Assembly: GCF_000243415.2 (NCBI RefSeq)
Contig: NZ_KI912270.1
Coordinates: forward strand, 2,232,001 to 2,296,000
From: Mycolicibacterium tusciae JS617
GTDB lineage: Bacteria > Actinomycetota > Actinomycetes > Mycobacteriales > Mycobacteriaceae
Reading direction: 5' to 3'
DNA: 64,000 bases
The notes under the pieces are model-generated. The model saw only the letters and a list, made by a program, of their open reading frames with translations. It was not told the DNA's origin and searched no databases. Below are positions 1 to 64,000 of this stretch, in pieces. The position numbers were made by a program, and so were the translations under genes. The stretch's first letter is position 1. Every line of letters starts with the position of its first letter.

Positions 1-131
1 TTTGCACCGCTTGTTTCTGGGCCATTCACATATGCCCAGGTGATCCTAGGTATAGATTACTAAACCCAGGAATAGGCCCGCGCGTCGTCGGCTTGCACCT
101 AGAGAGATCAGAACTCTGGAAGGTGAAAGCC

Positions 132-1088
132 ATGACTGCCATCAAAGCCGCAGCGGTACAAATGAGTCCGGTGCTCTACAGCCGGGACGGCACGGTCGAG
201 AAGGTCGTCGCCAAGATCGCCGAACTCGGCGGCCGCGGCGTGCAGTTCGCGACCTTCCCAGAGACGATCGTGCCGTACTACCCGTACTTCACGTTTCTGC
301 AGGCTCCACACGAGCTCAGCAAGGAACATCTACGCCTGCTCGACCAGGCCGTCACCATCCCCTCGGTGTCGACGGACGCGATCGCCGATGCCGCCAGGTC
401 GGCCGGAGTCGTGGTGTCGATCGGCGTCAACGAACGCGACGGCGGCACGTTGTACAACACGCAACTGCTGTTCGATGCTGACGGCACGCTGCTTCAGCGG
501 CGCCGCAAGCTCACACCGACGTATCACGAAAAGATTCTCTGGGGCCAGGGGGACGCGTCGGGTCTGCAAGTGGTCGACACCGCCGTCGGACGAATCGGCC
601 AGTTGGCGTGCTGGGAGCACTTCAACCCGCTCTTCCGATACGCATTGATCGCGGACGGGGAGCAGATTCACTCCGCCATGTGGCCCGGATCGTTCGGCGG
701 TCCACTGTTCGCCAAGCAGACGGAGATCGCCGTCCGCAATCACGCGCTCGAATCGGGCAGCTTCGTCATCAACGCCACCGGTTGGCTCGATGCCGATCAG
801 CAGGCGCAGATCGTCGCGGATACGGGAGGGCCGGCCGACCCGATCTCGGCGGGCTCGTTCACCGCGATCGTATCGCCGCACGGCGAATTACTCACCGAGC
901 CAATAGTTTCCGGAGAAGGCGACGCCATCGCCGATCTGGACTTCTCGCTGATCGATCAGCGGAAGTCGAAGATGGACGCCAGCGGGCATTACGGCCGTCC
1001 GGAACTGCTGAGTCTGCTGATCGACCGCAGGCCTGCGTCCTACACCCACCACATCGCCATCGAGGAGGCCGATCATGTCCGCATCTGA
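132..1088 (+). CDS. Nitrilase (carbon-nitrogen hydrolase superfamily)
   Basis: A 318-residue protein of the nitrilase branch of the C-N hydrolase family, which converts organic nitriles to carboxylic acids and ammonia in the cytosol. The catalytic triad is visible: Glu44 in FPETIVPYYPYF, Lys126 in RRRKLTPTYHEK, and Cys160 in the diagnostic nitrilase block QLACWEHFNPL. The ATG at 132 follows a GGAAGG ribosome site; an in-frame start at 93 would add residues that do not resemble the family. The next gene overlaps it by 14 bp, so the two are probably co-transcribed. Substrate cannot be read from sequence; aliphatic or arylaceto-nitriles are both possible. Confidence 0.9.
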   Translation: MTAIKAAAVQMSPVLYSRDGTVEKVVAKIAELGGRGVQFATFPETIVPYYPYFTFLQAPHELSKEHLRLLDQAVTIPSVSTDAIADAARSAGVVVSIGVNERDGGTLYNTQLLFDADGTLLQRRRKLTPTYHEKILWGQGDASGLQVVDTAVGRIGQLACWEHFNPLFRYALIADGEQIHSAMWPGSFGGPLFAKQTEIAVRNHALESGSFVINATGWLDADQQAQIVADTGGPADPISAGSFTAIVSPHGELLTEPIVSGEGDAIADLDFSLIDQRKSKMDASGHYGRPELLSLLIDRRPASYTHHIAIEEADHVRI

Positions 1089-1581
1089 GCCGCTGACGAT
1101 TCCATTCGACGGGGTCCGCCTGCGCTTCGGCAGCACAAAGAGTTTCGACGATGTCGTCGACGCCGTTCTCACCGATGTCGGCCGCGAGCCGGTACCGATC
1201 GACGACATCGCCAAGGTCTTCGCGAGCTGGGACTCCTACGAGCACGAGGTGCAATCGCACGTCGGTCCGAGCGGCTTCATGCTGTTCGCGGCTTGGAACC
1301 ACGGCGGCTGGATCGTCAAGGCCGGTATCCACCGGAAGGCGCTGCGGTTGGTGATCGGAAACCCACTGATTGCGATCACGATGCTGCGCCACGATGTGAC
1401 CGCAGGCCTGTTCGCGCCGGTCGAACTTCTCGTGACCGAAGAGGAGAACCGAACAAGCGCGCTGACCTACGTCGCGCCGTCGTCACTCATGGTCGTCGAA
1501 CCCAATCCACCACTGCTTGCCGCGGCGCGGGAACTGGACGCGAAACTGGCGGCACTGGCCGCCAAGGTGACCGCGGGATAA
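1075..1581 (+). CDS. DUF302-like protein
   Basis: A 168-residue soluble protein overlapping the end of the nitrilase gene. The opening segment (FGSTKSFDDVVDAVLTDV) and the later block around GLFAPVELLVTE resemble the DUF302/TT1751-type fold, in which a small alpha/beta domain binds short-chain ligands or metals. The overlap indicates translational coupling and a role alongside the nitrilase, but the biochemical function is unknown. There is no signal peptide or membrane segment. Family assignment is by pattern recognition only. Confidence 0.75.
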   Translation: MSASEPLTIPFDGVRLRFGSTKSFDDVVDAVLTDVGREPVPIDDIAKVFASWDSYEHEVQSHVGPSGFMLFAAWNHGGWIVKAGIHRKALRLVIGNPLIAITMLRHDVTAGLFAPVELLVTEEENRTSALTYVAPSSLMVVEPNPPLLAAARELDAKLAALAAKVTAG

Positions 1582-1605
1582 CTCAGCGTGTCGTGGGTGG
1601 CAGCG

Positions 1606-2481
1606 TCATGACGGGGCTCCGTTCAGTCGGTCCAGACCGTGCAATTGCGCCAATGCATGGATCTGTTCCAGATAGTGCTCGAGTGAGTCGTGACTGAAAT
1701 AGGCGAATAGCGTCGTCGTTCCGGCCGCGGCCATCTTCTCGAGTGTCTCCTTGGTCGCCTCCGGCTTTCCCACCGGATCGAGCGGCCTTTCGGCAGGCAG
1801 GACAACCTCGAAGCCAGCGGGCACATCGCGGGCACTCAGCCACTCGGCGGCGGTATCGACCGATATACCGAACGGGCACCAGCCGTCGGCGAGCGTGAGC
1901 GCCCGTCGCAGCGAGCGTTTGGTGCGCCCGCCGACCCACATCGGCATGTGCGATTGCACCGCACACGGGTCCACAGTCAGACCGCCGAAGGAGTAGAACT
2001 CGCCCTCGTAGGCCGGTTCGTTGGTTGGCAACGCGACCCGTAGCGCCCGCATGGCGTCGTCACCGCGGGCCCCTCGGTCGTCGAACGGTGCGCCCAGCAG
2101 GTCGAACTCCTCCTTGAGCGAGCCGACGCCGACGCCGAGGATAACCCGGCCCTTGCTGACATGATCGAGTGTCCCGTAACGCTTTACGATCTCCAGCGGA
2201 TGGTGGTACCCGAGCACCAACGTCATGGTGGCCAGGCGGATCCGATCGGTGCGCGCCGCAATGTAACCCAAGGTAGCCAGGGGATCCCAATAGCGCGCAC
2301 CACGCCGCCCCGCCTCGGCGGCAGGTATGCCGATGTGCTCGCTGCACGTCAAATGGTGGTAGCCGAGCCGATCCGCCGCCTCGGCGACTCGGCCGATGTC
2401 CTCGATAGTCGCGTCGCGCTCCCATCCCAGGGCCGCGCCGCCGACGTTGGTGACCACCGGCGTCGCGATGCCGATCTTCAC
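1606..2481 (-). CDS. LLM-class (luciferase-like) F420/flavin oxidoreductase
   Basis: A 291-residue TIM-barrel luciferase-like monooxygenase. Visible family features are the N-terminal MKIGIATPVV strand, LGYHHLTCSEHIGIP, a 'GVGVGSLKEEFDLLG' loop and 'PMWVGGRTKRSLRRAL' near the C terminus, typical of F420-dependent LLM enzymes in actinobacteria. It is the last gene of a four-gene operon read leftward (Rieske oxygenase, small protein, TauD-type dioxygenase, this gene), overlapping the upstream gene by 4 bp. It probably performs an oxidation or reduction in the same degradative pathway. The precise cofactor (F420 or FMN) is inferred, not shown. Confidence 0.87.
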   Translation of the reverse strand: MKIGIATPVVTNVGGAALGWERDATIEDIGRVAEAADRLGYHHLTCSEHIGIPAAEAGRRGARYWDPLATLGYIAARTDRIRLATMTLVLGYHHPLEIVKRYGTLDHVSKGRVILGVGVGSLKEEFDLLGAPFDDRGARGDDAMRALRVALPTNEPAYEGEFYSFGGLTVDPCAVQSHMPMWVGGRTKRSLRRALTLADGWCPFGISVDTAAEWLSARDVPAGFEVVLPAERPLDPVGKPEATKETLEKMAAAGTTTLFAYFSHDSLEHYLEQIHALAQLHGLDRLNGAPS

Positions 2482-3308
2482 TGCAGCGGCTCTTCACCCG
2501 CGAGGATCGTGCGATGCATGAGACGCCCACTGTCGACGGGGTATTCCAGTACCCGGTGCATCGTGCCGGTGTTGTCCCACACCAGCAGGTCACCGGGTGC
2601 CCACTCGTGACGGTAGACGTACTGCGGCTGGGTGGCCCAGTCACGTAGGCGGGCAAGGAGTGCGCGGCTTTCCTCGGCCGCCATGCCGATCACGTAATCC
2701 GCTGTCGCGCCGAGGAGCAGCGATTTACGGCCGGACTGATGCGTCCAGACAATCGGGCACGCCTTCGTCGGCGACTTCTGCCAAAAGGTGATCTCGTCGA
2801 AGCTCATCTCGGGACGGACGTAGTACTGCGAGCGCTCTGCGCTGTGGACCACACGAAGATCGGCGATGAGGTCCTTGTCGGATTCGGGCAGGTCGTCGTA
2901 GGCCGCGTAGGTGTTGCAGAACTCCGTCTCACCACCGGTTTCGGACAGCGTGACGGCCCGCAGCAGGGTCGCGAGATTCGGATAAGGCTGCAATGAACCG
3001 TCGAAATGCCAGAACATCGAGCCCTTCAGGTATTCGGCCCGCTGGTTCACGTTCTTGTCGAGCGAGATCTTGTAGATGCCGCTCTCCCCCTCGTTCGCGG
3101 GAATGGCTCCGAGGGTCCGCGCGATCGCCACCTGTTGTTCGTCGGCGATGTCGAGTCCGCGGAAGAAGACGACACCGCGTTGCTCGAGGAGTGCGCGAAT
3201 GTTCGGCGCTTCGGCACCGCTGAGCAGTGTGTCGAGGCCGGTTCTGATCTCGCTGCCGATCCGCGGAGTCATGTCGATGACGTCGAGTTGCGCAGAGGCG
3301 AGTCCCAT
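2478..3308 (-). CDS. TauD/TfdA-family 2-oxoglutarate-dependent dioxygenase
   Basis: A 276-residue non-heme Fe(II)/2-oxoglutarate dioxygenase. The facial-triad pieces are readable: HxD in 'MFWHFDGSL', the distal His in 'DNTGTMHRVLEYP' and the 2-oxoglutarate-binding Arg in the following 'MHRTIL'. The family hydroxylates substrates such as taurine, phenoxyacetates or quaternary amines. It begins 6 bp after the preceding small gene and overlaps the next gene by 4 bp, so it is part of the Rieske operon. Together with the Rieske enzyme it supplies a second oxygenation step; the substrate is unknown. Confidence 0.9.
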   Translation of the reverse strand: MGLASAQLDVIDMTPRIGSEIRTGLDTLLSGAEAPNIRALLEQRGVVFFRGLDIADEQQVAIARTLGAIPANEGESGIYKISLDKNVNQRAEYLKGSMFWHFDGSLQPYPNLATLLRAVTLSETGGETEFCNTYAAYDDLPESDKDLIADLRVVHSAERSQYYVRPEMSFDEITFWQKSPTKACPIVWTHQSGRKSLLLGATADYVIGMAAEESRALLARLRDWATQPQYVYRHEWAPGDLLVWDNTGTMHRVLEYPVDSGRLMHRTILAGEEPLQ

Positions 3309-3314
3309 GGCGAA

Positions 3315-3638
3315 TCAGCTCACTCTCGTGAGAATGGTGTTGGCCGAATGCTTTACGCGCGGCTGCTTCCACAGCTCCACGGCCAGTGACACGGTGATCA
3401 ACGAGTAGAGCAGGTTGCGCAGATTCGCGACGTCATCGGGCAGCGGTTCTGAGTAATCGAACTTGTCGACGTAGGTGACGGCGTCCTCGGCGTAGGGGAA
3501 CACCTGGTCGTAGAACGCCTGGATCTCTTCCATCGTGGAATTCACCCGCTTCACATAACGCTGGTGCCCGTCCTCGATAGCCCACTCGTCGACCAGATGC
3601 TCGAGTTGCGAGAATTCCGGGGGCAGCACTGCGCTCAT
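3315..3638 (-). CDS. Small conserved protein of the Rieske operon
   Basis: A 107-residue soluble, helix-rich protein with no recognised catalytic motif. It opens with LPPEFSQLEHLVDEWAI, contains 'STMEEIQAFYDQVFPYAEDAVTY', and ends in a conserved-looking 'LWKQPRVKHS'. Its start overlaps the stop of the Rieske oxygenase gene by 4 bp, indicating tight coupling. I recall similar ~100-residue proteins next to single-component Rieske oxygenases, where no classical beta subunit is present. A role as an accessory or structural partner of the oxygenase is an inference. It is too short, and not similar enough, to be a canonical SnoaL-like beta subunit. Confidence 0.8.
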   Translation of the reverse strand: MSAVLPPEFSQLEHLVDEWAIEDGHQRYVKRVNSTMEEIQAFYDQVFPYAEDAVTYVDKFDYSEPLPDDVANLRNLLYSLITVSLAVELWKQPRVKHSANTILTRVS

Positions 3639-4921
3639 CGTCTCGCCTCCCCCGCCTCGACATAGTCGGCGACCGTCTTGTGCAGGTGACGCAGCAGGAT
3701 CTCCTCGTCATTCATCGTGAAATGCGTCAGCGCACCGCTATTCAGCATTGCCTGCAACCCCTCCGACGGGCTGGCGTCCTCCAGGATGATGTCGTTGAGG
3801 AACGTCATCGTCAGTTCCTGGCCCAGCCGTTCCCGATGAGTGGTCGGCGGCTGGTAATAGGCTTCTGTTTCGAATATGTGCGAATGCGGACCCGTGGGCC
3901 AGTGGGTGTGGACCGTGAAACCGGATGCACCGAAGATCAGGACGAAGTTCGGGAAGAACTGAAACGAATCGAACCCGTACTTCTCTGCCCGCGTCGGGTT
4001 GATACCCGGCGGCATGGCCCCCCGATCGGGTTTCTTGTTCCAGGGGCCGGCCGCACTGGCCTCCATCACGCATTCGATGGGCTTGGAGTACGGCGTCTTT
4101 CGTGACGGCTCTCCCGCGAAGGAAAACATGCGGTGCGGACCCTTGAGTTGATATCCCAGCGCGTCGGTGAACGGGTTCGGTTGGTCGAACGCATCCCTGG
4201 CCTCAGCGGTGAGGGCGCCGAACGACGACGCGTGCAGGTAGGGGCCGTGGTAGCTCTCCGCGAACCCGTCGACGAAAATCTTCCAGTTGCACTGCAATTC
4301 GGCCTTGAACTGGTACACCTGATGCGGCCCCTCGAACGGATAGCCCTCGAGACCGTGAGCGAGTTCGCCGAGGTACGAACGCAGTGACTCGGTGTTGTGG
4401 GGGTTGAGATTGATGAAGATGAACCCTTCCCAGACCTCGCACTGGATGGCGGGAACGCGGCAGCTGTCGGCGTCGAAGTCGAGCAGCAGATCCTTGCGCG
4501 TCGCCGAATGCAGCGAGCCGTCCAACTTGTAGCGCCAGCCGTGGAAGCGGCAGTAGAGCAGAGGCGCGCGGCCCTGCACCTCTTGGAAGGGATCGTCCTC
4601 CCACAGCATCTTGTTGCCACGGTGCGGGCAGATGTTGTGCACGGCCCGGATCACGGGCCCATTTTCTGAGTCCTTACCCCGGACGACGATCACCGAGGTG
4701 TTGAGAAACCTCAGCTCTCGGGTGAAGTAACTGCCAGACTTCGGCACCCGCTCCACCCGTCCGACGTAGAGCCAGGTCTTGCGGAAGACGTGCTCACGTT
4801 CTTTCTCGTAGAACTCCTCGGAGACGCAGTCTTCGAGGGACACGGGGCCGCGGCCGAGTTCGGGATAGGCGTCGGTCCAGTGTCCGCTTTCGGGCTTTGT
4901 CACCAGGCTGTCGTGACTCAT
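3635..4921 (-). CDS. Rieske aromatic ring-hydroxylating oxygenase, alpha subunit
   Basis: A 428-residue oxygenase. The N-terminal Rieske domain has Cys98-x-His100 (CPHRG) and Cys124-x2-His127 (CRFHGWRY); the gap between them, 23 residues, is longer than the usual 15-17. The catalytic domain carries the mononuclear-iron block 'DGFAESYHGPYLH' with His225 and His230. Such enzymes hydroxylate or demethylate aromatic, aminated or alicyclic substrates and need an electron-transfer partner, which is not encoded here. First gene of the leftward operon (this gene, small protein, TauD, LLM), divergent from a LysR regulator. Confidence 0.93.
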   Translation of the reverse strand: MSHDSLVTKPESGHWTDAYPELGRGPVSLEDCVSEEFYEKEREHVFRKTWLYVGRVERVPKSGSYFTRELRFLNTSVIVVRGKDSENGPVIRAVHNICPHRGNKMLWEDDPFQEVQGRAPLLYCRFHGWRYKLDGSLHSATRKDLLLDFDADSCRVPAIQCEVWEGFIFINLNPHNTESLRSYLGELAHGLEGYPFEGPHQVYQFKAELQCNWKIFVDGFAESYHGPYLHASSFGALTAEARDAFDQPNPFTDALGYQLKGPHRMFSFAGEPSRKTPYSKPIECVMEASAAGPWNKKPDRGAMPPGINPTRAEKYGFDSFQFFPNFVLIFGASGFTVHTHWPTGPHSHIFETEAYYQPPTTHRERLGQELTMTFLNDIILEDASPSEGLQAMLNSGALTHFTMNDEEILLRHLHKTVADYVEAGEARR

Positions 4922-5003
4922 GGAGGCCCTCCTCAGACTTCGGCCCCGATTCCAGATGGGCCGACGCTAACAGCTGCTGAAATCGTCAAAACAGATGCAC
5001 AGG

Positions 5004-5020
5004 TGCAACACCCTGTTGCA
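5004..5020. promoter_or_regulatory. Likely LysR operator in the divergent Rieske/LysR intergenic region
   Basis: A perfect inverted repeat, TGCAACA-ccc-TGTTGCA, lies in the 114-bp gap between the divergent Rieske and LysR genes, 15 bp before the LysR ATG. LysR regulators normally bind interrupted dyads in exactly this position and repress themselves while activating the divergent operon. Assignment to the neighbouring LysR is inferred. Confidence 0.65.
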
Positions 5021-5035
5021 TATTTGGAACAGCTG

Positions 5036-5953
5036 ATGGAACAGAACCTGCCTTTCGACCTCGACGCCCTGCTGGTATTCGGCAAGGTCGTCGAGAGCCG
5101 CAGCCTGTCGAAGGCGGCGGTCCTGCTCGGCATGCCCAAGTCCACGGTGAGCCGCAAGCTGACAAAGCTCGAATCCGACCTCGGCATCAAGCTGCTGCGC
5201 AAGAACACCCATCAGCTCACCGTCACCGACCTCGGCGAGAAGGTCTACAGCCACGCCGTGAACATCCTCGCCGAAGCCAACGGCGTCCGCGCCCTGGTCG
5301 AGGGCAGCAAACAGGAACCGCAGGGCGAGCTGAGGGTCGCGATACCGATCTTCCTCGGCATCGACTACGCGTCGCGGGTCGGCGCTGCGTTCCTCCAGCA
5401 CTATCCCCACTCGCGGTTGGACATCCGGCTGGTGGACAACCTCGTCGATCCGATCAAGGACGGGTTCGACGTGGTGTTCGGCACCGGGCCGCTGCAGGAT
5501 TCGACATTGATCGCGCGAAAGGTGTTCAGCCTCGAACTCTTCCTGTGCGCCTCACCCGACTTCGTACGGCAGTTGCCCGAGCCGATCACCGACCCCGCAC
5601 AGCTGGACACCCTGCCGTTCATCGACTTCGGCTTCGGCGGCCTACGAAAGTTCAGCGTGGCCAAGCAGAAGCGCCGATACGAGCTGACACCTGCGGTACG
5701 GGCGCGCACCAACAACTTTCAGGTGTGCAAGCAGTACATCCTGCAGGGCCTTGGCATCGGCCCCATGCCCACGCAGATCATCTGCACGACCGAACTGCGC
5801 GAGGGCAGCATTGTGCCCGTCCTGCCGGAGTGGCAGCTCGAGGCGATGGACGTGCACATGATCTATCCGTTCGAGCTTTCGTTCTCCACACTCATCAGTG
5901 CGTTCTACGAGACCGCGTGCGAGATCATCGTCGAGAATTCAACGCGGGCTTAG
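5036..5953 (+). CDS. LysR-family transcriptional regulator
   Basis: A 305-residue LysR regulator. The N-terminal winged helix-turn-helix covers about residues 5-65 (DLDALLVFGKVVESRSLSKA followed by KSTVSRKLTKLESDLGIKLL); the substrate-binding domain begins at about 90. The ATG at 5036 is chosen because it places the HTH at the usual distance from the start; in-frame starts upstream would run into the divergent gene. A perfect 17-bp dyad lies just before it. It very probably controls the divergent Rieske-TauD-LLM operon in response to a pathway intermediate. Confidence 0.92.
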   Translation: MEQNLPFDLDALLVFGKVVESRSLSKAAVLLGMPKSTVSRKLTKLESDLGIKLLRKNTHQLTVTDLGEKVYSHAVNILAEANGVRALVEGSKQEPQGELRVAIPIFLGIDYASRVGAAFLQHYPHSRLDIRLVDNLVDPIKDGFDVVFGTGPLQDSTLIARKVFSLELFLCASPDFVRQLPEPITDPAQLDTLPFIDFGFGGLRKFSVAKQKRRYELTPAVRARTNNFQVCKQYILQGLGIGPMPTQIICTTELREGSIVPVLPEWQLEAMDVHMIYPFELSFSTLISAFYETACEIIVENSTRA

Positions 5954-5966
5954 AGGTGGAGCTCGT

Positions 5967-6467
5967 TCACGAGGACGGAAGGTCCGATTCCTCGAATACG
6001 TCGATAGGCGTGCCGGGAGTCAGCATGATCACCGGAATGTGTCGCGTCGTCGCCCTCTGATAGCTGAGATAGGGCGGATACACATGCGCCATGAAGTCCC
6101 AGATCCGGTGTCGCTCTTCACCTTCGGGTTCTCGCCACGACGCCCGGAACGCCTGGGTGGCGATCTGTACGTCGACCTCGTCGCCGGCGCGAAGGTTGAG
6201 ATACCAATCAGGGTTGGAGTCGGCCCCGCCCTTGGACGCGACGATCACGACCTCACCGGCGATGTCGCCGTAAATCAACGGAACGATCTGCGTCCGACCC
6301 GACTTGCGGCCTTTGACCCTGATCAAACAGTGGGTGGTGAATGCATGGCCGCCGGCGTCGCTGATATCCATCACATGGCCCTGCGTGCCGCCGGAGCGCA
6401 GGTACGCCTCGCGGTGCTGGGCGGCCCAGTCACGGCGTTCCTGGCGGATGGCCGACTCGTTACTCAT
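5967..6467 (-). CDS. Deazaflavin (F420)-dependent nitroreductase family protein (Ddn-like)
   Basis: A 166-residue split-barrel protein of the Ddn/FDOR-A family, F420H2-dependent reductases abundant in mycobacteria. Typical features are 'THCLIRVKGRKSGRTQIVPLIYGD', 'VIVASKGGADSNPDWYLNL' and a basic/aromatic C terminus. The ATG at 6467 has a strong GGGAAGAAG ribosome site. An upstream in-frame extension would consist of insertion-sequence DNA and is not native. The IS begins only about 50 bp upstream, so the original promoter may be lost or altered. Confidence 0.9.
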   Translation of the reverse strand: MSNESAIRQERRDWAAQHREAYLRSGGTQGHVMDISDAGGHAFTTHCLIRVKGRKSGRTQIVPLIYGDIAGEVVIVASKGGADSNPDWYLNLRAGDEVDVQIATQAFRASWREPEGEERHRIWDFMAHVYPPYLSYQRATTRHIPVIMLTPGTPIDVFEESDLPSS

Positions 6468-6524
6468 TGCGCTTCTTCCCTTGGCTGGTCTGCAAATACT
6501 TACCACGACGATCATGTCCCGCCC

Positions 6525-6540
6525 AGTGATTTCGGTGCGC
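6525..6540 (+). repeat. Left terminal inverted repeat of the IS
   Basis: AGTGATTTCGGTGCGC, perfectly matched in inverse orientation at 8456-8471. Imperfect similarity continues inward to about 6575. Confidence 0.85.
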
Positions 6541-6585
6541 GCACGATGCCTGAGCGGGTTGTTTCGAAATGGCGTGTCGGTGTGA

Positions 6586-8352
6586 GTGCCTGATTTGTTG
6601 GTCGTCGAGAATGTGTTGGTGGCCAAGGGGTATCGACCGGTAGTGCGTGATCAGCAGTTCTTAGTTCCGCCGGATATGCGGGAGTGGCTGCCTGCGGATC
6701 ATTCGGTGTGGGCGTTGATCGGGATCGTGGAGGGGTTGGACACCTCGGCGTTTCACCACCAGCGACGGACCGGTGGTGTCGGGCGGGCCGGGTATGACCC
6801 CGACATGTTGGTGACGCTGCTGATCTGGGCGTGGTCGCAGGGGGTGCGGTCCTCGCGTCGGATCGAGCGGGCGTGTGCTGATGTGGTGTCTTATCGGGTG
6901 ATCTGTGCTGGTGATGGGCCTGATCACGTCACGATCGCGCGGTTTCGCGCCGAGAACCACGCCGCGTGTGAGCAGTTGTTCACCGAGGTGTTGATGTTGG
7001 CTGCCGGGCTGGGGTTGGGCCGGCTGGAGACCGTCGCACTCGACGGAGTCAAGATCGCCTCGAACGCGTCGCTGTCGGCCAACCGCACCACCTCGGGGCT
7101 AGCCAAGGCCGCCGCGGCGGAGGCGGCCCGAATCGCCAAGGCTGCGGCGGCCGCACACGAAGCCACTGATGCCGCCGAGGACGAGATGTTTGGCGACGAT
7201 AACCCGGGGTCGGTACCGGCCGAGTTGACCGATCCGGCGGTGCTGGCTAAACGCATCGCCGAAGCGCTGGCACGGCGCAACGCCGAGGACACCGCCCAGG
7301 GGCCCGCCGCCGATGATGGTGCACCGGCTGCGGAATCGGTTGAGCTCGAACGGGTTGCCCACGACCGATCGGGGCGCATCGCCCAAGCCCAGGCCCGCAT
7401 CGACGCCGAGATCGCCGCCGAACGCGCCGAACGCGACGCCTTGGTGGGCAAGTATCTGGCGCGCATCGCGGCCGGGGAGAAGATGACCGGCCGGATCCCG
7501 GCCGGCGCCCAGGTGGCGATGGCCGAGCGGGTGCTGGCCGCGGCGGTGGCCAGGTCGCAGGCCAAACACCAAAGTTGGGCCGCACGCGGCGCGGTCGGCG
7601 CCCGACGTCGGGGGCGCTCACCGGCGCCCGTCGAGCAGAACGCCCGGGTCCGTCAGGCGCGAGCGCGACTGGAGCGGGCCCGGGCCGCGCAGGTGGCTGC
7701 CGCCCAGGCCGCCACCAACGTCGAACGCACGGCCAATCTCACCGATCCCCAATCACGGATCCAGCCGTTGCGCGGGGGTGGCTGGCTGCAGGGCTACAAC
7801 TGCCAGGCAGTCACCGCCGCTGACGGGCTGATCGTGGCCACCGGGGTGGGCACCAGCCCGGTGGACAACCAGTACTACACCGACATGATCGACAAGGCCA
7901 TCAAGTCCGCGGACCTGATCACCGGCCACCGCCGCGATGACACATCAACCACGGCCACCGCCTCCTCGATCGCGATGGTGCTCGCCGACGCCGGCTACTG
8001 CACGAACGAGAACCTGACCGCGCCAGGACCAGACCGGCTGATCGCTACCGGCAAGGCCCGCGACGTGCACCACGCGGCCACCGAACATCCCACTCAAGGG
8101 CCACCGCCCACCGACGCCGATCCGATCGCGGCGATGGCTCACCGGTTACGCACCCCGCAGGGAATCATTCAGTACGCCATGCGATCTCACATCGCCGAGA
8201 CACCATTCGGACATGCCAAGCACAACCTCGGATTCCGCCGATTCACCGGCAGAGGCCTGGCCCGAGCACGCAGCGAATGGACATTCCACGCCGCGGTCCA
8301 CAACATCGGCAAGATCCTCAACCACCTCGCCAGCACACCACTGCCCGCCTGA
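6586..8352 (+). CDS. IS1182-family transposase
   Basis: A 588-residue DDE transposase. The N-terminal DUF772-type domain is evident (YRPVVRDQQFLVPPDMREWL, then 'YDPDMLVTLLIWAWSQGVRSSRRIE'). The catalytic pieces are an Asp in 'TVALDGVKIASNAS', an Asp in 'VLADAGYCTNENL', and a C-terminal block with the Glu in 'GRGLARARSEW'. A long Ala/Arg-rich insertion (about residues 160-390) separates the first and second catalytic parts, as in other long IS1182 members. The reading frame is intact, so the element could still be active. The start codon is one of several possibilities near the left end. Confidence 0.9.
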   Translation: MPDLLVVENVLVAKGYRPVVRDQQFLVPPDMREWLPADHSVWALIGIVEGLDTSAFHHQRRTGGVGRAGYDPDMLVTLLIWAWSQGVRSSRRIERACADVVSYRVICAGDGPDHVTIARFRAENHAACEQLFTEVLMLAAGLGLGRLETVALDGVKIASNASLSANRTTSGLAKAAAAEAARIAKAAAAAHEATDAAEDEMFGDDNPGSVPAELTDPAVLAKRIAEALARRNAEDTAQGPAADDGAPAAESVELERVAHDRSGRIAQAQARIDAEIAAERAERDALVGKYLARIAAGEKMTGRIPAGAQVAMAERVLAAAVARSQAKHQSWAARGAVGARRRGRSPAPVEQNARVRQARARLERARAAQVAAAQAATNVERTANLTDPQSRIQPLRGGGWLQGYNCQAVTAADGLIVATGVGTSPVDNQYYTDMIDKAIKSADLITGHRRDDTSTTATASSIAMVLADAGYCTNENLTAPGPDRLIATGKARDVHHAATEHPTQGPPPTDADPIAAMAHRLRTPQGIIQYAMRSHIAETPFGHAKHNLGFRRFTGRGLARARSEWTFHAAVHNIGKILNHLASTPLPA

Positions 8353-8455
8353 TCGGGCGGCCCCAGTACTAACACTCACCATCGATCCAGCGACGAACTA
8401 TGCCCGTCGATCCAGCGAGAACTTCAATTCGAGACAGCCCGTGAGCGAATCGTTT

Positions 8456-8471
8456 GCGCACCGAAATCACT
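8456..8471 (-). repeat. Right terminal inverted repeat of the IS
   Basis: GCGCACCGAAATCACT, the exact inverse complement of the left end at 6525-6540. It lies about 100 bp after the transposase stop codon. Confidence 0.85.
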
Positions 8472-8514
8472 CGGCGGGCGTTTAGCCACCGAGCCGCCGG
8501 GAGAGTCTCCACGG

Positions 8515-8670
8515 ATGGAGCCGACCAACGACCCGCCGCTGAACCCGAAGGACGCCAGCAAAGCCACCGAAGAACAACGCGAACAACAGGAGAAGCTGGA
8601 CCACCGGAACGACGACCCCGACGCACCCGGGGGCCACCAGACGAAAGATCAGGTCGCCGACGAGACGTAG
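8515..8670 (+). CDS. Small acidic hydrophilic protein, 51 residues
   Basis: A short open frame encoding a highly charged, probably disordered protein beginning MEPTNDPPLNPKDASKATEE and ending in KDQVADET. A GGGAGAG ribosome site lies 9 nt before the ATG. The composition (Asp/Glu/Lys/Asn/Pro, no hydrophobic core) is like small stress or dessication-related proteins of actinobacteria, but no function can be assigned. It lies just downstream of the right end of the insertion sequence. The coding call rests on good codon usage and the ribosome site. Confidence 0.6.
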   Translation: MEPTNDPPLNPKDASKATEEQREQQEKLDHRNDDPDAPGGHQTKDQVADET

Positions 8671-8691
8671 CCGGCCAAAATTCAGGCCAGG

Positions 8692-9567
8692 TCACCTGCC
8701 GTGCGTGGCGAAGAACTGCCCACTGGCGAATGAGGCGTCCAGCCACGTGTGAGCTCCGCCGTCGATCTGAATAAACGAGACCTCGGTGCCGTCAGCGCAG
8801 CCAGCGGAGGTGAACCGGTGTACCGATGGCGCCGGGGAATCCTCGACGGGCGCGGGGCACCCGTTCAATTCACGCCACCGCTGCGCCATCGCCGGTGCGG
8901 CAAGGATGTCGCTCGCTCCGCCACGGCCCACCATCGGGCCACCGGTGAAGGGCACGACGTTGTCCGCGGTCCCGTGGATGTTCAGGACCGACACGGGTTG
9001 GGAAGGACTGCACGGGAACGCGGAGCCAAGCGTCCCGGCTACCGGTGCGACGGCGGAGAAGACGTCGGCGCGAGAACACGCCAGCCGGTTGGCCATGAAT
9101 GCGCCCGCCGACATTCCGGTGGCGAATACCCGGCCGGAGTCGATGCCGAAATCCTTCGTGAGCCGCTCGGCGAGCGCGACGAGGAAGCCCACATCGTCGA
9201 CACCCTGACGATCGGGCACCGAAGCGCCACGTCCGTCGGCCCAGCTGAGGTCGATCCCGTCGGGATAGACCACCACGAACCCGTGCTGATCCGCGACGGC
9301 GTTGTAGTTCGTCATCGCCGCTTGAGCGCCGCCGGTCATCCCGGCACCGTGCAGGTTGATCACCAGGCCGGCGGGTTTCTCGAGTCCGGCTGGGGCGTGT
9401 ACGAGGTAATTGCGCTGCAGCCCCCCGAACGTCAAGCCATCGGGAAAGTCTCCAGCGGGAACCGCCGAAGCGCGCACACCGCTGAACGCGAGGACACCGA
9501 GAACAACTGCCACCAGCGCCGCAGTGCGCCCGATCACCCGCAAATTCAGCACCCCCGGTTGCGACAT
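8692..9567 (-). CDS. Secreted PHB-depolymerase-type esterase (LpqC-like)
   Basis: A 291-residue exported esterase. The chosen ATG at 9567 gives an N-terminal signal peptide (hydrophobic VIGRTAALVAVVLGVLAFSG, cleavage near ASAVPAG). The catalytic elements are the oxyanion segment 'INLHGAGMTGG', the nucleophile in 'GMSAGAFMANRLAC', the Asp in 'HGTADNVVPF' and the His in 'GGAHTW'. This matches the polyhydroxybutyrate depolymerase / feruloyl esterase-like group. It is expected to act outside the membrane on polyester or acylated substrates. Longer in-frame starts would run through the tandem repeats upstream and are rejected. It is a single gene, convergent with the small gene at 8515. Confidence 0.88.
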   Translation of the reverse strand: MSQPGVLNLRVIGRTAALVAVVLGVLAFSGVRASAVPAGDFPDGLTFGGLQRNYLVHAPAGLEKPAGLVINLHGAGMTGGAQAAMTNYNAVADQHGFVVVYPDGIDLSWADGRGASVPDRQGVDDVGFLVALAERLTKDFGIDSGRVFATGMSAGAFMANRLACSRADVFSAVAPVAGTLGSAFPCSPSQPVSVLNIHGTADNVVPFTGGPMVGRGGASDILAAPAMAQRWRELNGCPAPVEDSPAPSVHRFTSAGCADGTEVSFIQIDGGAHTWLDASFASGQFFATHGR

Positions 9568-9593
9568 GAGACCCGACCGTACGGATCGCCATC

Positions 9594-9619
9594 GTGGTTG
9601 CGCAACGTGGTTGCGCAAC
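9594..9619. repeat. 13-bp tandem repeat with embedded palindrome, upstream of the esterase
   Basis: Two adjacent copies of GTGGTTGCGCAAC; each contains the perfect 10-bp palindrome GTTGCGCAAC (9597-9606 and 9610-9619). They lie 27-52 bp upstream of the esterase ATG, an arrangement suited to cooperative binding by a dimeric repressor. Confidence 0.55.
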
Positions 9620-9633
9620 CAACCAGAAGACTC

Positions 9634-9659
9634 GCTGCTAGACAATGCTGCTAGACAAT
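9634..9659. repeat. Second 13-bp tandem repeat
   Basis: Two adjacent copies of GCTGCTAGACAAT, in the same 100-bp gap as the 9594-9619 repeat and just past the end of the VOC gene. The function is not known. Confidence 0.5.
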
Positions 9660-9670
9660 GGCGGCCCCGA

Positions 9671-10114
9671 TCAGCCGGCGAAGAACAACTCGAGCTGGAT
9701 GTTGTCAGGGTCGCGGAACGCTACGGTCGCAAAGGGGAACGGCTGGTCCCCGCCCCTGATGCCGGAGTGTTCGATGCCGAGTTCGTCGAGCCGGGCCGTC
9801 CAGGCCTCGAGGTCGCTACGTGAAGCGACGTTCAGCGCCAAGTGGTCCAGCCCCGTGCGGGCCTCGTCGAAGGGCTGCCCGTCGTTCCCGGTGTTGGTGT
9901 GCAGACCGATCACGACACCTGAGCGCGGATCGACGAGCAATTCGCCGTAGCCGGTGTCCTCGCACCCGTAATGCGGGAATTTCATCGGGACCCGGTCGGC
10001 GCCGAGCAGGCGCTGGTACCAGGCCAGGCTGGCCTCGAGGTCGGTAACGGTGATGGAGAAGTGGTGGATCCCGGTGACGCCGGGGATTGCATGTTCGCTC
10101 ACGTCTGGCTCCAT
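9671..10114 (-). CDS. VOC/glyoxalase-family protein
   Basis: A 147-residue single vicinal-oxygen-chelate protein. It starts with the first metal-ligand strand 'GIHHFSITVTDLEASLAWY', contains 'GLDHLALNV' at the start of the second beta-alpha repeat and ends with 'RDPDNIQLELFF', which carries the usual terminal Glu ligand. These proteins are metal-dependent isomerases, dioxygenases or resistance proteins, and the substrate here is unknown. It is read away from the SigF gene, whose SigF-type promoter lies in the shared 127-bp upstream region. Confidence 0.87.
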   Translation of the reverse strand: MEPDVSEHAIPGVTGIHHFSITVTDLEASLAWYQRLLGADRVPMKFPHYGCEDTGYGELLVDPRSGVVIGLHTNTGNDGQPFDEARTGLDHLALNVASRSDLEAWTARLDELGIEHSGIRGGDQPFPFATVAFRDPDNIQLELFFAG

Positions 10115-10145
10115 GTCGATGGTCTACCAGTGTGGCGGTCGGTTG

Positions 10146-10171
10146 GTTTCGGCAGGCCGGTTTTCGGGTAT
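10146..10171 (+). promoter_or_regulatory. SigF-type promoter of the first sigF paralogue
   Basis: GTTT at 10146-10149, 16-bp spacer, GGGTAT at 10166-10171. This fits the mycobacterial SigF consensus exactly and implies autoregulation. The sequence just downstream (GGTTCAGATCCGAGCCGC and CGGATAGGGGCCTT) recurs before the second sigF paralogue. Confidence 0.85.
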
Positions 10172-10241
10172 AGCCGAAGCCACGAGAGGTTCAGATCCGA
10201 GCCGCGTATCGCAAGCGCAACCCGGATAGGGGCCTTCCAAC

Positions 10242-11045
10242 GTGTCTGATTCAAGCTCTGAATACTCCGACCTCACCGAAATGTTTCGTCGCCTGGCGAC
10301 CCTCGATGAAGGCTCAGTGGCATATCAACGGCAACGCGACGAAATCATCCAGCGCGCACTGCCGCTCGCCAATCACATTGCTCGGCGGTTCAGGAATCGC
10401 GGAGAGCCGTACGAGGATCTCGTGCAGGCCGCTCGGGTTGGTCTGGTCAACGCCGTCAACCGTTTCGATCCCGAGAACGGTGCGCAATTCCTCGCCTTCG
10501 CCGTGCCGACGATGATGGGCGAGGTTCGCCGTCATTTCCGTGACTACGGATGGGCGGTCAAGGTCCCCCGGCGCTTGAAAGACCTTCAGGGCCAAATGGT
10601 CAAGGCCCGTGGCGCGTTGTCCCAAGACCTCAATCGTGCGCCAACCGCTTCGGAGATCGCCAATTATCTTGGCGTCGACCGTGAATCGGTGGTGCAAGCG
10701 ACGATCGCGAGTAGCAATTACTCCACGTTGTCGACCGACGTGCAAGCCGGTCCGGACGCCGAGTACCGCGGCATCGGTGACACTCTTGGCGATGTCGACC
10801 CCAACATCGAGAAGGTGCTCGCGCTCGAGACCGTCCGTCCGTTGATAGCCGCGTTGCCAGATCGCGAGCAGACCGTTCTGACGCTGCGCTTCTTCGACAA
10901 CATGACGCAGACGCAGATCGCCGCACGCATGGGCTATTCGCAGATGCATGTGTCGCGGCTCATCGCCAAAGCCCTCGGCACGCTCCGCAACCAGGTTCGG
11001 GAACCGGACCGGGTGGACTCGCGTGAGCTCGCCGTGCCCGCCTGA
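10242..11045 (+). CDS. sigF: SigB/SigF/SigG-family RNA polymerase sigma factor (paralogue 1)
   Basis: A 267-residue stress-type sigma factor. Region 2 is readable around 'RFRNRGEPYEDLVQAARVGLVNAVNRFD' and 'FLAFAVPTMMGEVRRHFRD'; the region 3 stretch is 'VPRRLKDLQGQM'; region 4 is 'LPDREQTVLTLRFFDNMTQTQIAARMGYSQMHVSRLIAKAL'. The GTG start follows GGATAGGGG. A perfect SigF-type promoter lies about 70 bp upstream. Unlike the usual mycobacterial arrangement there is no anti-sigma gene beside it. A close paralogue lies at 32788-33573. Naming it sigF is by family; which paralogue is the orthologue of the classical sigF cannot be decided here. Confidence 0.93.
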   Translation: MSDSSSEYSDLTEMFRRLATLDEGSVAYQRQRDEIIQRALPLANHIARRFRNRGEPYEDLVQAARVGLVNAVNRFDPENGAQFLAFAVPTMMGEVRRHFRDYGWAVKVPRRLKDLQGQMVKARGALSQDLNRAPTASEIANYLGVDRESVVQATIASSNYSTLSTDVQAGPDAEYRGIGDTLGDVDPNIEKVLALETVRPLIAALPDREQTVLTLRFFDNMTQTQIAARMGYSQMHVSRLIAKALGTLRNQVREPDRVDSRELAVPA

Positions 11046-11138
11046 CCAGGTCGGATTCGACCTACGGCGTGCCTTTTAGAAACTCCCAAGGGGCTTAGCG
11101 GACCCTTCCATCATGAATCTGGTCGGGCTGCTTCCGCC

Positions 11139-14100
11139 GTGGCGAAGGTGATGGGGAACAACTCGGCGCCCACCGGTGCCTTGACGCGACTGGCCGCATT
11201 CACCGTGCGATGCCCCAAGTTGGTGCTCGGCGGCCTCGCGCTGCTGCTCGGCATCAGCATTGTGGTCGGCAGCGGCGTGTCCGACAAGCTGGGCGTCGGC
11301 GGCTATAACGCCCCGTCGTCCGAATCGACGCACGCCGCCGAGTTCCTCGACCAGAACTTCGGCACGACCGCCAACCTGGTGATCCAGCTGCTGCCGCGCG
11401 AAGGCACCATTGACGGTGCCGCCTCGGCCGAGGTGGCCAGCCAGGTTTCGGACGTCATCAAGGCTGAGCCGGAGGCCAAAGTCACCCGATCGTTCACCGA
11501 CGGGTCGGCGACCGACCTGCGCAGCCGGGACGGTCGCTCCGGCCTGATTCTCGTGCATGTCAGTGGCACCGCGGATGAGGCCGCCGACATCGCCAAGCGG
11601 CTGATCGCAGACCTGCCCGCCGACCCGAACGTCGACATTCGGGCCGGTGGCACGCTCGGCGTCCAGCAGGAAATCCGGGCCAAGGTCAAGAACGACATCA
11701 AGGTCAGCGAAAGTATCGCGCTGCCGGTCTCGCTTGCCGTGCTGGTCATCGTGTTCGGCGGGCTTATCGCCGCGTTCCTGCCGATCCTCGTCGGCGTCAC
11801 ATCGATCGTCACAACGCTGCTTGTGCTCGTACTCATGACGAGGGTCACCGAGGTCTCGACGCATGCGCTCACCGTCGCAACCGCGTTCGGTCTCGGGTTG
11901 TCCATCGACTTCGGCCTCTTGATGGTGTCGCGATTCCGCGAAGAACGCGACAGTGGAAAAGACCACGAGGCGGCGATTGTGGCGATGGTCGTTACGGCCG
12001 GCCGCACGATCATCTTCAGCGCGGCGACGGTCACCCTGGCCATGTTGTCGCTGCTGGTGTTTCCCACTTACTTCCTGCGGTCGGTCGGTATTGCCGCGAG
12101 TGCGACCGTCGTCCTGTCGGCGTTGAGCGCGATCATCGTGCTGCCTGCAATGTTGGCAATACTCGGAAAGCGCATCGACTCGCTGGCCATCATCCGACGC
12201 AAGACCGCACCGTCCGCCGACTCCGCCTTCTGGCGGCAGTTCGCCGCGGCAGTCATCCGCCGCCCGCTGCTCTACGCCCTGCCCGTCGTCGTGGTGCTGA
12301 TCGGTCTCGGCGTTCCGTTTCTGAAGGTGCAGTTCACCAACCCCGACGAGCGCGCACTGCCCACTGACTCGAACGCGCGTCTGGTGGCCGAGTCGCTGCA
12401 GCGGGACTTTCCACTGGACCCCTCCCAGGCGATCACCCTGGTGACGCCGAATGAGGCCGGCGTGTTGGAAACCCTTGCCGCCGAGGTGTCCCAGATGGAC
12501 GACGTGGTGCTCGTCAACGGTTCGATCGGCAAGTTCGAGAACGGCGCACGCGTCGGGCAGGCACCACGCAGCGAGGACACCGGCGCCGCCTATGCGTTGG
12601 CATACCTTGCGGTGGATGCGGACTTGAAAGCCGCCGAACAACTCGTGCACGATATCCGCGGGAAAGTCACCGACCAGCAGGTCGAGATCGGCGGATCGAC
12701 CGCCGCGCTCATCGACAGCCGCCACGCCATCGCTGAGCGACTGCCGTGGGCGATCGGGTTGATCGCGGTCTTCACATTCATCCTGCTCTTCCTGTTCACC
12801 GGCAGCGTTGTCGTGCCGGTGAAAGCGCTGCTGCTGAACCTGCTCGTCCTCTCGGGCGTCTTGGGCGTCATGGTGTGGATCTTCCAGGAAGGACACTTCG
12901 CGTCACAGCTCGGATTCACGCCTGCGCCGTTGAATCTGTCAATGGTCGTTCTGCTCTGCGCGATCGCGTTCAGCCTGTCCGTCGACTACGAGATCTTCCT
13001 GCTGAGCCGCATCAAGGAAGCCCGAGACTCGGGTATGTCGAACGACGACGCCATTGTTGTCGGCCTCGGTCGAGTCGGCCGGATCGTCACCAGCGCAGCA
13101 CTTCTGCTGACGATCACGCTGATCGCGTTCGCCAACGGGATGTCCTTCATGAAGATGTTCGGCATCGGCACGGCGCTGGCCGTCGTGATCGACGCTACGA
13201 TCATTCGCGGCGTCGTCGTGCCGGCATTCCTTCGTGTCGCGGGCGAATTCAACTGGTGGGCGCCGAAGCCGTTGCGCTGGCTGCACTCCCGCATCGGCAT
13301 CAGCGAGGCTCTTTCCGTCGCTGTCGACGAAGCAACGATCGACGTGCCGCAGCGCGACGTCTCGGCGGCTGGAATCGGTGTACCGACTGCGGCTCTGACG
13401 CCGTCCGACCTCGCCAACCGGGTCCAGGTCATCTCCGGTACGCACCTCGTCGCGAACGTGAACGGCACGGTCATCGTGGTCGCCAACCGCAAGTCGCCTT
13501 CCCAACAAGCCATGGCCGCCCAGCAGATGTCGCATCTCGTCGAGATCGTCGGGCGGACCGAGCCCGCGTTGTTGTCGTACGCGTTCTCACAGCTCACCGG
13601 GAACGGCACCTGGAGCCGTGATCTCGCGGAGGTCGGCATCATCGTGCCCAATGCGGCAGGCCTGGAGATCTTCTTGTGCGGCGGAGTGACCGTCGTGCTC
13701 GACGACGGTACGGAAGCCACCCAGATCGAGGGACGCAACCGCTGCCTGCACCAATCTGTACGGACACCGGCAGTGGCGGCCATCATCACCGTCGACGAAC
13801 TCGGAAAGCGGTCTTGCCTCACCCCGGCCGACAGAAACAGCGTTTCAACTCCCCCGGACGGCGTTGTTCCGGGGCGCGGCGCGGTCGTCTGGTCGACGGA
13901 TCAGGCATCGGATCAACCGTGCGCGCCTGAGCCGGTCCACCCGCTTTCGGCCGCGCCGACGGTCGAGGTCCCTCTGCCGGCGCCGTGGGTGGTCCTCGAT
14001 GACGACTCCCTGCTCAAGATCGACCGCGACAGCGTGATCGGCCGCGACCCACACAATTCGAATGCGACACGGGAGGGCCTTCGCCCGTTGCGCATCACCG

Positions 14101-14357
14101 ACTGCTCGGGCCTGATGTCCCGCGCCCACATGGAGATTCGGCTCGTCGACGGCGAGCTCGTCGTCGTCGACCGAAACTCGACCAACGGTGTGCTGATCCG
14201 CGAGCCCGGGCAGCAAGCCTGGACGCGGCTCGCTCCATGGCAGCCTACGATCTTCCGGACCGGTGCCATGATTCGCGTCGGTGGCCGGACGCTTCACGCC
14301 CAGTCGCACACCGCGCCTCAGGCCCAGCGTCCTCGTGTGCACGCCATGTCGGTCTAG
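11139..14357 (+). CDS. MMPL/RND-type membrane transporter with C-terminal FHA domain
   Basis: A 1072-residue fusion. Residues ~1-740 are an MMPL (RND-type) exporter: a first membrane helix around 28-48, then two sets of clustered helices with 'FGLGLSIDFGLLMVSRFREERD' and 'IAFSLSVDYEIFLLSRIKEARD'. Residues ~750-900 form a soluble segment containing 'GTHLVANVNGTVIVVANRK'. Residues ~955-1055 form an FHA phosphothreonine-binding domain with 'SVIGRDPHN', 'LMSRAHMEI' and 'VVDRNSTNGVLIR'. FHA domains dock Ser/Thr-kinase-phosphorylated partners, so transport may be under kinase control. It lies 93 bp after sigF and may be co-transcribed. The GTG at 11139 is used; an ATG at 11151 is possible. Confidence 0.88.
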   Translation: MAKVMGNNSAPTGALTRLAAFTVRCPKLVLGGLALLLGISIVVGSGVSDKLGVGGYNAPSSESTHAAEFLDQNFGTTANLVIQLLPREGTIDGAASAEVASQVSDVIKAEPEAKVTRSFTDGSATDLRSRDGRSGLILVHVSGTADEAADIAKRLIADLPADPNVDIRAGGTLGVQQEIRAKVKNDIKVSESIALPVSLAVLVIVFGGLIAAFLPILVGVTSIVTTLLVLVLMTRVTEVSTHALTVATAFGLGLSIDFGLLMVSRFREERDSGKDHEAAIVAMVVTAGRTIIFSAATVTLAMLSLLVFPTYFLRSVGIAASATVVLSALSAIIVLPAMLAILGKRIDSLAIIRRKTAPSADSAFWRQFAAAVIRRPLLYALPVVVVLIGLGVPFLKVQFTNPDERALPTDSNARLVAESLQRDFPLDPSQAITLVTPNEAGVLETLAAEVSQMDDVVLVNGSIGKFENGARVGQAPRSEDTGAAYALAYLAVDADLKAAEQLVHDIRGKVTDQQVEIGGSTAALIDSRHAIAERLPWAIGLIAVFTFILLFLFTGSVVVPVKALLLNLLVLSGVLGVMVWIFQEGHFASQLGFTPAPLNLSMVVLLCAIAFSLSVDYEIFLLSRIKEARDSGMSNDDAIVVGLGRVGRIVTSAALLLTITLIAFANGMSFMKMFGIGTALAVVIDATIIRGVVVPAFLRVAGEFNWWAPKPLRWLHSRIGISEALSVAVDEATIDVPQRDVSAAGIGVPTAALTPSDLANRVQVISGTHLVANVNGTVIVVANRKSPSQQAMAAQQMSHLVEIVGRTEPALLSYAFSQLTGNGTWSRDLAEVGIIVPNAAGLEIFLCGGVTVVLDDGTEATQIEGRNRCLHQSVRTPAVAAIITVDELGKRSCLTPADRNSVSTPPDGVVPGRGAVVWSTDQASDQPCAPEPVHPLSAAPTVEVPLPAPWVVLDDDSLLKIDRDSVIGRDPHNSNATREGLRPLRITDCSGLMSRAHMEIRLVDGELVVVDRNSTNGVLIREPGQQAWTRLAPWQPTIFRTGAMIRVGGRTLHAQSHTAPQAQRPRVHAMSV

Positions 14358-14582
14358 AGAGCCTCGCCCCGGATCGTCCTACACGCCAGATTGCAGTGCG
14401 GGCAGTGCCACACCCGCGCCTGGCGCAATCCTGAGCGCAATCTCGCCAATACAACCAACGGACTACCGCGCCCTGACTCGAACCGAACTGATCGCCCGTC
14501 GAGTGTTGGATTAACGCACGCGACGCGGGCGGCAGGCGTGGCAGAACCCCACACTCGGCGCTCGTTTAGCGATCGAGAACCG
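14358..14582. other. Intergenic region between convergent genes
   Basis: The 225 bp between the MMPL-FHA gene and the convergent hydrolase-like gene hold no convincing gene. A stretch reading CGGTTCGAGTC on the minus strand recalls a tRNA T-arm, but no acceptor stem or anticodon arm forms around it. Confidence 0.4.
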
Positions 14583-16376
14583 TCAGTAGTCGGCTGCGGC
14601 CTTCTGGACAACGGCGTCGAGCTCTTCTGCGAGCAGGAACCGTTCGGCGACCAGCGATTCGGCGGCCGCACGGGCTGCAGCGACGTAGTCGTCACGGGAG
14701 GGATACCGTTCGGCGACCGACGGTCGTCCCGGCGGGAACGCCAGCTTGCTACCAACCCGCTCGTAGAGCACGTCGGGCAGTTCGTCGATGTGCCGCCGGG
14801 GATTCCAGCCCGTATAGGCGGCCAGCGGCGCGGCGACGGCAGGCAGCCGGATACCGGCCACCTCGTTGCCATCCTCGTCAACCGCCGACACCAGGTCGAC
14901 GTACGGGTCGCCGAGCTTGACCGGCCAACGCCCGATGCCGCGATGGGCTTCACGGCCCAGGTCGATGGATCGCGCGGACGGAAGCGCCGAGGGATCCGGG
15001 GCGGTGGTGTGGCTGAATACCGACAGGACTTCCTTGCGGGAGACCGCCGTGGCGTCGCTAAGCCGCGGCACCTTGCTGGGCGGGGGCTCGATTCCGTCGC
15101 AGACCCAGTCCTCCAGCGCGACGAGCAGAGCCCGGTTCACCGGCGTGACGTCCAGGCGGTGCGCCGGATTGGCGGTCGGCAACGCCTCTTTGATCTTGCT
15201 ACACCCGAAATGATCGGTGCTGGCAAGCAAATACGTGCGAACATCGGGATCCTCAGGCAGGTCGGCTCCGGTGAGCGGGTCGGCGTGCAGCAGAGCTCCC
15301 CCACTGTGCCAGTACTCGGTCGCACTGTTGGTGAAGATGGTCTTCGGCACCCCGCCCAACTCGCGTTGCCTCGCAAGCAATTCGGCGGGCCCGAACGGCG
15401 CCATGTTCCCAAATCCGTTGACCTGTGCCACCGCCGGCTGCGCGTACCGATGGTTGAACTCTCCAGTGGCCGCACTGGCGAACTCGCTGAACACGCCATC
15501 GAAAACGGTCATGCCGACTTCGTCGACATTCAGCCCATCCGAAAGGAATTGACGGATGAGCCTGCCCGCCTGCGATACGCCATACGCGAAGGCGTGGTCG
15601 ATACCGCGGCCGGCTGAGCCGGCAATCAAGCTATCGCTCTTGAGGTGCGACACGATGTCGCGGATGGCCAGCAGGCCGCAGCCTACAACCGGGGTTCGCG
15701 ACGTCCGGTACACCAACTCATACCAGTGGAAGGGCTTGAAACCACCGTCGAGCGTCAGATGCGTCTGGTCGGTGAATCGCCAGCTCTCCCTTGGGATAGT
15801 GGTGGACTCGGCGTCCGGTGAGGTACGCACGCTCAGGACCGCCTCGGCGTCGTCGACGTCGATCGTGGGGTAATCGGTGAACGTGAACAGCGCGTCAGCC
15901 CCTGCGGGCAGCGCGTCGACTTCGGGCACCGTGAAGCTGAGTGGGTGATCCTCACTTGCGCTGTCCGATCGCCACTCCAGGCGCATGAATCCCGGGGGCA
16001 CATCAGCTTGAGGAGCGGACATGCCAAGGGTCGCGGGCCCGCGCGCAACGTCCCACTGCCAGCCGCACGACGCGATGGTGTAACCGCGGTCCAGTAGGAA
16101 ACCGCCCTTCAGCCATGGCGCATATGTCGGCATGCCGCGGTTAGGCACGACGAAGAGGAGCTTGCCGTTGCCACCGTCGACGGGACGAAGAAGTTTCAGG
16201 TCAGCGTCGAAGCGCACAAGTCCATCGGCGTCGCGGGGAGCGAGGTTGAGATCGACGATGCGTTCGTTCGCCAGCAGCTCGGGGTCGACGGCAAAGTCGA
16301 CGCTCGCCTCGACCCACTCATAGCGGCAATCCGAATGGGGATAAACCGCTTTAACGTGAACTGACTCGACGGTCAT
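14583..16376 (-). CDS. Large alpha/beta-hydrolase-domain protein
   Basis: A 597-residue soluble protein of the 'alpha/beta hydrolase domain-containing' type (Abhydrolase_10-like). The likely nucleophile elbow is 'FAYGVSQAGRLIRQFL', and 'FTNSATEYWHSGGALLH' is a further conserved block. The ATG at 16376 is preferred over a GTG two codons upstream because GGAGGA lies 6 nt before it. It has no signal peptide. A 19-bp element 57-75 bp upstream of the start recurs before the next upstream hydrolase gene, suggesting shared regulation. The reaction is unknown; esterase or lactonase activity is plausible. Confidence 0.82.
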   Translation of the reverse strand: MTVESVHVKAVYPHSDCRYEWVEASVDFAVDPELLANERIVDLNLAPRDADGLVRFDADLKLLRPVDGGNGKLLFVVPNRGMPTYAPWLKGGFLLDRGYTIASCGWQWDVARGPATLGMSAPQADVPPGFMRLEWRSDSASEDHPLSFTVPEVDALPAGADALFTFTDYPTIDVDDAEAVLSVRTSPDAESTTIPRESWRFTDQTHLTLDGGFKPFHWYELVYRTSRTPVVGCGLLAIRDIVSHLKSDSLIAGSAGRGIDHAFAYGVSQAGRLIRQFLSDGLNVDEVGMTVFDGVFSEFASAATGEFNHRYAQPAVAQVNGFGNMAPFGPAELLARQRELGGVPKTIFTNSATEYWHSGGALLHADPLTGADLPEDPDVRTYLLASTDHFGCSKIKEALPTANPAHRLDVTPVNRALLVALEDWVCDGIEPPPSKVPRLSDATAVSRKEVLSVFSHTTAPDPSALPSARSIDLGREAHRGIGRWPVKLGDPYVDLVSAVDEDGNEVAGIRLPAVAAPLAAYTGWNPRRHIDELPDVLYERVGSKLAFPPGRPSVAERYPSRDDYVAAARAAAESLVAERFLLAEELDAVVQKAAADY

Positions 16377-16432
16377 CGCCACTCCTCCATTCGTCCGGCC
16401 GTCGTTGTTTTCAGATACAAACTTGGTACTTG

Positions 16433-16451
16433 GCGCTTGGAAGTTCCTTAA
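16433..16451 (-). promoter_or_regulatory. Shared 19-bp upstream element, copy A
   Basis: GCGCTTGGAAGTTCCTTAA, upstream of the gene starting at 16376. It contains the 9-bp palindrome GGAA-G-TTCC and matches copy B (17481-17499) at 17 of 19 positions. Confidence 0.55.
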
Positions 16452-16480
16452 AAACCCTCAGCTGCGCCCGGGTAGTCATT

Positions 16481-17440
16481 TCAGGCGGCAACTGTCTTGC
16501 GAATCCGTAGCGGTGAGCACCGCAACCGGGTTGGCGAGGACATCGCGCGGTCGGTGTCGAAGCGATGCGATTCGCTAGGGAACGAGTCGATGAAGTCGTC
16601 GAGAATGCTGACCACGGTGTCGGCACACTCCACCTGGGGCTGATGGCCCACACCGGGAATGAGATGCAGCCGACTGCCTGGAATTGCGGCGTGCGCGGAA
16701 CGGGCGTGGGCGACAGGTATGCAACGGTCCTGGTCGCCGAAGATGATCAGTGTCGGCAGATCCGTCCGCAGCCGGTCCATGGCGCAGACCGTCTGGCCGC
16801 GGTGGTCGACGACCGAGCGAAGCGTCCGCAGGAACGCGGCCCTTGCCTCGCGGTCCGACAATGCGGCCTGCCCTTTGAGCGTCTCGCTGTACCTGCTGGT
16901 TTCACGACCTGAAGACAGTGCCCGTTTACGGAGCGCGCTGCCGACCTTGATCGCGGGCCTGGATCCGAGCAGCTGCAAAGCCAATTCGGCGCCGGGCAGC
17001 GACATCATTCGCAAGAGCCGGCCCAGATCGGGGCCGAGGCCGCCGCTGCTGACCAGGACGAGTCGACGGCAGTACTCCTTGTGCTGGTGGGCGAACTGCA
17101 GGGCCACTCCGCCACCGAACGAGTGGCCGATCACCGTGGCCTCGCGAATCTTCAGGGCGTCGAGGAAGTCACGCAGCCACACCGCGAACGCGCCCAGCGA
17201 GTAGTCGCCCCGTGGCTTGTCGGACTGTCCATGACCGAGGAGATCAACGGCGATGACGCGATGGCGTGCCGCTAGCTTGTGCACCACGCCGCGCCAGCAG
17301 TCCGAGCTTCCGCCGATGCCGTGGATCAGCAACAACACGTCACCGGCGCCCTCGTCTAAGTACGCCACCCGGTTCCCGTGCAAGGTCAGCACGCGGAGCT
17401 CCGTCGTAGGCTCGGTGGCCGTCTCTCCCACTGCGCTCAT
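16481..17440 (-). CDS. Alpha/beta hydrolase
   Basis: A 319-residue classical alpha/beta hydrolase. The oxyanion motif is 'LLLIHGIGGSSDCWRG', the nucleophile Ser is in 'VIGHSFGGGVALQFA', the acid is in 'IFGDQDRCIP' and the His is in 'GVGHQPQVE'. The ATG at 17440 has an ideal AAGGAGGAG ribosome site; a longer in-frame opening would cover the regulatory element and is rejected. Its Ser/His/Asp order and cap region resemble lipase/esterase or meta-cleavage hydrolases. It is transcribed in tandem with the large hydrolase-like gene but each has its own copy of a 19-bp upstream element. Confidence 0.88.
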   Translation of the reverse strand: MSAVGETATEPTTELRVLTLHGNRVAYLDEGAGDVLLLIHGIGGSSDCWRGVVHKLAARHRVIAVDLLGHGQSDKPRGDYSLGAFAVWLRDFLDALKIREATVIGHSFGGGVALQFAHQHKEYCRRLVLVSSGGLGPDLGRLLRMMSLPGAELALQLLGSRPAIKVGSALRKRALSSGRETSRYSETLKGQAALSDREARAAFLRTLRSVVDHRGQTVCAMDRLRTDLPTLIIFGDQDRCIPVAHARSAHAAIPGSRLHLIPGVGHQPQVECADTVVSILDDFIDSFPSESHRFDTDRAMSSPTRLRCSPLRIRKTVAA

Positions 17441-17480
17441 GGTCTCCTCCTTTCTTCGATGGGAGGAACTTTGCGCAGGG

Positions 17481-17499
17481 GCACTTGGAAGTTTCTTAA
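17481..17499 (-). promoter_or_regulatory. Shared 19-bp upstream element, copy B
   Basis: GCACTTGGAAGTTTCTTAA, 41-59 bp upstream of the hydrolase ATG at 17440; two mismatches to copy A at 16433-16451. The equivalent distance from both genes suggests a common operator or activator site. Confidence 0.55.
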
Positions 17500-17562
17500 C
17501 GCGCGTGTCAGACCTTCCGAAACCCAACGATGCGCCGATGCCGGCTGTGCGACGCTACGACG

Positions 17563-18525
17563 ATGACCGCCGGACCGTGTCGCACCGTGGCGGTTCTCGC
17601 CGCTGTGACCACCGTTGCCTCGCTCCTGACCGCCTCCCCCGCCGCCGGCCAGGACTGCGGTGAACGGACGCCCGCGTTCGCCTCGGCGTTCGATGGGCTG
17701 CCGGAAGAGTTGAGCGTCGCGCCCATCTGCCCCGCCGACATCGGCCCCGGTTTCGCCGACCCCAAACCCACTGCCCAGTTCTCCACGCTTACCGCTGGCC
17801 AGGTCACCGACACCAGCATTGCGCCGGACCTCGTCGTCCTCGATGTTCTCGTCGCCACCGTCGAGAACGGGGGCGGTGAAGCCTACGTCGACGGATTGTT
17901 CTCGCGGCTGGGCGCCGACGCCCGCGGAGGAACCGTCACCCTCGACGGGAAGGTGGTGCAGTACATCAACGTGCCCGGTGGCCCCGCGGGCTACGCCTAC
18001 GGAGCGGGCCAGACCGTCGTCATCGGCTACGTCAAGGCGCCTTCGGGGCCACCGTCGAGCAATTACGGAGCGATGGGCGCCCGAACGGTCTACACCAAGG
18101 TTCTCGCCCTTGCCACCGGCGCACCGCTGCCCGATATCCCACCACCGGCCAACGGTCTCGACCAGTGGCCGCTGGCGCGAGGACGCTTCACCACGCCGAC
18201 AGACCCGGGCTGGATCTACTTCCGGACGCCGACGGAAAAGGAGGGTGTTCACTCCTTCTTCTGTGGAATCGCACCCGGGGGCACTCTGGCCGGATGCGAT
18301 TTTGTGCCGGAAAGTGCACCCGAAGGAACCAACCAGACCATCGTCGACTCGACGGGCGCCCGCTATATCCATTCCGACACACCGACATTCACCCGCGACG
18401 TCGACGCGTTGTTCGCCGGCGAGCGGCTGGAGAACGGACCCGCCGCCTGCGGTTCCACATACCAGGGCGCAGTCACCTGCCGAATCGGTGACCACAAGTT
18501 CGGCACCAACGGTTACCTCGAGTGA
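17563..18525 (+). CDS. Secreted protein of unknown function
   Basis: About 320 residues with an N-terminal signal peptide (hydrophobic VAVLAAVTTVASLLTASPA, cleavage likely near AAGQD). The mature part is Gly/Pro-rich with several cysteines (for example FFCGIAPGG, LAGCDFVP, ACGSTYQG, VTCRIG) that probably form disulfides outside the membrane. It resembles mycobacterial secreted hypotheticals seen repeatedly in this genus; no enzyme motif is visible. An alternative in-frame ATG at 17530 would lengthen the n-region by 11 residues. It is divergent from the alpha/beta hydrolase. Confidence 0.75.
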   Translation: MTAGPCRTVAVLAAVTTVASLLTASPAAGQDCGERTPAFASAFDGLPEELSVAPICPADIGPGFADPKPTAQFSTLTAGQVTDTSIAPDLVVLDVLVATVENGGGEAYVDGLFSRLGADARGGTVTLDGKVVQYINVPGGPAGYAYGAGQTVVIGYVKAPSGPPSSNYGAMGARTVYTKVLALATGAPLPDIPPPANGLDQWPLARGRFTTPTDPGWIYFRTPTEKEGVHSFFCGIAPGGTLAGCDFVPESAPEGTNQTIVDSTGARYIHSDTPTFTRDVDALFAGERLENGPAACGSTYQGAVTCRIGDHKFGTNGYLE

Positions 18526-18578
18526 CGGGTTTCCCCGTAGTCAGCGCAGATCGGGCGCATCCGCGTTAAGAAAGCAGG

Positions 18579-19451
18579 GTGACTTCGGCACCTGAGGCAT
18601 TCACCACGGTTGGCGACGGCGGCGTTCGGATCGTCGGTGACCGGATCGGCGATCCCCTCGCGCCCGCGGTCGTGTTCCTGCACGGTGGCGGTCAGACCCG
18701 CCGATCCTGGGGCCGCGCCGCCGCCGCGGTGGCCGAGCGCGGATGGCAGGCGATCACGCTCGATTTCCGTGGCCACGGTGAGTCCGACTGGTCCGACGAC
18801 GGGGACTATCGCGTCACGTCCTTCGCCCGCGATGTGCTCGAAGTACTGCATGATCTTCCGCCAAGGCCGGTCTTGGTCGGCGCCTCGCTGGGAGGCTTCA
18901 CGTCGATGCTCCTCGAGGGCGAAATCGCACCGGGGACAGCATGTGCCGTCGTACTGGTCGACATCGTGCCCGACATGGACCAGTCCGGCGCGTCCCGAAT
19001 CCACGACTTCATGTACGACCGCATGCAGTCGGGATTCGGCTCACTGGACGAGGTCGCCGACATGATCCAGGAGTACAACCCGCACCGTCCGCGCCCCACC
19101 GACCTGGACGGCCTCCGGACGAACCTGCGCCACCGAGACGGTCGGTGGTACTGGCACTGGGACCCGAAATTCATCGACGGCACGTCGGCTCTACCGCCTA
19201 TCGAGGTGACCGATGTCGATCGCATGCACGCCGCCGTCCAAGCGATCGTCGACACCGGCGTGCCCATGCTGCTTGTCCGAGGCCAGATGAGCGACCTCGT
19301 CACGCAGGAACGGGCCGCCGCATTCCTCGCCAGATTTCCCGCGGTCGACTTCGTCGATGTCGGCGGGGCCGGGCACATGGTCGCCGGAGATCGTAATGAC
19401 CTTTTCGCGGGTGCAGTCGTGGACTTTCTCGGCCGGCATGCCGAAGGCTAA
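18579..19451 (+). CDS. Alpha/beta hydrolase
   Basis: A 290-residue alpha/beta hydrolase. 'VVFLHGGGQTRRSWGRA' is the oxyanion region, 'LDFRGHGESDWSDDGDYR' is typical of epoxide-hydrolase/haloperoxidase-like members, the nucleophile is in 'VGASLGGFTSM' and the His is in 'GGAGHMVAGD'. It starts with GTG 53 bp after the secreted-protein gene and could be co-transcribed with it. The substrate is not predictable. Confidence 0.87.
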   Translation: MTSAPEAFTTVGDGGVRIVGDRIGDPLAPAVVFLHGGGQTRRSWGRAAAAVAERGWQAITLDFRGHGESDWSDDGDYRVTSFARDVLEVLHDLPPRPVLVGASLGGFTSMLLEGEIAPGTACAVVLVDIVPDMDQSGASRIHDFMYDRMQSGFGSLDEVADMIQEYNPHRPRPTDLDGLRTNLRHRDGRWYWHWDPKFIDGTSALPPIEVTDVDRMHAAVQAIVDTGVPMLLVRGQMSDLVTQERAAAFLARFPAVDFVDVGGAGHMVAGDRNDLFAGAVVDFLGRHAEG

Positions 19452-19506
19452 CCACCGCCGATCCTGCTGAGAGATCGTGAAAATCAGCGTAATCGCGATC
19501 TGTCAG

Positions 19507-19564
19507 CAGTCTCGGCGGTGCGCGGAGCAGTCTCGGCGGTGCGCGGAGCAGTCTCGGCGGTGCC
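19507..19564. repeat. 21-bp tandem repeat between convergent genes
   Basis: CAGTCTCGGCGGTGCGCGGAG at 19507-19527 and again at 19528-19548, followed by a third partial copy (19549-19564) and a degenerate CAGTCCCGGCGG. It lies in the 146-bp gap between the convergent hydrolase and MmpL genes. It looks like a small MIRU/VNTR-type array and may vary in copy number between strains. Confidence 0.75.
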
Positions 19565-19597
19565 GGGACAGTCCCGGCGGAGGTAACCGAACGCTTT

Positions 19598-22462
19598 CTA
19601 GCCCGGCAGGCTCGCGTCGCGATCGCCGAAGATTCCCTGCATCCGCCGCCTCGAGGCGGGCGTTTGCGGAACTTGGGGCCACCAGAACCACCGCCCCATG
19701 AGCGCGGCGATCGACGGCGTCATGAACGATCGCACGATCAAGGTGTCGAAGAGCAGTCCCAACGCGATGGTGCTACCGACCTGCGCGATGCTCAGTAGGT
19801 CACCGAATACGAAGGACGCCATCGTGGCGGCGAATACCAGGCCGGCCGAGGTCACCACCGAACCGGACCCCGCCATGGCCCGGATGATGGCCGTCTTGAG
19901 CCCATGGTGGAGTTCTTCCTTGAACCGGGATACGAGCAACAGGTTGTAGTCGGAACCGACTGCCAGCAGCAGGATCACAGACATCACCAGAACGATCCAG
20001 TGCAACCGGATGCCGAGGAGGTGCTGCCAGACGAGTACCGAAAGTCCGAATGACGTACCGAGCGACAACAGAACCGTGCCGACGATCACCGCTGCCGCGA
20101 CAACGCTTCGCGTGATGATCAGCATGATGGCGAAAATCAGTGCCGCAGCGGAGAGTCCGGCAATCAGCAGGTCGTAGCCGGACCCGTCCTTCATGTCCTT
20201 GTAAGTCGCCGCGGTGCCACCCAGGAAAATGGTGGAGCCTTCCAGCGGGGTGCCTTTGATGGCTTCCTTGGCCGCCTGCTTGATCGCGTTGATGCGCGCA
20301 ATACCCTCCGGCGAGGCCGGATCGCCGTCGTGCTCGATGATGAAGCGCACCGACTTGCCGTCGGGGGAGACGAAGTTCTCGATGCCGCGTTTGAAGTCCG
20401 CGTTGTCGAATACCTCAGGCGGAAGATAAAACGAGTCGTCATTCATCGAGTCGTCGAACGCGTCGCCCATCGCGGTCGAATTCTCTTGCTGTGCCGCCTG
20501 CTGATCCTGCATCCCCTTCTGGGTGGCATACATCGTCAGCATCATCGACTTCATCGTCTTCATGGTCTGGATCTGCGCGGGCATCAGCGCAACCAGCTGC
20601 GGCATCAGCGTGTCGAGATGTTCCAGATCGGGCAACAACTGCTGGATGTCGCCGGTCATGATGTCGACGCCGTCGAGGGTGTCGAAGACCGACCGGATCG
20701 ACCAGCAGACCGGAATGTTGTAGCAGTGCGGTTCCCAGTAGAGGAAGTTGCGCATCGGTCGGAAGAAGTCGTCGAAGTTGGCGATGTTGTCCCGCAATTC
20801 GGCGATGTCGACGGTCATGTCCCTGGTCTTGGCGACCATGCTGTGGGTGACTGCGGCCATCTGCTCGGTCAGCGCCGACATCTGCGTGAGCGTGTCGATC
20901 GTCGTCTGCATCTCATCGGCCTGCTTGAGCATGTCGGCCATGCGGTCCTGGTTGTACTTCTGGTTCAGCGTATTCGTCGTGCCCTGCATGCTGAGCAGGA
21001 ACGGAATGGTGGTGTGTTCAATCGGCTTTCCGTCGGGACGGGTGATCGTCTGCACCCGGGCGATGCCGGGCACCCGGAAGATCGCCTTTGCGATCTTGTC
21101 GATCACCAAGAAGTCCGCCGAGTTCCGTAGGTCGTGATCGCTTTCGACCATCATCAGCTCGGGGTTCATCCGGGCGCTGTCGAAATGCCGGTCGGCGACG
21201 GCGTATCCGACGTTGGCCGGGGTGTCTTCGGGCATGAAATGGCGCCCGTCGTAGTCGGACTTGTAGCCCGGCAACGCGAGCAGTCCGATCAGGGCGAGCG
21301 CACAGGTGGCCACGAGGATCGGACCGGGCCACCGCACCACGACCACACCGATCCGGCGCCAACCACGAGACTTGATGGCGCGTTTGGGTTCGAACAGACC
21401 GAATCGGCTCCCGATGACGATCACCGCTGGACCCAGCGTCAACGCGGCAAGAACCGCGACGAATATGCCGACGGCGCACGGCACCGCCATGGTCTGGAAC
21501 CACGGTAGGCGGGTGAATTTCAGGCACAGCATCGCGCCGGCGATGGTCAGCCCCGAACCGAGCACCACGTGCGCGGTCCCGTGAAACATGGTGTAGTACG
21601 CGGTTTCGCGGTCCTCGCCCTCGCCGCGTGCCTCTTGGTACCGGCCGATGAGGAAGATCGCATAGTCGGTGCCCGCGGCGATCGCGATCAATGTCAGGAG
21701 GCTCGTCGCGAACGTCGACAGACCCATCACTCCCGCGTTCCCGAGGAACGCGACGATTCCCCTGGCGGCGCCCAGTTCGATGAAAACCATCAGCAGGATC
21801 AAGACTGTCGTCGCGATCGAGCGGTAGACGATCAGCAGCATCACGAAGATGACCACGAGCGTCACCAGCGTGGCCTTGGCCGAACCCTTGTCGCCCGCGA
21901 CCCGCTGGTCGGAACTCAACGCTGCGCCGCCGGTGACGTATGACTTCACCCCTGGCGGAGCGGGTGTCTTCTCGATGATGTCGCGCACGGCGGCGATGGA
22001 CTCGTTGGCCCGCGTCTCGCCCATGTTTCCGCGCAGATAGAGCTGAACGTAGGCGGACTTGCCGTCGCTGCTCTGCGCACCCGCCGACGTCAGCGGATCG
22101 CTCCAGAAGTCGGCGATGTGCTCGATGTGCTCGGGGTCGGCCTCGAACGCGTCGATCAGTCTGTCGTAATAGTGATGCGCTTCGTCGCCGAGAGGTTGCT
22201 CGCCTTCGAGGATGACCATCGCGTTGCTGTCGGAGTCGAATTCCTGGAAATTCGCACCGATGCGCTGCATGGCCACGAAGGCCGGCGCGTCGTGTGCATT
22301 CATTGACACGGCCTGAGCCTCGCCCACCTTCTCCAGCGAAGGAACGAAGACGGTCGTGATGACGGTCAGGGCCATCCAGCCCAGCACAATGGGCACGGCG
22401 AGCACGCGAATGGCGTGTGCGATCTTGGATCGCTCCGTGGATACAGAACTCTGAGAACTCAC
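19598..22462 (-). CDS. MmpL-family RND lipid/siderophore transporter
   Basis: A 954-residue MmpL protein: a first membrane helix (about 20-42), a long extracytoplasmic loop, five helices, a second large helical loop with the MmpL signature '[18 protein letters not shown]', and a final helix set including '[21 protein letters not shown]', whose Asp-Tyr pair is the proton-relay site. This is the MmpL4/5-like group, which exports glycolipids or siderophores and some drugs. Unlike its paralogue at 53681-56608 it has no MmpS partner. The GTG start at 22462 is followed by a charged n-region. The gap upstream (22463-22720) is shared with a divergent small membrane protein. Confidence 0.93.
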
Positions 22463-22720
22463 AGTCGGACTACCGGCCCCTCAACACCGGCCTACAAGAA
22501 GCCGCGCGCGTTACATCCTCCGTATCGCGTGGCATATATGTAGCCAGTCAAACTGTCGGCTGTCAATTGCTGAATCGCAGGTCTGACAGCGTCCTCACAG
22601 CGGGTCCACAGGTGTCGCGCCTGTTGCGTCCTACTTGTTGGGATCGGTAGCCACTCGGGCTCGATGTACTTACCGCAGTGACGACGCCAAACCGGCGGCG
22701 CATGACCGAAGGAACCAGCA

Positions 22721-22984
22721 ATGAACATCGTCCCCACGCGCATCCAAGAGCAGATCGGCCAGGTCGATCGCAGGTACAGCCTCGTCATCGGTATCAGCGC
22801 CGGTATCGCCGCGCTGTGGTCCATCTACCGCGTCTTCTGGTTGTTTTACACCGCCGCGACATTCTCGAGCGTCGGCTGGTCGCCCGTCTCGCTCGTCTTT
22901 CCCTTGGTCCTGTGGGGCACGTTCACTGTCGGCGCCGGATTCGTATCCGCGGCGTTCCTGATCCGCTACGCCAAGCAACCCTGA
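22721..22984 (+). CDS. Small two-helix membrane protein
   Basis: An 87-residue protein with two probable transmembrane helices, about 21-46 (SLVIGISAGIAALWSIYRVF) and 55-80. No known domain is recognised. The ATG at 22721 follows a plausible GAAGGAACCAGC ribosome site. It is divergent from the MmpL gene and 79 bp before the PhoU gene on the same strand. Confidence 0.7.
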   Translation: MNIVPTRIQEQIGQVDRRYSLVIGISAGIAALWSIYRVFWLFYTAATFSSVGWSPVSLVFPLVLWGTFTVGAGFVSAAFLIRYAKQP

Positions 22985-23063
22985 ACCCTGCGGAGCAAAA
23001 GGGCCGCAGACACCTGCGGGTGAACGTCGCTCTTCGGTGTTGTTCGGCACCTAGGCTCTATGG

Positions 23064-23705
23064 GTGCGCCACGTATTCCACCAACAGCTCGATGGCCTGA
23101 TTCTCAGCATCGCCGACATGTGCGGCTCGGCAGGCCGCGCGATGGAATCTGCGACCCAGGCCCTCCTGCAGGCCGACCTGGTGCTCGCCGAACAGGTGAT
23201 CACCGACCACGACTTCATTCTGCAACAGGCCAGGAAGACCGAAGAGGAGACGCTGACCGTCCTCGCCTTGCAGGCTCCTGTCGCCGGCGACCTGCGCGCG
23301 GTAGTCAGCGCATTGAAGAACATCGCCGATGTCGACCGGATGGCCGCACTGGCCCTGCACGTCGCCAAGCTGACCCGCAGACGACATCCCGAGAAGGTGC
23401 TACCAGAGGAAGTCAACGGCTACTTCACCGAAATGGGCCGTATCGCAGTCGATATGGGAAGCAATGTCAAACAAGTCGTTCTTTCCAAGGACACCCACCG
23501 CGCAGAACAACTCGCGGAAGACGACGACGACATGGACAACCTCCACCGTCACCTGTTCTCGGTGCTGATGGACCGGGAGTGGAAACACGGTGTTGCCGCT
23601 GCCGTCGACGTCACCCTGCTGGGCCGCTATTACGAGCGTTTCGCCGACCACGCCGTCGAGATCGGTCGCCGAGTCATCTTCTCGGCCACGGGAGAAACGG
23701 TCTGA
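23064..23705 (+). CDS. phoU: PhoU-like phosphate signalling regulator
   Basis: A 213-residue all-helical PhoU protein made of two three-helix repeats, beginning '[26 protein letters not shown]' and with the second-repeat block '[22 protein letters not shown]'. PhoU damps phosphate-starvation signalling from the PstSCAB transporter to the PhoR/SenX3-type kinase. No pst or phoR genes are nearby, so it is an orphan PhoU, as is common in mycobacteria, which have two copies. Start is GTG. Confidence 0.92.
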
Positions 23706-23731
23706 CAACGCCCGCCCTACGCCGGTAGGTC

Positions 23732-24466
23732 TCAGGCGGCGGCCGGAATTTCCTCCGCTTGTTGCCGCTTGCGCTGCCACGGCCAGGTGATCAGGGCCCA
23801 CACGATGACGACGATCGTGACCTCGACGAGCACATACACCGGCCATGGACCCAAAAAGTCCAGTACAGATGCGGTGGGTGGTTTGCCGTTGAGGTAGCCG
23901 TAATTGGTTCCCACGATGGCGTTGAACGTGAAGGTGAAGGCCCCCCAAGCCAGAGTGGCGATGATCGCGAAGCGGAAATCGCGCCAGCTCGGTCTCATCC
24001 GACGCCCCCACGTCAGGTAGATGGCCGCCCACACGACGAGGACGTGAAGCGCAAAGAAGGTGATGAACAGATGGTGGGGGAAATCTGGCGACCCTTCTTC
24101 AGCAGTCCCGACATCCGGTGTGATCAACGCCTGCGAGCTGAGCACGAGGCACCAGTAATAGGTGAGCACGAACGCCCAATGCCGTTGCGTCCACAAGGCA
24201 TACACCGCAACAAGTTCCGCGACATCGCACAGCTGCAGCGGAATTGACGTGTCAAGGACGGGGCTGAGCAGCTTGTACGTCAACGCCACTCCGAACATCG
24301 CCGCAATGACGAGCGCAAAGCCACGGCTGAAGAGCCGAGCCTGCGCGTCGGTCTGCCGGCGGCCGCCCCAAACGAGCAGTGCAGCGCCGATTACGAACAG
24401 AGCAAGCACGATCAGATGCGACGGCCCGTAGGCCGTGAACTCTCGTTGTGCCGCCAATAGCTCCAT
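23732..24466 (-). CDS. TIGR02206-family (YwaF-like) membrane protein
   Basis: A 244-residue integral membrane protein with about six to seven helices. The family block 'EFTAYGPSHLIVLALFV' and 'PLQLCDVAELVAVYALW', together with 'ALITPDV', match the YwaF/TIGR02206 group of conserved membrane proteins of unknown function. AGGGGA precedes the ATG. It is convergent with phoU. Confidence 0.85.
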   Translation of the reverse strand: MELLAAQREFTAYGPSHLIVLALFVIGAALLVWGGRRQTDAQARLFSRGFALVIAAMFGVALTYKLLSPVLDTSIPLQLCDVAELVAVYALWTQRHWAFVLTYYWCLVLSSQALITPDVGTAEEGSPDFPHHLFITFFALHVLVVWAAIYLTWGRRMRPSWRDFRFAIIATLAWGAFTFTFNAIVGTNYGYLNGKPPTASVLDFLGPWPVYVLVEVTIVVIVWALITWPWQRKRQQAEEIPAAA

Positions 24467-24648
24467 CAGGTCCCCTATCTTCGAGAAACCTTATTGCCTC
24501 GAGCCCGCGATGGCTCGACTTGTGTGCAGATCGTGTCCCGGAGCGAGCACACGCACAGGTGCCTCTTGGCCGGGCTTGCAGCTAGCCGGTATGGACACTC
24601 CCGTCAGCCTGGATGACTAAACGGCCGCGATCGGCGAGTTTCATTGAC

Positions 24649-25530
24649 ATGAGATCCTCAACCACGTCCCGCCGAATAGTGATGCGCCTCGCCGCGATGG
24701 CGAGCCTCGGTGCAGTCATCGGCATGCTGTTGGTCGCGTGCGCGGCTCCGGAAACGAACTCGCCGAGGTCAGCGCTGCCGGTTGCCAGCGCACCCGCGCC
24801 CCCGAATGCGGTGAAGCCCACCGTGGTGCTGGTTCACGGCGCGTGGGCCGACGCGTCCAGCTGGGATGGTGAAGTGACCGCACTGCAGAAGCAGGGCTAT
24901 GTCGTACGGGCGATTGCCAATCCACTGGAGAACCTCACCACCGACTCCCAGTACGTCGCCGATTTCCTGAAGTCGATCAATGGCCCGGTCGTCCTGGTCG
25001 GCCATTCCTACGGCGGGTCGGTAATCACCAACGCCGCCGCAGAGCGCCCCAACGTCAGGGCCCTCGTCTATGTCGATGCCGCCGCCCCCGATGTGGGCGA
25101 GACCAACGGCTCGCTGAGCGGCTCGGACTCGGTCCTCCAACGCAAGCCCGCAAGTGAACTCTTCGACCGGCTTCCCCACCCGGGCGCGCCCGCGGGGGTG
25201 GTCGACCTGTACCTGAAGAAAGACGTCTTCCTCCACGATTTCGGCAGCGATCTACCCGTCGACCAAGCCACCCGCCTGTGGTCTACCCAGCGGGCCGCAT
25301 CGACAAGTGCGTTCGACACGCCATCCAAAGCCGCGGCCTGGAAGACGATTCCCTCGTGGTACTTCATCAGCAGCGGTGACCACATCATCACTGCCACTTC
25401 GGAGAAGGCCATGGCGCAGCGGGCGCACTCCCATGTCACCGTCTTCGACGGCGGCTCACACCTGACGCTGATCTCACACCCCGACGCGGTGACTGCCGTC
25501 ATCGACCAGGCCATCGCTTCCGTGCGCTGA
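24649..25530 (+). CDS. Lipoprotein alpha/beta hydrolase
   Basis: About 293 residues. The N terminus has a basic segment followed by 'LGAVIGMLLVACAAP', a good lipobox (LVAC) for lipidation at Cys. The mature part is an alpha/beta hydrolase of the salicylate/methyl-ester esterase-like type: 'TVVLVHGAWADASSWDG', the nucleophile in 'LVGHSYGGSVITNAA' and the His in 'GGSHLTLIS'. It is expected on the outer face of the cell membrane. Starts at 24613 or 24682 are also possible. Confidence 0.85.
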   Translation: MRSSTTSRRIVMRLAAMASLGAVIGMLLVACAAPETNSPRSALPVASAPAPPNAVKPTVVLVHGAWADASSWDGEVTALQKQGYVVRAIANPLENLTTDSQYVADFLKSINGPVVLVGHSYGGSVITNAAAERPNVRALVYVDAAAPDVGETNGSLSGSDSVLQRKPASELFDRLPHPGAPAGVVDLYLKKDVFLHDFGSDLPVDQATRLWSTQRAASTSAFDTPSKAAAWKTIPSWYFISSGDHIITATSEKAMAQRAHSHVTVFDGGSHLTLISHPDAVTAVIDQAIASVR

Positions 25531-25538
25531 CCACGCGT

Positions 25539-25952
25539 CTACTTGTCGGCCTCGTATCGCAGCATCGTGACGTCATGGTCGGGGTAATCGAAGAAGACGG
25601 GCCGCACGCGCATACCGATCCGCAGTTCGGCAGGTTCGGTGTTCACCATCTCGGTGGAAAAGCGTGGCCCCTCGTCCCATTCGACGATCGCGAGTAGTTG
25701 CGGCACGGCATCGGCGAAATGCGGCCCGACCGGCCTGCGGGCGACCGTGAAGGAGTACAGGGTGCCCATCCCCGAAATCTCCCGCCACTCGAGATCGCCG
25801 GCCAGCGTGCGCGGGGCACGCACCCGCGGATAGAAAACCCAAGCGTCGGTGGACGGCGAGTATTGGATCCGAATGCGATGCTCCGACAGGGCCTCCCAGA
25901 AAGGTGCGGTGGTAGGCGTTTTCACCGGCATCGGTCGTTCGAAGGTTGTCAT
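25539..25952 (-). CDS. DUF35 OB-fold protein (acyl-CoA-associated)
   Basis: A 137-residue protein of the DUF35 / Zn-ribbon-OB group: 'PFWEALSEHRIRIQYSPSTDAWVFYPRVRAP' followed by an OB-fold core, 'GTLYSFTVARRPVGPHF'. The usual Zn-ribbon cysteines are absent (the rubredoxin-like knuckle reads YSPSTDAWVFYP). DUF35 proteins partner thiolase-like enzymes and channel acyl-CoA substrates. It starts at 25952, 4 bp after the stop of the thiolase-like gene, so the pair is probably one complex. Confidence 0.87.
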   Translation of the reverse strand: MTTFERPMPVKTPTTAPFWEALSEHRIRIQYSPSTDAWVFYPRVRAPRTLAGDLEWREISGMGTLYSFTVARRPVGPHFADAVPQLLAIVEWDEGPRFSTEMVNTEPAELRIGMRVRPVFFDYPDHDVTMLRYEADK

Positions 25953-25956
25953 GTGA

Positions 25957-27165
25957 TCAATCTCCCTCGAGGATGAGCGTCGTCTGCTCGGACAGGATTC
26001 CTCCGTTACCGGAGACGAACGCCCGGTGGCAGTTCCCGACTTGTGACTGACCCGCTCGCCCCATGATCTGTCGGGTGGCATCGCATACGTGGTGCATGCC
26101 GCCTGCCAACCCCGCCTGACCGAAACCGAGCTGACCGCCCGCGGTGTTGAGTGGGAAGTCGCCGCGGAACGTCAGGTCGTGGTCGGCGACGAAGGACATG
26201 CCCTTGCCCTTTTCGCAGAACCCGGCGTCCTCGAGGCTCAGCAGCACCGTGATGGTGTAACAGTCATAGATCGACACCATGTCCATGTCGGCGCGCTGGA
26301 GATCGGTCATGCCGAACGCGGTATCGGCCGCCTTGGTGATCGGCGTCTGCAGGAGGTCCTGCGCGTAGGTAGGAGTCTTGAAAGGGACGTGCTCGCCGAA
26401 TCCCTTGATCCACACCGGCCGGTTGCGTGACCGCTTGGCGATGTCGGCGTTCGTCACCACCACGGCCGCCCCACCGACGCACGGCATGACGATCTCCAGC
26501 ATGTGCAGCGGGTCGGCGATCACCGGACTTGCCAACACGTCCTCGACCGTGAGCGGCTTGTCCTTCCAGATGGCGCCCTCGGTGTGATTGGCGTTGAATC
26601 TCTGGTCCACCACGATCTTGGCCATGGCGCGCTCGTCATAGCCGTAGACCCCGCCGTAGCGCTGGGCGACCTGCCCGTAGGGGCCGTTCTGTCCGATATT
26701 GCCGTACGGAATCTCGAATTCGGCTTGGGGCGAACCATATTGATTGCTCGAGGCACCAAAGAACACGGCGTCCGACAGCGCCTTGGGCTTCTTCTCCGAC
26801 GTATGTGTGATGTAGCGCGCGGGCACTGTGCAGAGCACGACGTCACACAGTCCAAGCTCGATGGCTGCGGCGGCGCGCCACACCATCCCGGCGGCGCTGG
26901 CGCCACCCAGATCGACCAGTTCGGCGAAGTTGGCATCTACGCCGAGGTATTCAGCCACGGTCGACGGTACGAAGATCTCCGACTCCCCCAGGTGTGAGGT
27001 GATGATGCCGTTCACCGACTCCGCGGCAACGCCCGCATCCGCCAGGGCGGCGGCAGACAACTCGGCCCACTGCTCGAGCGTGAATGGCCCTGGCGCTGCC
27101 GTGTTCATCCGCTCAGGCGGCAGCTCGACGTAGCCGACGATCGCCGCTTCTCCACGTAAACCCAT
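25957..27165 (-). CDS. Thiolase-like lipid-transfer protein (SCP2/Ltp type), probably aldolase-like
   Basis: A 402-residue thiolase-fold protein of the SCP2-thiolase/Ltp subgroup. At the normal nucleophile position the sequence reads 'VDLGGASAAGMVW', with no cysteine, so ordinary thiolytic cleavage is unlikely. The C-terminal blocks 'SIYDCYTITVLLSLEDAGFC' and 'NTAGGQLGFGQAG' are well preserved. In known Ltp2 proteins this fold, bound to a DUF35 partner, performs retro-aldol cleavage of steroid side-chain CoA intermediates. The adjacent DUF35 gene and upstream FadE34-like gene fit that model; the substrate is inferred. Confidence 0.88.
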   Translation of the reverse strand: MGLRGEAAIVGYVELPPERMNTAAPGPFTLEQWAELSAAALADAGVAAESVNGIITSHLGESEIFVPSTVAEYLGVDANFAELVDLGGASAAGMVWRAAAAIELGLCDVVLCTVPARYITHTSEKKPKALSDAVFFGASSNQYGSPQAEFEIPYGNIGQNGPYGQVAQRYGGVYGYDERAMAKIVVDQRFNANHTEGAIWKDKPLTVEDVLASPVIADPLHMLEIVMPCVGGAAVVVTNADIAKRSRNRPVWIKGFGEHVPFKTPTYAQDLLQTPITKAADTAFGMTDLQRADMDMVSIYDCYTITVLLSLEDAGFCEKGKGMSFVADHDLTFRGDFPLNTAGGQLGFGQAGLAGGMHHVCDATRQIMGRAGQSQVGNCHRAFVSGNGGILSEQTTLILEGD

Positions 27166-27195
27166 GCTGTTTCCTAATTCTCGCTGTTCGCGCCA

Positions 27196-29424
27196 TCACT
27201 TACGGGGCAGGCCCATGATCATCTGCGCGATGATGTTGAGCTGGATCTGTCGGGTGCCGCCGCCGATCAATTCGGCGGGAAGCCGCAGGTACGGTTCGAC
27301 GACTGCCGGCTCAGACCGTTCGACAATCGCGAGTGGACCCGCCAACTCCAACGTCGCCTTGAACGTTCGACGCAACATGATGCTGGTGGCCACCTTGGCG
27401 ATGCTCGAGGCGGGCCCTGCGCTTTGTCCGTCGAGCAGTCGGATCGTCTCGCGCACGCCGAGCGCCTTGATGGCATTGGTGTACGCGTCCAGTTCTCCCA
27501 GCGCGCGGACGACGGCATCCTGATCCGGGCCCTCTTGCGCGGCGAGAGTCCGCAGGGCACCCGCACGGTCGATGTTCACGTACGCACCTATCGCGACCCG
27601 TTCTTGGGCCATGGTCGCTATGGCCAGACTCCACCCGTCTGTCGGTCCCCCGAGAAGCATCTCGTCCGGTACGAAGACATCGGCGAGGAACACCTCGTTG
27701 AAGTGCGGGTCGCGGTCCGCCGTCTTGATCGGCTGGATCTCCACACCGTCAGCACGCATGTCGATGATGAAGTAGCCGATGCCCTTGTGTTTCGGGGCGT
27801 CTGGGTCGGTCCTGGCCAGCAGGGCGCCGTAGTCGGCGTACTGCGCCGACGACGTCCAGATCTTGTGGCCGTTGATTCGCCAGCCGCCATCGACCTTCAC
27901 CGCACGTGTGCTCAACGCCGCGAGATCGGATCCGGCTCCAGGTTCACTGAACAGCTGACACCAGAGCAACTCGCCCCGTTGAGTCGGCGGAATCAGTTGC
28001 TGCTGAACCTCTTCCGACCCCGAGGTGATGAGTGACGGCAGTATCCATTCAGCGATATTGAGGGAAGGCCGCACCAGGTCGGGCCGTTTACCGAATTCAT
28101 CGTCGATGATCAGCTGCTGCAGCGGCGTCGCATCCACACCCCAGGGTCGCGGCCAGTGAGGCGCCATGAGTCCGGCGTCGGCGATCAGCGTCCGCTGCGG
28201 CCCGCTGGCCAGGTGGTCGTAATCCCCTAGCGGGCTTGGCTTGTCGTTGACCAGTTCCAGCGCCTGGTCCAGCAATGCGGCAATCCGGGCGCGGAAGTCG
28301 GCTTCCGCATCACCGAGTTTCACCGTCATGTCACGAACATGCGTCTGGCTGAGCTCACCCAGGCGGCGTGACCACTTGGTGATCGGTCCCATCGATGCGG
28401 CCAGACTGGTGGCGCGCCGCCAGTACAGGTGCACGTCGTGTTCCCAGGTGAACCCGATGGCGCCGAACATGGTCAGTGCATCGAGCAGCAATTCGGGAGC
28501 CGGAGCGACAGCCATGACCGCGGCAGCCGCGGCGGCAAGTTGGCGCTGCTCCGGCGCTTCGTCGACGGCGCGCACCGCGTCCCACGCTGCCGCCGTGGCC
28601 AATTCGCTGTTGACAAGCAGCATCGCCGCTTCGTGCTGAAGCGCCTGGAAGGTGCCGATGGGCTTGCCGAACTGCTCTCGCGTGCGCAGGTGTGCGGTTA
28701 CTGCATCCACAGCCCATCGAAGTGTTCCAGCAGAAGCGCATGCCGACAGCGCGACGGCGATGTCGGCTGCCGCGTCGTCGTTTATACCGTTGAGCACAAG
28801 CGCATCCGGTACGTCATGGCCATCGAGATGCAGGACTCCGACGTCGATGGTGAGGTCGGTGCCATCACGCGCCTCGACCGAAGCGGTGGCCGCATCGACG
28901 ACGAACCACAACGTCTCGTCATCGTCGCGCTTCGCGCCTGCCAGGATCACATCGGCCGACCGCACTCCGAGAACGTCGCCCGACGATCCGGTGACCCGCC
29001 ATCCACCGTCGGTCGCAGTCGCGCGCAGGTTGCCGGTTTCCGGCAGCGCGACGGTGGCCGTACCCCCGGCGGCGAGATCGCTCAGCAGCTTGTCGGCGGC
29101 CGGCACGTTGGGGCCGATCGAGAGGACGACTGCACCCGTGATCACGGTCGGCAGCAGTGGCCCGGGCAGAAGCGCGGTGGCGGCAGCCTCGATCACGCAG
29201 CCCGCGTCGGCCAGCGAACCACCCTGTCCGCCAACGGACTCGGGCAGGTGCACCGCGTGAAAGCCTTGCGCGACAAGGTCATTCCACCACTTAGGCAGCG
29301 TTCCGTCTGCGAGCGCGTCGAATGAGCCGCGGGTCTGGTCGACGGCAGCATGCCGAGCCGCGAAACGGCCGACAGCGTCTTCGAGTTGGAGCTGCTCCGG
29401 AGTGAGCCCGATGGGCACCGTCAC
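27196..29424 (-). CDS. Two-domain acyl-CoA dehydrogenase (FadE34-like)
   Basis: A 742-residue protein containing two acyl-CoA dehydrogenase domains in tandem, about 5-360 (ending in '[23 protein letters not shown]') and 375-740 ('[19 protein letters not shown]', '[11 protein letters not shown]', '[14 protein letters not shown]'). Single-chain double ACADs such as FadE34 oxidise steroid side-chain CoA thioesters. The GTG at 29424 has a ribosome site (GAAAGGCGG) and replaces a TTG seven codons upstream. It is first of a three-gene operon with the thiolase-like and DUF35 genes, divergent from a TetR gene. Confidence 0.9.
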
Positions 29425-29442
29425 GCCGCCTTTCGTTCTTAA

Positions 29443-29464
29443 CAAGACGGACCGTCTCGTCTTG
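29443..29464. promoter_or_regulatory. Candidate TetR operator between fadE34-like and TetR genes
   Basis: Inverted repeat CAAGACG-N8-CGTCTTG (29443-29449 with 29458-29464), overlapping a tighter palindrome AGACGG-a-CCGTCT at 29445-29457. It sits in the 80-bp gap between the divergent genes, the usual place for a TetR operator. Confidence 0.6.
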
Positions 29465-29504
29465 TGGCAGACTACGGGTTGTCCGACGCACCGGCAAACC
29501 GAGG

Positions 29505-30086
29505 ATGCGCCCCATGGTCCGCCCCGTCACGGCTCCGCGCCGCCGCAGCGAGAAGTCACGCGTCGCCATCGTCACCGCAACGCGCGAACTGCTGCTCGAG
29601 CGTGGGTTCGACGGCACGAGCATCGAGGCCGTGGCGGCCCGCGCAGGAGTCGGCAAGCAGACCATCTACCGCTGGTGGCCCAGTCGTCCCGCCCTGGTGG
29701 CCGACGTCCTGCTCGGCGATGCCGACAAGATCATTGCTCCGGTCACACACACTGACGATCTCGTCGACGACCTCCTCCGATGGGTGGGCAAGCTCGCCGC
29801 GACGCTGACGACCGAACGGGGTTCGGCGATGCTGCGCATCCTCACCGTCGCCTGCATGGAGCACGAGGACACGGCGATCAGGCTGCGCGCGGGATTCAGC
29901 GCACCGCTGCTGGAAAGTGTTCGGGCGCGGTTGCTCGCGGATGGCCTCGACGAATCCACCGCCAGGTCGGCTGCCGACGCGATCGTCGGGGCGGTCGTCT
30001 ACCCGATCCTGTCCGAGGGGCGCGCCTATGGTCGAAAGCGGGCCGATGCGACTACCCGCTTGATCATCGCGGGTCTGCAGATCTAA
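29505..30086 (+). CDS. TetR-family transcriptional regulator
   Basis: A 193-residue TetR repressor. The N-terminal HTH covers about residues 15-62 ('[20 protein letters not shown]' and '[18 protein letters not shown]'); the remainder is the helical ligand-binding domain with a TetR_C-type end. It is divergent from the FadE34-like operon with an inverted repeat between them, so it most likely represses that operon and itself until an acyl-CoA or steroid inducer binds. Confidence 0.9.
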
Positions 30087-30193
30087 CGGTTACTGCTCGC
30101 TTTGGTCACGAAAGATGATCGAGGATCCTGATCGGTCGAACTCAATGATTGGATCGGCTGAGCCGCCTATGTTGACGACGGCCCGGAGGTCAG

Positions 30194-30484
30194 ATGGGGT
30201 CGCTGGGAACAACTCAGTTCTTCCTGCTTGTAGTGGTCGCGTCCGCTGCTGCCGTTTGCGGCGTCGTCGCTTCGATGCTTGTGCGGCGAAAGAAGCAGCG
30301 TGCGCGGCGCTCCTTCATCGTCGGGTTCTTCTTCGGGTTCACCGCTGGAGTGGTTGTCCGCCGCAGGTGGCGGGAGATCGGTCAGCTGGCCGTCCGAGCA
30401 CTCAACTCAGCGGCAGTCCCTAGTCGCCGGTCGCCGCCGCAGCTTCGCCGACTTCCGATGGCCTTATTGACCGTTCGGCGTTAG
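30194..30484 (+). CDS. Small basic membrane protein
   Basis: A 96-residue protein with two hydrophobic segments (about 8-27 and 41-56) separated by the basic cluster RRKKQRARRS and followed by an Arg-rich tail. The ATG has an upstream CCCGGAGGTCAG ribosome site. No domain is recognised. It precedes the RsbQ-like gene by about 80 bp on the same strand and could be part of that transcription unit. Confidence 0.55.
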   Translation: MGSLGTTQFFLLVVVASAAAVCGVVASMLVRRKKQRARRSFIVGFFFGFTAGVVVRRRWREIGQLAVRALNSAAVPSRRSPPQLRRLPMALLTVRR

Positions 30485-30561
30485 CGCCGCCGATGAATTC
30501 GAGGCAGGCATACTCGCGGGTAATATCGCGGGCGGATACGGGCTCTCGCTAGCCTTGCCTG

Positions 30562-31362
30562 GTGGACGTTCACACCAGGCACAACATCAACGTCGTGGGT
30601 GCCGAACATGGGCCGACGCTGATGCTGGTGCACGGTTTCGGATGTGATCAAAACCTGTGGCGTCTGGTCGCCAACCAGTTGGAGTCGGAATTCCGTCTCG
30701 TCCTCATCGACCTCGTGGGGTCAGGATTGTCGGACCCAGCCGCCTGGGACGCGACAAAGTACTCCTCGTTGTCGGGCTACGCATCCGACATCCTCGACAT
30801 CGTCAATGAGCTCGATCTGCGCGACGTCGTGTTCGTCGGACACTCGGTGTCGGCGATTATCGGCGCACTCGCAACGATCAGCGATCCATCCCGATTCGCC
30901 AAACTGGCGCTACTGACACCCTCCCCCCGTTACATCGACGACGGCGATTACCGCGGCGGTTTCTCGCAAGCCGATATCGACGAACTCCTCGAATCCCTCG
31001 AGCAGAACTACCTGGGTTGGTCGCGCGCAATGGCGCCGGTCATCATGGGAAACCCGGACCGGCCCGAACTAGCAGACGAGTTGGGCGACACCTTCTGCAA
31101 GGCCGACCCGGAGCACGCCCGCGTTTTCGCCGGCGCCACGTTCCTGTCCGACAACCGCGCCGACCTCGCGCGGATATCGCTGCCAACGCTGGTTATCGAA
31201 TGCGCGCAGGATTCCATCGCGCCGCCTCAGGTGGGTGCCTACGTCCACGCGCAGATTCCCGCGAGTCAGCTCGTCACCCTGGCCGCGACCGGCCACTGCC
31301 CGCACGTCAGCGCCCCGGAGGCCACCGCATCGGCGATCGCCGCGTTCGCTCGGTCGACGTGA
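30562..31362 (+). CDS. rsbQ: RsbQ-like alpha/beta hydrolase
   Basis: A 266-residue hydrolase matching Bacillus RsbQ along its length: 'VHGFGCDQNLWR', 'VGSGLSDPAAWD', 'VFVGHSVSAIIGALA', 'NYLGWSRAMAPVIMGNPDRPEL' and 'GHCPHVSAP'. The triad is Ser95, Asp217, His245, at nearly the same positions as in RsbQ. RsbQ produces the signal that activates its partner PAS-phosphatase RsbP under energy stress; plant D14/KAI2 receptors share the fold. Its stop overlaps the PAS-phosphatase start (GTGA), as expected for an RsbQ-RsbP pair. The GTG start has a weak ribosome site. Confidence 0.88.
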   Translation: MDVHTRHNINVVGAEHGPTLMLVHGFGCDQNLWRLVANQLESEFRLVLIDLVGSGLSDPAAWDATKYSSLSGYASDILDIVNELDLRDVVFVGHSVSAIIGALATISDPSRFAKLALLTPSPRYIDDGDYRGGFSQADIDELLESLEQNYLGWSRAMAPVIMGNPDRPELADELGDTFCKADPEHARVFAGATFLSDNRADLARISLPTLVIECAQDSIAPPQVGAYVHAQIPASQLVTLAATGHCPHVSAPEATASAIAAFARST

Positions 31363-32519
31363 CCGACTACAGCACCGCGGACTTCTGGGAAGACGCTCCG
31401 AGTGGACTCGTGATCGCCCACCCGGACGGCCGCATCATCCGCGTCAACGCGACCGCGGCGCGATGGCTGGGTTATGAGGCAAATGCACTGTGCGGCATGA
31501 TGTTCACCGATCTGCTGACTGTCGGTGGACGCATACTCTACGAAACACACTTCGGGCCACTGCTTCAGGTGGGCGGCGATCTCAACGGCGTAACCGTGGA
31601 TGTCGTCGGCGCCGATGGAAATCGAAAGCCGATGTTTCTCACTGCGAATGTCAAAATCGATGCAGCACACAAGCCGGAGCTGCTTCGAATCAGCGTGGTG
31701 GATGCCGCTGATCGCCGTGCCTACGAGGTCGAACTCCTGGAGGCGCGCCGACTGGCGGTGAAGGAGCAAAGACGTGTCCGGGAGTTCGCCGACACTCTGC
31801 GCCGGGCGCTGCTGCCGCCCGTGTTGTCACCGCCTTCCGGCCTAGAGGCGGCTGACTACTACAACGCGGCTTCGGTCGACGACGTGGGCGGCGACTTCTA
31901 TGACCTCTTCCCGCTCACGCGTACGACGTGGGGCTTCTTCCTGGGCGACGTCTCGGGCAAGGGTGTCGAGGCCGCAGTGGTGACGGCGTTGACCAGGTAC
32001 ACGTTGCGCGCCGCGGCGGTCTTCGACGACGAGCCCGTGGAGGTGCTGCACAACCTCAACACCGTCCTCAGCCAAGAGCTCGGTGGCGAACTCAACCGGT
32101 TCTGCACGTTGATCTACGGGAAACTGTCCCGATGCGACAACGGTTTTGATGTCCATGTGGCCAGCGGCGGTCACCCGCCGCCGCTGCTGCTCTATGCCGA
32201 CGGCAGCGCCTACTACGCCGACACCATCGGCGGCCAAGCCGTCGGCATGACGAATGAACCGCATTTCGTCGCCTGCCGATTCACGCTCGCCCCCGGCGAC
32301 ACGCTGGTGCTGTACACCGACGGGCTCACCGAAGCCAGCACCGGAGTCGGCCGCGAACGCTACGACGACGAGGGCGCACTACTCCGCTTCGCGAAGGCGC
32401 AATCTCCGACTACCGCGTCGGCCATCGTCGACGCCGTTTCTGGCCTACTCAAAGGCCTCGGTTCTGGCGTCCAGGACGACACCGCTGTATTGGCGCTCGG
32501 AGTCCCTCGCAGAAGTTGA
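31359..32519 (+). CDS. rsbP: PAS domain-containing PP2C (SpoIIE-type) phosphatase, RsbP-like
   Basis: A 386-residue sensor phosphatase. A PAS domain covers about 8-118 ('WEDAPSGLVIAHPDGRIIRV', 'WLGYEANALCGMMFTDLL'), a linking helix 121-150 ('LLEARRLAVKEQRRVREFAD'), and a SpoIIE-type PP2C 155-386 with the metal motifs 'DDVGGDFYDLF', 'FLGDVSGKGVEAA', 'ASGGHPPPL', 'LYTDGLTEA' and 'QDDTAVLAL'. This is the RsbP architecture: it dephosphorylates an anti-anti-sigma factor to free a stress sigma factor. The GTG at 31359 overlaps the RsbQ-like stop codon by 4 bp. A SigF gene follows. Confidence 0.92.
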   Translation: MTDYSTADFWEDAPSGLVIAHPDGRIIRVNATAARWLGYEANALCGMMFTDLLTVGGRILYETHFGPLLQVGGDLNGVTVDVVGADGNRKPMFLTANVKIDAAHKPELLRISVVDAADRRAYEVELLEARRLAVKEQRRVREFADTLRRALLPPVLSPPSGLEAADYYNAASVDDVGGDFYDLFPLTRTTWGFFLGDVSGKGVEAAVVTALTRYTLRAAAVFDDEPVEVLHNLNTVLSQELGGELNRFCTLIYGKLSRCDNGFDVHVASGGHPPPLLLYADGSAYYADTIGGQAVGMTNEPHFVACRFTLAPGDTLVLYTDGLTEASTGVGRERYDDEGALLRFAKAQSPTTASAIVDAVSGLLKGLGSGVQDDTAVLALGVPRRS

Positions 32520-32532
32520 GCTCGTCGCCACC

Positions 32533-32557
32533 GTTTTTGCGTTGGCGGCGTGGGTAT
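32533..32557 (+). promoter_or_regulatory. SigF-type promoter, distal of two before sigF paralogue 2
   Basis: GTTT at 32533-32536, 15-bp spacer, GGGTAT at 32552-32557, beginning 14 bp after the phosphatase stop codon. No convincing gene starts between it and the proximal promoter at 32693, so it probably adds to sigF expression. Confidence 0.65.
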
Positions 32558-32692
32558 CGCAGCAGGAGTGGCGGCAGTTGACGGTTGTGTCTGAAGGCGT
32601 CACGAGGCGGATGTCGGGTGCAACCCTGACGTTGAGACAACAGCGCAGCCTGGGATTCGCCGCTCTCTGATTCGCCGCCGCGCGGGCGCGAC

Positions 32693-32718
32693 GTTTGCGC
32701 TGGTCACCGAGTGGGTAT
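32693..32718 (+). promoter_or_regulatory. SigF-type promoter, proximal, of sigF paralogue 2
   Basis: GTTT at 32693-32696, 16-bp spacer, GGGTAT at 32713-32718, a perfect SigF consensus. The following leader repeats GGTTCAGATCCGAGCCGC and CGGATAGGGGCCTT from the leader of the other sigF paralogue. Confidence 0.88.
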
Positions 32719-32787
32719 AGCCCTCCCGCAGGTTCAGATCCGAGCCGCATGCATCAGTCCGACAGCGCGCGGATAGGGGCCTTTGAG

Positions 32788-33573
32788 GTGTCAGGAAAAA
32801 GCTCGGAGTACCGGGACGTGACGGAAATGTTCCGTCACCTGAGGACGCTTGACGAAGAGTCGGCCGCCTTCCGCCGCCACCGCGACGCGATTGTCGAACA
32901 GGCGCTGCCGGTCGCTGACCACATCGCACGTCGATTCATGAACCGTGGCGAACCACTCGATGATCTTGTCCAGGCCGCACGAGTCGGTCTGGTCAATGCG
33001 GTGAACCGGTTTGACGTCGAAACGGGATCTGACTTCCTGTCGTTCGCGGTGCCAACGATGATGGGCGAGGTTCGTCGCCACTTTCGCGATCACGGGTGGG
33101 CGGTAAAGGTTCCTCGCCGCCTCAAGGATCTGCAGAAGCAACTCGTCGTGGCCCGCGGTGAGTTGTCGCAAGGGCTCGGACGCGCACCGACGGCATCTGA
33201 GCTCGCAGATCATCTCGAGCTCGATCGTGAATTGGTCGTCCAGGCATTGATCGCCGGCAGCAACTATTCCACCCGTTCTACCGACATGCCGGTCGGTCCG
33301 GATGGCGAAACCCGTTCGCTGGGTGAGACATTCGGCGACATAGACCCCAACTTGGACAATGTGCTCGACGGGGAAACCCTACGTCCGCTCATCGCTGCTC
33401 TGCCTGAGCGTCACCGCAACGTGCTGATGCTGCGATTCTTCGAGAATATGACTCAAACCCAGATCGCGGAGCGCGTCGGCTGTTCGCAGATGCACGTCTC
33501 GCGTCTCATCGCACAGGCCCTCCGCACATTGCGAGATCAAATCCGTGATCCCGCCCTCGCTGCGGCTGCCTGA
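32788..33573 (+). CDS. sigF: SigB/SigF/SigG-family RNA polymerase sigma factor (paralogue 2)
   Basis: A 261-residue stress sigma factor closely similar to the product of 10242-11045 over its whole length: 'RFMNRGEPLDDLVQAARVGLVNAVNRFD', 'FAVPTMMGEVRRHFRDHGWAVKVPRRLKDLQ', and region 4 'MLRFFENMTQTQIAERVGCSQMHVSRLIAQAL'. The GTG at 32788 is fixed by alignment with the paralogue and by the SigF-type promoter 70 bp upstream, which excludes longer starts. It lies directly downstream of an RsbQ-RsbP-type stress module but has no anti-sigma gene at its side. It is expected to direct transcription of the nearby csbD-like and membrane-protein operons. Confidence 0.92.
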   Translation: MSGKSSEYRDVTEMFRHLRTLDEESAAFRRHRDAIVEQALPVADHIARRFMNRGEPLDDLVQAARVGLVNAVNRFDVETGSDFLSFAVPTMMGEVRRHFRDHGWAVKVPRRLKDLQKQLVVARGELSQGLGRAPTASELADHLELDRELVVQALIAGSNYSTRSTDMPVGPDGETRSLGETFGDIDPNLDNVLDGETLRPLIAALPERHRNVLMLRFFENMTQTQIAERVGCSQMHVSRLIAQALRTLRDQIRDPALAAAA

Positions 33574-33631
33574 CACTGAGTTCACGTATGGCGAGAAATC
33601 AACATCAACATCAACATCACAGCGACAAAGC

Positions 33632-33657
33632 GTTTCGGATGAGTGCCGCAGCGGTAT
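33632..33657 (+). promoter_or_regulatory. SigF-like promoter of the csbD-like gene
   Basis: GTTT at 33632-33635, 16-bp spacer, CGGTAT at 33652-33657: one mismatch to the SigF consensus. It lies about 57 bp before the CsbD start. Confidence 0.65.
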
Positions 33658-33714
33658 CCGAATCAACAGGGCTCGATTCCGAGTCGCATGGAACCGAATC
33701 GAAGGGAACACATC

Positions 33715-33888
33715 ATGGGTGCCGGAGACAAAGCAAGCAACAAGATCGACGACGCAGGCGGCAAGATCAAAGAGGGTCTGGGCAAGGTGACCGGAGACAA
33801 GAGCACCGAAAACGAAGGCAAGGTCGACCAAGCGAAGTCCAGCCTCAAGGACGCGGGCGAAAAGATCAAGGACGCGTTCAAGAGCTAG
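33715..33888 (+). CDS. CsbD-family general stress protein
   Basis: A 57-residue hydrophilic CsbD protein: '[20 protein letters not shown]', then '[32 protein letters not shown]'. CsbD proteins are small, abundant general-stress proteins; in Bacillus and mycobacteria their genes are often under SigB/SigF control. The ATG at 33715 has a GAAGGGAA ribosome site. A SigF-like promoter lies upstream and a strong stem-loop downstream. Confidence 0.9.
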
Positions 33889-33898
33889 ACGAAGTTCG

Positions 33899-33935
33899 AA
33901 TCGGCCCGCCATCCCTTACGGGTGGCGGGCCGATT
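33899..33935. terminator. Bidirectional stem-loop terminator
   Basis: AATCGGCCCGCC (33899-33910) pairs with GGCGGGCCGATT (33924-33935) around a short loop with extra CCC/GGG pairing. It separates the convergent csbD-like gene and the gene ending at 33962. No long T-run follows, as is usual in mycobacteria. Confidence 0.75.
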
Positions 33936-33961
33936 GCTGGCCAAGCCGATCGAGATTGGCC

Positions 33962-34429
33962 TCAGACTGTAAGCAGTCGCTGGAAGAACTCTCGATAGCG
34001 CTGCAGGGCCAATCGAAGATCCTCGGTGGAGGCCTGCTCGCCCCGGGCCCACTGCGCTTCGAGTCGCGAGCGCGCCTCAGAGAACGCCGTCGTCAGCTGG
34101 TCGACGACCTCCGCCACGAGGGCGTCTGCCTTCTGGACACAGTCGGCGGGATCGTCGACAAACACCGCCTGGATGTCATCCCAGCGCGAGCGCAACCCGG
34201 AAGGATCTGCGGCGAAAAGCAATTCGTCATCCGACGGTTTAACTTCGGCGCTGGGCGGCACTGTCTCGGTCCGCGTGGGCTGAGGTTCGATCGGCGCATT
34301 GTCCGAGGCGGCCTCGGTGGATTCGGCCGACGAAACATTCTGCGAGACGGACGGTTCCTCTGCCGCGCCGGAGGACTCGGGCTGTGCAGGTTGCGTCGGA
34401 GCTGTCGTCCGCTCGTCATGGGTTGTCAT
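33962..34429 (-). CDS. Cytosolic stress-operon protein with repeated family domain
   Basis: A 155-residue protein. Residues 1-75 are acidic, Ser/Thr/Pro-rich and probably disordered. Residues about 78-155 form a helical domain, 'LRSRWDDIQAVFVDDPADCV' then 'QKADALVAEVVDQL', ending 'ALQRYREFFQRLLTV'. The same domain occurs in the upstream partner gene, with which it overlaps by 4 bp. No function is known for this domain as far as I can tell. It is the second gene of an operon with a SigF-type promoter. Confidence 0.82.
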   Translation of the reverse strand: MTTHDERTTAPTQPAQPESSGAAEEPSVSQNVSSAESTEAASDNAPIEPQPTRTETVPPSAEVKPSDDELLFAADPSGLRSRWDDIQAVFVDDPADCVQKADALVAEVVDQLTTAFSEARSRLEAQWARGEQASTEDLRLALQRYREFFQRLLTV

Positions 34430-35007
34430 GCTGTCGCCTCCTTTGGTGTGTCCTGCTCGATTGCGTGGTCCGTGCCGAGCAGCTGCTCGAAGAGCGCGCG
34501 ATAGTGGACGAACGCCTGGCGTTGCGCCTCCGTGCCGATATCGGCCTTCTCCTGTGCCAGGTGAAGGGTGTGCGCAGCGCGGTAGTGCTCGACCGTGTCA
34601 GGGTGATCGACCGAGATGTCGGAAGCTTGCTGATCGAAATCATCAACGGGATAACCACGTTCGCGCATCACCTCGGTGACAAGTCGATCCGCGTCACCCA
34701 CGGCGCCCGCCGGATCATCGACGAAAGCACGCTGGACGGTCTGCCATGAGTTGGCATATCGCTCGTGCGCTTCCGGCGGCAACGCGACGATGTCGAGCTT
34801 CTGACGCTTCCGTTCACGCGCGACCAGCTCCTGCTCGGCAGCGCGCTGATCACCGGCGTCTTCGACGGCCCGCTCGTACTCCGCACCGAAGTGCTCTTTC
34901 AGACGTCTCGTCTTCCTGCGGCCGGTCACGGACAAAACTGCGATCAAAACCAGCGTCAACGCGATCAGAACGCCTGCTGCGATGAAGAACCAACTCCAGA
35001 CGGGCAT
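34426..35007 (-). CDS. Membrane-anchored stress-operon protein with repeated family domain
   Basis: A 193-residue protein with one N-terminal membrane helix (about 5-28), a basic/coiled segment (RRKTRRLKEHFGAEYERAVE) and a C-terminal domain, 'SWQTVQRAFVDDPAGAVGDA' then 'DRLVTEVM', ending 'FVHYRALFEQLLGT'. This domain is clearly related to that in the downstream gene; one protein is membrane-anchored, the other soluble. GAAGGAGG precedes the ATG, and a SigF-type promoter lies 24-48 bp upstream of it. The role is unknown, but the promoter implies a stationary-phase or stress function. Confidence 0.87.
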   Translation of the reverse strand: MPVWSWFFIAAGVLIALTLVLIAVLSVTGRRKTRRLKEHFGAEYERAVEDAGDQRAAEQELVARERKRQKLDIVALPPEAHERYANSWQTVQRAFVDDPAGAVGDADRLVTEVMRERGYPVDDFDQQASDISVDHPDTVEHYRAAHTLHLAQEKADIGTEAQRQAFVHYRALFEQLLGTDHAIEQDTPKEATA

Positions 35008-35030
35008 GTCTCCTACCTCCTTCGAGGCGG

Positions 35031-35055
35031 ATACCCGACCGTCACCTACGGAAAC
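35031..35055 (-). promoter_or_regulatory. SigF-type promoter of the two-gene stress operon
   Basis: On the minus strand, GTTT (35055-35052), 15-bp spacer, GGGTAT (35036-35031), then GAAGGAGG and the ATG at 35007. It is a full match to the SigF consensus. Confidence 0.82.
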
Positions 35056-35101
35056 GTCAATTTGGTGACCGAGGACGAAGACAGCGGATACCTACCGCCG
35101 A

Positions 35102-36412
35102 TCAAGGACGTGCAGTAAACAAGCTGACGAGCGCTGCAACGGCTGCGGTGCGTCGAGACGAGGGCCGAACCCGGCCGCGTTTCATTCGTTGCCCAGCACG
35201 GTTCGCGGTTGCCGTCGCCAATCCTCGCCGTTGCGTACCGAACTCGTGGGTTACGCGGATCTGGGCAAGCATCGGCACGTCGCGGAACTTCTCCTCGGAC
35301 GCCGTCTCGGGCGCATCGTCGGAGCTCGCTGTGAGGAAGCGGTCCGGTAGGGACAGCTTGCAGATGGTCCGAACGGTGTGCCAGAACTGACGAATCAACG
35401 GTCCGGTCGTATAGGGCAAATCGTGTTCAGCCAACAGCGCCCGGACTCGCGCCGAAATCTCAGGAAGCCTGTTGCTCGGTAGGTCCGGGAAGAGGTGGTG
35501 CTCGATCTGGTAGCAGAGGTTTCCACTCATCAGCCGCAGGACAGGGCCGGCATCGAAGTTCGCGGTGCCGAGCATCTGCCGCAGATACCACTCCGGTTTC
35601 GTCTCGTTCTCCACGGTCTCCGGAGTGAACTTCTCGGCGCCGTCGACGAAGTGCCCGCACACGATCACGATGTAGGCCCACCCGTTACGGAAACCGGCCG
35701 CGATCAGATTCGCCAGGAACGTCCGCAGAAAGCGACGTCCACTCAGCGCCGGATAAAACAGATAATCCTTGGCGGCCTGGCGACCCATCTTGCGGAACAT
35801 GGCGCGCTTCAGCTCGGCCTTTTCCTCTTCGGTCGCCTGATCCCGTTGTTCTGCGGCCAGGTTGTGCAGCGCGATGCCCCACTCGAAGACGACCGACAGG
35901 CCGACCGCCCGCAACGGAGCCCACAAGTAACCCGGCTTCCACTCCTGGTCACGACTGACGCGGATGACGCCGAACCCGAGGTCGTCATCCATGCCGATCA
36001 CATTGGAGTAGACGTGGTGGCGGTAGTTGTGGGCGTAGCGCCATTGCGACGACGGGCTGACCATGTCCCACTCCCACGTATTGGAGTGGATCTCCGGGTC
36101 ATTCATCCAATCCCACTGTCCGTGGGTGATGTTGTGACCGAGCTCCATGTTCTCGATGCATTTCGCTGCGAGCAGCCCAAGCGTGCCGGCCATCCAGCCG
36201 GCCTTGCCCCTGCTGGCCCAGATCGTCAGCCGGGAGGCGACTTCGAGGCAGCGTTGGAAACGTATGACCCGCTTGATGTAGGCGCGGTCGTTGGCGCCCA
36301 GCGACCCCTCGATATCACGACGGATCTCATCCAGCGACGACCCGAGGGCCTCGACGTCCGCTTCGCTCAGGTGGGCGTATTCAGCTACTTCGGCGATGGC
36401 AACGCTGATCAC
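35102..36412 (-). CDS. DesA3-like membrane fatty acid desaturase
   Basis: About 436 residues. All three histidine boxes of acyl-CoA desaturases are present: 'GHNITHGQWDWMNDPEIHSN', 'HNYRHHVYSN' and 'QIEHHLFPDLPSNR', with hydrophobic segments between them. It resembles mycobacterial DesA3 (the delta-9 stearoyl-CoA desaturase, oleate synthesis) throughout. DesA3 needs a separate reductase that is not encoded here. The GTG at 36412 aligns with the DesA3 N terminus; a GTG at 36517 would add 35 unrelated residues. A 9-bp perfect hairpin overlaps this start region. The C terminus is extended by an Arg-rich tail. Divergent from a TetR gene. Confidence 0.9.
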   Translation of the reverse strand: MISVAIAEVAEYAHLSEADVEALGSSLDEIRRDIEGSLGANDRAYIKRVIRFQRCLEVASRLTIWASRGKAGWMAGTLGLLAAKCIENMELGHNITHGQWDWMNDPEIHSNTWEWDMVSPSSQWRYAHNYRHHVYSNVIGMDDDLGFGVIRVSRDQEWKPGYLWAPLRAVGLSVVFEWGIALHNLAAEQRDQATEEEKAELKRAMFRKMGRQAAKDYLFYPALSGRRFLRTFLANLIAAGFRNGWAYIVIVCGHFVDGAEKFTPETVENETKPEWYLRQMLGTANFDAGPVLRLMSGNLCYQIEHHLFPDLPSNRLPEISARVRALLAEHDLPYTTGPLIRQFWHTVRTICKLSLPDRFLTASSDDAPETASEEKFRDVPMLAQIRVTHEFGTQRRGLATATANRAGQRMKRGRVRPSSRRTAAVAALVSLFTARP

Positions 36413-36433
36413 ATCCCATCGGAAGATGGGATG
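36412..36433. promoter_or_regulatory. Hairpin/operator at the desaturase start
   Basis: Perfect inverted repeat CATCCCATC (36412-36420) and GATGGGATG (36425-36433) with a 4-nt loop. On the mRNA strand the second arm, GATGGGAT, is also the only purine-rich ribosome site before the GTG, so the structure could block translation or serve as an operator. Confidence 0.5.
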
Positions 36434-36727
36434 GCGCCCGTCGATGCGGGCTGAATTCTCCGTGTGAAACGGGGCCGGCGAGAGAGCCGCGCAATGGCAC
36501 ACTCCGTCCCGGGTCACGGCGACGTCTTCACCGTGGATGGCTCAATGTAGCCATAGCGACGCGCGAGTGCACAATCGGGACGCCGGCGCCCCGTATTGAT
36601 AGGTGTATCGGGACGAATTGGCAGCCAATCCGAGATACACGCGTCGCACGCGCAGGATCTTTATCCCTTCACCATTCGCTGACAGTCGTCATTGACAGGC
36701 GTCAGCCAAAGGTCGTAGGGTGCGGAT
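36434..36727. other. Divergent intergenic region, desaturase/TetR
   Basis: About 300 bp before the divergent desaturase and TetR genes. It contains the inverted repeat at 36603-36640 and an AT-rich stretch (36655-36690) suitable for promoters. If the desaturase really starts at 36517, the left third is coding. No other gene is seen. Confidence 0.45.
36603..36640. promoter_or_regulatory. Nested inverted repeat, candidate TetR operator
   Basis: GTGTATC (36603-36609) pairs with GATACAC (36634-36640); inside it lies the perfect palindrome TTGGC-a-GCCAA (36618-36628). It lies 88 bp before the TetR start in the divergent region. Confidence 0.5.
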
Positions 36728-37357
36728 ATGTCGCCATCGACCGTCACAGCTGGCCATTCATCGCCCACGGCAGGTGCGCGAGAGGCGAAACGCCTTGCCA
36801 CGCGGGCCAGATTGTTCGACGCCGCACTTGCCGAGATCGGGCGGTCCGGTCTTGCGGGTGCAGACGTCAGCACGATCGCTTCGGCCGTCGGGGTGGCAAG
36901 GGGAACGTTCTACTTCCACTTCCCCACCAAGGAGCACGTCGTCGTCGAGGCGGAGCGCGCCGAAGAGGCGAAGATCGCTGCCCAACTCGGCGCAAAACGG
37001 TCGGAGTTGAAAGATCTGCCCTCGATGCTCTCGGAATTGGTCCGCGAGGTGCTGGCCGCCGAGCAGCGCATGGGCCCCGTCATCTTTCGCGACATGTTGG
37101 GGTTGCACTTCTCCTCGACCCGTCCTGTGGACGACGAATTGAGTGAACATCCGCTGGCGGACTTCCTGATAGACGCGATCGCCGAGGCTCAACACGCGGG
37201 ACAGGTGGCAGTCGACGCAGACGCGGGTGAACTCGCGCTGTTCTTTCTCACCGGGCTTTTCGCATTACTGACCACCGACACGAGCGCGCCCAGTGCTCGT
37301 GCGGCACTTATGGACCGATACGTGAAGACGATCGTTTCAGGAATGGAGTCACGATGA
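36728..37357 (+). CDS. TetR-family transcriptional regulator
   Basis: A 209-residue TetR regulator: HTH at about 22-70 ('RARLFDAALAEIGRSGLAGA', 'SAVGVARGTFYFHFPTKEHVV'), then a helical ligand-binding domain. Its stop overlaps the start of the diiron-protein gene by 4 bp (ATGA), so the two are translationally coupled. The divergent DesA3-like gene and the inverted repeat between them point to control of lipid desaturation, an inference from position. Confidence 0.88.
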   Translation: MSPSTVTAGHSSPTAGAREAKRLATRARLFDAALAEIGRSGLAGADVSTIASAVGVARGTFYFHFPTKEHVVVEAERAEEAKIAAQLGAKRSELKDLPSMLSELVREVLAAEQRMGPVIFRDMLGLHFSSTRPVDDELSEHPLADFLIDAIAEAQHAGQVAVDADAGELALFFLTGLFALLTTDTSAPSARAALMDRYVKTIVSGMESR

Positions 37358-38178
37358 ACGACACCGGCATTGAGGGCTACCGCGTCTTCTTGGAGCGCCG
37401 CGATGGTGCAGCCGACTTGTTGAACAGACGGTTGGAGCGCCGTGAGGAATTCTTCAACGATCTCGAGTCGAACCCCGTGCGGTCGGCACGTCCGGCGGAC
37501 CGGGGGGTATTCGCGCGGAATTTGCGCCGCCGCGTGCCCGGGCCCGACGTGGACCGAAAGATGCTCTTTCTCTTGGCCACCGCCAAACTGAACCAGGCCG
37601 AGCGGTTCGGCGTCGGCCTCGGCGAGACGTACGGACTCAACAGCGGTGACGACCTGCCGCCCGAGCGGGTTTACCTCGAACTCGAAGAGCACTATCACAC
37701 CCGGCTGTTGGCGTATGTGCTCGACATCTTCGGTCTGCCGTTCCAGGTCGTTGCGCCACCGTTCGTGTTGCGCCAGTTCGTGAAGATTGGCGTGTTTCTC
37801 CCCGAGCGACTGGGGTTTCTGTTCGTGGGCGCAGCAGAGATGGCGGGCTGCGTGATGTTTGACGAGCTGCGCCGGGTCGGCATCGAGTTGTTCTCGGACG
37901 AACCAGAGGTTGCCGCACGCATCGAGCAGCTCTACAGCGAGATCCTCACCGACGAGGTCGGCCATGTCGGCTATTGCGCTGCCCGCTGCAGTCCGACGGA
38001 GCGAGCGTTGATGCGACGGCTTTACCCGCGCATCGCACGCCTATTCGCGCGCCAGACCTACGAGATCAGCCTTCTTACCGATCGCGAGAAACTTCACGCG
38101 CGCCTTGACAGGCCATTCGATGTCGAGGAGCTCACCGCCGGGCTCACCAACGAGACGTTCCTTGCCGCCCATCCCTGA
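37354..38178 (+). CDS. Ferritin-like (putative diiron) protein of unknown function
   Basis: A 274-residue helical protein with the layout of a ferritin-like diiron enzyme. Candidate ligands are Glu83 (KLNQAERF), Glu112 and His115 (ELEEHYHTRLL), Glu162 (GAAEMAG) and Glu201-x2-His204 (LTDEVGHVGY). Such proteins include N-oxygenases, rubrerythrin-like and alkane/fatty-acid-modifying enzymes. The coupling to a TetR gene and divergence from a desaturase make an acyl-chain oxidation or oxygen-linked role plausible. The specific reaction is unknown. Confidence 0.82.
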   Translation: MNDTGIEGYRVFLERRDGAADLLNRRLERREEFFNDLESNPVRSARPADRGVFARNLRRRVPGPDVDRKMLFLLATAKLNQAERFGVGLGETYGLNSGDDLPPERVYLELEEHYHTRLLAYVLDIFGLPFQVVAPPFVLRQFVKIGVFLPERLGFLFVGAAEMAGCVMFDELRRVGIELFSDEPEVAARIEQLYSEILTDEVGHVGYCAARCSPTERALMRRLYPRIARLFARQTYEISLLTDREKLHARLDRPFDVEELTAGLTNETFLAAHP

Positions 38179-38180
38179 TC

Positions 38181-38642
38181 TCAGCGCAACGTAGTGGCGA
38201 TGTGAATCTCCGACGTCAGGGTCTGATGAATAGGACAGCGCCCGGCGATCAGCAGTAGCCGCTGCCGTTGGGTCTCCTCGAGATCGCCGATCAGCTCGAT
38301 GTCGAGATCAATGTGATCGATCATTCCGATGCGCGTTTCGCACTCCGCACAATCGTCGGCATGAATACGCGAGTGCCGCAACGTTACTCGCACCTGATCG
38401 AGTGGCCAGTCCTTGCGACTGGCGTACATCCGCACCGTCATAGAGGTACAGGCGCCGAGCGCCCCGAGCAGCAGATCGTAGGGAGTCGGTCCCGCATCGT
38501 CGCCGGTCGGTCGCGGCTCGTCGGAAAGCAGTTCATGGTCGCCAACGGTGATGCGCTGGGTGAATGTTCCCGTGCCCGTCCCGGCGACCACGACGGTGCC
38601 TTCTGACGAGTCCGCATCGCCTGCAGACTCCGGTGTTGTCAT
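38181..38642 (-). CDS. OsmC-family protein
   Basis: A 153-residue OsmC/Ohr-superfamily protein with the two conserved cysteines in 'LGALGACTSMTVRMYA' and 'GRCPIHQTL'. OsmC proteins are thiol peroxidases detoxifying organic hydroperoxides; this short form resembles the YhfA-like subgroup. The ATG at 38642 has an AAGGAGGTC ribosome site and is preferred over a GTG seven codons earlier. It ends 2 bp from the convergent diiron gene. Confidence 0.9.
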   Translation of the reverse strand: MTTPESAGDADSSEGTVVVAGTGTGTFTQRITVGDHELLSDEPRPTGDDAGPTPYDLLLGALGACTSMTVRMYASRKDWPLDQVRVTLRHSRIHADDCAECETRIGMIDHIDLDIELIGDLEETQRQRLLLIAGRCPIHQTLTSEIHIATTLR

Positions 38643-38794
38643 GCCGACCTCCTTGGTGTGCACCGAGCCTGGAGCGACTCCGGGTACCAGTGTCGATCGT
38701 CGACCTTATCGGCGGCAGAGGCGGGATCGGGTCCTTTCCATCGCCAGACCACACCTGCTGCCGAGAGTCCCGTCGCCAGGTCCAGAATGAGCGG

Positions 38795-39952
38795 ATGCGA
38801 TTCGGAAACTTCATGGCTCCCTTCCACCCAACCGGACAGAACCCGACGCTCGCCATCGAGCGAGATCTCCAACTGATCGCGGCAATGGATGAGCTCGGAT
38901 TCCACGAGGCGTGGATCGGCGAACACCATTCCGCAGGCTTCGAAATCATCGCGTCTCCGGAGGTGTTCATCGCCGTCGCCGCCGAGCGGACCAAGCACAT
39001 CAAGCTCGGCACAGGGGTCAGCTCGCTGCCGTACCACAACCCCTTGATGCTGGCCGATCGCATGGTTCTGCTCGACCACCTCACGCGAGGCCGGGTCATG
39101 CTGGGCTGTGGGCCAGGACAGCTCACGTCGGACGCCCACATGCTGGGCATCCCGGCGGACGAGCAGCGACCGCGCATGGAGCAGAGCCTTGACGCGATCA
39201 TGCGGCTACTCCGCGGCGAAACCGTGACGATGGAAACCGCCGGATTCACCCTTCAGGACGCCCGGCTGCAGCTGAAGCCTTACAGCGACCCCTGCTTCGA
39301 TGTCGCTGTCGCGGCGTCCTTCTCCCCCACTGGTCCACGAGGCGCGGGTAAGCACGGCATTGGCATGTTGTCGATCGCGGCGACCGCGAAGCAAGGAATG
39401 GATCTCCTCGCCCACCACTGGTCGACGTGGCAGGAGGTCGCCGCCGACCACGGCCATGTCGCCGACCGCTCCAAGTGGCGCCTCGTCGGCCCGATGCACC
39501 TTGCCGAGACTCGCGAGCAGGCCGAACGTGACGTCGAATACGGCATCGCGGAGTTCTCGCGCTACTTCCGTCACATCCTGCCTGCGGGGCCGGTTCAGGG
39601 CGATACCGTCGCGGAGATCATCGCCAACAACCGCGAGTCCGGTTTCGCGGTGATCGGGACACCCTCGGACGCGGTCGCCAAGATCGAGGAGTTGGTGGAA
39701 GCAAGCAACGGGGGCTTTGGCGCGTTCCTTCTGTTCGACCATGACTGGGCCCCGCCGGCCGCGAAGCTCAAGAGCTATGAACTCTTCGCGCAGTATGTGA
39801 TTCCGCATTTCACCGGCCAGCTCGAGGGGCCAGCGGACTCGGCCGACTGGGTGATCGGAAGCGGTACCGAGTTCGTCGACCGTGCGTCGCACGCCATCGG
39901 CAAAGCAATCGAGGATCACGCAGCGGAACGAGCAGCACGTTCTGCCACGTAA
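38795..39952 (+). CDS. LLM-class flavin-dependent oxidoreductase
   Basis: A 385-residue luciferase-like monooxygenase: 'MRFGNFMAPFHPTGQNP', 'FHEAWIGEHHSAGFEIIASP', 'GCGPGQLTSDAHMLGI' and 'FGAFLLFDHDWAPP'. It is of the alkanal-monooxygenase-like type with FMN from a reductase, related to limonene-type and dibenzothiophene-type enzymes. The ATG at 38795 gives the normal family N terminus; an open frame further upstream is not homologous. Divergent from osmC. The substrate is unknown. Confidence 0.88.
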   Translation: MRFGNFMAPFHPTGQNPTLAIERDLQLIAAMDELGFHEAWIGEHHSAGFEIIASPEVFIAVAAERTKHIKLGTGVSSLPYHNPLMLADRMVLLDHLTRGRVMLGCGPGQLTSDAHMLGIPADEQRPRMEQSLDAIMRLLRGETVTMETAGFTLQDARLQLKPYSDPCFDVAVAASFSPTGPRGAGKHGIGMLSIAATAKQGMDLLAHHWSTWQEVAADHGHVADRSKWRLVGPMHLAETREQAERDVEYGIAEFSRYFRHILPAGPVQGDTVAEIIANNRESGFAVIGTPSDAVAKIEELVEASNGGFGAFLLFDHDWAPPAAKLKSYELFAQYVIPHFTGQLEGPADSADWVIGSGTEFVDRASHAIGKAIEDHAAERAARSAT

Positions 39953-39958
39953 TCGAAG

Positions 39959-40008
39959 CGTTGACAGTGAGCGATAGTCAACGGCGTTGACCGTGAGCAG
40001 TAGTCAAC
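39959..40008. repeat. Tandem pair of stem-loop repeats
   Basis: CGTTGAC...GTCAACG at 39959-39983 and CGTTGAC...GTCAAC at 39985-40008. Each is a 6-7-bp stem with an 11-12-nt loop, and the loops (agtgagcgata, cgtgagcagta) are similar too, so the two units are a duplication of about 26 bp. They lie 7 bp after the LLM stop and may act as terminator or operator. Confidence 0.6.
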
Positions 40009-40462
40009 AGCGTCGGGCCGTGTTCGCAACGCACCTCATACTTCGAATATTTGATCAAATGCGCGTTGCACGGGCCGCAGCTCCGTCACCGGAGTGACCC
40101 CAGACGGGCACGAAAAATAGCGGGAGCCTCACCGATCACTTTGCCCACCCCAGCGCAGAAATTTGCAGGACCGGGCACGCGGTCGGTGTTGTATCTGCGC
40201 ATCGAGGTCCCGCCGAGATGCCGGCGAAACACCTCAGCAACCCCATGCCCATCCGACAGCAGATCATGGGCCGCAGCGATACCGGTCACTCGAGTAGGTA
40301 GCCCCCCACAGCGGTTGACTCTGATGTAAATTCACGCTCGCTCGTTTCATGACTTGGCAACGACCCGGTTTTACCTGCTAACCCTCGCGTTACGGACAGC
40401 TCGGCCGGCTCCGGTCCGCACCGACAGCCACGCCCTGGTTAGCCCAGTGAATCTCTTGCATT

Positions 40463-40485
40463 TAAGGTTAGGCTCAGCTAACCTT
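40463..40485. promoter_or_regulatory. IdeR-like iron box upstream of the porin gene
   Basis: TAAGGTTAGGCTCAGCTAA (40463-40481) matches 16 of 19 positions of the IdeR consensus TTAGGTTAGGCTAACCTAA as I know it. The same DNA forms the perfect inverted repeat AAGGTTAG-N6-CTAACCTT (40464-40485). It lies 43 bp before the porin start, so iron-dependent repression is likely. Confidence 0.68.
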
Positions 40486-40527
40486 CAGCTGCCATTTGGC
40501 AAATTCACAGGCTCAACAGGAGACAAC

Positions 40528-41964
40528 GTGCAACTCGCAGTTCAGGCCGACTCGCCGGTTTACGACTTCTCGCCCAGCCACTCGACGTCGAGTCGCCGCA
40601 GCACCAAGTTCATGGTTGCTGGCGTCGCGATGGCAAGTGCCGGCGTAATCGCGGTCAGCCCGGTCACCCCCCTGCCCAATGTTCAGGATGTCCAAGAGCG
40701 CGCCGCACACGCCGTGGTCCAGCTCACGGCGACCGCCAACCCGCTGGTCGTGTGGCAGCAGACCATCGCCGCAACTCTCGGCAATCTGCAGACCCTGGCC
40801 GTCGGGGCCGAAGGGGCCTTCGGCGCGGCGGGACAGCAGCTGGCCACTGGCGGGATCTTCCAGGAGATCGTTAACGTTCTGGTGCTCAACACACTGAATC
40901 CGGGCCCTTTGCTGGGGCAGATCGCCGGCTTCCAGACGCGCTTTGGTCCCACCATTGATACGGCGCTGAACGACACCATCACGAAGGTGAATACCGCCGC
41001 GTCGCAGTTGCCGGGCGTCCTGCAGGAAGCGGGCTACTACCTGTCGCAGGGCCAATTTGTCGAGGCATTCTCCAAGGTCAACGGTTGGTTCGTGCTCAGC
41101 GTCCTTGGCGGCATCCGCCCGCTGATCCCGATCCTCTCGATCCCCGCCCAGTTCGTAGGGGCCCTTCCCGGCGTGGACAGACTGGACAACCTGCTCGATA
41201 TCGTGTCGGAGTTTGCCCTCACCAAGGCCATTTTCGAACCACTCGTCGGCGCAGCCCTGCAAACCGCGGAGATTTTTGACGCCACGCGGATCGCTTTGAC
41301 GGCCGGTGACTTCGGAACCGCGTTCAACGAGTTGGTGAACCTGCCGGCCCGGGTGGCCAACGCCCTTCTCAACGGGATCACGCCGGCCGGCACCACCACT
41401 CAGTGGCAGGGTCTGATTCGGGGCGGCCTTGGTACCTACCTGCTGGTTACGCTGCCCAACCAGATTGCAGCAGCGTTGACGCCTCCGGCCCCGGTCGTGA
41501 ACAACGCTCTCGCCGAGGGCGGGCCGAACGCTTTCAGCTTCGGCGGCGACACCGTCACGATCAGCACCGGCCCCGAGGGCGGCGGCCCCGTTGGGGGCAT
41601 CGACGGCCAGGAAGGCGACATCCAAGACCCAGAAGCCAAGGCCAAGGCCGACGCAGAGGCCGCAGCCGCAGCAGCCGAAGCAGCCGAAGCGGACGCCGCA
41701 GCCAAGGCCGAAGCAGAGGCCGCCGCCGAAGCCGAAGCCGCCGCCGCAGCCGCCGAAGCCGAAGCCGAAGCCGCCGCCGCAGCCAAAGCCGAAGCCGAAG
41801 CCGCCGCCGCAGCAGCCGAGGCGGAGGCGAAGGCCAAGGCCGAAGCGGAAGCCGCAGCCGCCGCAGCCGCCGCAGCCGAAGGTGCTGAGAACGAAGACAA
41901 CACAGAAGAGGAAGACAACACAGAAGAGAAGAAAGACAAGCCTGCCGAAGCCGACGACGCCTAG
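40528..41964 (+). CDS. gjpA: GjpA-type outer membrane porin with Ala/Glu/Lys-rich tail
   Basis: A 478-residue protein starting at GTG 40528 after ACAGGAGA. The start (QLAVQADSPVYDFSPSHS, then SSRRSTKFMVAGVAMASAG) matches mycobacterial proteins annotated as outer-membrane porin GjpA, which are exported to the mycomembrane. The body (~60-345) is helical and hydrophobic with many small residues. From about residue 370 it ends in a low-complexity Ala/Glu/Lys repeat (AEAEAAAAA-type), then an acidic EDNTEEEDNTEEKK tail. An IdeR-like box lies upstream and a strong terminator downstream. Function as a porin is inferred from family naming. Confidence 0.8.
   Translation: MQLAVQADSPVYDFSPSHSTSSRRSTKFMVAGVAMASAGVIAVSPVTPLPNVQDVQERAAHAVVQLTATANPLVVWQQTIAATLGNLQTLAVGAEGAFGAAGQQLATGGIFQEIVNVLVLNTLNPGPLLGQIAGFQTRFGPTIDTALNDTITKVNTAASQLPGVLQEAGYYLSQGQFVEAFSKVNGWFVLSVLGGIRPLIPILSIPAQFVGALPGVDRLDNLLDIVSEFALTKAIFEPLVGAALQTAEIFDATRIALTAGDFGTAFNELVNLPARVANALLNGITPAGTTTQWQGLIRGGLGTYLLVTLPNQIAAALTPPAPVVNNALAEGGPNAFSFGGDTVTISTGPEGGGPVGGIDGQEGDIQDPEAKAKADAEAAAAAAEAAEADAAAKAEAEAAAEAEAAAAAAEAEAEAAAAAKAEAEAAAAAAEAEAKAKAEAEAAAAAAAAAEGAENEDNTEEEDNTEEKKDKPAEADDA
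41637..41880 (+). repeat. Low-complexity Ala/Glu/Lys-coding repeat inside gjpA
   Basis: About 240 bp of degenerate GCC/GAA/GCA codons encoding alternating Ala-Glu-Ala-Lys runs. Its simple composition leaves long open frames on all strands here that are not genes. Confidence 0.85.
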
Positions 41965-41972
41965 GCACTTGC

Positions 41973-42011
41973 GAAAGGACGGCCCCCTCGGCAACGAGGG
42001 GGCCGTCTTTC
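41973..42011 (+). terminator. Strong stem-loop terminator after gjpA
   Basis: ACGGCCCCCTCG (41979-41990) and CGAGGGGGCCGT (41995-42006) form a perfect 12-bp stem with a GCAA tetraloop, extended by GAAAG/CTTTC. CTTTCGTT follows. It is a good intrinsic terminator 9 bp after the stop codon. Confidence 0.88.
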
Positions 42012-42312
42012 GTTGACGGGTGAGTCCAGGATCAGCACAGCCTCATCGGTTTCGCGTCAGCGAGACGTCGGCAGCATGCCGCCCCTCGCCGCCCTGCTGG
42101 CATCGACCCCGGTGCGTGGAAACCGGCCAATAGTCGATGCGCTTGCCTGCCTGGTCACGGGCCCCTTCGCGGTCCATAAAGCGCACGGGAGGGTCGACGG
42201 GTTTTTGGGATCGGTAGCCCTTCAGACTCTGTCTACTCATTGCCATGACCGGCGCCGCACAGGTGGCGCCATGACTCGCAGGAACACCGACACGACACGA
42301 AAGGAGCCAGCC
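42012..42312. other. Leader region before the phospholipid/ABC operon
   Basis: 301 bp between the gjpA terminator and the CDP-alcohol transferase start. No gene is convincing. Likely promoter elements lie near TTCAGACTC...TACTCAT (42221-42241). Two GGCGCC palindromes occur at about 42252 and 42266. Confidence 0.4.
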
Positions 42313-43044
42313 GTGAACGCGCACGTCACTAGTCACATCCCCACCCAGCCAACGACGCCAAGGGCAGCGCGCTCGACTGGCCTCTACGCGCTGAAGCCGT
42401 GGTTCACCGGGCGTTTGACCTTCGCCGTCAACGCCGCTGTGGATCGGCGGATATCCCCGGACTCCTTCACCGTCGCAGGCGTTGTCGCGGCCGGTGCGGC
42501 CGGCGTCGCAGTCGCATTCGGCTACTGGCCGCTCGCGGCAGTGTTCATGGTGCTGCGGCTGGCAGGCGCCAACCTCGACGGCGCGGTCGCCCGCGCCCGC
42601 GGGGTGAGCCGTCCGTGGGGCTTCGTCGTCAACGAGATCGGTGACCGCACCTCGGATCTGCTGGCCTTCGCCGGCCTGGCCGTGTTGGCCGCGCAGCAGC
42701 ACGGTCCCGGTCTGAACTGGCTGTCCTGGCCAGTGGTTCTGGTATCGGTGGCCGCCCTTGCCGCGACGCTCCCGACTTTCGCATCGTTGGCCGCGGCAGG
42801 CGCAGGTGCAACCCGCCGCAACGGCGGCCCGCTCGGCAAGACCGAACGTTGCCTATTCGTGGTGCTGGCCACCGGGTTTCCGGCGCTGATACCGTTCCTG
42901 ATGGGACTGCTGGCTGTCGGTTCACTGATCACCGCGGTGCTGCGCTTGCAGGCAGCACACCGCGAGTTGACGGCGCAGCCAACGGACGAACCGATTGCCG
43001 ACCTGGTGCCATTTGAGCGCGCTACTCGCTCCGAGGCAGCCTGA
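42313..43044 (+). CDS. CDP-alcohol phosphatidyltransferase-family protein (YnjF/YnbA-like)
   Basis: A 243-residue membrane protein with about five to six helices. The CDP-alcohol transferase motif is present in a variant form: the sequence ANLDGAVARARG...GFVVNEIGDRTSD has Ala and Asn where the first and third Asp of D-x2-DG-x2-AR-x8-G-x3-D-x3-D are expected. I recall the same 'NE-x-GD-x2-SD' variant in YnbA/YnjF-type proteins. GTG at 42313 has an AAAGGAG site. It is 1 bp before a CdsA-like gene, matching the E. coli ynbA-ynbB order. Confidence 0.85.
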   Translation: MNAHVTSHIPTQPTTPRAARSTGLYALKPWFTGRLTFAVNAAVDRRISPDSFTVAGVVAAGAAGVAVAFGYWPLAAVFMVLRLAGANLDGAVARARGVSRPWGFVVNEIGDRTSDLLAFAGLAVLAAQQHGPGLNWLSWPVVLVSVAALAATLPTFASLAAAGAGATRRNGGPLGKTERCLFVVLATGFPALIPFLMGLLAVGSLITAVLRLQAAHRELTAQPTDEPIADLVPFERATRSEAA

Positions 43045-43045
43045 C

Positions 43046-43966
43046 GTGGCGATCATCGACCAGCTCATCGATGGGTACTTTTCGTTCGTTCACCTCGATC
43101 GCCGGATGCCACTCAACATCGACCTGGGTCCGCTGCATATCCACCTCTACTCCCGTGCCGTGTTTTTCATGTGGGTCACGGCGGCGATCCTGGCCCTGGC
43201 CGGCATCGCGGTGCTCATCTCCCGCAAACCGGAACTCGTTCAGAAGTGGCGCACCTGGGTGCTGATCGCCCCCGTGGTCGGCTTTCCGATGTGGATCGGC
43301 GAAGGCACCACCGCGCTGTTGGCCGCCGCGCTGGCCATCGTCGCGGTAATCGAGTACGCACGACTGACGCAACTGGCGAAGGCCGACACCTGCGTGCTCG
43401 TGGCGCTGGCCGTCATGTACCCGCTCGCGGCATGGCTGCGCCCGTCCCTGTTGCACCTCGCGCCCGTCGTGCTGCTGGCGTGCGCGCTACCGTCGGTCCT
43501 CGGCGGCGACGTCGAAAACGGTTCCAAGCGAAGCGCGTTCACCGCATTCGGGTCGGTGTGGATCTGCTGGTCGCTGTCACACCTGGTGATGGTGTGGCCG
43601 GACTCGTTCCTGCTGTGCTTCGCCGTCGCGGCCACTGATGTCGCCGCATGGTGTGGCGGAAAGGGATTGCGCCGCATGGCCTGGGCGCGCCGTCCGCTGT
43701 CTCCACTGAGCCCCAACAAGACGGTCGGGGGGTTGGTGGGCGCGATCATCGGGGCGTTCGTCATCCTCACGCTGTTGGGCACCATTTCGATCGGACTGCT
43801 GATCGCCGTCACCATCGGTGGCGTCTTCGGCGACCTCCTCGAGTCCATGTTGAAGCGGCAGGCTCAGGTCAAGGACGCCGGTGACTGGTTGCCGGGCTTC
43901 GGCGGCCTGCTCGACCGGATCGATTCGCTACTGCTCGTCCTCCCGTTGGCGTACTTCCTAGGATGA
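43046..43966 (+). CDS. Phosphatidate cytidylyltransferase (CdsA-like, YnbB-like)
   Basis: A 306-residue polytopic protein, eight or so helices. The CDP-diglyceride synthetase signature is at the C terminus: 'SMLKRQAQVKDAGDWLPGFG' followed by GLLDR. It makes CDP-diacylglycerol from phosphatidic acid and CTP, the donor used by the preceding transferase. The GTG at 43046 starts 1 bp after the previous stop. Its own stop overlaps the ABC-transporter start by 4 bp, so lipid synthesis and export genes are coupled. It is probably a second, non-housekeeping cdsA. Confidence 0.88.
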   Translation: MAIIDQLIDGYFSFVHLDRRMPLNIDLGPLHIHLYSRAVFFMWVTAAILALAGIAVLISRKPELVQKWRTWVLIAPVVGFPMWIGEGTTALLAAALAIVAVIEYARLTQLAKADTCVLVALAVMYPLAAWLRPSLLHLAPVVLLACALPSVLGGDVENGSKRSAFTAFGSVWICWSLSHLVMVWPDSFLLCFAVAATDVAAWCGGKGLRRMAWARRPLSPLSPNKTVGGLVGAIIGAFVILTLLGTISIGLLIAVTIGGVFGDLLESMLKRQAQVKDAGDWLPGFGGLLDRIDSLLLVLPLAYFLG

Positions 43967-46266
43967 GCGCTCAAATGATCTCTGCGACGGCGCCCGCGAT
44001 CACCATCCGCTCCGGCGGTTGGCAGCGCACGTTCGCACCCGGTGACGACATCGTCGTCGGGCGCGATCTCCACGCAGATATCCGCATCCCTCACCCCGGG
44101 ATCTCCCGCTCGCACCTGATCCTGCGCCACCTGGACGGCGGCTGGGTCGCGTTAGACGACAACAGCTCCAACGGAATATTCGTCGAAGGTCAGCGCGTGC
44201 AATCCGTCGAGGTCTGCGACCAGCGGACAGTCCATCTTGGTGATCCCGACGGTCCTCTGCTGACATTCGAACTCGGGACCGCGCCGCTCACGGACGACAG
44301 CCGGACACAGTCGCGGGACGCGATCACCATCGGGCGGTCCGCGGACAACGACATCGTCGTTCCCGACGTGTTGGCGTCGCTTCACCACGCCAAGTTGGTG
44401 ACCACCGATACAGGCGTGCAGTTGCAAAACACCGGCGGCGGCACATTCGTCAACGGCGTCAATGTCACCCATACGGAGGCACTGCGCGAAAGCGACATCG
44501 TGACGATCGGCAACGTCGACCTCGAATTCACCAACGGAGCTCTGGTGCGGCGCACGCGCCCAGCCGCAACGACCGGCGGCCTCGAGGTACGCGATGTGAG
44601 TCTCGTCATCGAACGCAATACCGTTCTGCTGGACAGGGTTTCGTTAGACGCCCGCCCGGGCACATTGACCGCAGTGATCGGCCCGTCGGGATCAGGCAAG
44701 TCCACGCTTTCTCGGGCGATCGTCGGTTCTGCCCAACCAACCAGCGGCTCAGTGTCGTTCGACGGGCGCGACCTGCACGCCACGTACGCGTCGTTGCGCA
44801 GCCGGATCGGGATGGTGCCCCAGGACGACGTCGTGCACGGCCGACTCACCGTCATACAGGCGCTCGAATTCGCCGCAGAACTGCGGATGCCCGCTGACAC
44901 CACCGATGCCGATCGCCGGCGAGTGATCGCTCAGATACTCGAAGAACTCGAGTTGACCGCCCACACCACTACCCGCATCGACAAGTTGTCGGGCGGACAA
45001 CGGAAACGCGTGTCGGTCGCCTTGGAGCTGTTGACCGGACCGTCGCTGCTGGTGCTCGACGAACCCACCACGGGACTGGACCCCGCGCTGGACCGCGCCG
45101 TCATGGCGATGCTGCGCCGACTCGCCGACGGCGGGCGGGTGATCGTGGTGGTTACGCATTCATTGATGTTCCTCGATGAGTGCGACCAGGTGCTGTTACT
45201 GGCGCCCGGCGGCAAGGCCGCCTTCTCCGGTCCGCCGGAGGAGCTCGGACCGGCGATGGGAACTAGCGACTGGGCAGACATCTTCACGGCCGTGAGCGCC
45301 GATCCCGAGGACGTTCACCGCCGGTTCATGGAACGCATGGAGCCTGCGGCAGACGAGCGTTCTCGTGAGGAAACATCGGGCGCGGGCACCGAGGGGATCC
45401 TGGCCACCGACGGTCCGGCGCAGACGGCTGAACCGGCACGCACCAGCGTGTGGAGCCAGTTCTCGACGATCGCACGCCGTCAGGTGCGGCTCCTGATGGC
45501 CGAGGGTGGCTACCTTGCGTTCCTCGTGGTGTTGCCCTTCATCGTCGGCCTGCTGCCCCTGACCGTGACGGGCCACGCCGGATTCGGTCATCCGCCGGCG
45601 GATGGCTCCGCACCCTTCGAGCCCAAGCACGTCATCGCGCTGATCAGCTTCGCCGCGATCTTGATGGGGGCGACTCTCACCGTGCGGGATCTGGTCGGCG
45701 AGCGGGCCATCTTCCGCCGCGAGCAATCGGCAGGGTTGTCGGCCTCGGCGTATCTGCTGGCCAAGATCGCGGTGTTCGGGGCGGTTGCCGTAATTCAGTC
45801 GGCCATCCTGGTTCTCGTTGTCACGGCACCCGGATTCGGCAAGCACGGACCGTCCTCCGCGGCGGTGGGGATCCCGGGCCTGGAGTTGTTCGTCGGTGTC
45901 GCAGCGACGTGCGTGACCGCAGCGGTACTCGGCCTTGCGCTGTCGTCGCTGGCGCGAACCAACGATCAGGTCATCATGCTGCTGGCGGCCGCACTGGTGA
46001 CGCAACTGGTATTCGCCGGCGGCTTTATCCCGGTGACGGGCCGGCCTGCGCTCGAGGCCATCGCGTGGATCATGCCTGGGCGGTGGGGTTTTGCGGCCAC
46101 CGCATCGACGGCGGATCTGAGCAATCTTGTCGTGGGAATCGCGCAGGACGCACACTGGCAACACACGGCGTGGACGTGGTTCTTCGACATGGCGATGTTG
46201 GGTGTGCTCGCCGTACTCTTCGCCGGTGTCGCGCGGTGGAGGCTGCGCCTCAAAGCGCCCGGATAA
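43963..46266 (+). CDS. FHA-domain ABC transporter (Rv1747-like)
   Basis: A 767-residue exporter. Two N-terminal FHA domains (about 28-85: 'VVGRDLHADI', 'ISRSHLIL', 'NSSNGIFVEG'; 110-190: 'TIGRSADNDIVV') precede an ABC ATPase (about 205-430: Walker A 'GPSGSGKSTL', signature 'LSGGQRKRVSVALELL', Walker B 'LLVLDEPTTGLD') and an ABC2-type membrane domain (about 500-765). This is the layout of Rv1747, whose FHA domains are phosphorylated by PknF and which exports PIMs or lipids. It is coupled to the phospholipid pair by a 4-bp overlap, indicating a lipid or lipo-headgroup export operon. Confidence 0.92.
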   Translation: MSAQMISATAPAITIRSGGWQRTFAPGDDIVVGRDLHADIRIPHPGISRSHLILRHLDGGWVALDDNSSNGIFVEGQRVQSVEVCDQRTVHLGDPDGPLLTFELGTAPLTDDSRTQSRDAITIGRSADNDIVVPDVLASLHHAKLVTTDTGVQLQNTGGGTFVNGVNVTHTEALRESDIVTIGNVDLEFTNGALVRRTRPAATTGGLEVRDVSLVIERNTVLLDRVSLDARPGTLTAVIGPSGSGKSTLSRAIVGSAQPTSGSVSFDGRDLHATYASLRSRIGMVPQDDVVHGRLTVIQALEFAAELRMPADTTDADRRRVIAQILEELELTAHTTTRIDKLSGGQRKRVSVALELLTGPSLLVLDEPTTGLDPALDRAVMAMLRRLADGGRVIVVVTHSLMFLDECDQVLLLAPGGKAAFSGPPEELGPAMGTSDWADIFTAVSADPEDVHRRFMERMEPAADERSREETSGAGTEGILATDGPAQTAEPARTSVWSQFSTIARRQVRLLMAEGGYLAFLVVLPFIVGLLPLTVTGHAGFGHPPADGSAPFEPKHVIALISFAAILMGATLTVRDLVGERAIFRREQSAGLSASAYLLAKIAVFGAVAVIQSAILVLVVTAPGFGKHGPSSAAVGIPGLELFVGVAATCVTAAVLGLALSSLARTNDQVIMLLAAALVTQLVFAGGFIPVTGRPALEAIAWIMPGRWGFAATASTADLSNLVVGIAQDAHWQHTAWTWFFDMAMLGVLAVLFAGVARWRLRLKAPG

Positions 46267-46269
46267 GAC

Positions 46270-46293
46270 TTGGTATACAGATTGGTGTATAGA
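46270..46293. repeat. 12-bp direct repeat upstream of the VOC gene
   Basis: TTGGTATACAGA (46270-46281) and TTGGTGTATAGA (46282-46293), two mismatches. It lies 39-62 bp before the VOC ATG and could be a regulator site or overlap the promoter. Confidence 0.4.
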
Positions 46294-46331
46294 TACGACC
46301 TGTACCCAACGCCGAGGAGCGCGGACGCAGC

Positions 46332-46932
46332 ATGACCGCAAGTCCACCGGCTCATCCTCTGTTCGAACAGCCGTGGCCCGACGGCGAGTTCCGGTTTTTT
46401 CAGCTGGGTCACGTCGTCGACGATGTACTCGCCGCAGCGTCGAAGTGGGTGCGCGCTTTCGGCATCGGCCCCTTTCACATCCTGCCTGTCGTAGAGCAGC
46501 GAACCAACTTCGGTGGCGAAATGCGCTCGGTCCGAATCCAAGTCGCCGTCGCCCAAGCCGGCCCTGTTCAGATCGAATTGATCCAACAGCATTGCCGCAC
46601 GCCGAGCATCTATCAGAACTGGAGCCGTGGCGGTACGTCAGCTTTTCACCAAATCGCCACCGTAACAGATGATTACGATGGAAAGAAGTCCTACTTCGAG
46701 GCACTTGGCTACAAGATCGCCGCCGAAAGCGATACCGGTAAGTTTCGTGTCGCATATGTCGATACTTCGGCGGACTTCGGGGTTCTACACCGAGATCGTC
46801 GAAGGCTACCCCGGGCTTCTCGCACAGGTCCGCGCCATATCCGACACCTGCGCCGACTGGGACGGCATCGCCCCCGTCCGGATCATGACGCGTGAGGGTT
46901 ACCGGGTGCCCGAAGAGTCCGAGGCCCGGTGA
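46332..46932 (+). pseudogene. VOC-family gene interrupted by a one-base frameshift
   Basis: The first frame (46332 onward) encodes a VOC-type protein up to 'RVAYVDTSADFG'; after the GGGG run at 46779-46782 the sensible reading switches to the +1 frame, 'FYTEIVEGYPGLLAQVRAIS' and on to 'VPEESEAR', ending at 46932. One G fewer would give a single 199-codon gene, D-F-G-F-Y-T-E. Without correction the first frame runs on as Arg-rich nonsense to 46895. The corrected end overlaps the thioesterase start by 4 bp, which supports the repaired frame. It could be a real pseudogene or a sequencing error. Confidence 0.85.
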
Positions 46933-47846
46933 CGATGTCCGACCTGACTGGGCCGCTGCGAGGCAGCGACACTCCCCTGGAGAAGGCCGTTCTCGAAGCA
47001 CTCGACGACCTCGAGCACGCCCTGCAGCTGGAACCGCAGGGCGACAACCGGTTTCGTGCGACCAACGAACCGAGTCGGTTCGGCCGCGTTTTCGGGGGTC
47101 AGCTGCTTGCACAGGCCATACAGGCGGCCACCGCCACCGTCAGCGACCATCTGCCGCAGTCCCTGCATGCGTACTTCGTCCAATCGGGTGATTCGGACAC
47201 CCCGCTGGACATCGATGTCGAGCGCGTACGCGACGGACGCTCTATGGCGACCCGTCGGATCACCGTGGCGCAGGACGGCCGCACCCTTCTGACCGCAATC
47301 GCCTCATTCCACACCAACCCGGTGGAACCCGACCTTGCTCAGCCGCCAGTGCGCATGCCGCCGCCCGAGGATCTACCCCTGCTGCAGCACTGGGTGGAGT
47401 ACACCCCGCCTGAGATGCGCCAGAACGCCGCGACCTGGATCAACGTCCCACCTCCGCTGGAGATGCGGATCGCAGAGGCACCCACCTTCCTGGGCGGTGC
47501 GCAGGGAGCCGGGCCGCGGTCTCACTGGATGCGGCTACCGCGCGAGATCGATGATCACCCCGCCGTTCACAGCGCGGTGCTCGCGTACGCAAGTGACTAC
47601 CTGCTGGTCGACATGGCGTTTCGCAACCATCCGCAGCGTGTCAATTACGGATCACTTGCGGCGCTGAGCCTGGACCATTGCATCTGGTTCCACCGACCCG
47701 TGCACTTCGAGGACTGGTATCTGTACACACAAGAGATGGTTGCTGTCACCGGGCATCGCGCGATGGTCCGTGGAACCATTCGCGACGCCGACGGACATGT
47801 CGTCGCCACCACTGCGCAGGAAGTGCTCGTCCGACCCATCGCCTGA
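46929..47846 (+). CDS. tesB: Acyl-CoA thioesterase II (TesB)
   Basis: A 305-residue double hot-dog thioesterase: 'RFGRVFGGQLLAQAIQAA' in the first half and 'YASDYLLVDMAF', 'SLDHCIWFHRPVHFEDWYLY' in the second, with the catalytic Asp/Thr/Gln region of TesB-type enzymes. It hydrolyses acyl-CoA thioesters, here probably to recycle CoA in a catabolic pathway. GTG 46929 overlaps the preceding stop; an ATG at 46935 is an alternative. Co-transcribed with the frameshifted VOC gene and probably the SDR. Confidence 0.92.
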   Translation: MTMSDLTGPLRGSDTPLEKAVLEALDDLEHALQLEPQGDNRFRATNEPSRFGRVFGGQLLAQAIQAATATVSDHLPQSLHAYFVQSGDSDTPLDIDVERVRDGRSMATRRITVAQDGRTLLTAIASFHTNPVEPDLAQPPVRMPPPEDLPLLQHWVEYTPPEMRQNAATWINVPPPLEMRIAEAPTFLGGAQGAGPRSHWMRLPREIDDHPAVHSAVLAYASDYLLVDMAFRNHPQRVNYGSLAALSLDHCIWFHRPVHFEDWYLYTQEMVAVTGHRAMVRGTIRDADGHVVATTAQEVLVRPIA

Positions 47847-47916
47847 AGCCACCGTTGACTTCGGTCCTGCCGCAGCGGACTGTGTAGAGGCCAATCCTTG
47901 AGTACGAGAGGTGACG

Positions 47917-48762
47917 ATGTCCAAAACAGTTGGCCGGGTGGCCGGCAAGGTCGCGTTCATCACGGGTGCAGCCCGCGGTCAGGGCCGTGAACACGCGATC
48001 CGCCTGGCGGAGGAAGGCGCCGACATCATCGCCGTCGATATCTGTGGCGACATCGACGGCGCCCCCTACCCCCTGGCGACCGAGGCTGACCTCGACGAAA
48101 CTGCCGCGCTGGTCGAGAAGCTGGACCGCCGCATCGTCACGGCGAAGGCGGACGTCAGGGATGTCGAAGCCCTGGGCACCGCGCTGCAACAAGGAATCGA
48201 CGAGCTCGGTCGGCCCGACATCGTGATCGCCAACGCCGGCATCAGCGGCAGCCCCGCCCCCGCCGCTTTGATTGAAGAGGCCGCGTGGCAGACGATGCTC
48301 GACATCAACATCACCGGGGTCTGGCACACGATCAAAGTGGCGGTGCCTCACATGTCCGACGGGCGCGGTGGATCGATCATCCTCGTGAGTTCGATGCTGG
48401 GGCTCCGCGGCGGCGGCTACATGGCCCACTACGCCTCGGCCAAGCACGCCGTCGTCGGCCTGATGAACTCACTCGCCAATGAACTTGCTCCGCAATGGAT
48501 TCGAGTGAACTCGATCCATCCGGGGAACGTACTCACGCCGATGATCGACAACGAGCAGTTCCACCGCACCCTGCGGCCTGACCTCGCCGAGCCGACCATG
48601 GCCGACGCAGCGGAACTCATCGGGCATTTCCACATGCTGCCGGTGCCGTACTTCGAGGCGCGCGCTGTCAGTAACGCCGTGCTGTTCCTGGCCTCCGACG
48701 AGGCCAAGTACATCACCGGGGCCGCGCTGCCGATCGACGCAGGAGCAACTGCGAAGTTCTGA
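47917..48762 (+). CDS. SDR-family mycofactocin-dependent oxidoreductase
   Basis: A 281-residue short-chain dehydrogenase. The NAD site is 'VAFITGAARGQGREHAIRLA' followed by a 15-residue insert, as in the mycofactocin-coupled SDRs ('EEGADIIAVDIC'). The catalytic set is Asn ('VIANAGISG'), Ser ('LVSSMLG') and the Y-x3-K pair in 'HYASAKHAVVG'. Bound nicotinamide is not exchanged but re-oxidised by mycofactocin. The ATG at 47917 has a GAGAGG site. It follows tesB by about 70 bp. Confidence 0.92.
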   Translation: MSKTVGRVAGKVAFITGAARGQGREHAIRLAEEGADIIAVDICGDIDGAPYPLATEADLDETAALVEKLDRRIVTAKADVRDVEALGTALQQGIDELGRPDIVIANAGISGSPAPAALIEEAAWQTMLDINITGVWHTIKVAVPHMSDGRGGSIILVSSMLGLRGGGYMAHYASAKHAVVGLMNSLANELAPQWIRVNSIHPGNVLTPMIDNEQFHRTLRPDLAEPTMADAAELIGHFHMLPVPYFEARAVSNAVLFLASDEAKYITGAALPIDAGATAKF

Positions 48763-48794
48763 CGCTCAGCGCGTTAGATATCGGTTTCCGTCAC

Positions 48795-49271
48795 TCAGGA
48801 CGTTGTCGCGTACCGATCGCGCAGCTTGGACAGGGTCGCCTCGATCCCTGCCGCATTGCTCCTGGCGAAACCCATGCGCTCGTAGTACTTCAGACCATCC
48901 TTGATCCGACCGGTATCGCGGTAATCGAACGTCTCGGTGACGCGAGTGCGTGTCGCGGACAGCGCTTCAAATTCCCAGCGCCAATGGTGACCGACCGGGT
49001 GACGCCACTCGATGAGCTTGTCAGGCTCTAGCGCGGTGACAGTGCTGGTGATGCGGTAGGGCACGCCGTACATCCGCATTCGCGTCGAAAACCGCTCACC
49101 CACAGCGAGTTTCCCGGAAGCACGAATGTTGTCGCGCACGGTCCCCGAACCGTCCACCTCGTGGTGACGCGTCGGGTCAGCCACGATTGCGAACAACTCC
49201 GACGCAGGGGCCTCTACCTCCACAGACCGACTGATCTGGCGCGAACCAGCGTCGACGACCGTGACGCTCAT
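48795..49271 (-). CDS. SRPBCC-family (polyketide cyclase/dehydrase-like) protein
   Basis: A 158-residue START/SRPBCC-fold protein: '[20 protein letters not shown]' and '[20 protein letters not shown]' are typical. These proteins form a deep hydrophobic ligand pocket. It is co-directional with and downstream of the amidohydrolase gene (26-bp gap). No catalytic residues can be named. Confidence 0.87.
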
Positions 49272-49297
49272 AGCTGCTGATCTCCGGTGGCGCGTTG

Positions 49298-51058
49298 TCA
49301 GCGTGCTCCGCGGACCAAACGACCGGGACGTGCTCCGGTGTCCACGCTGTCGCGTCGCGTGACGACGCCACTGACGATCGTGGCGCTGTAGCCGCTGGCG
49401 CCCTGAACGAGGCGCTGCCCGCCTGCGGGCAGGTCGTAAGCCATCTTCGCCGGGTGCAAGGACAACGCGTCCATGTCGATGACGTTGATGTCCGCTTTCT
49501 TGCCGGTCTGAATGACGCCGCGATCGGTGAGCCCGAAGAGCTGCGCGGTGTCGTGAGATTGCTTGCGCACCAAGTACTCCAGCGGCAGTTTCTCGCCCCG
49601 GTGACGATCGCGCGCCCAGTGCGTGAGCAGAAACGTCGGATACGACGCGTCACAGATCATGCCGCAGTGCGCGCCGCCGTCGGACAGTCCCACGACGCCG
49701 GCGGGATGCATCAGCATCTCGCGGATGGCGTCATGGTTGCCATAGAAGTAGTTGAAGAACGGCAGCATCAACATAGCCGTCGCATTGTCTTCGAGCATCA
49801 GGTCATACAGCGTCGACAGTGGGTTGTCACCTCGCTCGGCGGCGATCTTGTCGACGGCCTTGTCCTGCGTCGGTTCGTAGTCGGGCGGGTCGCCCAGCGC
49901 ATAGATGCGGCCCAGGGAGTACTGAACGAGCGCAAACATGTTGTCGAACAGCTTCGTCGGATCGGGCGGCAGGTCGTCCTCCGAGAGAATCGCCGCCTTG
50001 ACCGCGGGATCGGCGAGCCTTGCCCCCAATTCCTGTCGGTCACACTCGGCCTTGAGCCGCCGGAAGGTCGGCCGGTGGGTGAAGGCATGGTGGCCGGGAA
50101 AACCGAAGAGCATGCCGAACGGCCGCGCCGCGATCTGCGGATACAGCCGACTGCCCGCCGCATGGGCGGCCGCCGAGACGTCCAGTTGTTCGCGCCAAAG
50201 GTCGGGTGCCGCGTCGACCTGGATCATGCCGAACGAGATGGGTCGGTCGATCTCGGCGCCCAGGCGCTGCATCCACTCCAGCTCCTTCTTGGGCGCGATG
50301 ATGTCCTCGCCCGCGACTCCCTGCGGGGCCAACTCGAAGACCGCCTGCCCACCCGCGGCCATGGCCCGGCCGAGTCCGAACAACTCGTCCTCTGCCGCGA
50401 AGGTTCCCGGTACCGGTTCGCCGTCCATGGCGCGGTGGCCCAGAGTGCGCGACGTCGAGAAGCCGAGCGCGCCGGCCTCGATGCCCTCCTGCACGATCCG
50501 GGCCATCGCCTTGATGTCCTCGGGCGTGGCGGGTTCGTTGCGGGCGCCGCGCTCGCCCATCGCGTAGGCGCGAACCGAACCGTGGGCGATCTGACTGCCC
50601 ACGTCGATGGCGAATTCCTGCTTGCCGATGACGTCGAGGTATTCGGGATACGTCTCCCAGCCCCAGGTCATGCCTTCGGTGAGCGCGCTGCCGGGAATGT
50701 CCTCGACGCCCTCCATCAAGGCGATCAGCCAATCTTCCTGGCCCGGCCGCACCGGCGCGAACCCGACGCCACAGTTGCCCGCGACGACGGTCGTCACGCC
50801 GTGCCCGCTGGACGGCTCGAGTGAACTGTCCCAGCTCACCTGGCCGTCGTAGTGGGTGTGGATGTCGACGAACCCCGGTGCGACGAGCTTGCCGGTCGCG
50901 TCGATCGTCTCGGTCGCGTTGCCCTCCAGGGGCGCGTCGCCGTTTCCACGGCGACGGATCTCGACGATGCGGCCGTCCTTCACGCCCACGTCGGCCTGGA
51001 ATCGGTCCCCGCCTGTGCCGTCCACGACGGTTCCGCCAGTGATTTTCAGGTCGAACAC
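49298..51058 (-). CDS. N-acyl-D-amino-acid deacylase / amidohydrolase-family enzyme
   Basis: A 586-residue amidohydrolase of the D-aminoacylase group. The metal-binding start is '[16 protein letters not shown]', followed by '[17 protein letters not shown]'; the C-terminal part has '[17 protein letters not shown]' and '[20 protein letters not shown]'. Known members hydrolyse N-acyl-D-amino acids or dihydropyrimidine-like amides; mycobacteria have many paralogues of unknown substrate. Its start is 87 bp from the divergent Rieske gene, with a perfect TetR-like dyad between them. Confidence 0.9.
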
Positions 51059-51100
51059 GATTTACTCCCTCGCCGTCCTTGCAGCCGTTATGGTGGCCAA

Positions 51101-51115
51101 TGTAACACCGTTACA
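51101..51115. promoter_or_regulatory. TetR-like operator between amidohydrolase and Rieske genes
   Basis: Perfect inverted repeat TGTAAC-acc-GTTACA. It is between the divergent genes and probably overlaps one or both promoters; the TetR gene two positions downstream (52479) is the likely binder. Confidence 0.65.
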
Positions 51116-51145
51116 GGAGGGCAGTAGCCGGATTCGGAGGGAACC

Positions 51146-52504
51146 GTGACGCGAACTGCACCGGTCGGCCAGACCGTCGGCAACCCCGCCCCCATCGTGC
51201 GCGAGGACGCGATCGGCACGCCTCCGCAGCGGCCCACCCTGGTGCCGGCGCAGCGCTACTACTCGCCGGATTTCGCCCGCCTCGAGGTGGAGCGGATGTG
51301 GCCCAAGGTGTGGCAGCTCGCCTGCACCGTCGACCATGTCGCCGAACCGGGCGACTACTTCGAGTACCGCTGTGGCCCGTATTCCATACTGATCGTTCGC
51401 GGCGACGACGGCGAGTTGCGCGCCTTTCAGAATGTGTGCAGGCACCGTGGCAATTCGCTCTGCGCCGGATCCGGCTCGGACTTGCGTGAACTGCGCTGCG
51501 GGTATCACGGCTGGACGTGGGATCTCGCCGGCTCACTGAAGCGCGTGCCCAACCGGAAAGGCTTCGGCGCGCTGCGGCTGAGCGACTATCCCCTGCTGGG
51601 TGTCCGGGTCGAGACGTGGGAACGGCTCGTGTTCGTCAACCTCGACACCGACGCGATCCCCCTGCGCGACTATCTGGAGGAAATGCCGGACGACACGGCG
51701 TGGAACCGGCTCGGCGACTTCCGGTGCTACGCAACCATGACCATCGAGGTCGACGCGAACTGGAAGACGATCGCCGATGGGTTCAGCGAGACGTACCACA
51801 TCCAGACGTTGCATCCGGAGCTCCACCGATGCATGGACGATGTGTATGCGCCACAAGTGATCTGGGGTCACACCGGAAAGTCCGAACAGCTCTACGGCGT
51901 GCCCAGTCCGAGTATCAAAGAGAGTCTGACGGACTCGGAGGTGTGGGACGCCTACGTCTCTACGCAGGGCGCGTTGATGGGCGTCGAAGAGGGCGCGCCG
52001 TTCCCTGCAGATCAACACGGGCTGTCAGCGGCTGACGTGATCGCCGCGCGAACAAAGGCTTTCGCCGAGGGCCGTGGCGTCGACCTCAGCTGGGCGAGTA
52101 CCGATCAGGTGCTGCGGCTGCACCAGTACAACGTGTTCCCGAACATGTCGCTGCTGACCAATGCCGATCACTTGACGGTGCTTATCGCACGTCCTGGCCC
52201 CGACCCCGATCGCGGTGAACTGGTGATGATCGTGTGGATGCGGATGCCACCCGACGCGCCTCGCAACAAGCCGGTCGATGTCAGGATGGCGGCCGATGAT
52301 GCTCACCCCGGACTTGTACTCACACAAGACATCACGGTGTTGGCCGGTCTGCAGCGCGGCCTGCATCAGCCGGGGTTGACACATCTGACGTTGTCCAACG
52401 AGGAGCGGCGTGTGATCAATATGCACCGCAATCTCGAACGCTACCTGGACCTACCCGAGTCGGAGCGAATCACCGGGGGTGAGCCGGTTGACATCCCCAC
52501 GTAG
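51146..52504 (+). CDS. Rieske aromatic ring-hydroxylating oxygenase, alpha subunit
   Basis: A 452-residue Rieske oxygenase. Rieske ligands: Cys98/His100 (CRHRG) and Cys118/His121 (CGYHGWTW), with the normal 17-residue spacing. Mononuclear iron block 'DGFSETYHIQTLHPE' with His218 and His223 and the bridging Asp211. It differs from the copy at 3635-4921 in sequence and length. The GTG start follows CGGAGGGAA. The reductase is not encoded nearby. Followed by a TetR gene overlapping by 26 bp. Confidence 0.92.
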   Translation: MTRTAPVGQTVGNPAPIVREDAIGTPPQRPTLVPAQRYYSPDFARLEVERMWPKVWQLACTVDHVAEPGDYFEYRCGPYSILIVRGDDGELRAFQNVCRHRGNSLCAGSGSDLRELRCGYHGWTWDLAGSLKRVPNRKGFGALRLSDYPLLGVRVETWERLVFVNLDTDAIPLRDYLEEMPDDTAWNRLGDFRCYATMTIEVDANWKTIADGFSETYHIQTLHPELHRCMDDVYAPQVIWGHTGKSEQLYGVPSPSIKESLTDSEVWDAYVSTQGALMGVEEGAPFPADQHGLSAADVIAARTKAFAEGRGVDLSWASTDQVLRLHQYNVFPNMSLLTNADHLTVLIARPGPDPDRGELVMIVWMRMPPDAPRNKPVDVRMAADDAHPGLVLTQDITVLAGLQRGLHQPGLTHLTLSNEERRVINMHRNLERYLDLPESERITGGEPVDIPT

Positions 52505-53126
52505 CAAGAACGGGGCCTCCGTCACAGCGGATCAGATTCTCGAGACCGCGGCTCGGCTGATTGATGTCGACGGCGTGGACGCATTCAGCATGCGCCGGCT
52601 GGCAGAGCAGCTGGGGGTTGCAGTGACGTCTATCTATTGGCACGTCGGCGGCAGGGACAAACTGTTCGACAGCTTGGTCGAGGGACTGCTGGGACAGATG
52701 ACGCATCTCCCGAGCGATGGCGATAACCCCATCGACCGCATTACCTCGATCGCGCGATCGCAACGAAGGCTGCTCATCGAAAAGCAGAATCTTCTGGCCA
52801 TCGCCCATGAACGCGACCGGACACCGCAGCTGTTTTTGCCGATTCAGCAGCGGTTGGCGGCGGAGCTCTCCGAACTGGGCGTCACCGGCAGCGAAGCCGC
52901 GCTGGTGGTGCGCGTCGTAGAAGTTCACGTCATTTCCTCTGCGGTGATGCAGTTCTCGGCGGTGCGCGGGGCCAAACACGACGAAGAGGATCCGTCGCTG
53001 TGGGCGGACGCGTGGCCGGACCAAGCGCTGGTCGAGGCCCTGCAATCCCCCACCGATTACGACGCCGTGTTCGAGTACGGACTGGATGCGTTACTGGCGC
53101 CGCTGCGCAACAAGCGCGATGGGTGA
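52479..53126 (+). CDS. TetR-family transcriptional regulator
   Basis: A 215-residue TetR regulator with the HTH at about 15-65 ('ILETAARLIDVDGVDAFSMR', 'GVAVTSIYWHVGGRDKLF'). The C-terminal part resembles TetR_C_11-type ligand domains. It overlaps the end of the Rieske gene (start GTG at 52479, or TTG at 52488). Probably autoregulates the Rieske operon and the divergent amidohydrolase through the dyad at 51101-51115. Confidence 0.88.
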   Translation: MSRLTSPRSKNGASVTADQILETAARLIDVDGVDAFSMRRLAEQLGVAVTSIYWHVGGRDKLFDSLVEGLLGQMTHLPSDGDNPIDRITSIARSQRRLLIEKQNLLAIAHERDRTPQLFLPIQQRLAAELSELGVTGSEAALVVRVVEVHVISSAVMQFSAVRGAKHDEEDPSLWADAWPDQALVEALQSPTDYDAVFEYGLDALLAPLRNKRDG

Positions 53127-53174
53127 CCTGTCGGGCGGTTGGGACGAACGTAAGGTCTCGGGCAGGAGGCGAAG

Positions 53175-53753
53175 ATGACATCTACGGACGCCGCACTGCA
53201 GGAAATGATCGACGAGTTTGCGCTGCGCAAGCTCGTCCACGCGTACTGCCGCGCGGTCGACCGAGGTGACATCGCGGCGCTGCGGGACCTCTATCACCAT
53301 GACGCCACCGACGCCCACGGCGGGTTCTCGACGGCGTCGATAGACCAGTTCTTCGAGCAGCTCGTCGCCGCGCGTCCCTACATCCGGACGATGCAGCACA
53401 ACATCACCACCGTGAACTTCGCGATTGCCGGAAACGCGGCCGAAGGAGAGATCTACACCATCGCGTTCCATACCCTCGCCGGCAAGGACCGCGACATCGA
53501 TGTCGTGGTCGGCGGGCGTTACCTCGACAAGTACGAGAAGCGCGATGACGCATGGAAGTTGATCGAACGGACCATCGTCACCGACTGGGCCCGGGTGAGC
53601 GACCCCTCCACGATGGGCATGAGCCACTCGATCACAAAGGACACTCTCAAAGGAACCCTCGACGAGACGGATCCCTCGTTTCAGTTCTTCTCGCTGCTGG
53701 TCGGTCCCCGACCGACGACGGATCGGTCGTCGTCCTCCCACAACAGCAGCTGA
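53175..53753 (+). CDS. SnoaL/NTF2-like protein
   Basis: A 192-residue cystatin-like-fold protein: 'LQEMIDEFALRKLVHAYCRAVDRGDIAALRDLYHHDATDAHG' at the N terminus is typical of SnoaL_4 domains. Members are isomerases, dehydratases or small subunits of oxygenases. It follows the TetR gene by 48 bp. Its last 73 bp overlap the end of the convergent MmpL gene. It may work with the Rieske enzyme, by position only. Confidence 0.85.
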   Translation: MTSTDAALQEMIDEFALRKLVHAYCRAVDRGDIAALRDLYHHDATDAHGGFSTASIDQFFEQLVAARPYIRTMQHNITTVNFAIAGNAAEGEIYTIAFHTLAGKDRDIDVVVGGRYLDKYEKRDDAWKLIERTIVTDWARVSDPSTMGMSHSITKDTLKGTLDETDPSFQFFSLLVGPRPTTDRSSSSHNSS

Positions 53754-56608
53754 CGCACCGCAGGGCGCGATCCGTACGGTTGCAGCATGGTGCTTGCCGG
53801 GCGCGGACGCACTCGAAGCGGCCACCAGAACCAGCGGCCGAGAAGCACGGCTATGGACGGGGTCATGAACGCGCGCACAATCAGCGTGTCGAACAGCAGG
53901 CCGAGGGCGATAGTCGTGCCGATCTGGCCGAGCACGACCAAGTCGCTGTAGACGAAGGAGGCCATGGTGAAGGCGAACACCAATCCGGCGGCGGTGACGA
54001 CCTTACCGCTACCCGCCATGGCCCTGATGATGCCGGTGTTCAGGCCGGCGCCGATCTCCTCTTTGAATCGGGATATCAACAGCAGGTTGTAGTCCGAACC
54101 CACTGCCAGCAGCAGGATTACGGCGAGCGGAATGATGACCCAGTACAACTGGATGCCCAGGATGTGCTGCCAGACCAGTATCGACAGCCCGAGTGAGGCG
54201 CCCAGTGACAGCGCCACGGTGCCAACAATGACGATCGCGGCGACCAGGCTTCGGGTGATGAACATCATGATGAGCAGGATCAGGCTCAGCGCGGCGATGG
54301 CGACGATCATCAGGTCGTACTTGGCGCTCTCCTGGATGTCCTTGTATGTCGCTGCCGTGCCGCCGATATAGATATGAGAACCCGCCAATGGCGTGCCTTT
54401 GACGGCTTCCTCTGCCGAGTGTCTGATCGCGTCGATATGCGAAATACCCTCAGGTGTCGCGGGATCGACGTCATGCGTGATGATCATGCGCGCGGCTTTG
54501 CCGTCGGGCGACAAGAATAGTTTCAGCCCGCGCTGGAATTCGGCATTGTCGAACACCTCAGGCGGAACATAGAACGAGTCGTCGGTTTTCGACGCGTCGA
54601 ACGCTGCTCCCATAGCTGTCGAGTTCTCCAGGGCAGCCGCGTTCTGATCGTAGATTCCCGACAGGGTGGCGTAGTTGGTCATCACCAGCTCACGGTTGAT
54701 CTGCTGACTGGCCAGCTGCGGTGGGATCAGTTCAAGCAGCTTTGGCTGGATCGAATCCAGCTTGTCCAGGCTCGTTGTGACATTCGCCAGCTGGTCGGTG
54801 AGCGCATTGATGCCGTCGAGCGCATCGAAAAGCGATCGAAGCGCAAAGCAGATCGGGATGTCGAAACAGTGTGGTTCCCAATAGAAGTAATTGCGTAGCG
54901 GTCGGAACATATCGTCGAAGTTGGCGATCTTGTCACGCAAGTCCCGCGCGACCTCAACAGTTTGGTGAAACGCCTCAACCTGTTCGTGGGTCGCCTCGTT
55001 CGCCTGCCCCTGCAGCGTCGCCTGCTGCCGCAGGATGCCGATGGTCTTGTCGATTTCGTCGACCTGTTTGAGCAAGTCGTTGGCACGGTCTTGCTGGTAA
55101 CCCAGATTCTGTATCTGCCCGGCGCTACTTGCGCTGATCTGAAAGGGAATCGACGTGTGATCCAGTGGCGTACCCAACGGGCGCGTAATCGATTGCACTT
55201 GAGCGATGCCCGCAGTATGGAAGACGGCCTTGGCCACGCGCTCCAACAGGATCATGTCGGTTGGATTGCGCAGGTCGTGATTGGCCTCGATCATCAGGAG
55301 TTCGGGGTTGAGGCGGGCCTTCGAGAAGTGCCGCTCGGCGGCGGCGTAGCCGACATTGGATGGCGCGCGGTCGGGCATGTACTGGCCGACGTCGTAGCTG
55401 GTCTTGTATCCGGGCAGCGCCAGAAGACCCACCGCGGCCACCGCCATCGTCGCGACGAGGATCGGCCCGGGCCACCGGACGATCGCCGTGCCGATCCGAC
55501 GCCAACCCCTTGTGCGCGCTCTGCGTTTGGGATCCATCAGCCCGAAGCGGGCGCCGATCGTCATGACGGCGGGCGCGAGGGTGAGCGCCGCCACCAGCGC
55601 CACGAAGACACCGATCGCGGCGGGGACTCCGAGGCTCTGAAAATAGGGCAGCCGGGTGAAACTCAGGCACAAGACCGCGCCCGCCACAGTCAGGCCCGAC
55701 CCCAAAATGACGTGGGCCGTCCCGCGGTACATGTTGTAGTACGCGGTCTCTCGGTCAATCCCGTTGCTGCGATCTTCGTGGTAGCGGCCCAACAGGAAGA
55801 TCGCGTAATCGGTGCCGGCCGCGATGACCAACAGCGTGAGGATATTGGTCGAGTACGTCGACAGTCCGATGATCCCGGAGTTTCCCAGGAAGGCGACAAT
55901 GCCGCGGGCTGCCGACATTTCGATGAGAACGGTGATCAGCACCAGCAGCATGGTGACTATTGAGCGGTAGACGAGCAGCAGCATCACCGCGATCACCAGC
56001 ACCGTCAGCACGGTCACCTTGGTGGTGCCTTCGTTGCCCACCTCGAACTGGTCGGCGACCTGAGGCGCGGGGCCGGCCACATAGGCCTTGATGCCCGGTG
56101 GCGCCGGCGTGCTGTTCACAATGTCGCGAACGGCTTCAACCGATGCGATGGACTGCGCTTCGCCTTGATTGCCCGTCAGGAATACCTGGACGTAGGCCGC
56201 CTTCCCGTCTGAGCTTTGGGACCCGGCCGCCGTCAGCGGGTCGCCCCAGAAGTCCTGGACGTGCTGAACGTGCTTGTGGTCCTGCTCAATACGCTCAATC
56301 AGGGTGTCGTAAAACTTGTGTGCGTCGGCCCCGAGCGGCTCATCGCCTTCCAGCACAATCATTGCCGCGCTGTCGGAGTCGAACTCGTGGAAAACCTCGC
56401 CGATCTTCTTGAACGCCTGCAGCGACGGCGAATCAGGAGAACTCAATGCCACGTTGTGTTCTTCCCCGACGACCTCGAGCTGAGGGACCAGGGCGTTGCT
56501 GAGCCCGGCGACAACCAGCCAGAACAGCACGATCGGCACCGCCAGCCACCGGATCCACTTCGCAATGCGATCCGTCAGGGACGTGCGTGATTCTTGGTCG
56601 TTGCTCAT
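53681..56608 (-). CDS. MmpL-family RND transporter with MmpS partner
   Basis: A 975-residue MmpL4/5-like protein with first helix about 18-40, the two large extracytoplasmic loops and two helix clusters, the loop signature 'PLRNYFYWEPHCFDIPICFA' and the proton-relay block '[20 protein letters not shown]'. It starts 4 bp inside the end of the mmpS-like gene, giving the classical MmpS-MmpL pair used for siderophore or glycolipid export. Close in design to the MmpL at 19598-22462. Its 3' end overlaps the convergent SnoaL-like gene. Confidence 0.93.
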   Translation of the reverse strand: MSNDQESRTSLTDRIAKWIRWLAVPIVLFWLVVAGLSNALVPQLEVVGEEHNVALSSPDSPSLQAFKKIGEVFHEFDSDSAAMIVLEGDEPLGADAHKFYDTLIERIEQDHKHVQHVQDFWGDPLTAAGSQSSDGKAAYVQVFLTGNQGEAQSIASVEAVRDIVNSTPAPPGIKAYVAGPAPQVADQFEVGNEGTTKVTVLTVLVIAVMLLLVYRSIVTMLLVLITVLIEMSAARGIVAFLGNSGIIGLSTYSTNILTLLVIAAGTDYAIFLLGRYHEDRSNGIDRETAYYNMYRGTAHVILGSGLTVAGAVLCLSFTRLPYFQSLGVPAAIGVFVALVAALTLAPAVMTIGARFGLMDPKRRARTRGWRRIGTAIVRWPGPILVATMAVAAVGLLALPGYKTSYDVGQYMPDRAPSNVGYAAAERHFSKARLNPELLMIEANHDLRNPTDMILLERVAKAVFHTAGIAQVQSITRPLGTPLDHTSIPFQISASSAGQIQNLGYQQDRANDLLKQVDEIDKTIGILRQQATLQGQANEATHEQVEAFHQTVEVARDLRDKIANFDDMFRPLRNYFYWEPHCFDIPICFALRSLFDALDGINALTDQLANVTTSLDKLDSIQPKLLELIPPQLASQQINRELVMTNYATLSGIYDQNAAALENSTAMGAAFDASKTDDSFYVPPEVFDNAEFQRGLKLFLSPDGKAARMIITHDVDPATPEGISHIDAIRHSAEEAVKGTPLAGSHIYIGGTAATYKDIQESAKYDLMIVAIAALSLILLIMMFITRSLVAAIVIVGTVALSLGASLGLSILVWQHILGIQLYWVIIPLAVILLLAVGSDYNLLLISRFKEEIGAGLNTGIIRAMAGSGKVVTAAGLVFAFTMASFVYSDLVVLGQIGTTIALGLLFDTLIVRAFMTPSIAVLLGRWFWWPLRVRPRPASTMLQPYGSRPAVRQLLLWEDDDRSVVGRGPTSSEKN

Positions 56609-57078
56609 CCCGACTTATCCAGGCAGAAGGTGTAGGCGTTCATGGTGTTGACCTGTCTCTCGTCCTTGACCACGTCGTCGATGACGATGCGGCAGCCGAG
56701 CGAATCGCTGTCGCCCTGGGCCATGACGTTGACAAGCACTGCCGTCTGGGTCGTCGTGATGTCGTATCTCCAGGGCAGGGGCACATCTTCGACGCGCTGC
56801 GGCTGGGCGTCGACGTCGAGATAGTTGATCGTGGCCACGGCGCCGGGCGGGCCGAACACCTCGAGCACCACGTGCTTGGGATTGAAAGGCACGATCTCAT
56901 CCGAAAGAGCTTCGGCGGTCGAGGTGTCGTGGTCTGAGCCGAATATTCCGTGGAGTCGAAAAACGGCGTACCCCGCCACAGCCACGACCACGATGGCGAC
57001 GATGAGCATCCAGCTTCGACCCAGAAGGCGACCAACCGAAAACCCCTGCACCCGCCAGCCTTTCGATACCTGCGACAC
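56605..57078 (-). CDS. MmpS-family accessory protein
   Basis: A 157-residue MmpS protein: an N-terminal helix at about 21-45 (LGRSWMLIVAIVVVAVAGYA), then a beta-rich domain ('FNPKHVVLEVFGPPGAVATI', 'GCRIVIDDVVKDERQVN'). MmpS proteins form the periplasmic adaptor of MmpL pumps. Overlaps mmpL by 4 bp. A palindrome lies upstream in the gap to the TetR gene. Confidence 0.92.
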   Translation of the reverse strand: MSQVSKGWRVQGFSVGRLLGRSWMLIVAIVVVAVAGYAVFRLHGIFGSDHDTSTAEALSDEIVPFNPKHVVLEVFGPPGAVATINYLDVDAQPQRVEDVPLPWRYDITTTQTAVLVNVMAQGDSDSLGCRIVIDDVVKDERQVNTMNAYTFCLDKSG

Positions 57079-57138
57079 GAGGCGTGGACTGACCCTATCT
57101 CAGTCCGGCGACATATCAACCTCGTTGACAGTGCGGTA

Positions 57139-57146
57139 CGGTACCG
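57139..57146. promoter_or_regulatory. Palindrome between TetR and MmpS genes
   Basis: CGGTACCG, embedded in GTGCGGTACGGTACCGGAC with a second overlapping GGTAC. It lies 61-68 bp before the mmpS start. Candidate site for the TetR encoded upstream. Confidence 0.4.
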
Positions 57147-57188
57147 GACAGCACAAGACGTACGAGCGCGTCGATTGACCAGCCATTT

Positions 57189-57785
57189 CTAGTTGCTCAG
57201 CCTGGTGAGACCGGGTATCACCACGTCGTCGACGAGCGATTGCACCGTGCGCCGACTGGGCGGCCGCAACGAAAAGATGGACCGGAAGATCAGGTAGCCG
57301 GGCATCACGTCCCAGAGGTCCTCGGTGATGGCGGCGGCATCGATTTCGCCACGGTCGACGGCCTGGCCCAAGATGTGCTTGAACAGCGCCTTCCGTTGAT
57401 CCAAGAATTGGTGCTGCATGACGTCGTTGAGCGCAGGGTTGCGCGATGCCTCGACGAGGACGGCCCGAATGGTGCTGGCATGTGTACGTGCCTGATCGCA
57501 GATGACGTCCCCCAGCTGCAATAGGTCGCCGCGCAGGGTGCCGGTCTCGGGGGCGACAGCGACTTGGCGGACGCCTTCGATAAATGCCGCCAACACCAGT
57601 TCGGCCTTCGTCGGCCACCGCCGGTACACCGTGGCCTTGCTGGCCCGCGCGCTGGCGGCGACCGCGTCGACGGTCAACCCGTCATAGCCTTCTTCCTGCA
57701 GCAACCGCAACGTCACGGCAAGTAGCTCGACCTCCCGCGCAGACCACGGCGAGGACTCCACTGCGCGGGCGCGACTGGAGGTCAT
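57189..57785 (-). CDS. TetR-family transcriptional regulator of the MmpS/MmpL operon
   Basis: A 198-residue TetR regulator: HTH about 20-65 ('LRLLQEEGYDGLTVDAVAAS', 'RASKATVYRRWPTKAEL') and a TetR_C_16-like ligand domain. It precedes mmpS on the same strand by 110 bp. TetR or MarR genes next to mmpS-mmpL usually repress the exporter, so loss of function could raise efflux; this is inferred by analogy. Confidence 0.9.
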   Translation of the reverse strand: MTSSRARAVESSPWSAREVELLAVTLRLLQEEGYDGLTVDAVAASARASKATVYRRWPTKAELVLAAFIEGVRQVAVAPETGTLRGDLLQLGDVICDQARTHASTIRAVLVEASRNPALNDVMQHQFLDQRKALFKHILGQAVDRGEIDAAAITEDLWDVMPGYLIFRSIFSLRPPSRRTVQSLVDDVVIPGLTRLSN

Positions 57786-57925
57786 CGCACCACACTAGAT
57801 CGATCGGGCGCCTGCACCGAGCGTCAGCGCGCTCTGTACCGCAGACCCGCACTTGTCCCGGCGTGTCGATCACGATGCTCTTCATCAAGCGCGGGTTGTA
57901 GCTAAATTCTTGTTACCATCGCGGC

Positions 57926-58732
57926 GTGGTCGACTCGCCTACGCCACCCGGTCGCGGCGCAGCGCCGTCTCGTCGCGATGTACTGAAATATGCCGTCTCC
58001 GCCCCGGCTCTTCTGGCTTTCGGTGCGGCCGTCTCGACACAGCACGCGCCGAAGGCCTCGGCGGCGCCCATGAAGCTGATCGACTTCACGCACCGGCTCG
58101 TCGCGCCGAACCTGATCAAAGCGGCGGGCTTCGACGGGGCACTTGTCTATGTGTCCGAGTTGCGGCCGGGCGCGGACTTCGACTTCAAGCCCGTCACACG
58201 CGAATACGCGGACGCGCTACGCGCAGAGGGACTTCAGATCGTCAGTTGCTATCAGTACGGAAAGCCCAACTGGCCCAACGCGCCCTCGGACTACACCCGT
58301 GGTTACGAGGGCGGCGTGGCCGACGCGCAGACGGCAATGCGGCTGCACACCGCGGCCGGCGGACCCGATTCGGCGCCGATCTTCTTCAGCGTCGATGAGG
58401 ACATCGACCTCGATACCTGGAATAGCGTTGCGGCCCAGTGGTATCGAGGAATCAACTCAGTGCTGGGCGTGAATCGCACCGGCATGTACGGACACGCAAA
58501 GGCGTGTGCCTGGGCGATCCAGGACGGCGTCATCGGGCCTTCGACCACTCCCGGTTACGCGTGGGCATGGCAGACGCGAGCGTGGTCTGACGGCGAGCGC
58601 GAGCCCGCGGCCGTGCTGTATCAGGACGTGATCGTCACACCCACCGACAAGGGTGTCATCTTGGGCGGAACCAGTGTGGACGTGGATTTGGTCCTCGCCC
58701 CCGACTTCGGGCAGTGGGCGCTGTCGAGATAG
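57926..58732 (+). CDS. Tat-exported DUF1906 / glycoside-hydrolase-like protein (Rv2525c-like)
   Basis: A 268-residue protein with a twin-arginine signal (SRRDVLKYA, then a hydrophobic stretch ending ASAAP). The mature domain is the DUF1906 'glycoside hydrolase-like' TIM barrel: 'KLIDFTHRLVAPNLIKAAGF', 'IVSCYQYGKPN', 'FFSVDEDIDLDTWN', 'WQTRAWSDG'. Rv2525c, its M. tuberculosis relative, is a Tat-exported cell-wall-linked protein. GTG start at 57926. Divergent from the TetR gene. Confidence 0.88.
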   Translation: MVDSPTPPGRGAAPSRRDVLKYAVSAPALLAFGAAVSTQHAPKASAAPMKLIDFTHRLVAPNLIKAAGFDGALVYVSELRPGADFDFKPVTREYADALRAEGLQIVSCYQYGKPNWPNAPSDYTRGYEGGVADAQTAMRLHTAAGGPDSAPIFFSVDEDIDLDTWNSVAAQWYRGINSVLGVNRTGMYGHAKACAWAIQDGVIGPSTTPGYAWAWQTRAWSDGEREPAAVLYQDVIVTPTDKGVILGGTSVDVDLVLAPDFGQWALSR

Positions 58733-58793
58733 AAGTCCTCACGGCCCGCTCCAAGAAACCTCCAAGGCCTACCCGCGAGTCTGCTGTCAGCAA

Positions 58794-58825
58794 GTGCGGG
58801 GGCCCACCCGACAAGGTCCCCGCAC
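58794..58825. terminator. Stem-loop between convergent genes
   Basis: GTGCGGGG (58794-58801) pairs with CCCCGCAC (58818-58825), 16-nt loop. It separates the DUF1906 gene and the hemophore-related gene and may serve both. Confidence 0.55.
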
Positions 58826-58862
58826 CTGCCGTATTCAGCAGGCTCGACCGTGGACGCGCTGA

Positions 58863-59192
58863 TCAGTAGTTGTTGCAGCTGTTGGCGATAGACGCCATGG
58901 GCCCAAAGTACTTCTGCCCCCACGATGTGGACTGATATTCCGCAACGAGCTGCGCGCGTTCCCCTGGCGGCGCGGACAAGAAATTGCCCAGCATGGCTGC
59001 GGCGATCGGGTTCGCGTTGAATTTCTGCGCCAGCGCTGGATTCTCGGTATTCAGCGCGGCCATGACCTGCGGATAACTGCAGGTGGTGTCGACGATGGGG
59101 TCGGCGGAGGCCACCGGAATTCCAGCGGTCAACAAGAGCGCCAGACCGCCGACAGCGGCGACTACCGACTTTTTCAAGGATGAATTGAGCAT
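58863..59192 (-). CDS. Hemophore-related secreted protein (Rv0203-like)
   Basis: A 109-residue protein with a signal peptide (SSLKKSVVAAVGGLALLLTA, cleavage near ASADP). The mature ~78 residues are helical with two cysteines (TTCSYPQVM and ANSCNNY) and the 'NPAxAxKFxANP' block of mycobacterial heme-binding/hemophore-related proteins. It probably binds heme in the cell envelope. No IdeR-like box was found upstream of it. Confidence 0.88.
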   Translation of the reverse strand: MLNSSLKKSVVAAVGGLALLLTAGIPVASADPIVDTTCSYPQVMAALNTENPALAQKFNANPIAAAMLGNFLSAPPGERAQLVAEYQSTSWGQKYFGPMASIANSCNNY

Positions 59193-59301
59193 GTTCGAGG
59201 ACCTTCCAACTTATGCAGTGGCCCCCGACTGGCCCTGACTTCAACAGTGACCTCATGGTAGCGCGCGTTTGCCCTGTCGTCACTGAATCGGCGTCGCTAG
59301 C

Positions 59302-60981
59302 TCAGATGATCGGGTCATCCTCGGGTCGCCGCAACCGCAACCATCGATAACCGTAGGGTTCCAGGCCGAGTTCGATTCGCCCGTTGTCGTCGAGAGTGTG
59401 CTCAGTCAGACCGTCGAGCAGATCGATGAGGACGCATCCCGGCTCGGCGTCCTCGAGTTGGACGGGAACGATGCAGCTCTCCGATCCGAAGTTGTGCAGT
59501 GCCACCATCGCCCAGCCGGACTTCTCCCGACACACGTGGGCGAGCACTGCCCGGTGGGGCTGTTTGAGGACCTCGGGCGTGGACCAACCGATCTCTGGCT
59601 GCTGACGACACGTGTAGATCAGATCGCGAATGAACCACCAGAAGGAGCGATGGTCGTGGCGCTGGTCCGCAACGTTGACGCGGTCTGGGCCGTAGAGACC
59701 ATCGGGAAGAGGGCGGGGTAGGCGTCGCTTCGATGCGGTGGAAAAGCCGCCGTTTTCTTCGCCCGTCCATTGCATCGGCGTGCGGACTGCGAAACGGCCT
59801 GCCACATCTAGGTTTTCAGCCATCCCAATCTCTTCGCCGTAGAACAGCACCGGCGTGCCGGGCAGTGAGAACGCCAACGAGTAGACCATTCGCATTCGGC
59901 GATCGTCCCCACCCAGCATGGAAGGTAACCTTCGCCGCAGCCCGCGCCCATAGAGCTGCATATCAGGAGCGGGACCGAAAGCGTCGAAGACCTCTTGGCG
60001 CTCGCTGTCGCTGAGCTTGTCGAGGGTGAGCTCATCATGGTTGCGAACGAAATTGGCCCATTGGCTGGTGGTGTCGAGGGCCGGCCGCTGCCGCAAGGAT
60101 TTGCCGATCGGCCGGGCGTCGCCGCGGGCAAGCGAGAGGTATATGGCCTGCATCCCGATGAAATCGAACTGCATGTTGAGGCCATCTCCGTCGAGGCCCC
60201 CGAAGAACGTCTTTTGGTCCTTGTAAGGAACATTCACTTCACCGAGCAGAACCGCGTCCCCTACGCGGCGGGTGACGAAGTTTCGGACGTCGCCAAGGTA
60301 CTCGTTGGGGTCGAATACGCCGGGGTCCCCTGGTGCGCCGTCTCTGGCAAAGAGAAACGGAACGGCGTCGACCCGGAACCCCGACACTCCCAATTCGAGC
60401 CAGAATCCGAGGGTGCGCGCGATTTCCTCCTGCACAGCGGGATTCGCGATATTCAGGTCGGGTTGGTGCTTGTAGAAGTGGTGGAAGTACCACTCGTTTG
60501 TCTTTGGGTCGAGCTCCCAGAGGCTGTCTTCCTGATCGGGGAAGACGACATCCGCCTTGCTCGACTTGGGCTTGGTCGCGCTCCAGACGTAGTAATCGCG
60601 GTACGGGTCTTCCGTACTGCGACGCGCGGACTTGAACCACGGGTGCGCGTCCGACGTGTGGTTCATGACGAAGTCGATGATCACGCGAATCCCGTTGGAC
60701 CGGGCAGTCCGAACGAGCTCGACGAAATCGCCGAGATTACCGAGACGTGGGTCGATACCGAAGAAGTCGATGATGTCGTATCCGTCGTCCTTACGGGCGG
60801 TCGGATAGAACGGCATCAACCACAGGCAGGTCACCCCGAGGTCGTTGAGGTACTGGATCCGCTCGGTCATGCCGCGGATATCGCCACAGCCATCACCGTT
60901 CCAGTCGAAGAACGTCTCGATGTCGGCGCAGTAGAAGACCGCGTTCTTCCACCAGAGGTCACCCGTTTCGATTCTCCTCAT
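59302..60981 (-). CDS. GH13 alpha-amylase-family enzyme, trehalose-synthase-like
   Basis: A 559-residue GH13 protein beginning at ATG 60981 ('RRIETGDLWWKNAVFYCADI'). Conserved regions: 'VIIDFVMNHTSDAHPWF', nucleophile Asp in 'GFRVDAVPFLF', acid/base Glu in 'VLLGEVNVPY', and 'FVRNHDELTL'. The overall sequence is close to TreS (maltose/trehalose isomerase), a little shorter. TreS also acts in glycogen/alpha-glucan metabolism. It overlaps the LLM gene by 4 bp, so they form one operon. An in-frame start at 61128 would lie inside the LLM gene and is rejected. Confidence 0.92.
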   Translation of the reverse strand: MRRIETGDLWWKNAVFYCADIETFFDWNGDGCGDIRGMTERIQYLNDLGVTCLWLMPFYPTARKDDGYDIIDFFGIDPRLGNLGDFVELVRTARSNGIRVIIDFVMNHTSDAHPWFKSARRSTEDPYRDYYVWSATKPKSSKADVVFPDQEDSLWELDPKTNEWYFHHFYKHQPDLNIANPAVQEEIARTLGFWLELGVSGFRVDAVPFLFARDGAPGDPGVFDPNEYLGDVRNFVTRRVGDAVLLGEVNVPYKDQKTFFGGLDGDGLNMQFDFIGMQAIYLSLARGDARPIGKSLRQRPALDTTSQWANFVRNHDELTLDKLSDSERQEVFDAFGPAPDMQLYGRGLRRRLPSMLGGDDRRMRMVYSLAFSLPGTPVLFYGEEIGMAENLDVAGRFAVRTPMQWTGEENGGFSTASKRRLPRPLPDGLYGPDRVNVADQRHDHRSFWWFIRDLIYTCRQQPEIGWSTPEVLKQPHRAVLAHVCREKSGWAMVALHNFGSESCIVPVQLEDAEPGCVLIDLLDGLTEHTLDDNGRIELGLEPYGYRWLRLRRPEDDPII

Positions 60982-61967
60982 GTGAGCGCTGCTGCGGGTT
61001 GGGGAGCCGTCGGCGCCAGTTGAGGCAGCACGTGCTCGCCGAATGCGTCGATGAAGTCGGCTTGTTGTTGACCGACAAAGTGCAGGTATAACTCGTCCCA
61101 GCCCTGCGCGATGTATTCGTGAAGCCACTCGGCGTGCTGGCCGAGATCGCTGGAAACACGCACGGATTGCGTGACCCGTTCGGGGCTGACTGCCTCGCCG
61201 ATGACGTCAAACGCTTCGACCGTCTCGATGTCCCAGGAGACTGGCGGAGCGAAGACGTTGTTGCGCCACTGGTCGTGGGCGATGGCCAGTGCCTCGTCAT
61301 CGGTCGGCGCCCAACTGAGGTGGATCTGGAGGCGGGCCGGGCCTCGTCCGCCGGCTTCTCGGTAGGCGCCCATGATCTTTCGCAGAGTGTCCAGCGGCTG
61401 GTTGACCGTAATCAATCCGTCCGCCCACGCGGCGTGGCGGGTCGCCGTCTCGGGGGTCACCGCAGGGCCAACGAGGTCCGGAGTCGTCTGGGGCAGCGTC
61501 CACAGGCGTGCACGGTTGACATGGACGAGGCCCTCGTTCGTGACCTCTTCGCCTTGCAGCAGCCGGCGGATTATGGTCACGCATTCGAGGAGCCGCCGAT
61601 CGCGCACGTCTTTTCGCGGCCATACTTCGCCGGTGACTCGCTCGTTGGACGCCTCGCCTGACCCAAGGGCCGCCCAGAAGCGGCCTGGGAACATCTGCGC
61701 GAGCGTGGCGATCGCCTGAGCGATGATGGCTGGGTGATAGCGCTGTCCTGGCGCGTTGACCACGCCGAACGGCAATCCAGTCGTCGCCAGCGCGGCTCCG
61801 AGGAAAGACCACGCGAAGCCTGACTCGCCCTGTCGTGCGCTCCACGGACTGAAGTGGTCGGACGACATTCCGGCGGTGAAGCCCGCTTGCTCAGCCCGCC
61901 GAACATCTCGCAGGAGCTGGGCGGGATCGATCTGCTCGTGGGAACAGTGAAATCCGATGACCGTCAT
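60978..61967 (-). CDS. LLM-class oxidoreductase, TIGR03885-like
   Basis: A 329-residue luciferase-like protein: 'VIGFHCSHEQIDPAQLLRDV', 'AGMSSDHFSPWSARQGESGF', 'FWAALGSGEASNERVTG'. It looks like the TIGR03885 group of 'non-F420' flavin-type enzymes, which I recall being found next to GH13 genes. The 4-bp overlap with the TreS-like gene supports a link to sugar metabolism or stress. Cofactor not established. Confidence 0.85.
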   Translation of the reverse strand: MTVIGFHCSHEQIDPAQLLRDVRRAEQAGFTAGMSSDHFSPWSARQGESGFAWSFLGAALATTGLPFGVVNAPGQRYHPAIIAQAIATLAQMFPGRFWAALGSGEASNERVTGEVWPRKDVRDRRLLECVTIIRRLLQGEEVTNEGLVHVNRARLWTLPQTTPDLVGPAVTPETATRHAAWADGLITVNQPLDTLRKIMGAYREAGGRGPARLQIHLSWAPTDDEALAIAHDQWRNNVFAPPVSWDIETVEAFDVIGEAVSPERVTQSVRVSSDLGQHAEWLHEYIAQGWDELYLHFVGQQQADFIDAFGEHVLPQLAPTAPQPAAALT

Positions 61968-62068
61968 GGGCCATGTAGTACCCGTTTTGTCTCGTGCTTA
62001 CGTCGACGTCAGCGGCGTCGTTGTCCAACCGCCGGCGGCAGTACAGCGACAACGCGGTTCGACCGAAT

Positions 62069-62084
62069 CCGGACACTTGTCCGG
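62069..62084. promoter_or_regulatory. GGACA-N2-TGTCC palindrome, copy 1
   Basis: CCGGACA-ct-TGTCCGG, a perfect 7+7 inverted repeat. Its centre is exactly 100 bp from that of copy 2. It lies in the divergent region between the LLM gene and the molybdopterin oxidoreductase. Confidence 0.6.
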
Positions 62085-62168
62085 CTCCGGAAGGCAGCGA
62101 AAAGAACCGGTGCCGCAACGGCCCTCATCTCGCACATTTCGCGGACATATGCCGCGGGACTCCCTAGA

Positions 62169-62184
62169 CTGGACAGGTGTCCAG
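62169..62184. promoter_or_regulatory. GGACA-N2-TGTCC palindrome, copy 2, overlapping the start codon
   Basis: CTGGACA-gg-TGTCCAG, also perfect, sharing the GGACA-N2-TGTCC core with copy 1. The proposed GTG start of the next gene (62177-62179) lies within it. Confidence 0.6.
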
Positions 62185-64000
62185 GAACGTTGCGGTGACC
62201 TGCCCGCTATGCGAGGCGATGTGTGGCCTTCAGGTACGCGTCGACGGCGACGAGGTGGTTGATGTCCGCGGCAACCGCGAAGACGTGTGGTCGCGCGGCC
62301 ACATCTGCCCGAAGGGCACCTCGCTGGCCCATCTTCACACCGACCCCGATCGACTGCGCGAACCGATGGTCAGGACTCAGAGCGGACACGTCCCGGTGTC
62401 ATGGGACGACGCCTACGCCGAAGTCGAACGCGTACTGCGACCGGTGCTGAACCGTCACGGCGCCGCCGCAGTCACCGTCTATGTGGGTAACCCCGTCGCC
62501 CACAACCTGGGGTTGAGCACCCATATCGGCGCGCTCATCGGAATGGCACAGGCCGCAGGGATGCCTTCGTACTACTCACCCGGCACCGTCGACCAGTGGC
62601 CGTTGAACCTCGTCAGTGCACTGCTGTTCGGCCATATGTGGAATGCGCCGATTCCCGACGTGGATCGGACCGACCACCTGATGATCTTCGGCGCGAATCC
62701 GGCTGCGTCGCAAGGCTCGATGCTGTCGGCGCCCGATCTCATGGGTCGCCTCGCCGCGATTCGCGGGCGTGGCGGCACGGTGACCGTCGTCGATCCGCGC
62801 CGGACACTCACCGCGCAACGCGCGTCGCAATGGGTGCCGGTCCGGCCTGGCACCGACGCGCTTCTGCTGTTCGCGATCCTGCGCACGCTCGACGAGAACA
62901 ACTGGGTGCGCCGACCCGCCCATCTCGAAGGCCGCGTCACCGGACTCGACGACGTGATCGCGATGGCCGCCGACTTCGCGCCGGAAACCGTCGCCGGCGC
63001 GTGCGGTATCGACGCGACGACCATCCGTCGGCTCGCGCACGACCTCGCGCACGCCCAAACTCCGGTGTTGTACAGCCGCATCGGCGCATGCACACAGGAG
63101 TTCGGCACATTGGCCACCTGGCTGGTGTTCGTCGTCAACATCGCACTCGGCTCACTCGACCGCGCCGGCGGTGCCGTGTTTCCGAAGCCGGCCGTCTGGT
63201 CTCCGATGTTCATGAAGCCGCCGGACCAGGACGGGCCGGGCTGGCAGTTCGGCCGCTTCCACAGCCGGGTGCGCCGTGCGCCGGAGGTGTTCAGCCAGTT
63301 TCCGGTGAGCTGTCTCGCGGAGGAGATCGACACGCCAGGCGATGGTCAGTTGCGCGGGCTGATCACCGTCGCAGGCAATCCGGTGGTGTCGGCGCCCGGG
63401 ACGCGGCGCCTCGATGCGGCGTTGGCGACGCTCGACGCGATGATCTCGGTCGACCATTACCTCAACGAGACCACCCGCCACGCCCACGTCATCCTGCCCG
63501 GGCTCTCACCGCTGCAACGGCCGCACGCCGACGACCTCTACTGGATCTACGCGGTGTCGTCATGCCTGAAATGGTCCGACCCGGTGTTCGCGCCCTCGCC
63601 GGAACAACCGCCGGAGTGGCAGATCCTGCTGCGGCTCGCAGGCGCGATGGTCGGGGTGCCGATGCCCGAGGTGGACGTCGCCGCCATGGACGACCTCTAC
63701 GTGGCCGGCTTGGTCGCCACCGCATGCTCGACGCCGGGGACGCCGTTGAGTGGTCGGGATCCGCAGGAGGCAACGGCGGCGCTGATCGGATCCGGCCCGG
63801 AACGACTCGTGGACATGGGAATTCGGCTCGGCCCATGGGGTGACGACCTCGGCAGGCGGCCCGGCGGGTTGACGTTGGCCGAGGTGCGCAAACATCCCAA
63901 TGGCCTGCACCTGGACGACCTGGACGGGGGTCGGCTGGAAGAGGTGGTGTGCACGCCCTCCGGCACTGTCGAACTGGTCCACCAACGACTTGTCGATGAC
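62177..64000 (+). CDS. Molybdopterin oxidoreductase (partial, runs off the window)
   Basis: 608 codons are open to the last base with no stop, so the gene is truncated by the window. The N terminus has a [4Fe-4S] site, Cys in 'VTCPLCEAMCGLQVRVDGDE' and a fourth Cys in 'RGHICPKGT'. Further family blocks are 'VYVGNPVAHNLGLSTHIGAL', 'YYSPGTVDQWPLNL', 'FGANPAASQGSMLSAPDLMG', 'VTVVDPRRTLTAQRA'. This is a bis-MGD enzyme of the formate-dehydrogenase/nitrate-reductase/thiosulfate-reductase superfamily, of the cytosolic mycobacterial kind without a Tat signal. Start at GTG 62177 has a weak ribosome site; the next in-frame starts are GTG 62195 and ATG 62219, but the Cys motif begins close to the first. 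Confidence 0.92.
   Translation, partial: MSRNVAVTCPLCEAMCGLQVRVDGDEVVDVRGNREDVWSRGHICPKGTSLAHLHTDPDRLREPMVRTQSGHVPVSWDDAYAEVERVLRPVLNRHGAAAVTVYVGNPVAHNLGLSTHIGALIGMAQAAGMPSYYSPGTVDQWPLNLVSALLFGHMWNAPIPDVDRTDHLMIFGANPAASQGSMLSAPDLMGRLAAIRGRGGTVTVVDPRRTLTAQRASQWVPVRPGTDALLLFAILRTLDENNWVRRPAHLEGRVTGLDDVIAMAADFAPETVAGACGIDATTIRRLAHDLAHAQTPVLYSRIGACTQEFGTLATWLVFVVNIALGSLDRAGGAVFPKPAVWSPMFMKPPDQDGPGWQFGRFHSRVRRAPEVFSQFPVSCLAEEIDTPGDGQLRGLITVAGNPVVSAPGTRRLDAALATLDAMISVDHYLNETTRHAHVILPGLSPLQRPHADDLYWIYAVSSCLKWSDPVFAPSPEQPPEWQILLRLAGAMVGVPMPEVDVAAMDDLYVAGLVATACSTPGTPLSGRDPQEATAALIGSGPERLVDMGIRLGPWGDDLGRRPGGLTLAEVRKHPNGLHLDDLDGGRLEEVVCTPSGTVELVHQRLVDD

Follow-up and report, generated by a model that had tools for sequence, protein, structure and literature searches.

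A genuine RsbQ-RsbP module is encoded in the 64,000-nucleotide stretch of Mycolicibacterium tusciae JS617 DNA analysed here (the window), upstream of a gene for a SigF paralogue. In Bacillus, RsbQ and RsbP form a two-protein switch that senses energy shortage and constitutes the energy-stress branch of SigB, while SigF is a general-stress sigma factor of mycobacteria. The pair of the window is probably (at roughly 0.6) an actinobacterial copy of this energy-stress input, which would free SigF via an RsfB-like STAS protein. A link to SigF is supported by the recurrent linkage of the two genes to sigF and by the presence of SigF-type promoter-like sites.

Identification of the RsbQ-RsbP pair

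The first gene, rsbQ (30562-31362, forward strand, GTG start), encodes an alpha/beta hydrolase of 266 amino acids. Comparison with PDB chains placed B. subtilis RsbQ (1wom; E-value 4e-78, residues 5-262) first. The bacterial chain 3qvm (5e-68) ranks second and KAI2/D14-type chains follow (2e-57 to 2e-41), after which the E-values for the remaining hydrolases of solved structure fall to 5e-15 or weaker; this ranking rules out an unrelated esterase. In the alignment with 1wom, 117 of 257 aligned residues are identical (46%). B. subtilis RsbQ possesses a catalytic triad of S96, D219 and H247 and the cavity and gate residues F27, V97, F136 and F196 (PMC3183031), and their counterparts in the window protein, placed via the 1wom alignment, are all intact: S95, D217 and H245, along with F26, V96, F134 and F194. 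Indeed, these residues are invariant in all 79 aligned RsbQ sequences, which comprise the window and 78 of 80 named loci (one contig stops after rsbQ and one rsbP lies in two pieces, and these two loci were left out).

The second gene, rsbP (31359-32519, forward strand, GTG start), is read in a different frame and overlaps rsbQ by 4 bp (GTGA). Pfam domains and the predicted structure, modelled with 47 of the 79 sequences as input, divide its 386-residue product into a PAS domain (residues 1-115, approximately), a helix (117-151) and a PP2C/SpoIIE phosphatase domain (approximately 160-386). The order expected of RsbP is a PAS domain, a central coiled-coil helix and a C-terminal phosphatase, encoded directly 3' of rsbQ; this order is present, with a 35-residue helix in the model at the place of the expected coiled coil. 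The structure matches listed contained none for the PAS half of the model, which was not counted against the PAS assignment. The PP2C aspartates D179, D197, D321, D373 and D374 are conserved in at least 97% of the 79 sequences. For the comparison across the 79 loci, rsbP was taken to begin at whichever start codon lay closest to the end of rsbQ, a choice that favours overlaps. A first-pass annotation of this DNA had proposed an RsbQ hydrolase overlapping by 4 bp a PAS-SpoIIE phosphatase of RsbP architecture, and each part of that proposal is upheld: the hydrolase by its PDB ranking, its identity to 1wom and its intact triad and cavity residues, the phosphatase by its domains and the open reading frame coordinates.

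The PAS domain of B. subtilis RsbP carries distinctive residues and lacks a DIT motif (PMC3183031), and this motif is likewise absent from all 79 RsbP sequences. The distinctive positions were located by adding a fixed offset of 5 to the B. subtilis numbers, in place of a direct alignment to B. subtilis RsbP; read in this manner, those of L48, Q53 (basic), Y59 (H/Y), P62 and P86 fit. The C10 position is S15 in the window protein (C in 67 of 79 sequences), that of L13 is V (L in 62 of 79), that of F55 is L60 (Y or H in 75 of 79) and that of C56 is Y, while E72 could not be placed. In B. subtilis, the F55A substitution of RsbP gives a null phenotype and inhibits interaction with RsbQ (PMC3183031). 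The window RsbP departs from most of its own family at the C10 and F55 positions, an observation that counts against the main explanation.

The adjoining sigF gene and its neighbourhood

The product of the gene at 32749-33573 (forward strand) scores 401 bits against the NCBI SigF model (cut-off 372), confirming the earlier claim of a SigF gene downstream of the pair. This paralogue may be termed an orphan, as it has no adjacent rsbW: no RsbW homologue was detected within 6 kb of it, nor any STAS or rsbW match anywhere in the 64-kb window, and the canonical rsbW-sigF locus sits elsewhere in the genome. A second orphan sigF (10242-11045, forward strand), 71% identical to the first, lies 20 kb upstream of rsbQ. 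Beyond the first sigF stands a csbD family gene (33715-33888, forward strand; 57 amino acids, Pfam CsbD 58 bits, cut-off 40), which the first-pass annotation did not mention. On the reverse strand, the genes for a 193-aa protein (34426-35007) and a 155-aa protein (33962-34429) overlap by 4 bp and form, in that order, a predicted SigF-type operon; neither protein yielded a Pfam match. The G+C content of rsbQ and rsbP (0.64) equals the regional value, and the contents of sigF (0.61) and csbD (0.57) are lower.

Motif matching produced several SigF-type promoter-like sites. The start codon of sigF is preceded at 31 bp by one such site (GTTT-N16-GGGTA; 32693-32717, forward strand) and at 192 bp by a weaker candidate (GTTT-N15-GGGTA; 32533-32556, forward strand). 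Others precede csbD (GTTT-N16-CGGTA; 33632-33656, forward strand), the 193-aa gene (GTTT-N15-GGGTA; 35032-35055, reverse strand) and the second orphan sigF (10146-10170, forward strand). The site of the 193-aa gene is retained in all four relatives in which this gene was found. Because sigF begins 229 bp beyond rsbP and has the site at 32693-32717, it need not rely on the rsbQP transcript; this spacing, together with the promoter-like sites, points towards separate control of sigF more than towards its membership in the rsbQP operon. Within 300 bp before rsbQ, none of 60 loci carries a SigF-type site, and such a site is missing before 8 of the 17 sigF genes linked to rsbQP.

Linkage of rsbQP to sigF across mycobacteria

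Among 198 genomes surveyed, 58 are RsbQP-bearing mycobacterial genomes (a genome with a 38% identical hydrolase and no RsbP found was scored as negative), and 17 of these 58 carry a sigF gene within 5 kb of rsbQP, where 0.25 would be expected by chance; the Fisher and Poisson values and the sigF copy numbers ignore relatedness. The copy numbers compared, 2.54 versus 1.50, may be low since 12 candidates were scored per genome. In the SigF tree, from which four duplicate loci were left out, the RsbQP-linked sigF genes occupy about five places and never fall inside the RsbW-linked clade. A scan with three query proteins of 40 hand-picked sigF loci, mostly with flanks of ~5 kb and a few with less, found rsbW in reach of none of the 17 RsbQP-linked genes versus all 15 sampled canonical ones, and rsbQ in the flanks (about 5 kb) of none of these 15. 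Related species have, then, placed RsbQP beside an orphan sigF several times over, by separate events. The pair is also recurrently linked to STAS genes.

The adjacency is not general. Three close relatives (M. neglectum) possess rsbQP and csbD with the window's sigF missing, and a search of 6 kb around each of the 58 mycobacterial rsbQP loci, some of them shortened by contig ends, detected in 24 cases no gene for SigF, STAS, RsbW or a stressosome-type RsbU; it follows that adjacency to sigF is not needed. Outside the mycobacteria, SigF occurs within 6 kb of 1 of 62 named rsbQP loci when searched with mycobacterial queries. The first-pass annotation had asked whether adjacency to SigF is conserved: it is recurrent but not general. 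The branch feeding SigF that it raised is favoured by gene linkage and promoter-like sites.

Origin of the pair

The first-pass annotation had also raised the prospect of a branch transplanted from Bacillus. The RsbQP pair is widespread in Actinobacteria, which makes such a transplant unlikely. The best 80 named matches, out of at least 576 that encode a relative, are all actinobacterial by title, and in the RsbQP tree, rooted on five other actinobacterial entries, the mycobacterial sequences branch with Williamsia, Rhodococcus and Antrihabitans (a second, broken copy in one genome was left out of this tree and of the neighbour counts, and one M. neglectum locus, with rsbQ split over two frames in the assembly, was left out of the RsbQP trees). 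These two results and the regional G+C of rsbQ and rsbP led us to judge transfer from Bacillus unlikely, 1wom being the sole Bacillus sequence compared.

Nor is an RsbQ-RsbP input a new departure from described mycobacterial SigF control, as had been suggested: passages of a 2021 report (PMC8115616) already state that "several" mycobacteria, slow and rapid growers alike, possess rsbQ and rsbP, and name a possible "RsbPQX-route" to SigF. The literature passages covered contained no description of rsbQP-sigF gene linkage, with figures, supplements (Fig. S1 of PMC8115616) and subscription papers outside this scope. The present analysis found the linkage in 17 of 58 genomes, the scatter of the linked genes over the SigF tree, the absence of rsbW and the SigF-type promoter-like sites.

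Proposed mechanism and alternative readings

In the main explanation, RsbP would act as a dimer whose PAS domain is bound by RsbQ, with its intact triad, presumably in response to low energy, and the signal would cross the 35-residue linker helix to switch on the PP2C domain. RsbP may then dephosphorylate a STAS protein of the RsfB type whose gene lies outside the window, for which the best candidate is the STAS and RsbW-like pair at 531 kb of the genome. The dephosphorylated STAS protein would capture the anti-sigma factor, and the SigF so released, presumably including that of the neighbouring gene, would drive its own expression in a positive feedback loop as well as that of csbD and the 193/155-aa operon. 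Several results weigh against this explanation: the three M. neglectum relatives without the window's sigF, the 24 loci with no SigF-system neighbour, the lack of STAS and rsbW matches in the window, and the missing SigF-type sites before rsbQ and before 8 linked sigF genes.

Two alternatives are finer versions of this explanation and overlap with it. According to one, to which we assign somewhat less than an even chance, RsbQP would act on a shared pool of RsfB-like STAS proteins and activate all SigF, canonical included, the adjoining sigF being either a SigF target that happens to be local or a paralogue that merely hitch-hikes. The missing sigF of the three M. neglectum relatives agrees with this, as do the close similarity of the four SigF paralogues in the DNA-binding portion of region 4 and the SigF-type site of the 193-aa gene, which is kept with or without an adjacent sigF or rsbQP. 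However, it leaves unaccounted for a linkage to orphan sigF genes only, rsbQ being within 5 kb of 17 of these and of 0 of 15 canonical loci. The other version, which we hold only tentatively and think rather unlikely, is that mycobacteria repeatedly assembled an insulated second circuit alongside rsbW-sigF, composed of RsbQP as sensor of energy, the STAS/RsbW-like pair and anti-sigma-less SigF paralogues that activate their own genes and a small local regulon. The RsbW-like protein at 531 kb was found in 31 of 198 genomes (E-value 1e-30 or better) and, with descent ignored, associates with an orphan SigF above 355 bits among the matches listed (19/31 versus 9/167; Fisher p 4e-12), with RsbQP (20/31 versus 38/167; p 2e-5) and, within RsbQP genomes, with sigF linkage (13/20 versus 4/38; p 3e-5). 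Independent pairs on the RsbQP tree weaken these figures: a mean of 3.7 agree and 0 disagree for the orphan SigF (median p 0.125), and 0.6 agree and 0.5 disagree for the linkage (p 1). Furthermore, with its full ATPase domain the protein may be a kinase only and not an anti-sigma factor; published passages describe M. smegmatis RsbW2 as kinase only.

A non-SigF output with an incidental neighbourhood is improbable, as it would have to reconcile 17 linked genomes, against 0.25 by chance, arising through several separate events. It draws on a published survey that found phosphatases, kinases and cyclases as output partners of the RsbQ-PAS module (PMC3183031), as well as on the 24 mycobacterial loci lacking a SigF-system neighbour and the near absence of SigF from the non-mycobacterial ones.

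Comparison with known systems

The closest solved hydrolases to the window RsbQ, after RsbQ itself and bacterial 3qvm, are KAI2 and D14, which are receptors in plants and are not known to have a PAS-PP2C partner. The B. subtilis module shares with that of the window the order rsbQ then rsbP, the triad and cavity residues, the PAS, linker helix and PP2C arrangement, the lack of a DIT motif and a general-stress sigma factor as presumed output. It differs in that the RsbQ proteins are 46% identical, the window RsbP-PAS deviates at two or more positions, the presumed output is a mycobacterial SigF paralogue and the window has no adjoining rsbV-rsbW.

SigF partner switching in M. smegmatis (RsbW1, RsbW2, RsfB and RsfSR), as described in passages of two reports (PMC7693655, PMC10950880), presumably converges on the step proposed here, dephosphorylation of an RsfB-like STAS protein by a PP2C phosphatase; its RsfSR input combines a histidine kinase with a receiver-PP2C protein, whereas RsbQP combines a hydrolase with a PAS-PP2C protein. 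The genome of the window also has rsbW-sigF, along with rsfSR-like genes and a stressosome cluster of the mycobacterial RsbRST-RsbX-RsbU kind, the last two assigned from domain content and gene order. The stressosome likewise provides a PP2C-type input but has a different sensor, and its RsbU contains an RsbU_N domain and, fused to it, an RsbW-like ATPase domain. In M. smegmatis, respiration state reaches SigF through RsfSR, according to passages of one of these reports (PMC10950880). RsbQP would add to this another input, of the Bacillus energy-sensing type and physically linked, beside SigF paralogues without an adjoining inhibitor gene, and it opens two questions to test in one strain: what RsbQ senses, and what restrains the spare SigF proteins.

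The RsbQ-RsbP pair and its locus

The hydrolase encoded by the open frame at 30562-31362 (+ strand) had been assigned to RsbQ in the first-pass annotation, and the database comparison bears this out: its best PDB chain is RsbQ of Bacillus subtilis (1wom, E 4e-78; 117 of 257 residues identical), followed by the bacterial chain 3qvm, KAI2/D14-type chains and then a gap to 5e-15. The triad S95/D217/H245 is invariant in all 79 aligned sequences (the window plus 78 named loci out of 80), as are the four cavity/gate residues published in PMC3183031, in which the RsbQ-PAS module is also defined. Many of the 120 close homologues listed carry the source-given name 'sigma-B regulation protein RsbQ', and the Mycobacterium neglectum protein is 89% identical to that of the window. 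An AlphaFold2 model places RsbQ on an RsbP dimer, with activation proposed to occur via the linker (PMC12143880).

The window (G000:C4:2232001-2296000) belongs to a genome of 7.3 Mb. As first annotated, rsbQ overlaps rsbP and a sigF gene follows; the open frame of rsbP is at 31359-32519 (+ strand) and shares GTGA with rsbQ, and sigF is at 32749-33573 (+ strand). Next come csbD (33715-33888, + strand) and, on the minus strand, genes for a 193-aa (34426-35007) and a 155-aa protein (33962-34429), both without a Pfam match and predicted to lie under a SigF-type promoter-like site, followed by a minus-strand fatty-acid desaturase gene.

Of 198 genomes of the genus, drawn evenly from a larger group and including that of the window, 59 have an RsbQ match at E 1e-30 or better; leaving out G106 (38% match, no RsbP seen) gives 58 RsbQP genomes. 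In 137 of 139 loci (59 from same-genus genomes and 80 named, with some species in both), RsbP lies 3' of RsbQ in the same orientation, the exceptions being L128, the G106 locus, and L149, at a contig end. Spacing was measurable in 78 of the 80 named loci, with an overlap of 1 or 4 bp in 72 and a 2 bp gap in six. Among the best 80 of 576 matches, carriers include Mycobacterium, Streptomyces, Amycolatopsis, Saccharothrix, Nocardia, Rhodococcus and Williamsia; given this spread and the presence in 58 of 198 genomes, RsbQP is an actinobacterial module, patchy in mycobacteria. In the L125 assembly (genome G146), rsbQ is split between two reading frames and rsbP is matched over its whole length.

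Linkage to sigF

For each of the 58 RsbQP genomes, one locus (the window or one of L070-L126) was scored for neighbours within 6 kb of rsbQ: sigF occurs in 17, always at 3.9 kb or less, a STAS gene in 19, stressosome-type RsbU in eight and RsbW in four, with at least one of these in 34 and none found in 24. Chance, using the counted sigF copies per genome, would place sigF within 5 kb of rsbQ in 0.25 genomes (Poisson 1.5e-25, relatedness ignored). Adjacency is not universal: 17 loci are far above expectation, and in the other 41 no sigF was found within 6 kb. Of 62 named loci from outside the mycobacteria, 9 have a STAS match and 1 shows SigF linkage; the SigF queries were mycobacterial, so that distant homologues may have escaped them.

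The linked sigF lies downstream on the same strand (window, L072, L073), divergently about 150 bp upstream of rsbQ (L077, L079, L083, L086, L088, L093), convergently downstream with a STAS gene behind (L076, L078, L084, L091, L096, L100), or convergently about 3.7 kb downstream (L102, L105). Linkage changes at least seven times on the RsbQ+RsbP tree (57 mycobacterial rows). On the SigF tree (65 rows), linked genes occupy some five positions. One is a clade of eight and another the divergent-type clade; the others are L072/L073 (unresolved), L102/L105 and the window, which groups with L223 (support 91). At L083, the gene at 9737-11689, which converges on the divergent sigF, was recognised by eye as encoding a Ser/Thr protein kinase with membrane helices.

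Several observations argue against a dedicated pairing of RsbQP with the window sigF. The segment containing it (32665-33636) is absent from M. neglectum L070, where the flanks align at 83-87% identity, and window-type sigF is also absent at the loci L071 and L125; L072 and L073 carry a different SigF paralogue at the equivalent place, and at L223 SigF is found with csbD and the 193-aa gene, rsbQP being missing. The window sigF was therefore either lost several times or gained, and the data favour neither.

Orphan sigF genes and SigF-type sites

In a sample of 69 sigF rows (the rsbQP-linked genes, the four of this genome and 40 hand-picked loci), rsbW is adjacent in all 15 canonical-clade rows, and no RsbW match occurs within 6 kb, or to the flank end, in the 54 others, which include four duplicates of one locus each and one Streptomyces. 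The four copies here are the canonical one (L209), two in the window (32749-33573 and 10242-11045) and a fourth at 5.45 Mb. In the set of genomes with completeness of 90% or more and contamination of 5% or less, RsbQP carriers average 2.54 sigF copies (n=54) versus 1.50 in others (n=131; p 3e-10, relatedness ignored). Each of three size classes of genome shows the same direction (p 0.0001, 0.002, 0.002), the smallest holding only three carriers. Directly after the second orphan sigF lies an MmpL transporter gene with a C-terminal FHA domain (together 10242-14357, with a SigF-type site before sigF).

The SigF consensus is given as GGWWT-N16-17-GGGTAY or GTTT-N14-19-GGGTA in PMC7693655 and PMC4694148. 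GTTT-N15-17-SGGTA occurs five times in the window against 0.58 expected (five or more in 0 of 100 shuffles), always ahead of a gene and in its orientation: two copies precede the 32749-33573 sigF, the nearer 31 bp from the start codon, and csbD, the second sigF and the 193-aa gene have one each. Against a background of 0.008 per 300 bp, the pattern precedes 9 of 17 RsbQP-linked sigF genes (divergent 6/6, about 3.7 kb 2/2, downstream 1/3, convergent with STAS 0/6) and none of 60 rsbQ genes. All four csbD genes found have it; in M. neglectum the csbD site is elsewhere in position, the aligned counterpart having no -35 half. All four relatives keep the site ahead of the 193-aa gene: L070, L071 and L125, without window-type sigF, and L223, without rsbQP in the locus.

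Partner proteins and other inputs

No STAS or rsbW match was found within the 64-kb window. In several lineages, rsbQ has a neighbouring gene for a STAS protein whose serine motif (FLASAGM and the like) resembles that of RsbV; beside rsbQP of M. komossense lie a receiver-domain gene and a STAS-RsbW pair. In M. smegmatis, RsbW1 is described as the anti-sigma factor, RsbW2 as the kinase of RsfB and RsfR as a phosphatase of RsfB (PMC7693655 and PMC10950880). By domains and gene order, this genome has an RsbW1-like gene adjoining sigF at L209 (only half of the ATPase model matched), an RsbW2-like gene adjoining rsfSR-like genes at L213, and a STAS and RsbW-like pair at 531 kb (L211). Across the 198 genomes, the 531-kb-type RsbW-like protein co-occurs with RsbQP and with orphan SigF; the number of descent-aware pairs is too small for confirmation (median p 0.125 at best), and linkage itself shows no trend.

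Domains and order also indicate a stressosome-like cluster at 4.32 Mb (L212: RsbR, RsbS, RsbT, RsbX-like, and RsbU with RsbU_N, PAS, PP2C and ATPase domains), which points to several putative PP2C-type inputs in this cell. Two inputs lie side by side in eight mycobacterial genomes (L095, L104, L107, L112, L113, L117-L119), in which rsbQP is within 6 kb of stressosome-type RsbU in opposite orientation. A DDE transposase (DUF772) is encoded at 6586-8352; a frame at 17033-18271 of L213, near the rsfSR-like genes, shares its first 12 residues.

Comparison with known systems

Neither the repeated linkage of rsbQP to rsbW-less sigF paralogues nor local SigF-type promoters near rsbQP were found in the published literature searched. 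PMC8115616 reports rsbQ and rsbP homologues in several slow and rapid growers and names an 'RsbPQX-route' as a possibility for M. vaccae. The proteins are therefore ordinary and the pathway type is known; its function here is putative, and the wiring pattern is new.
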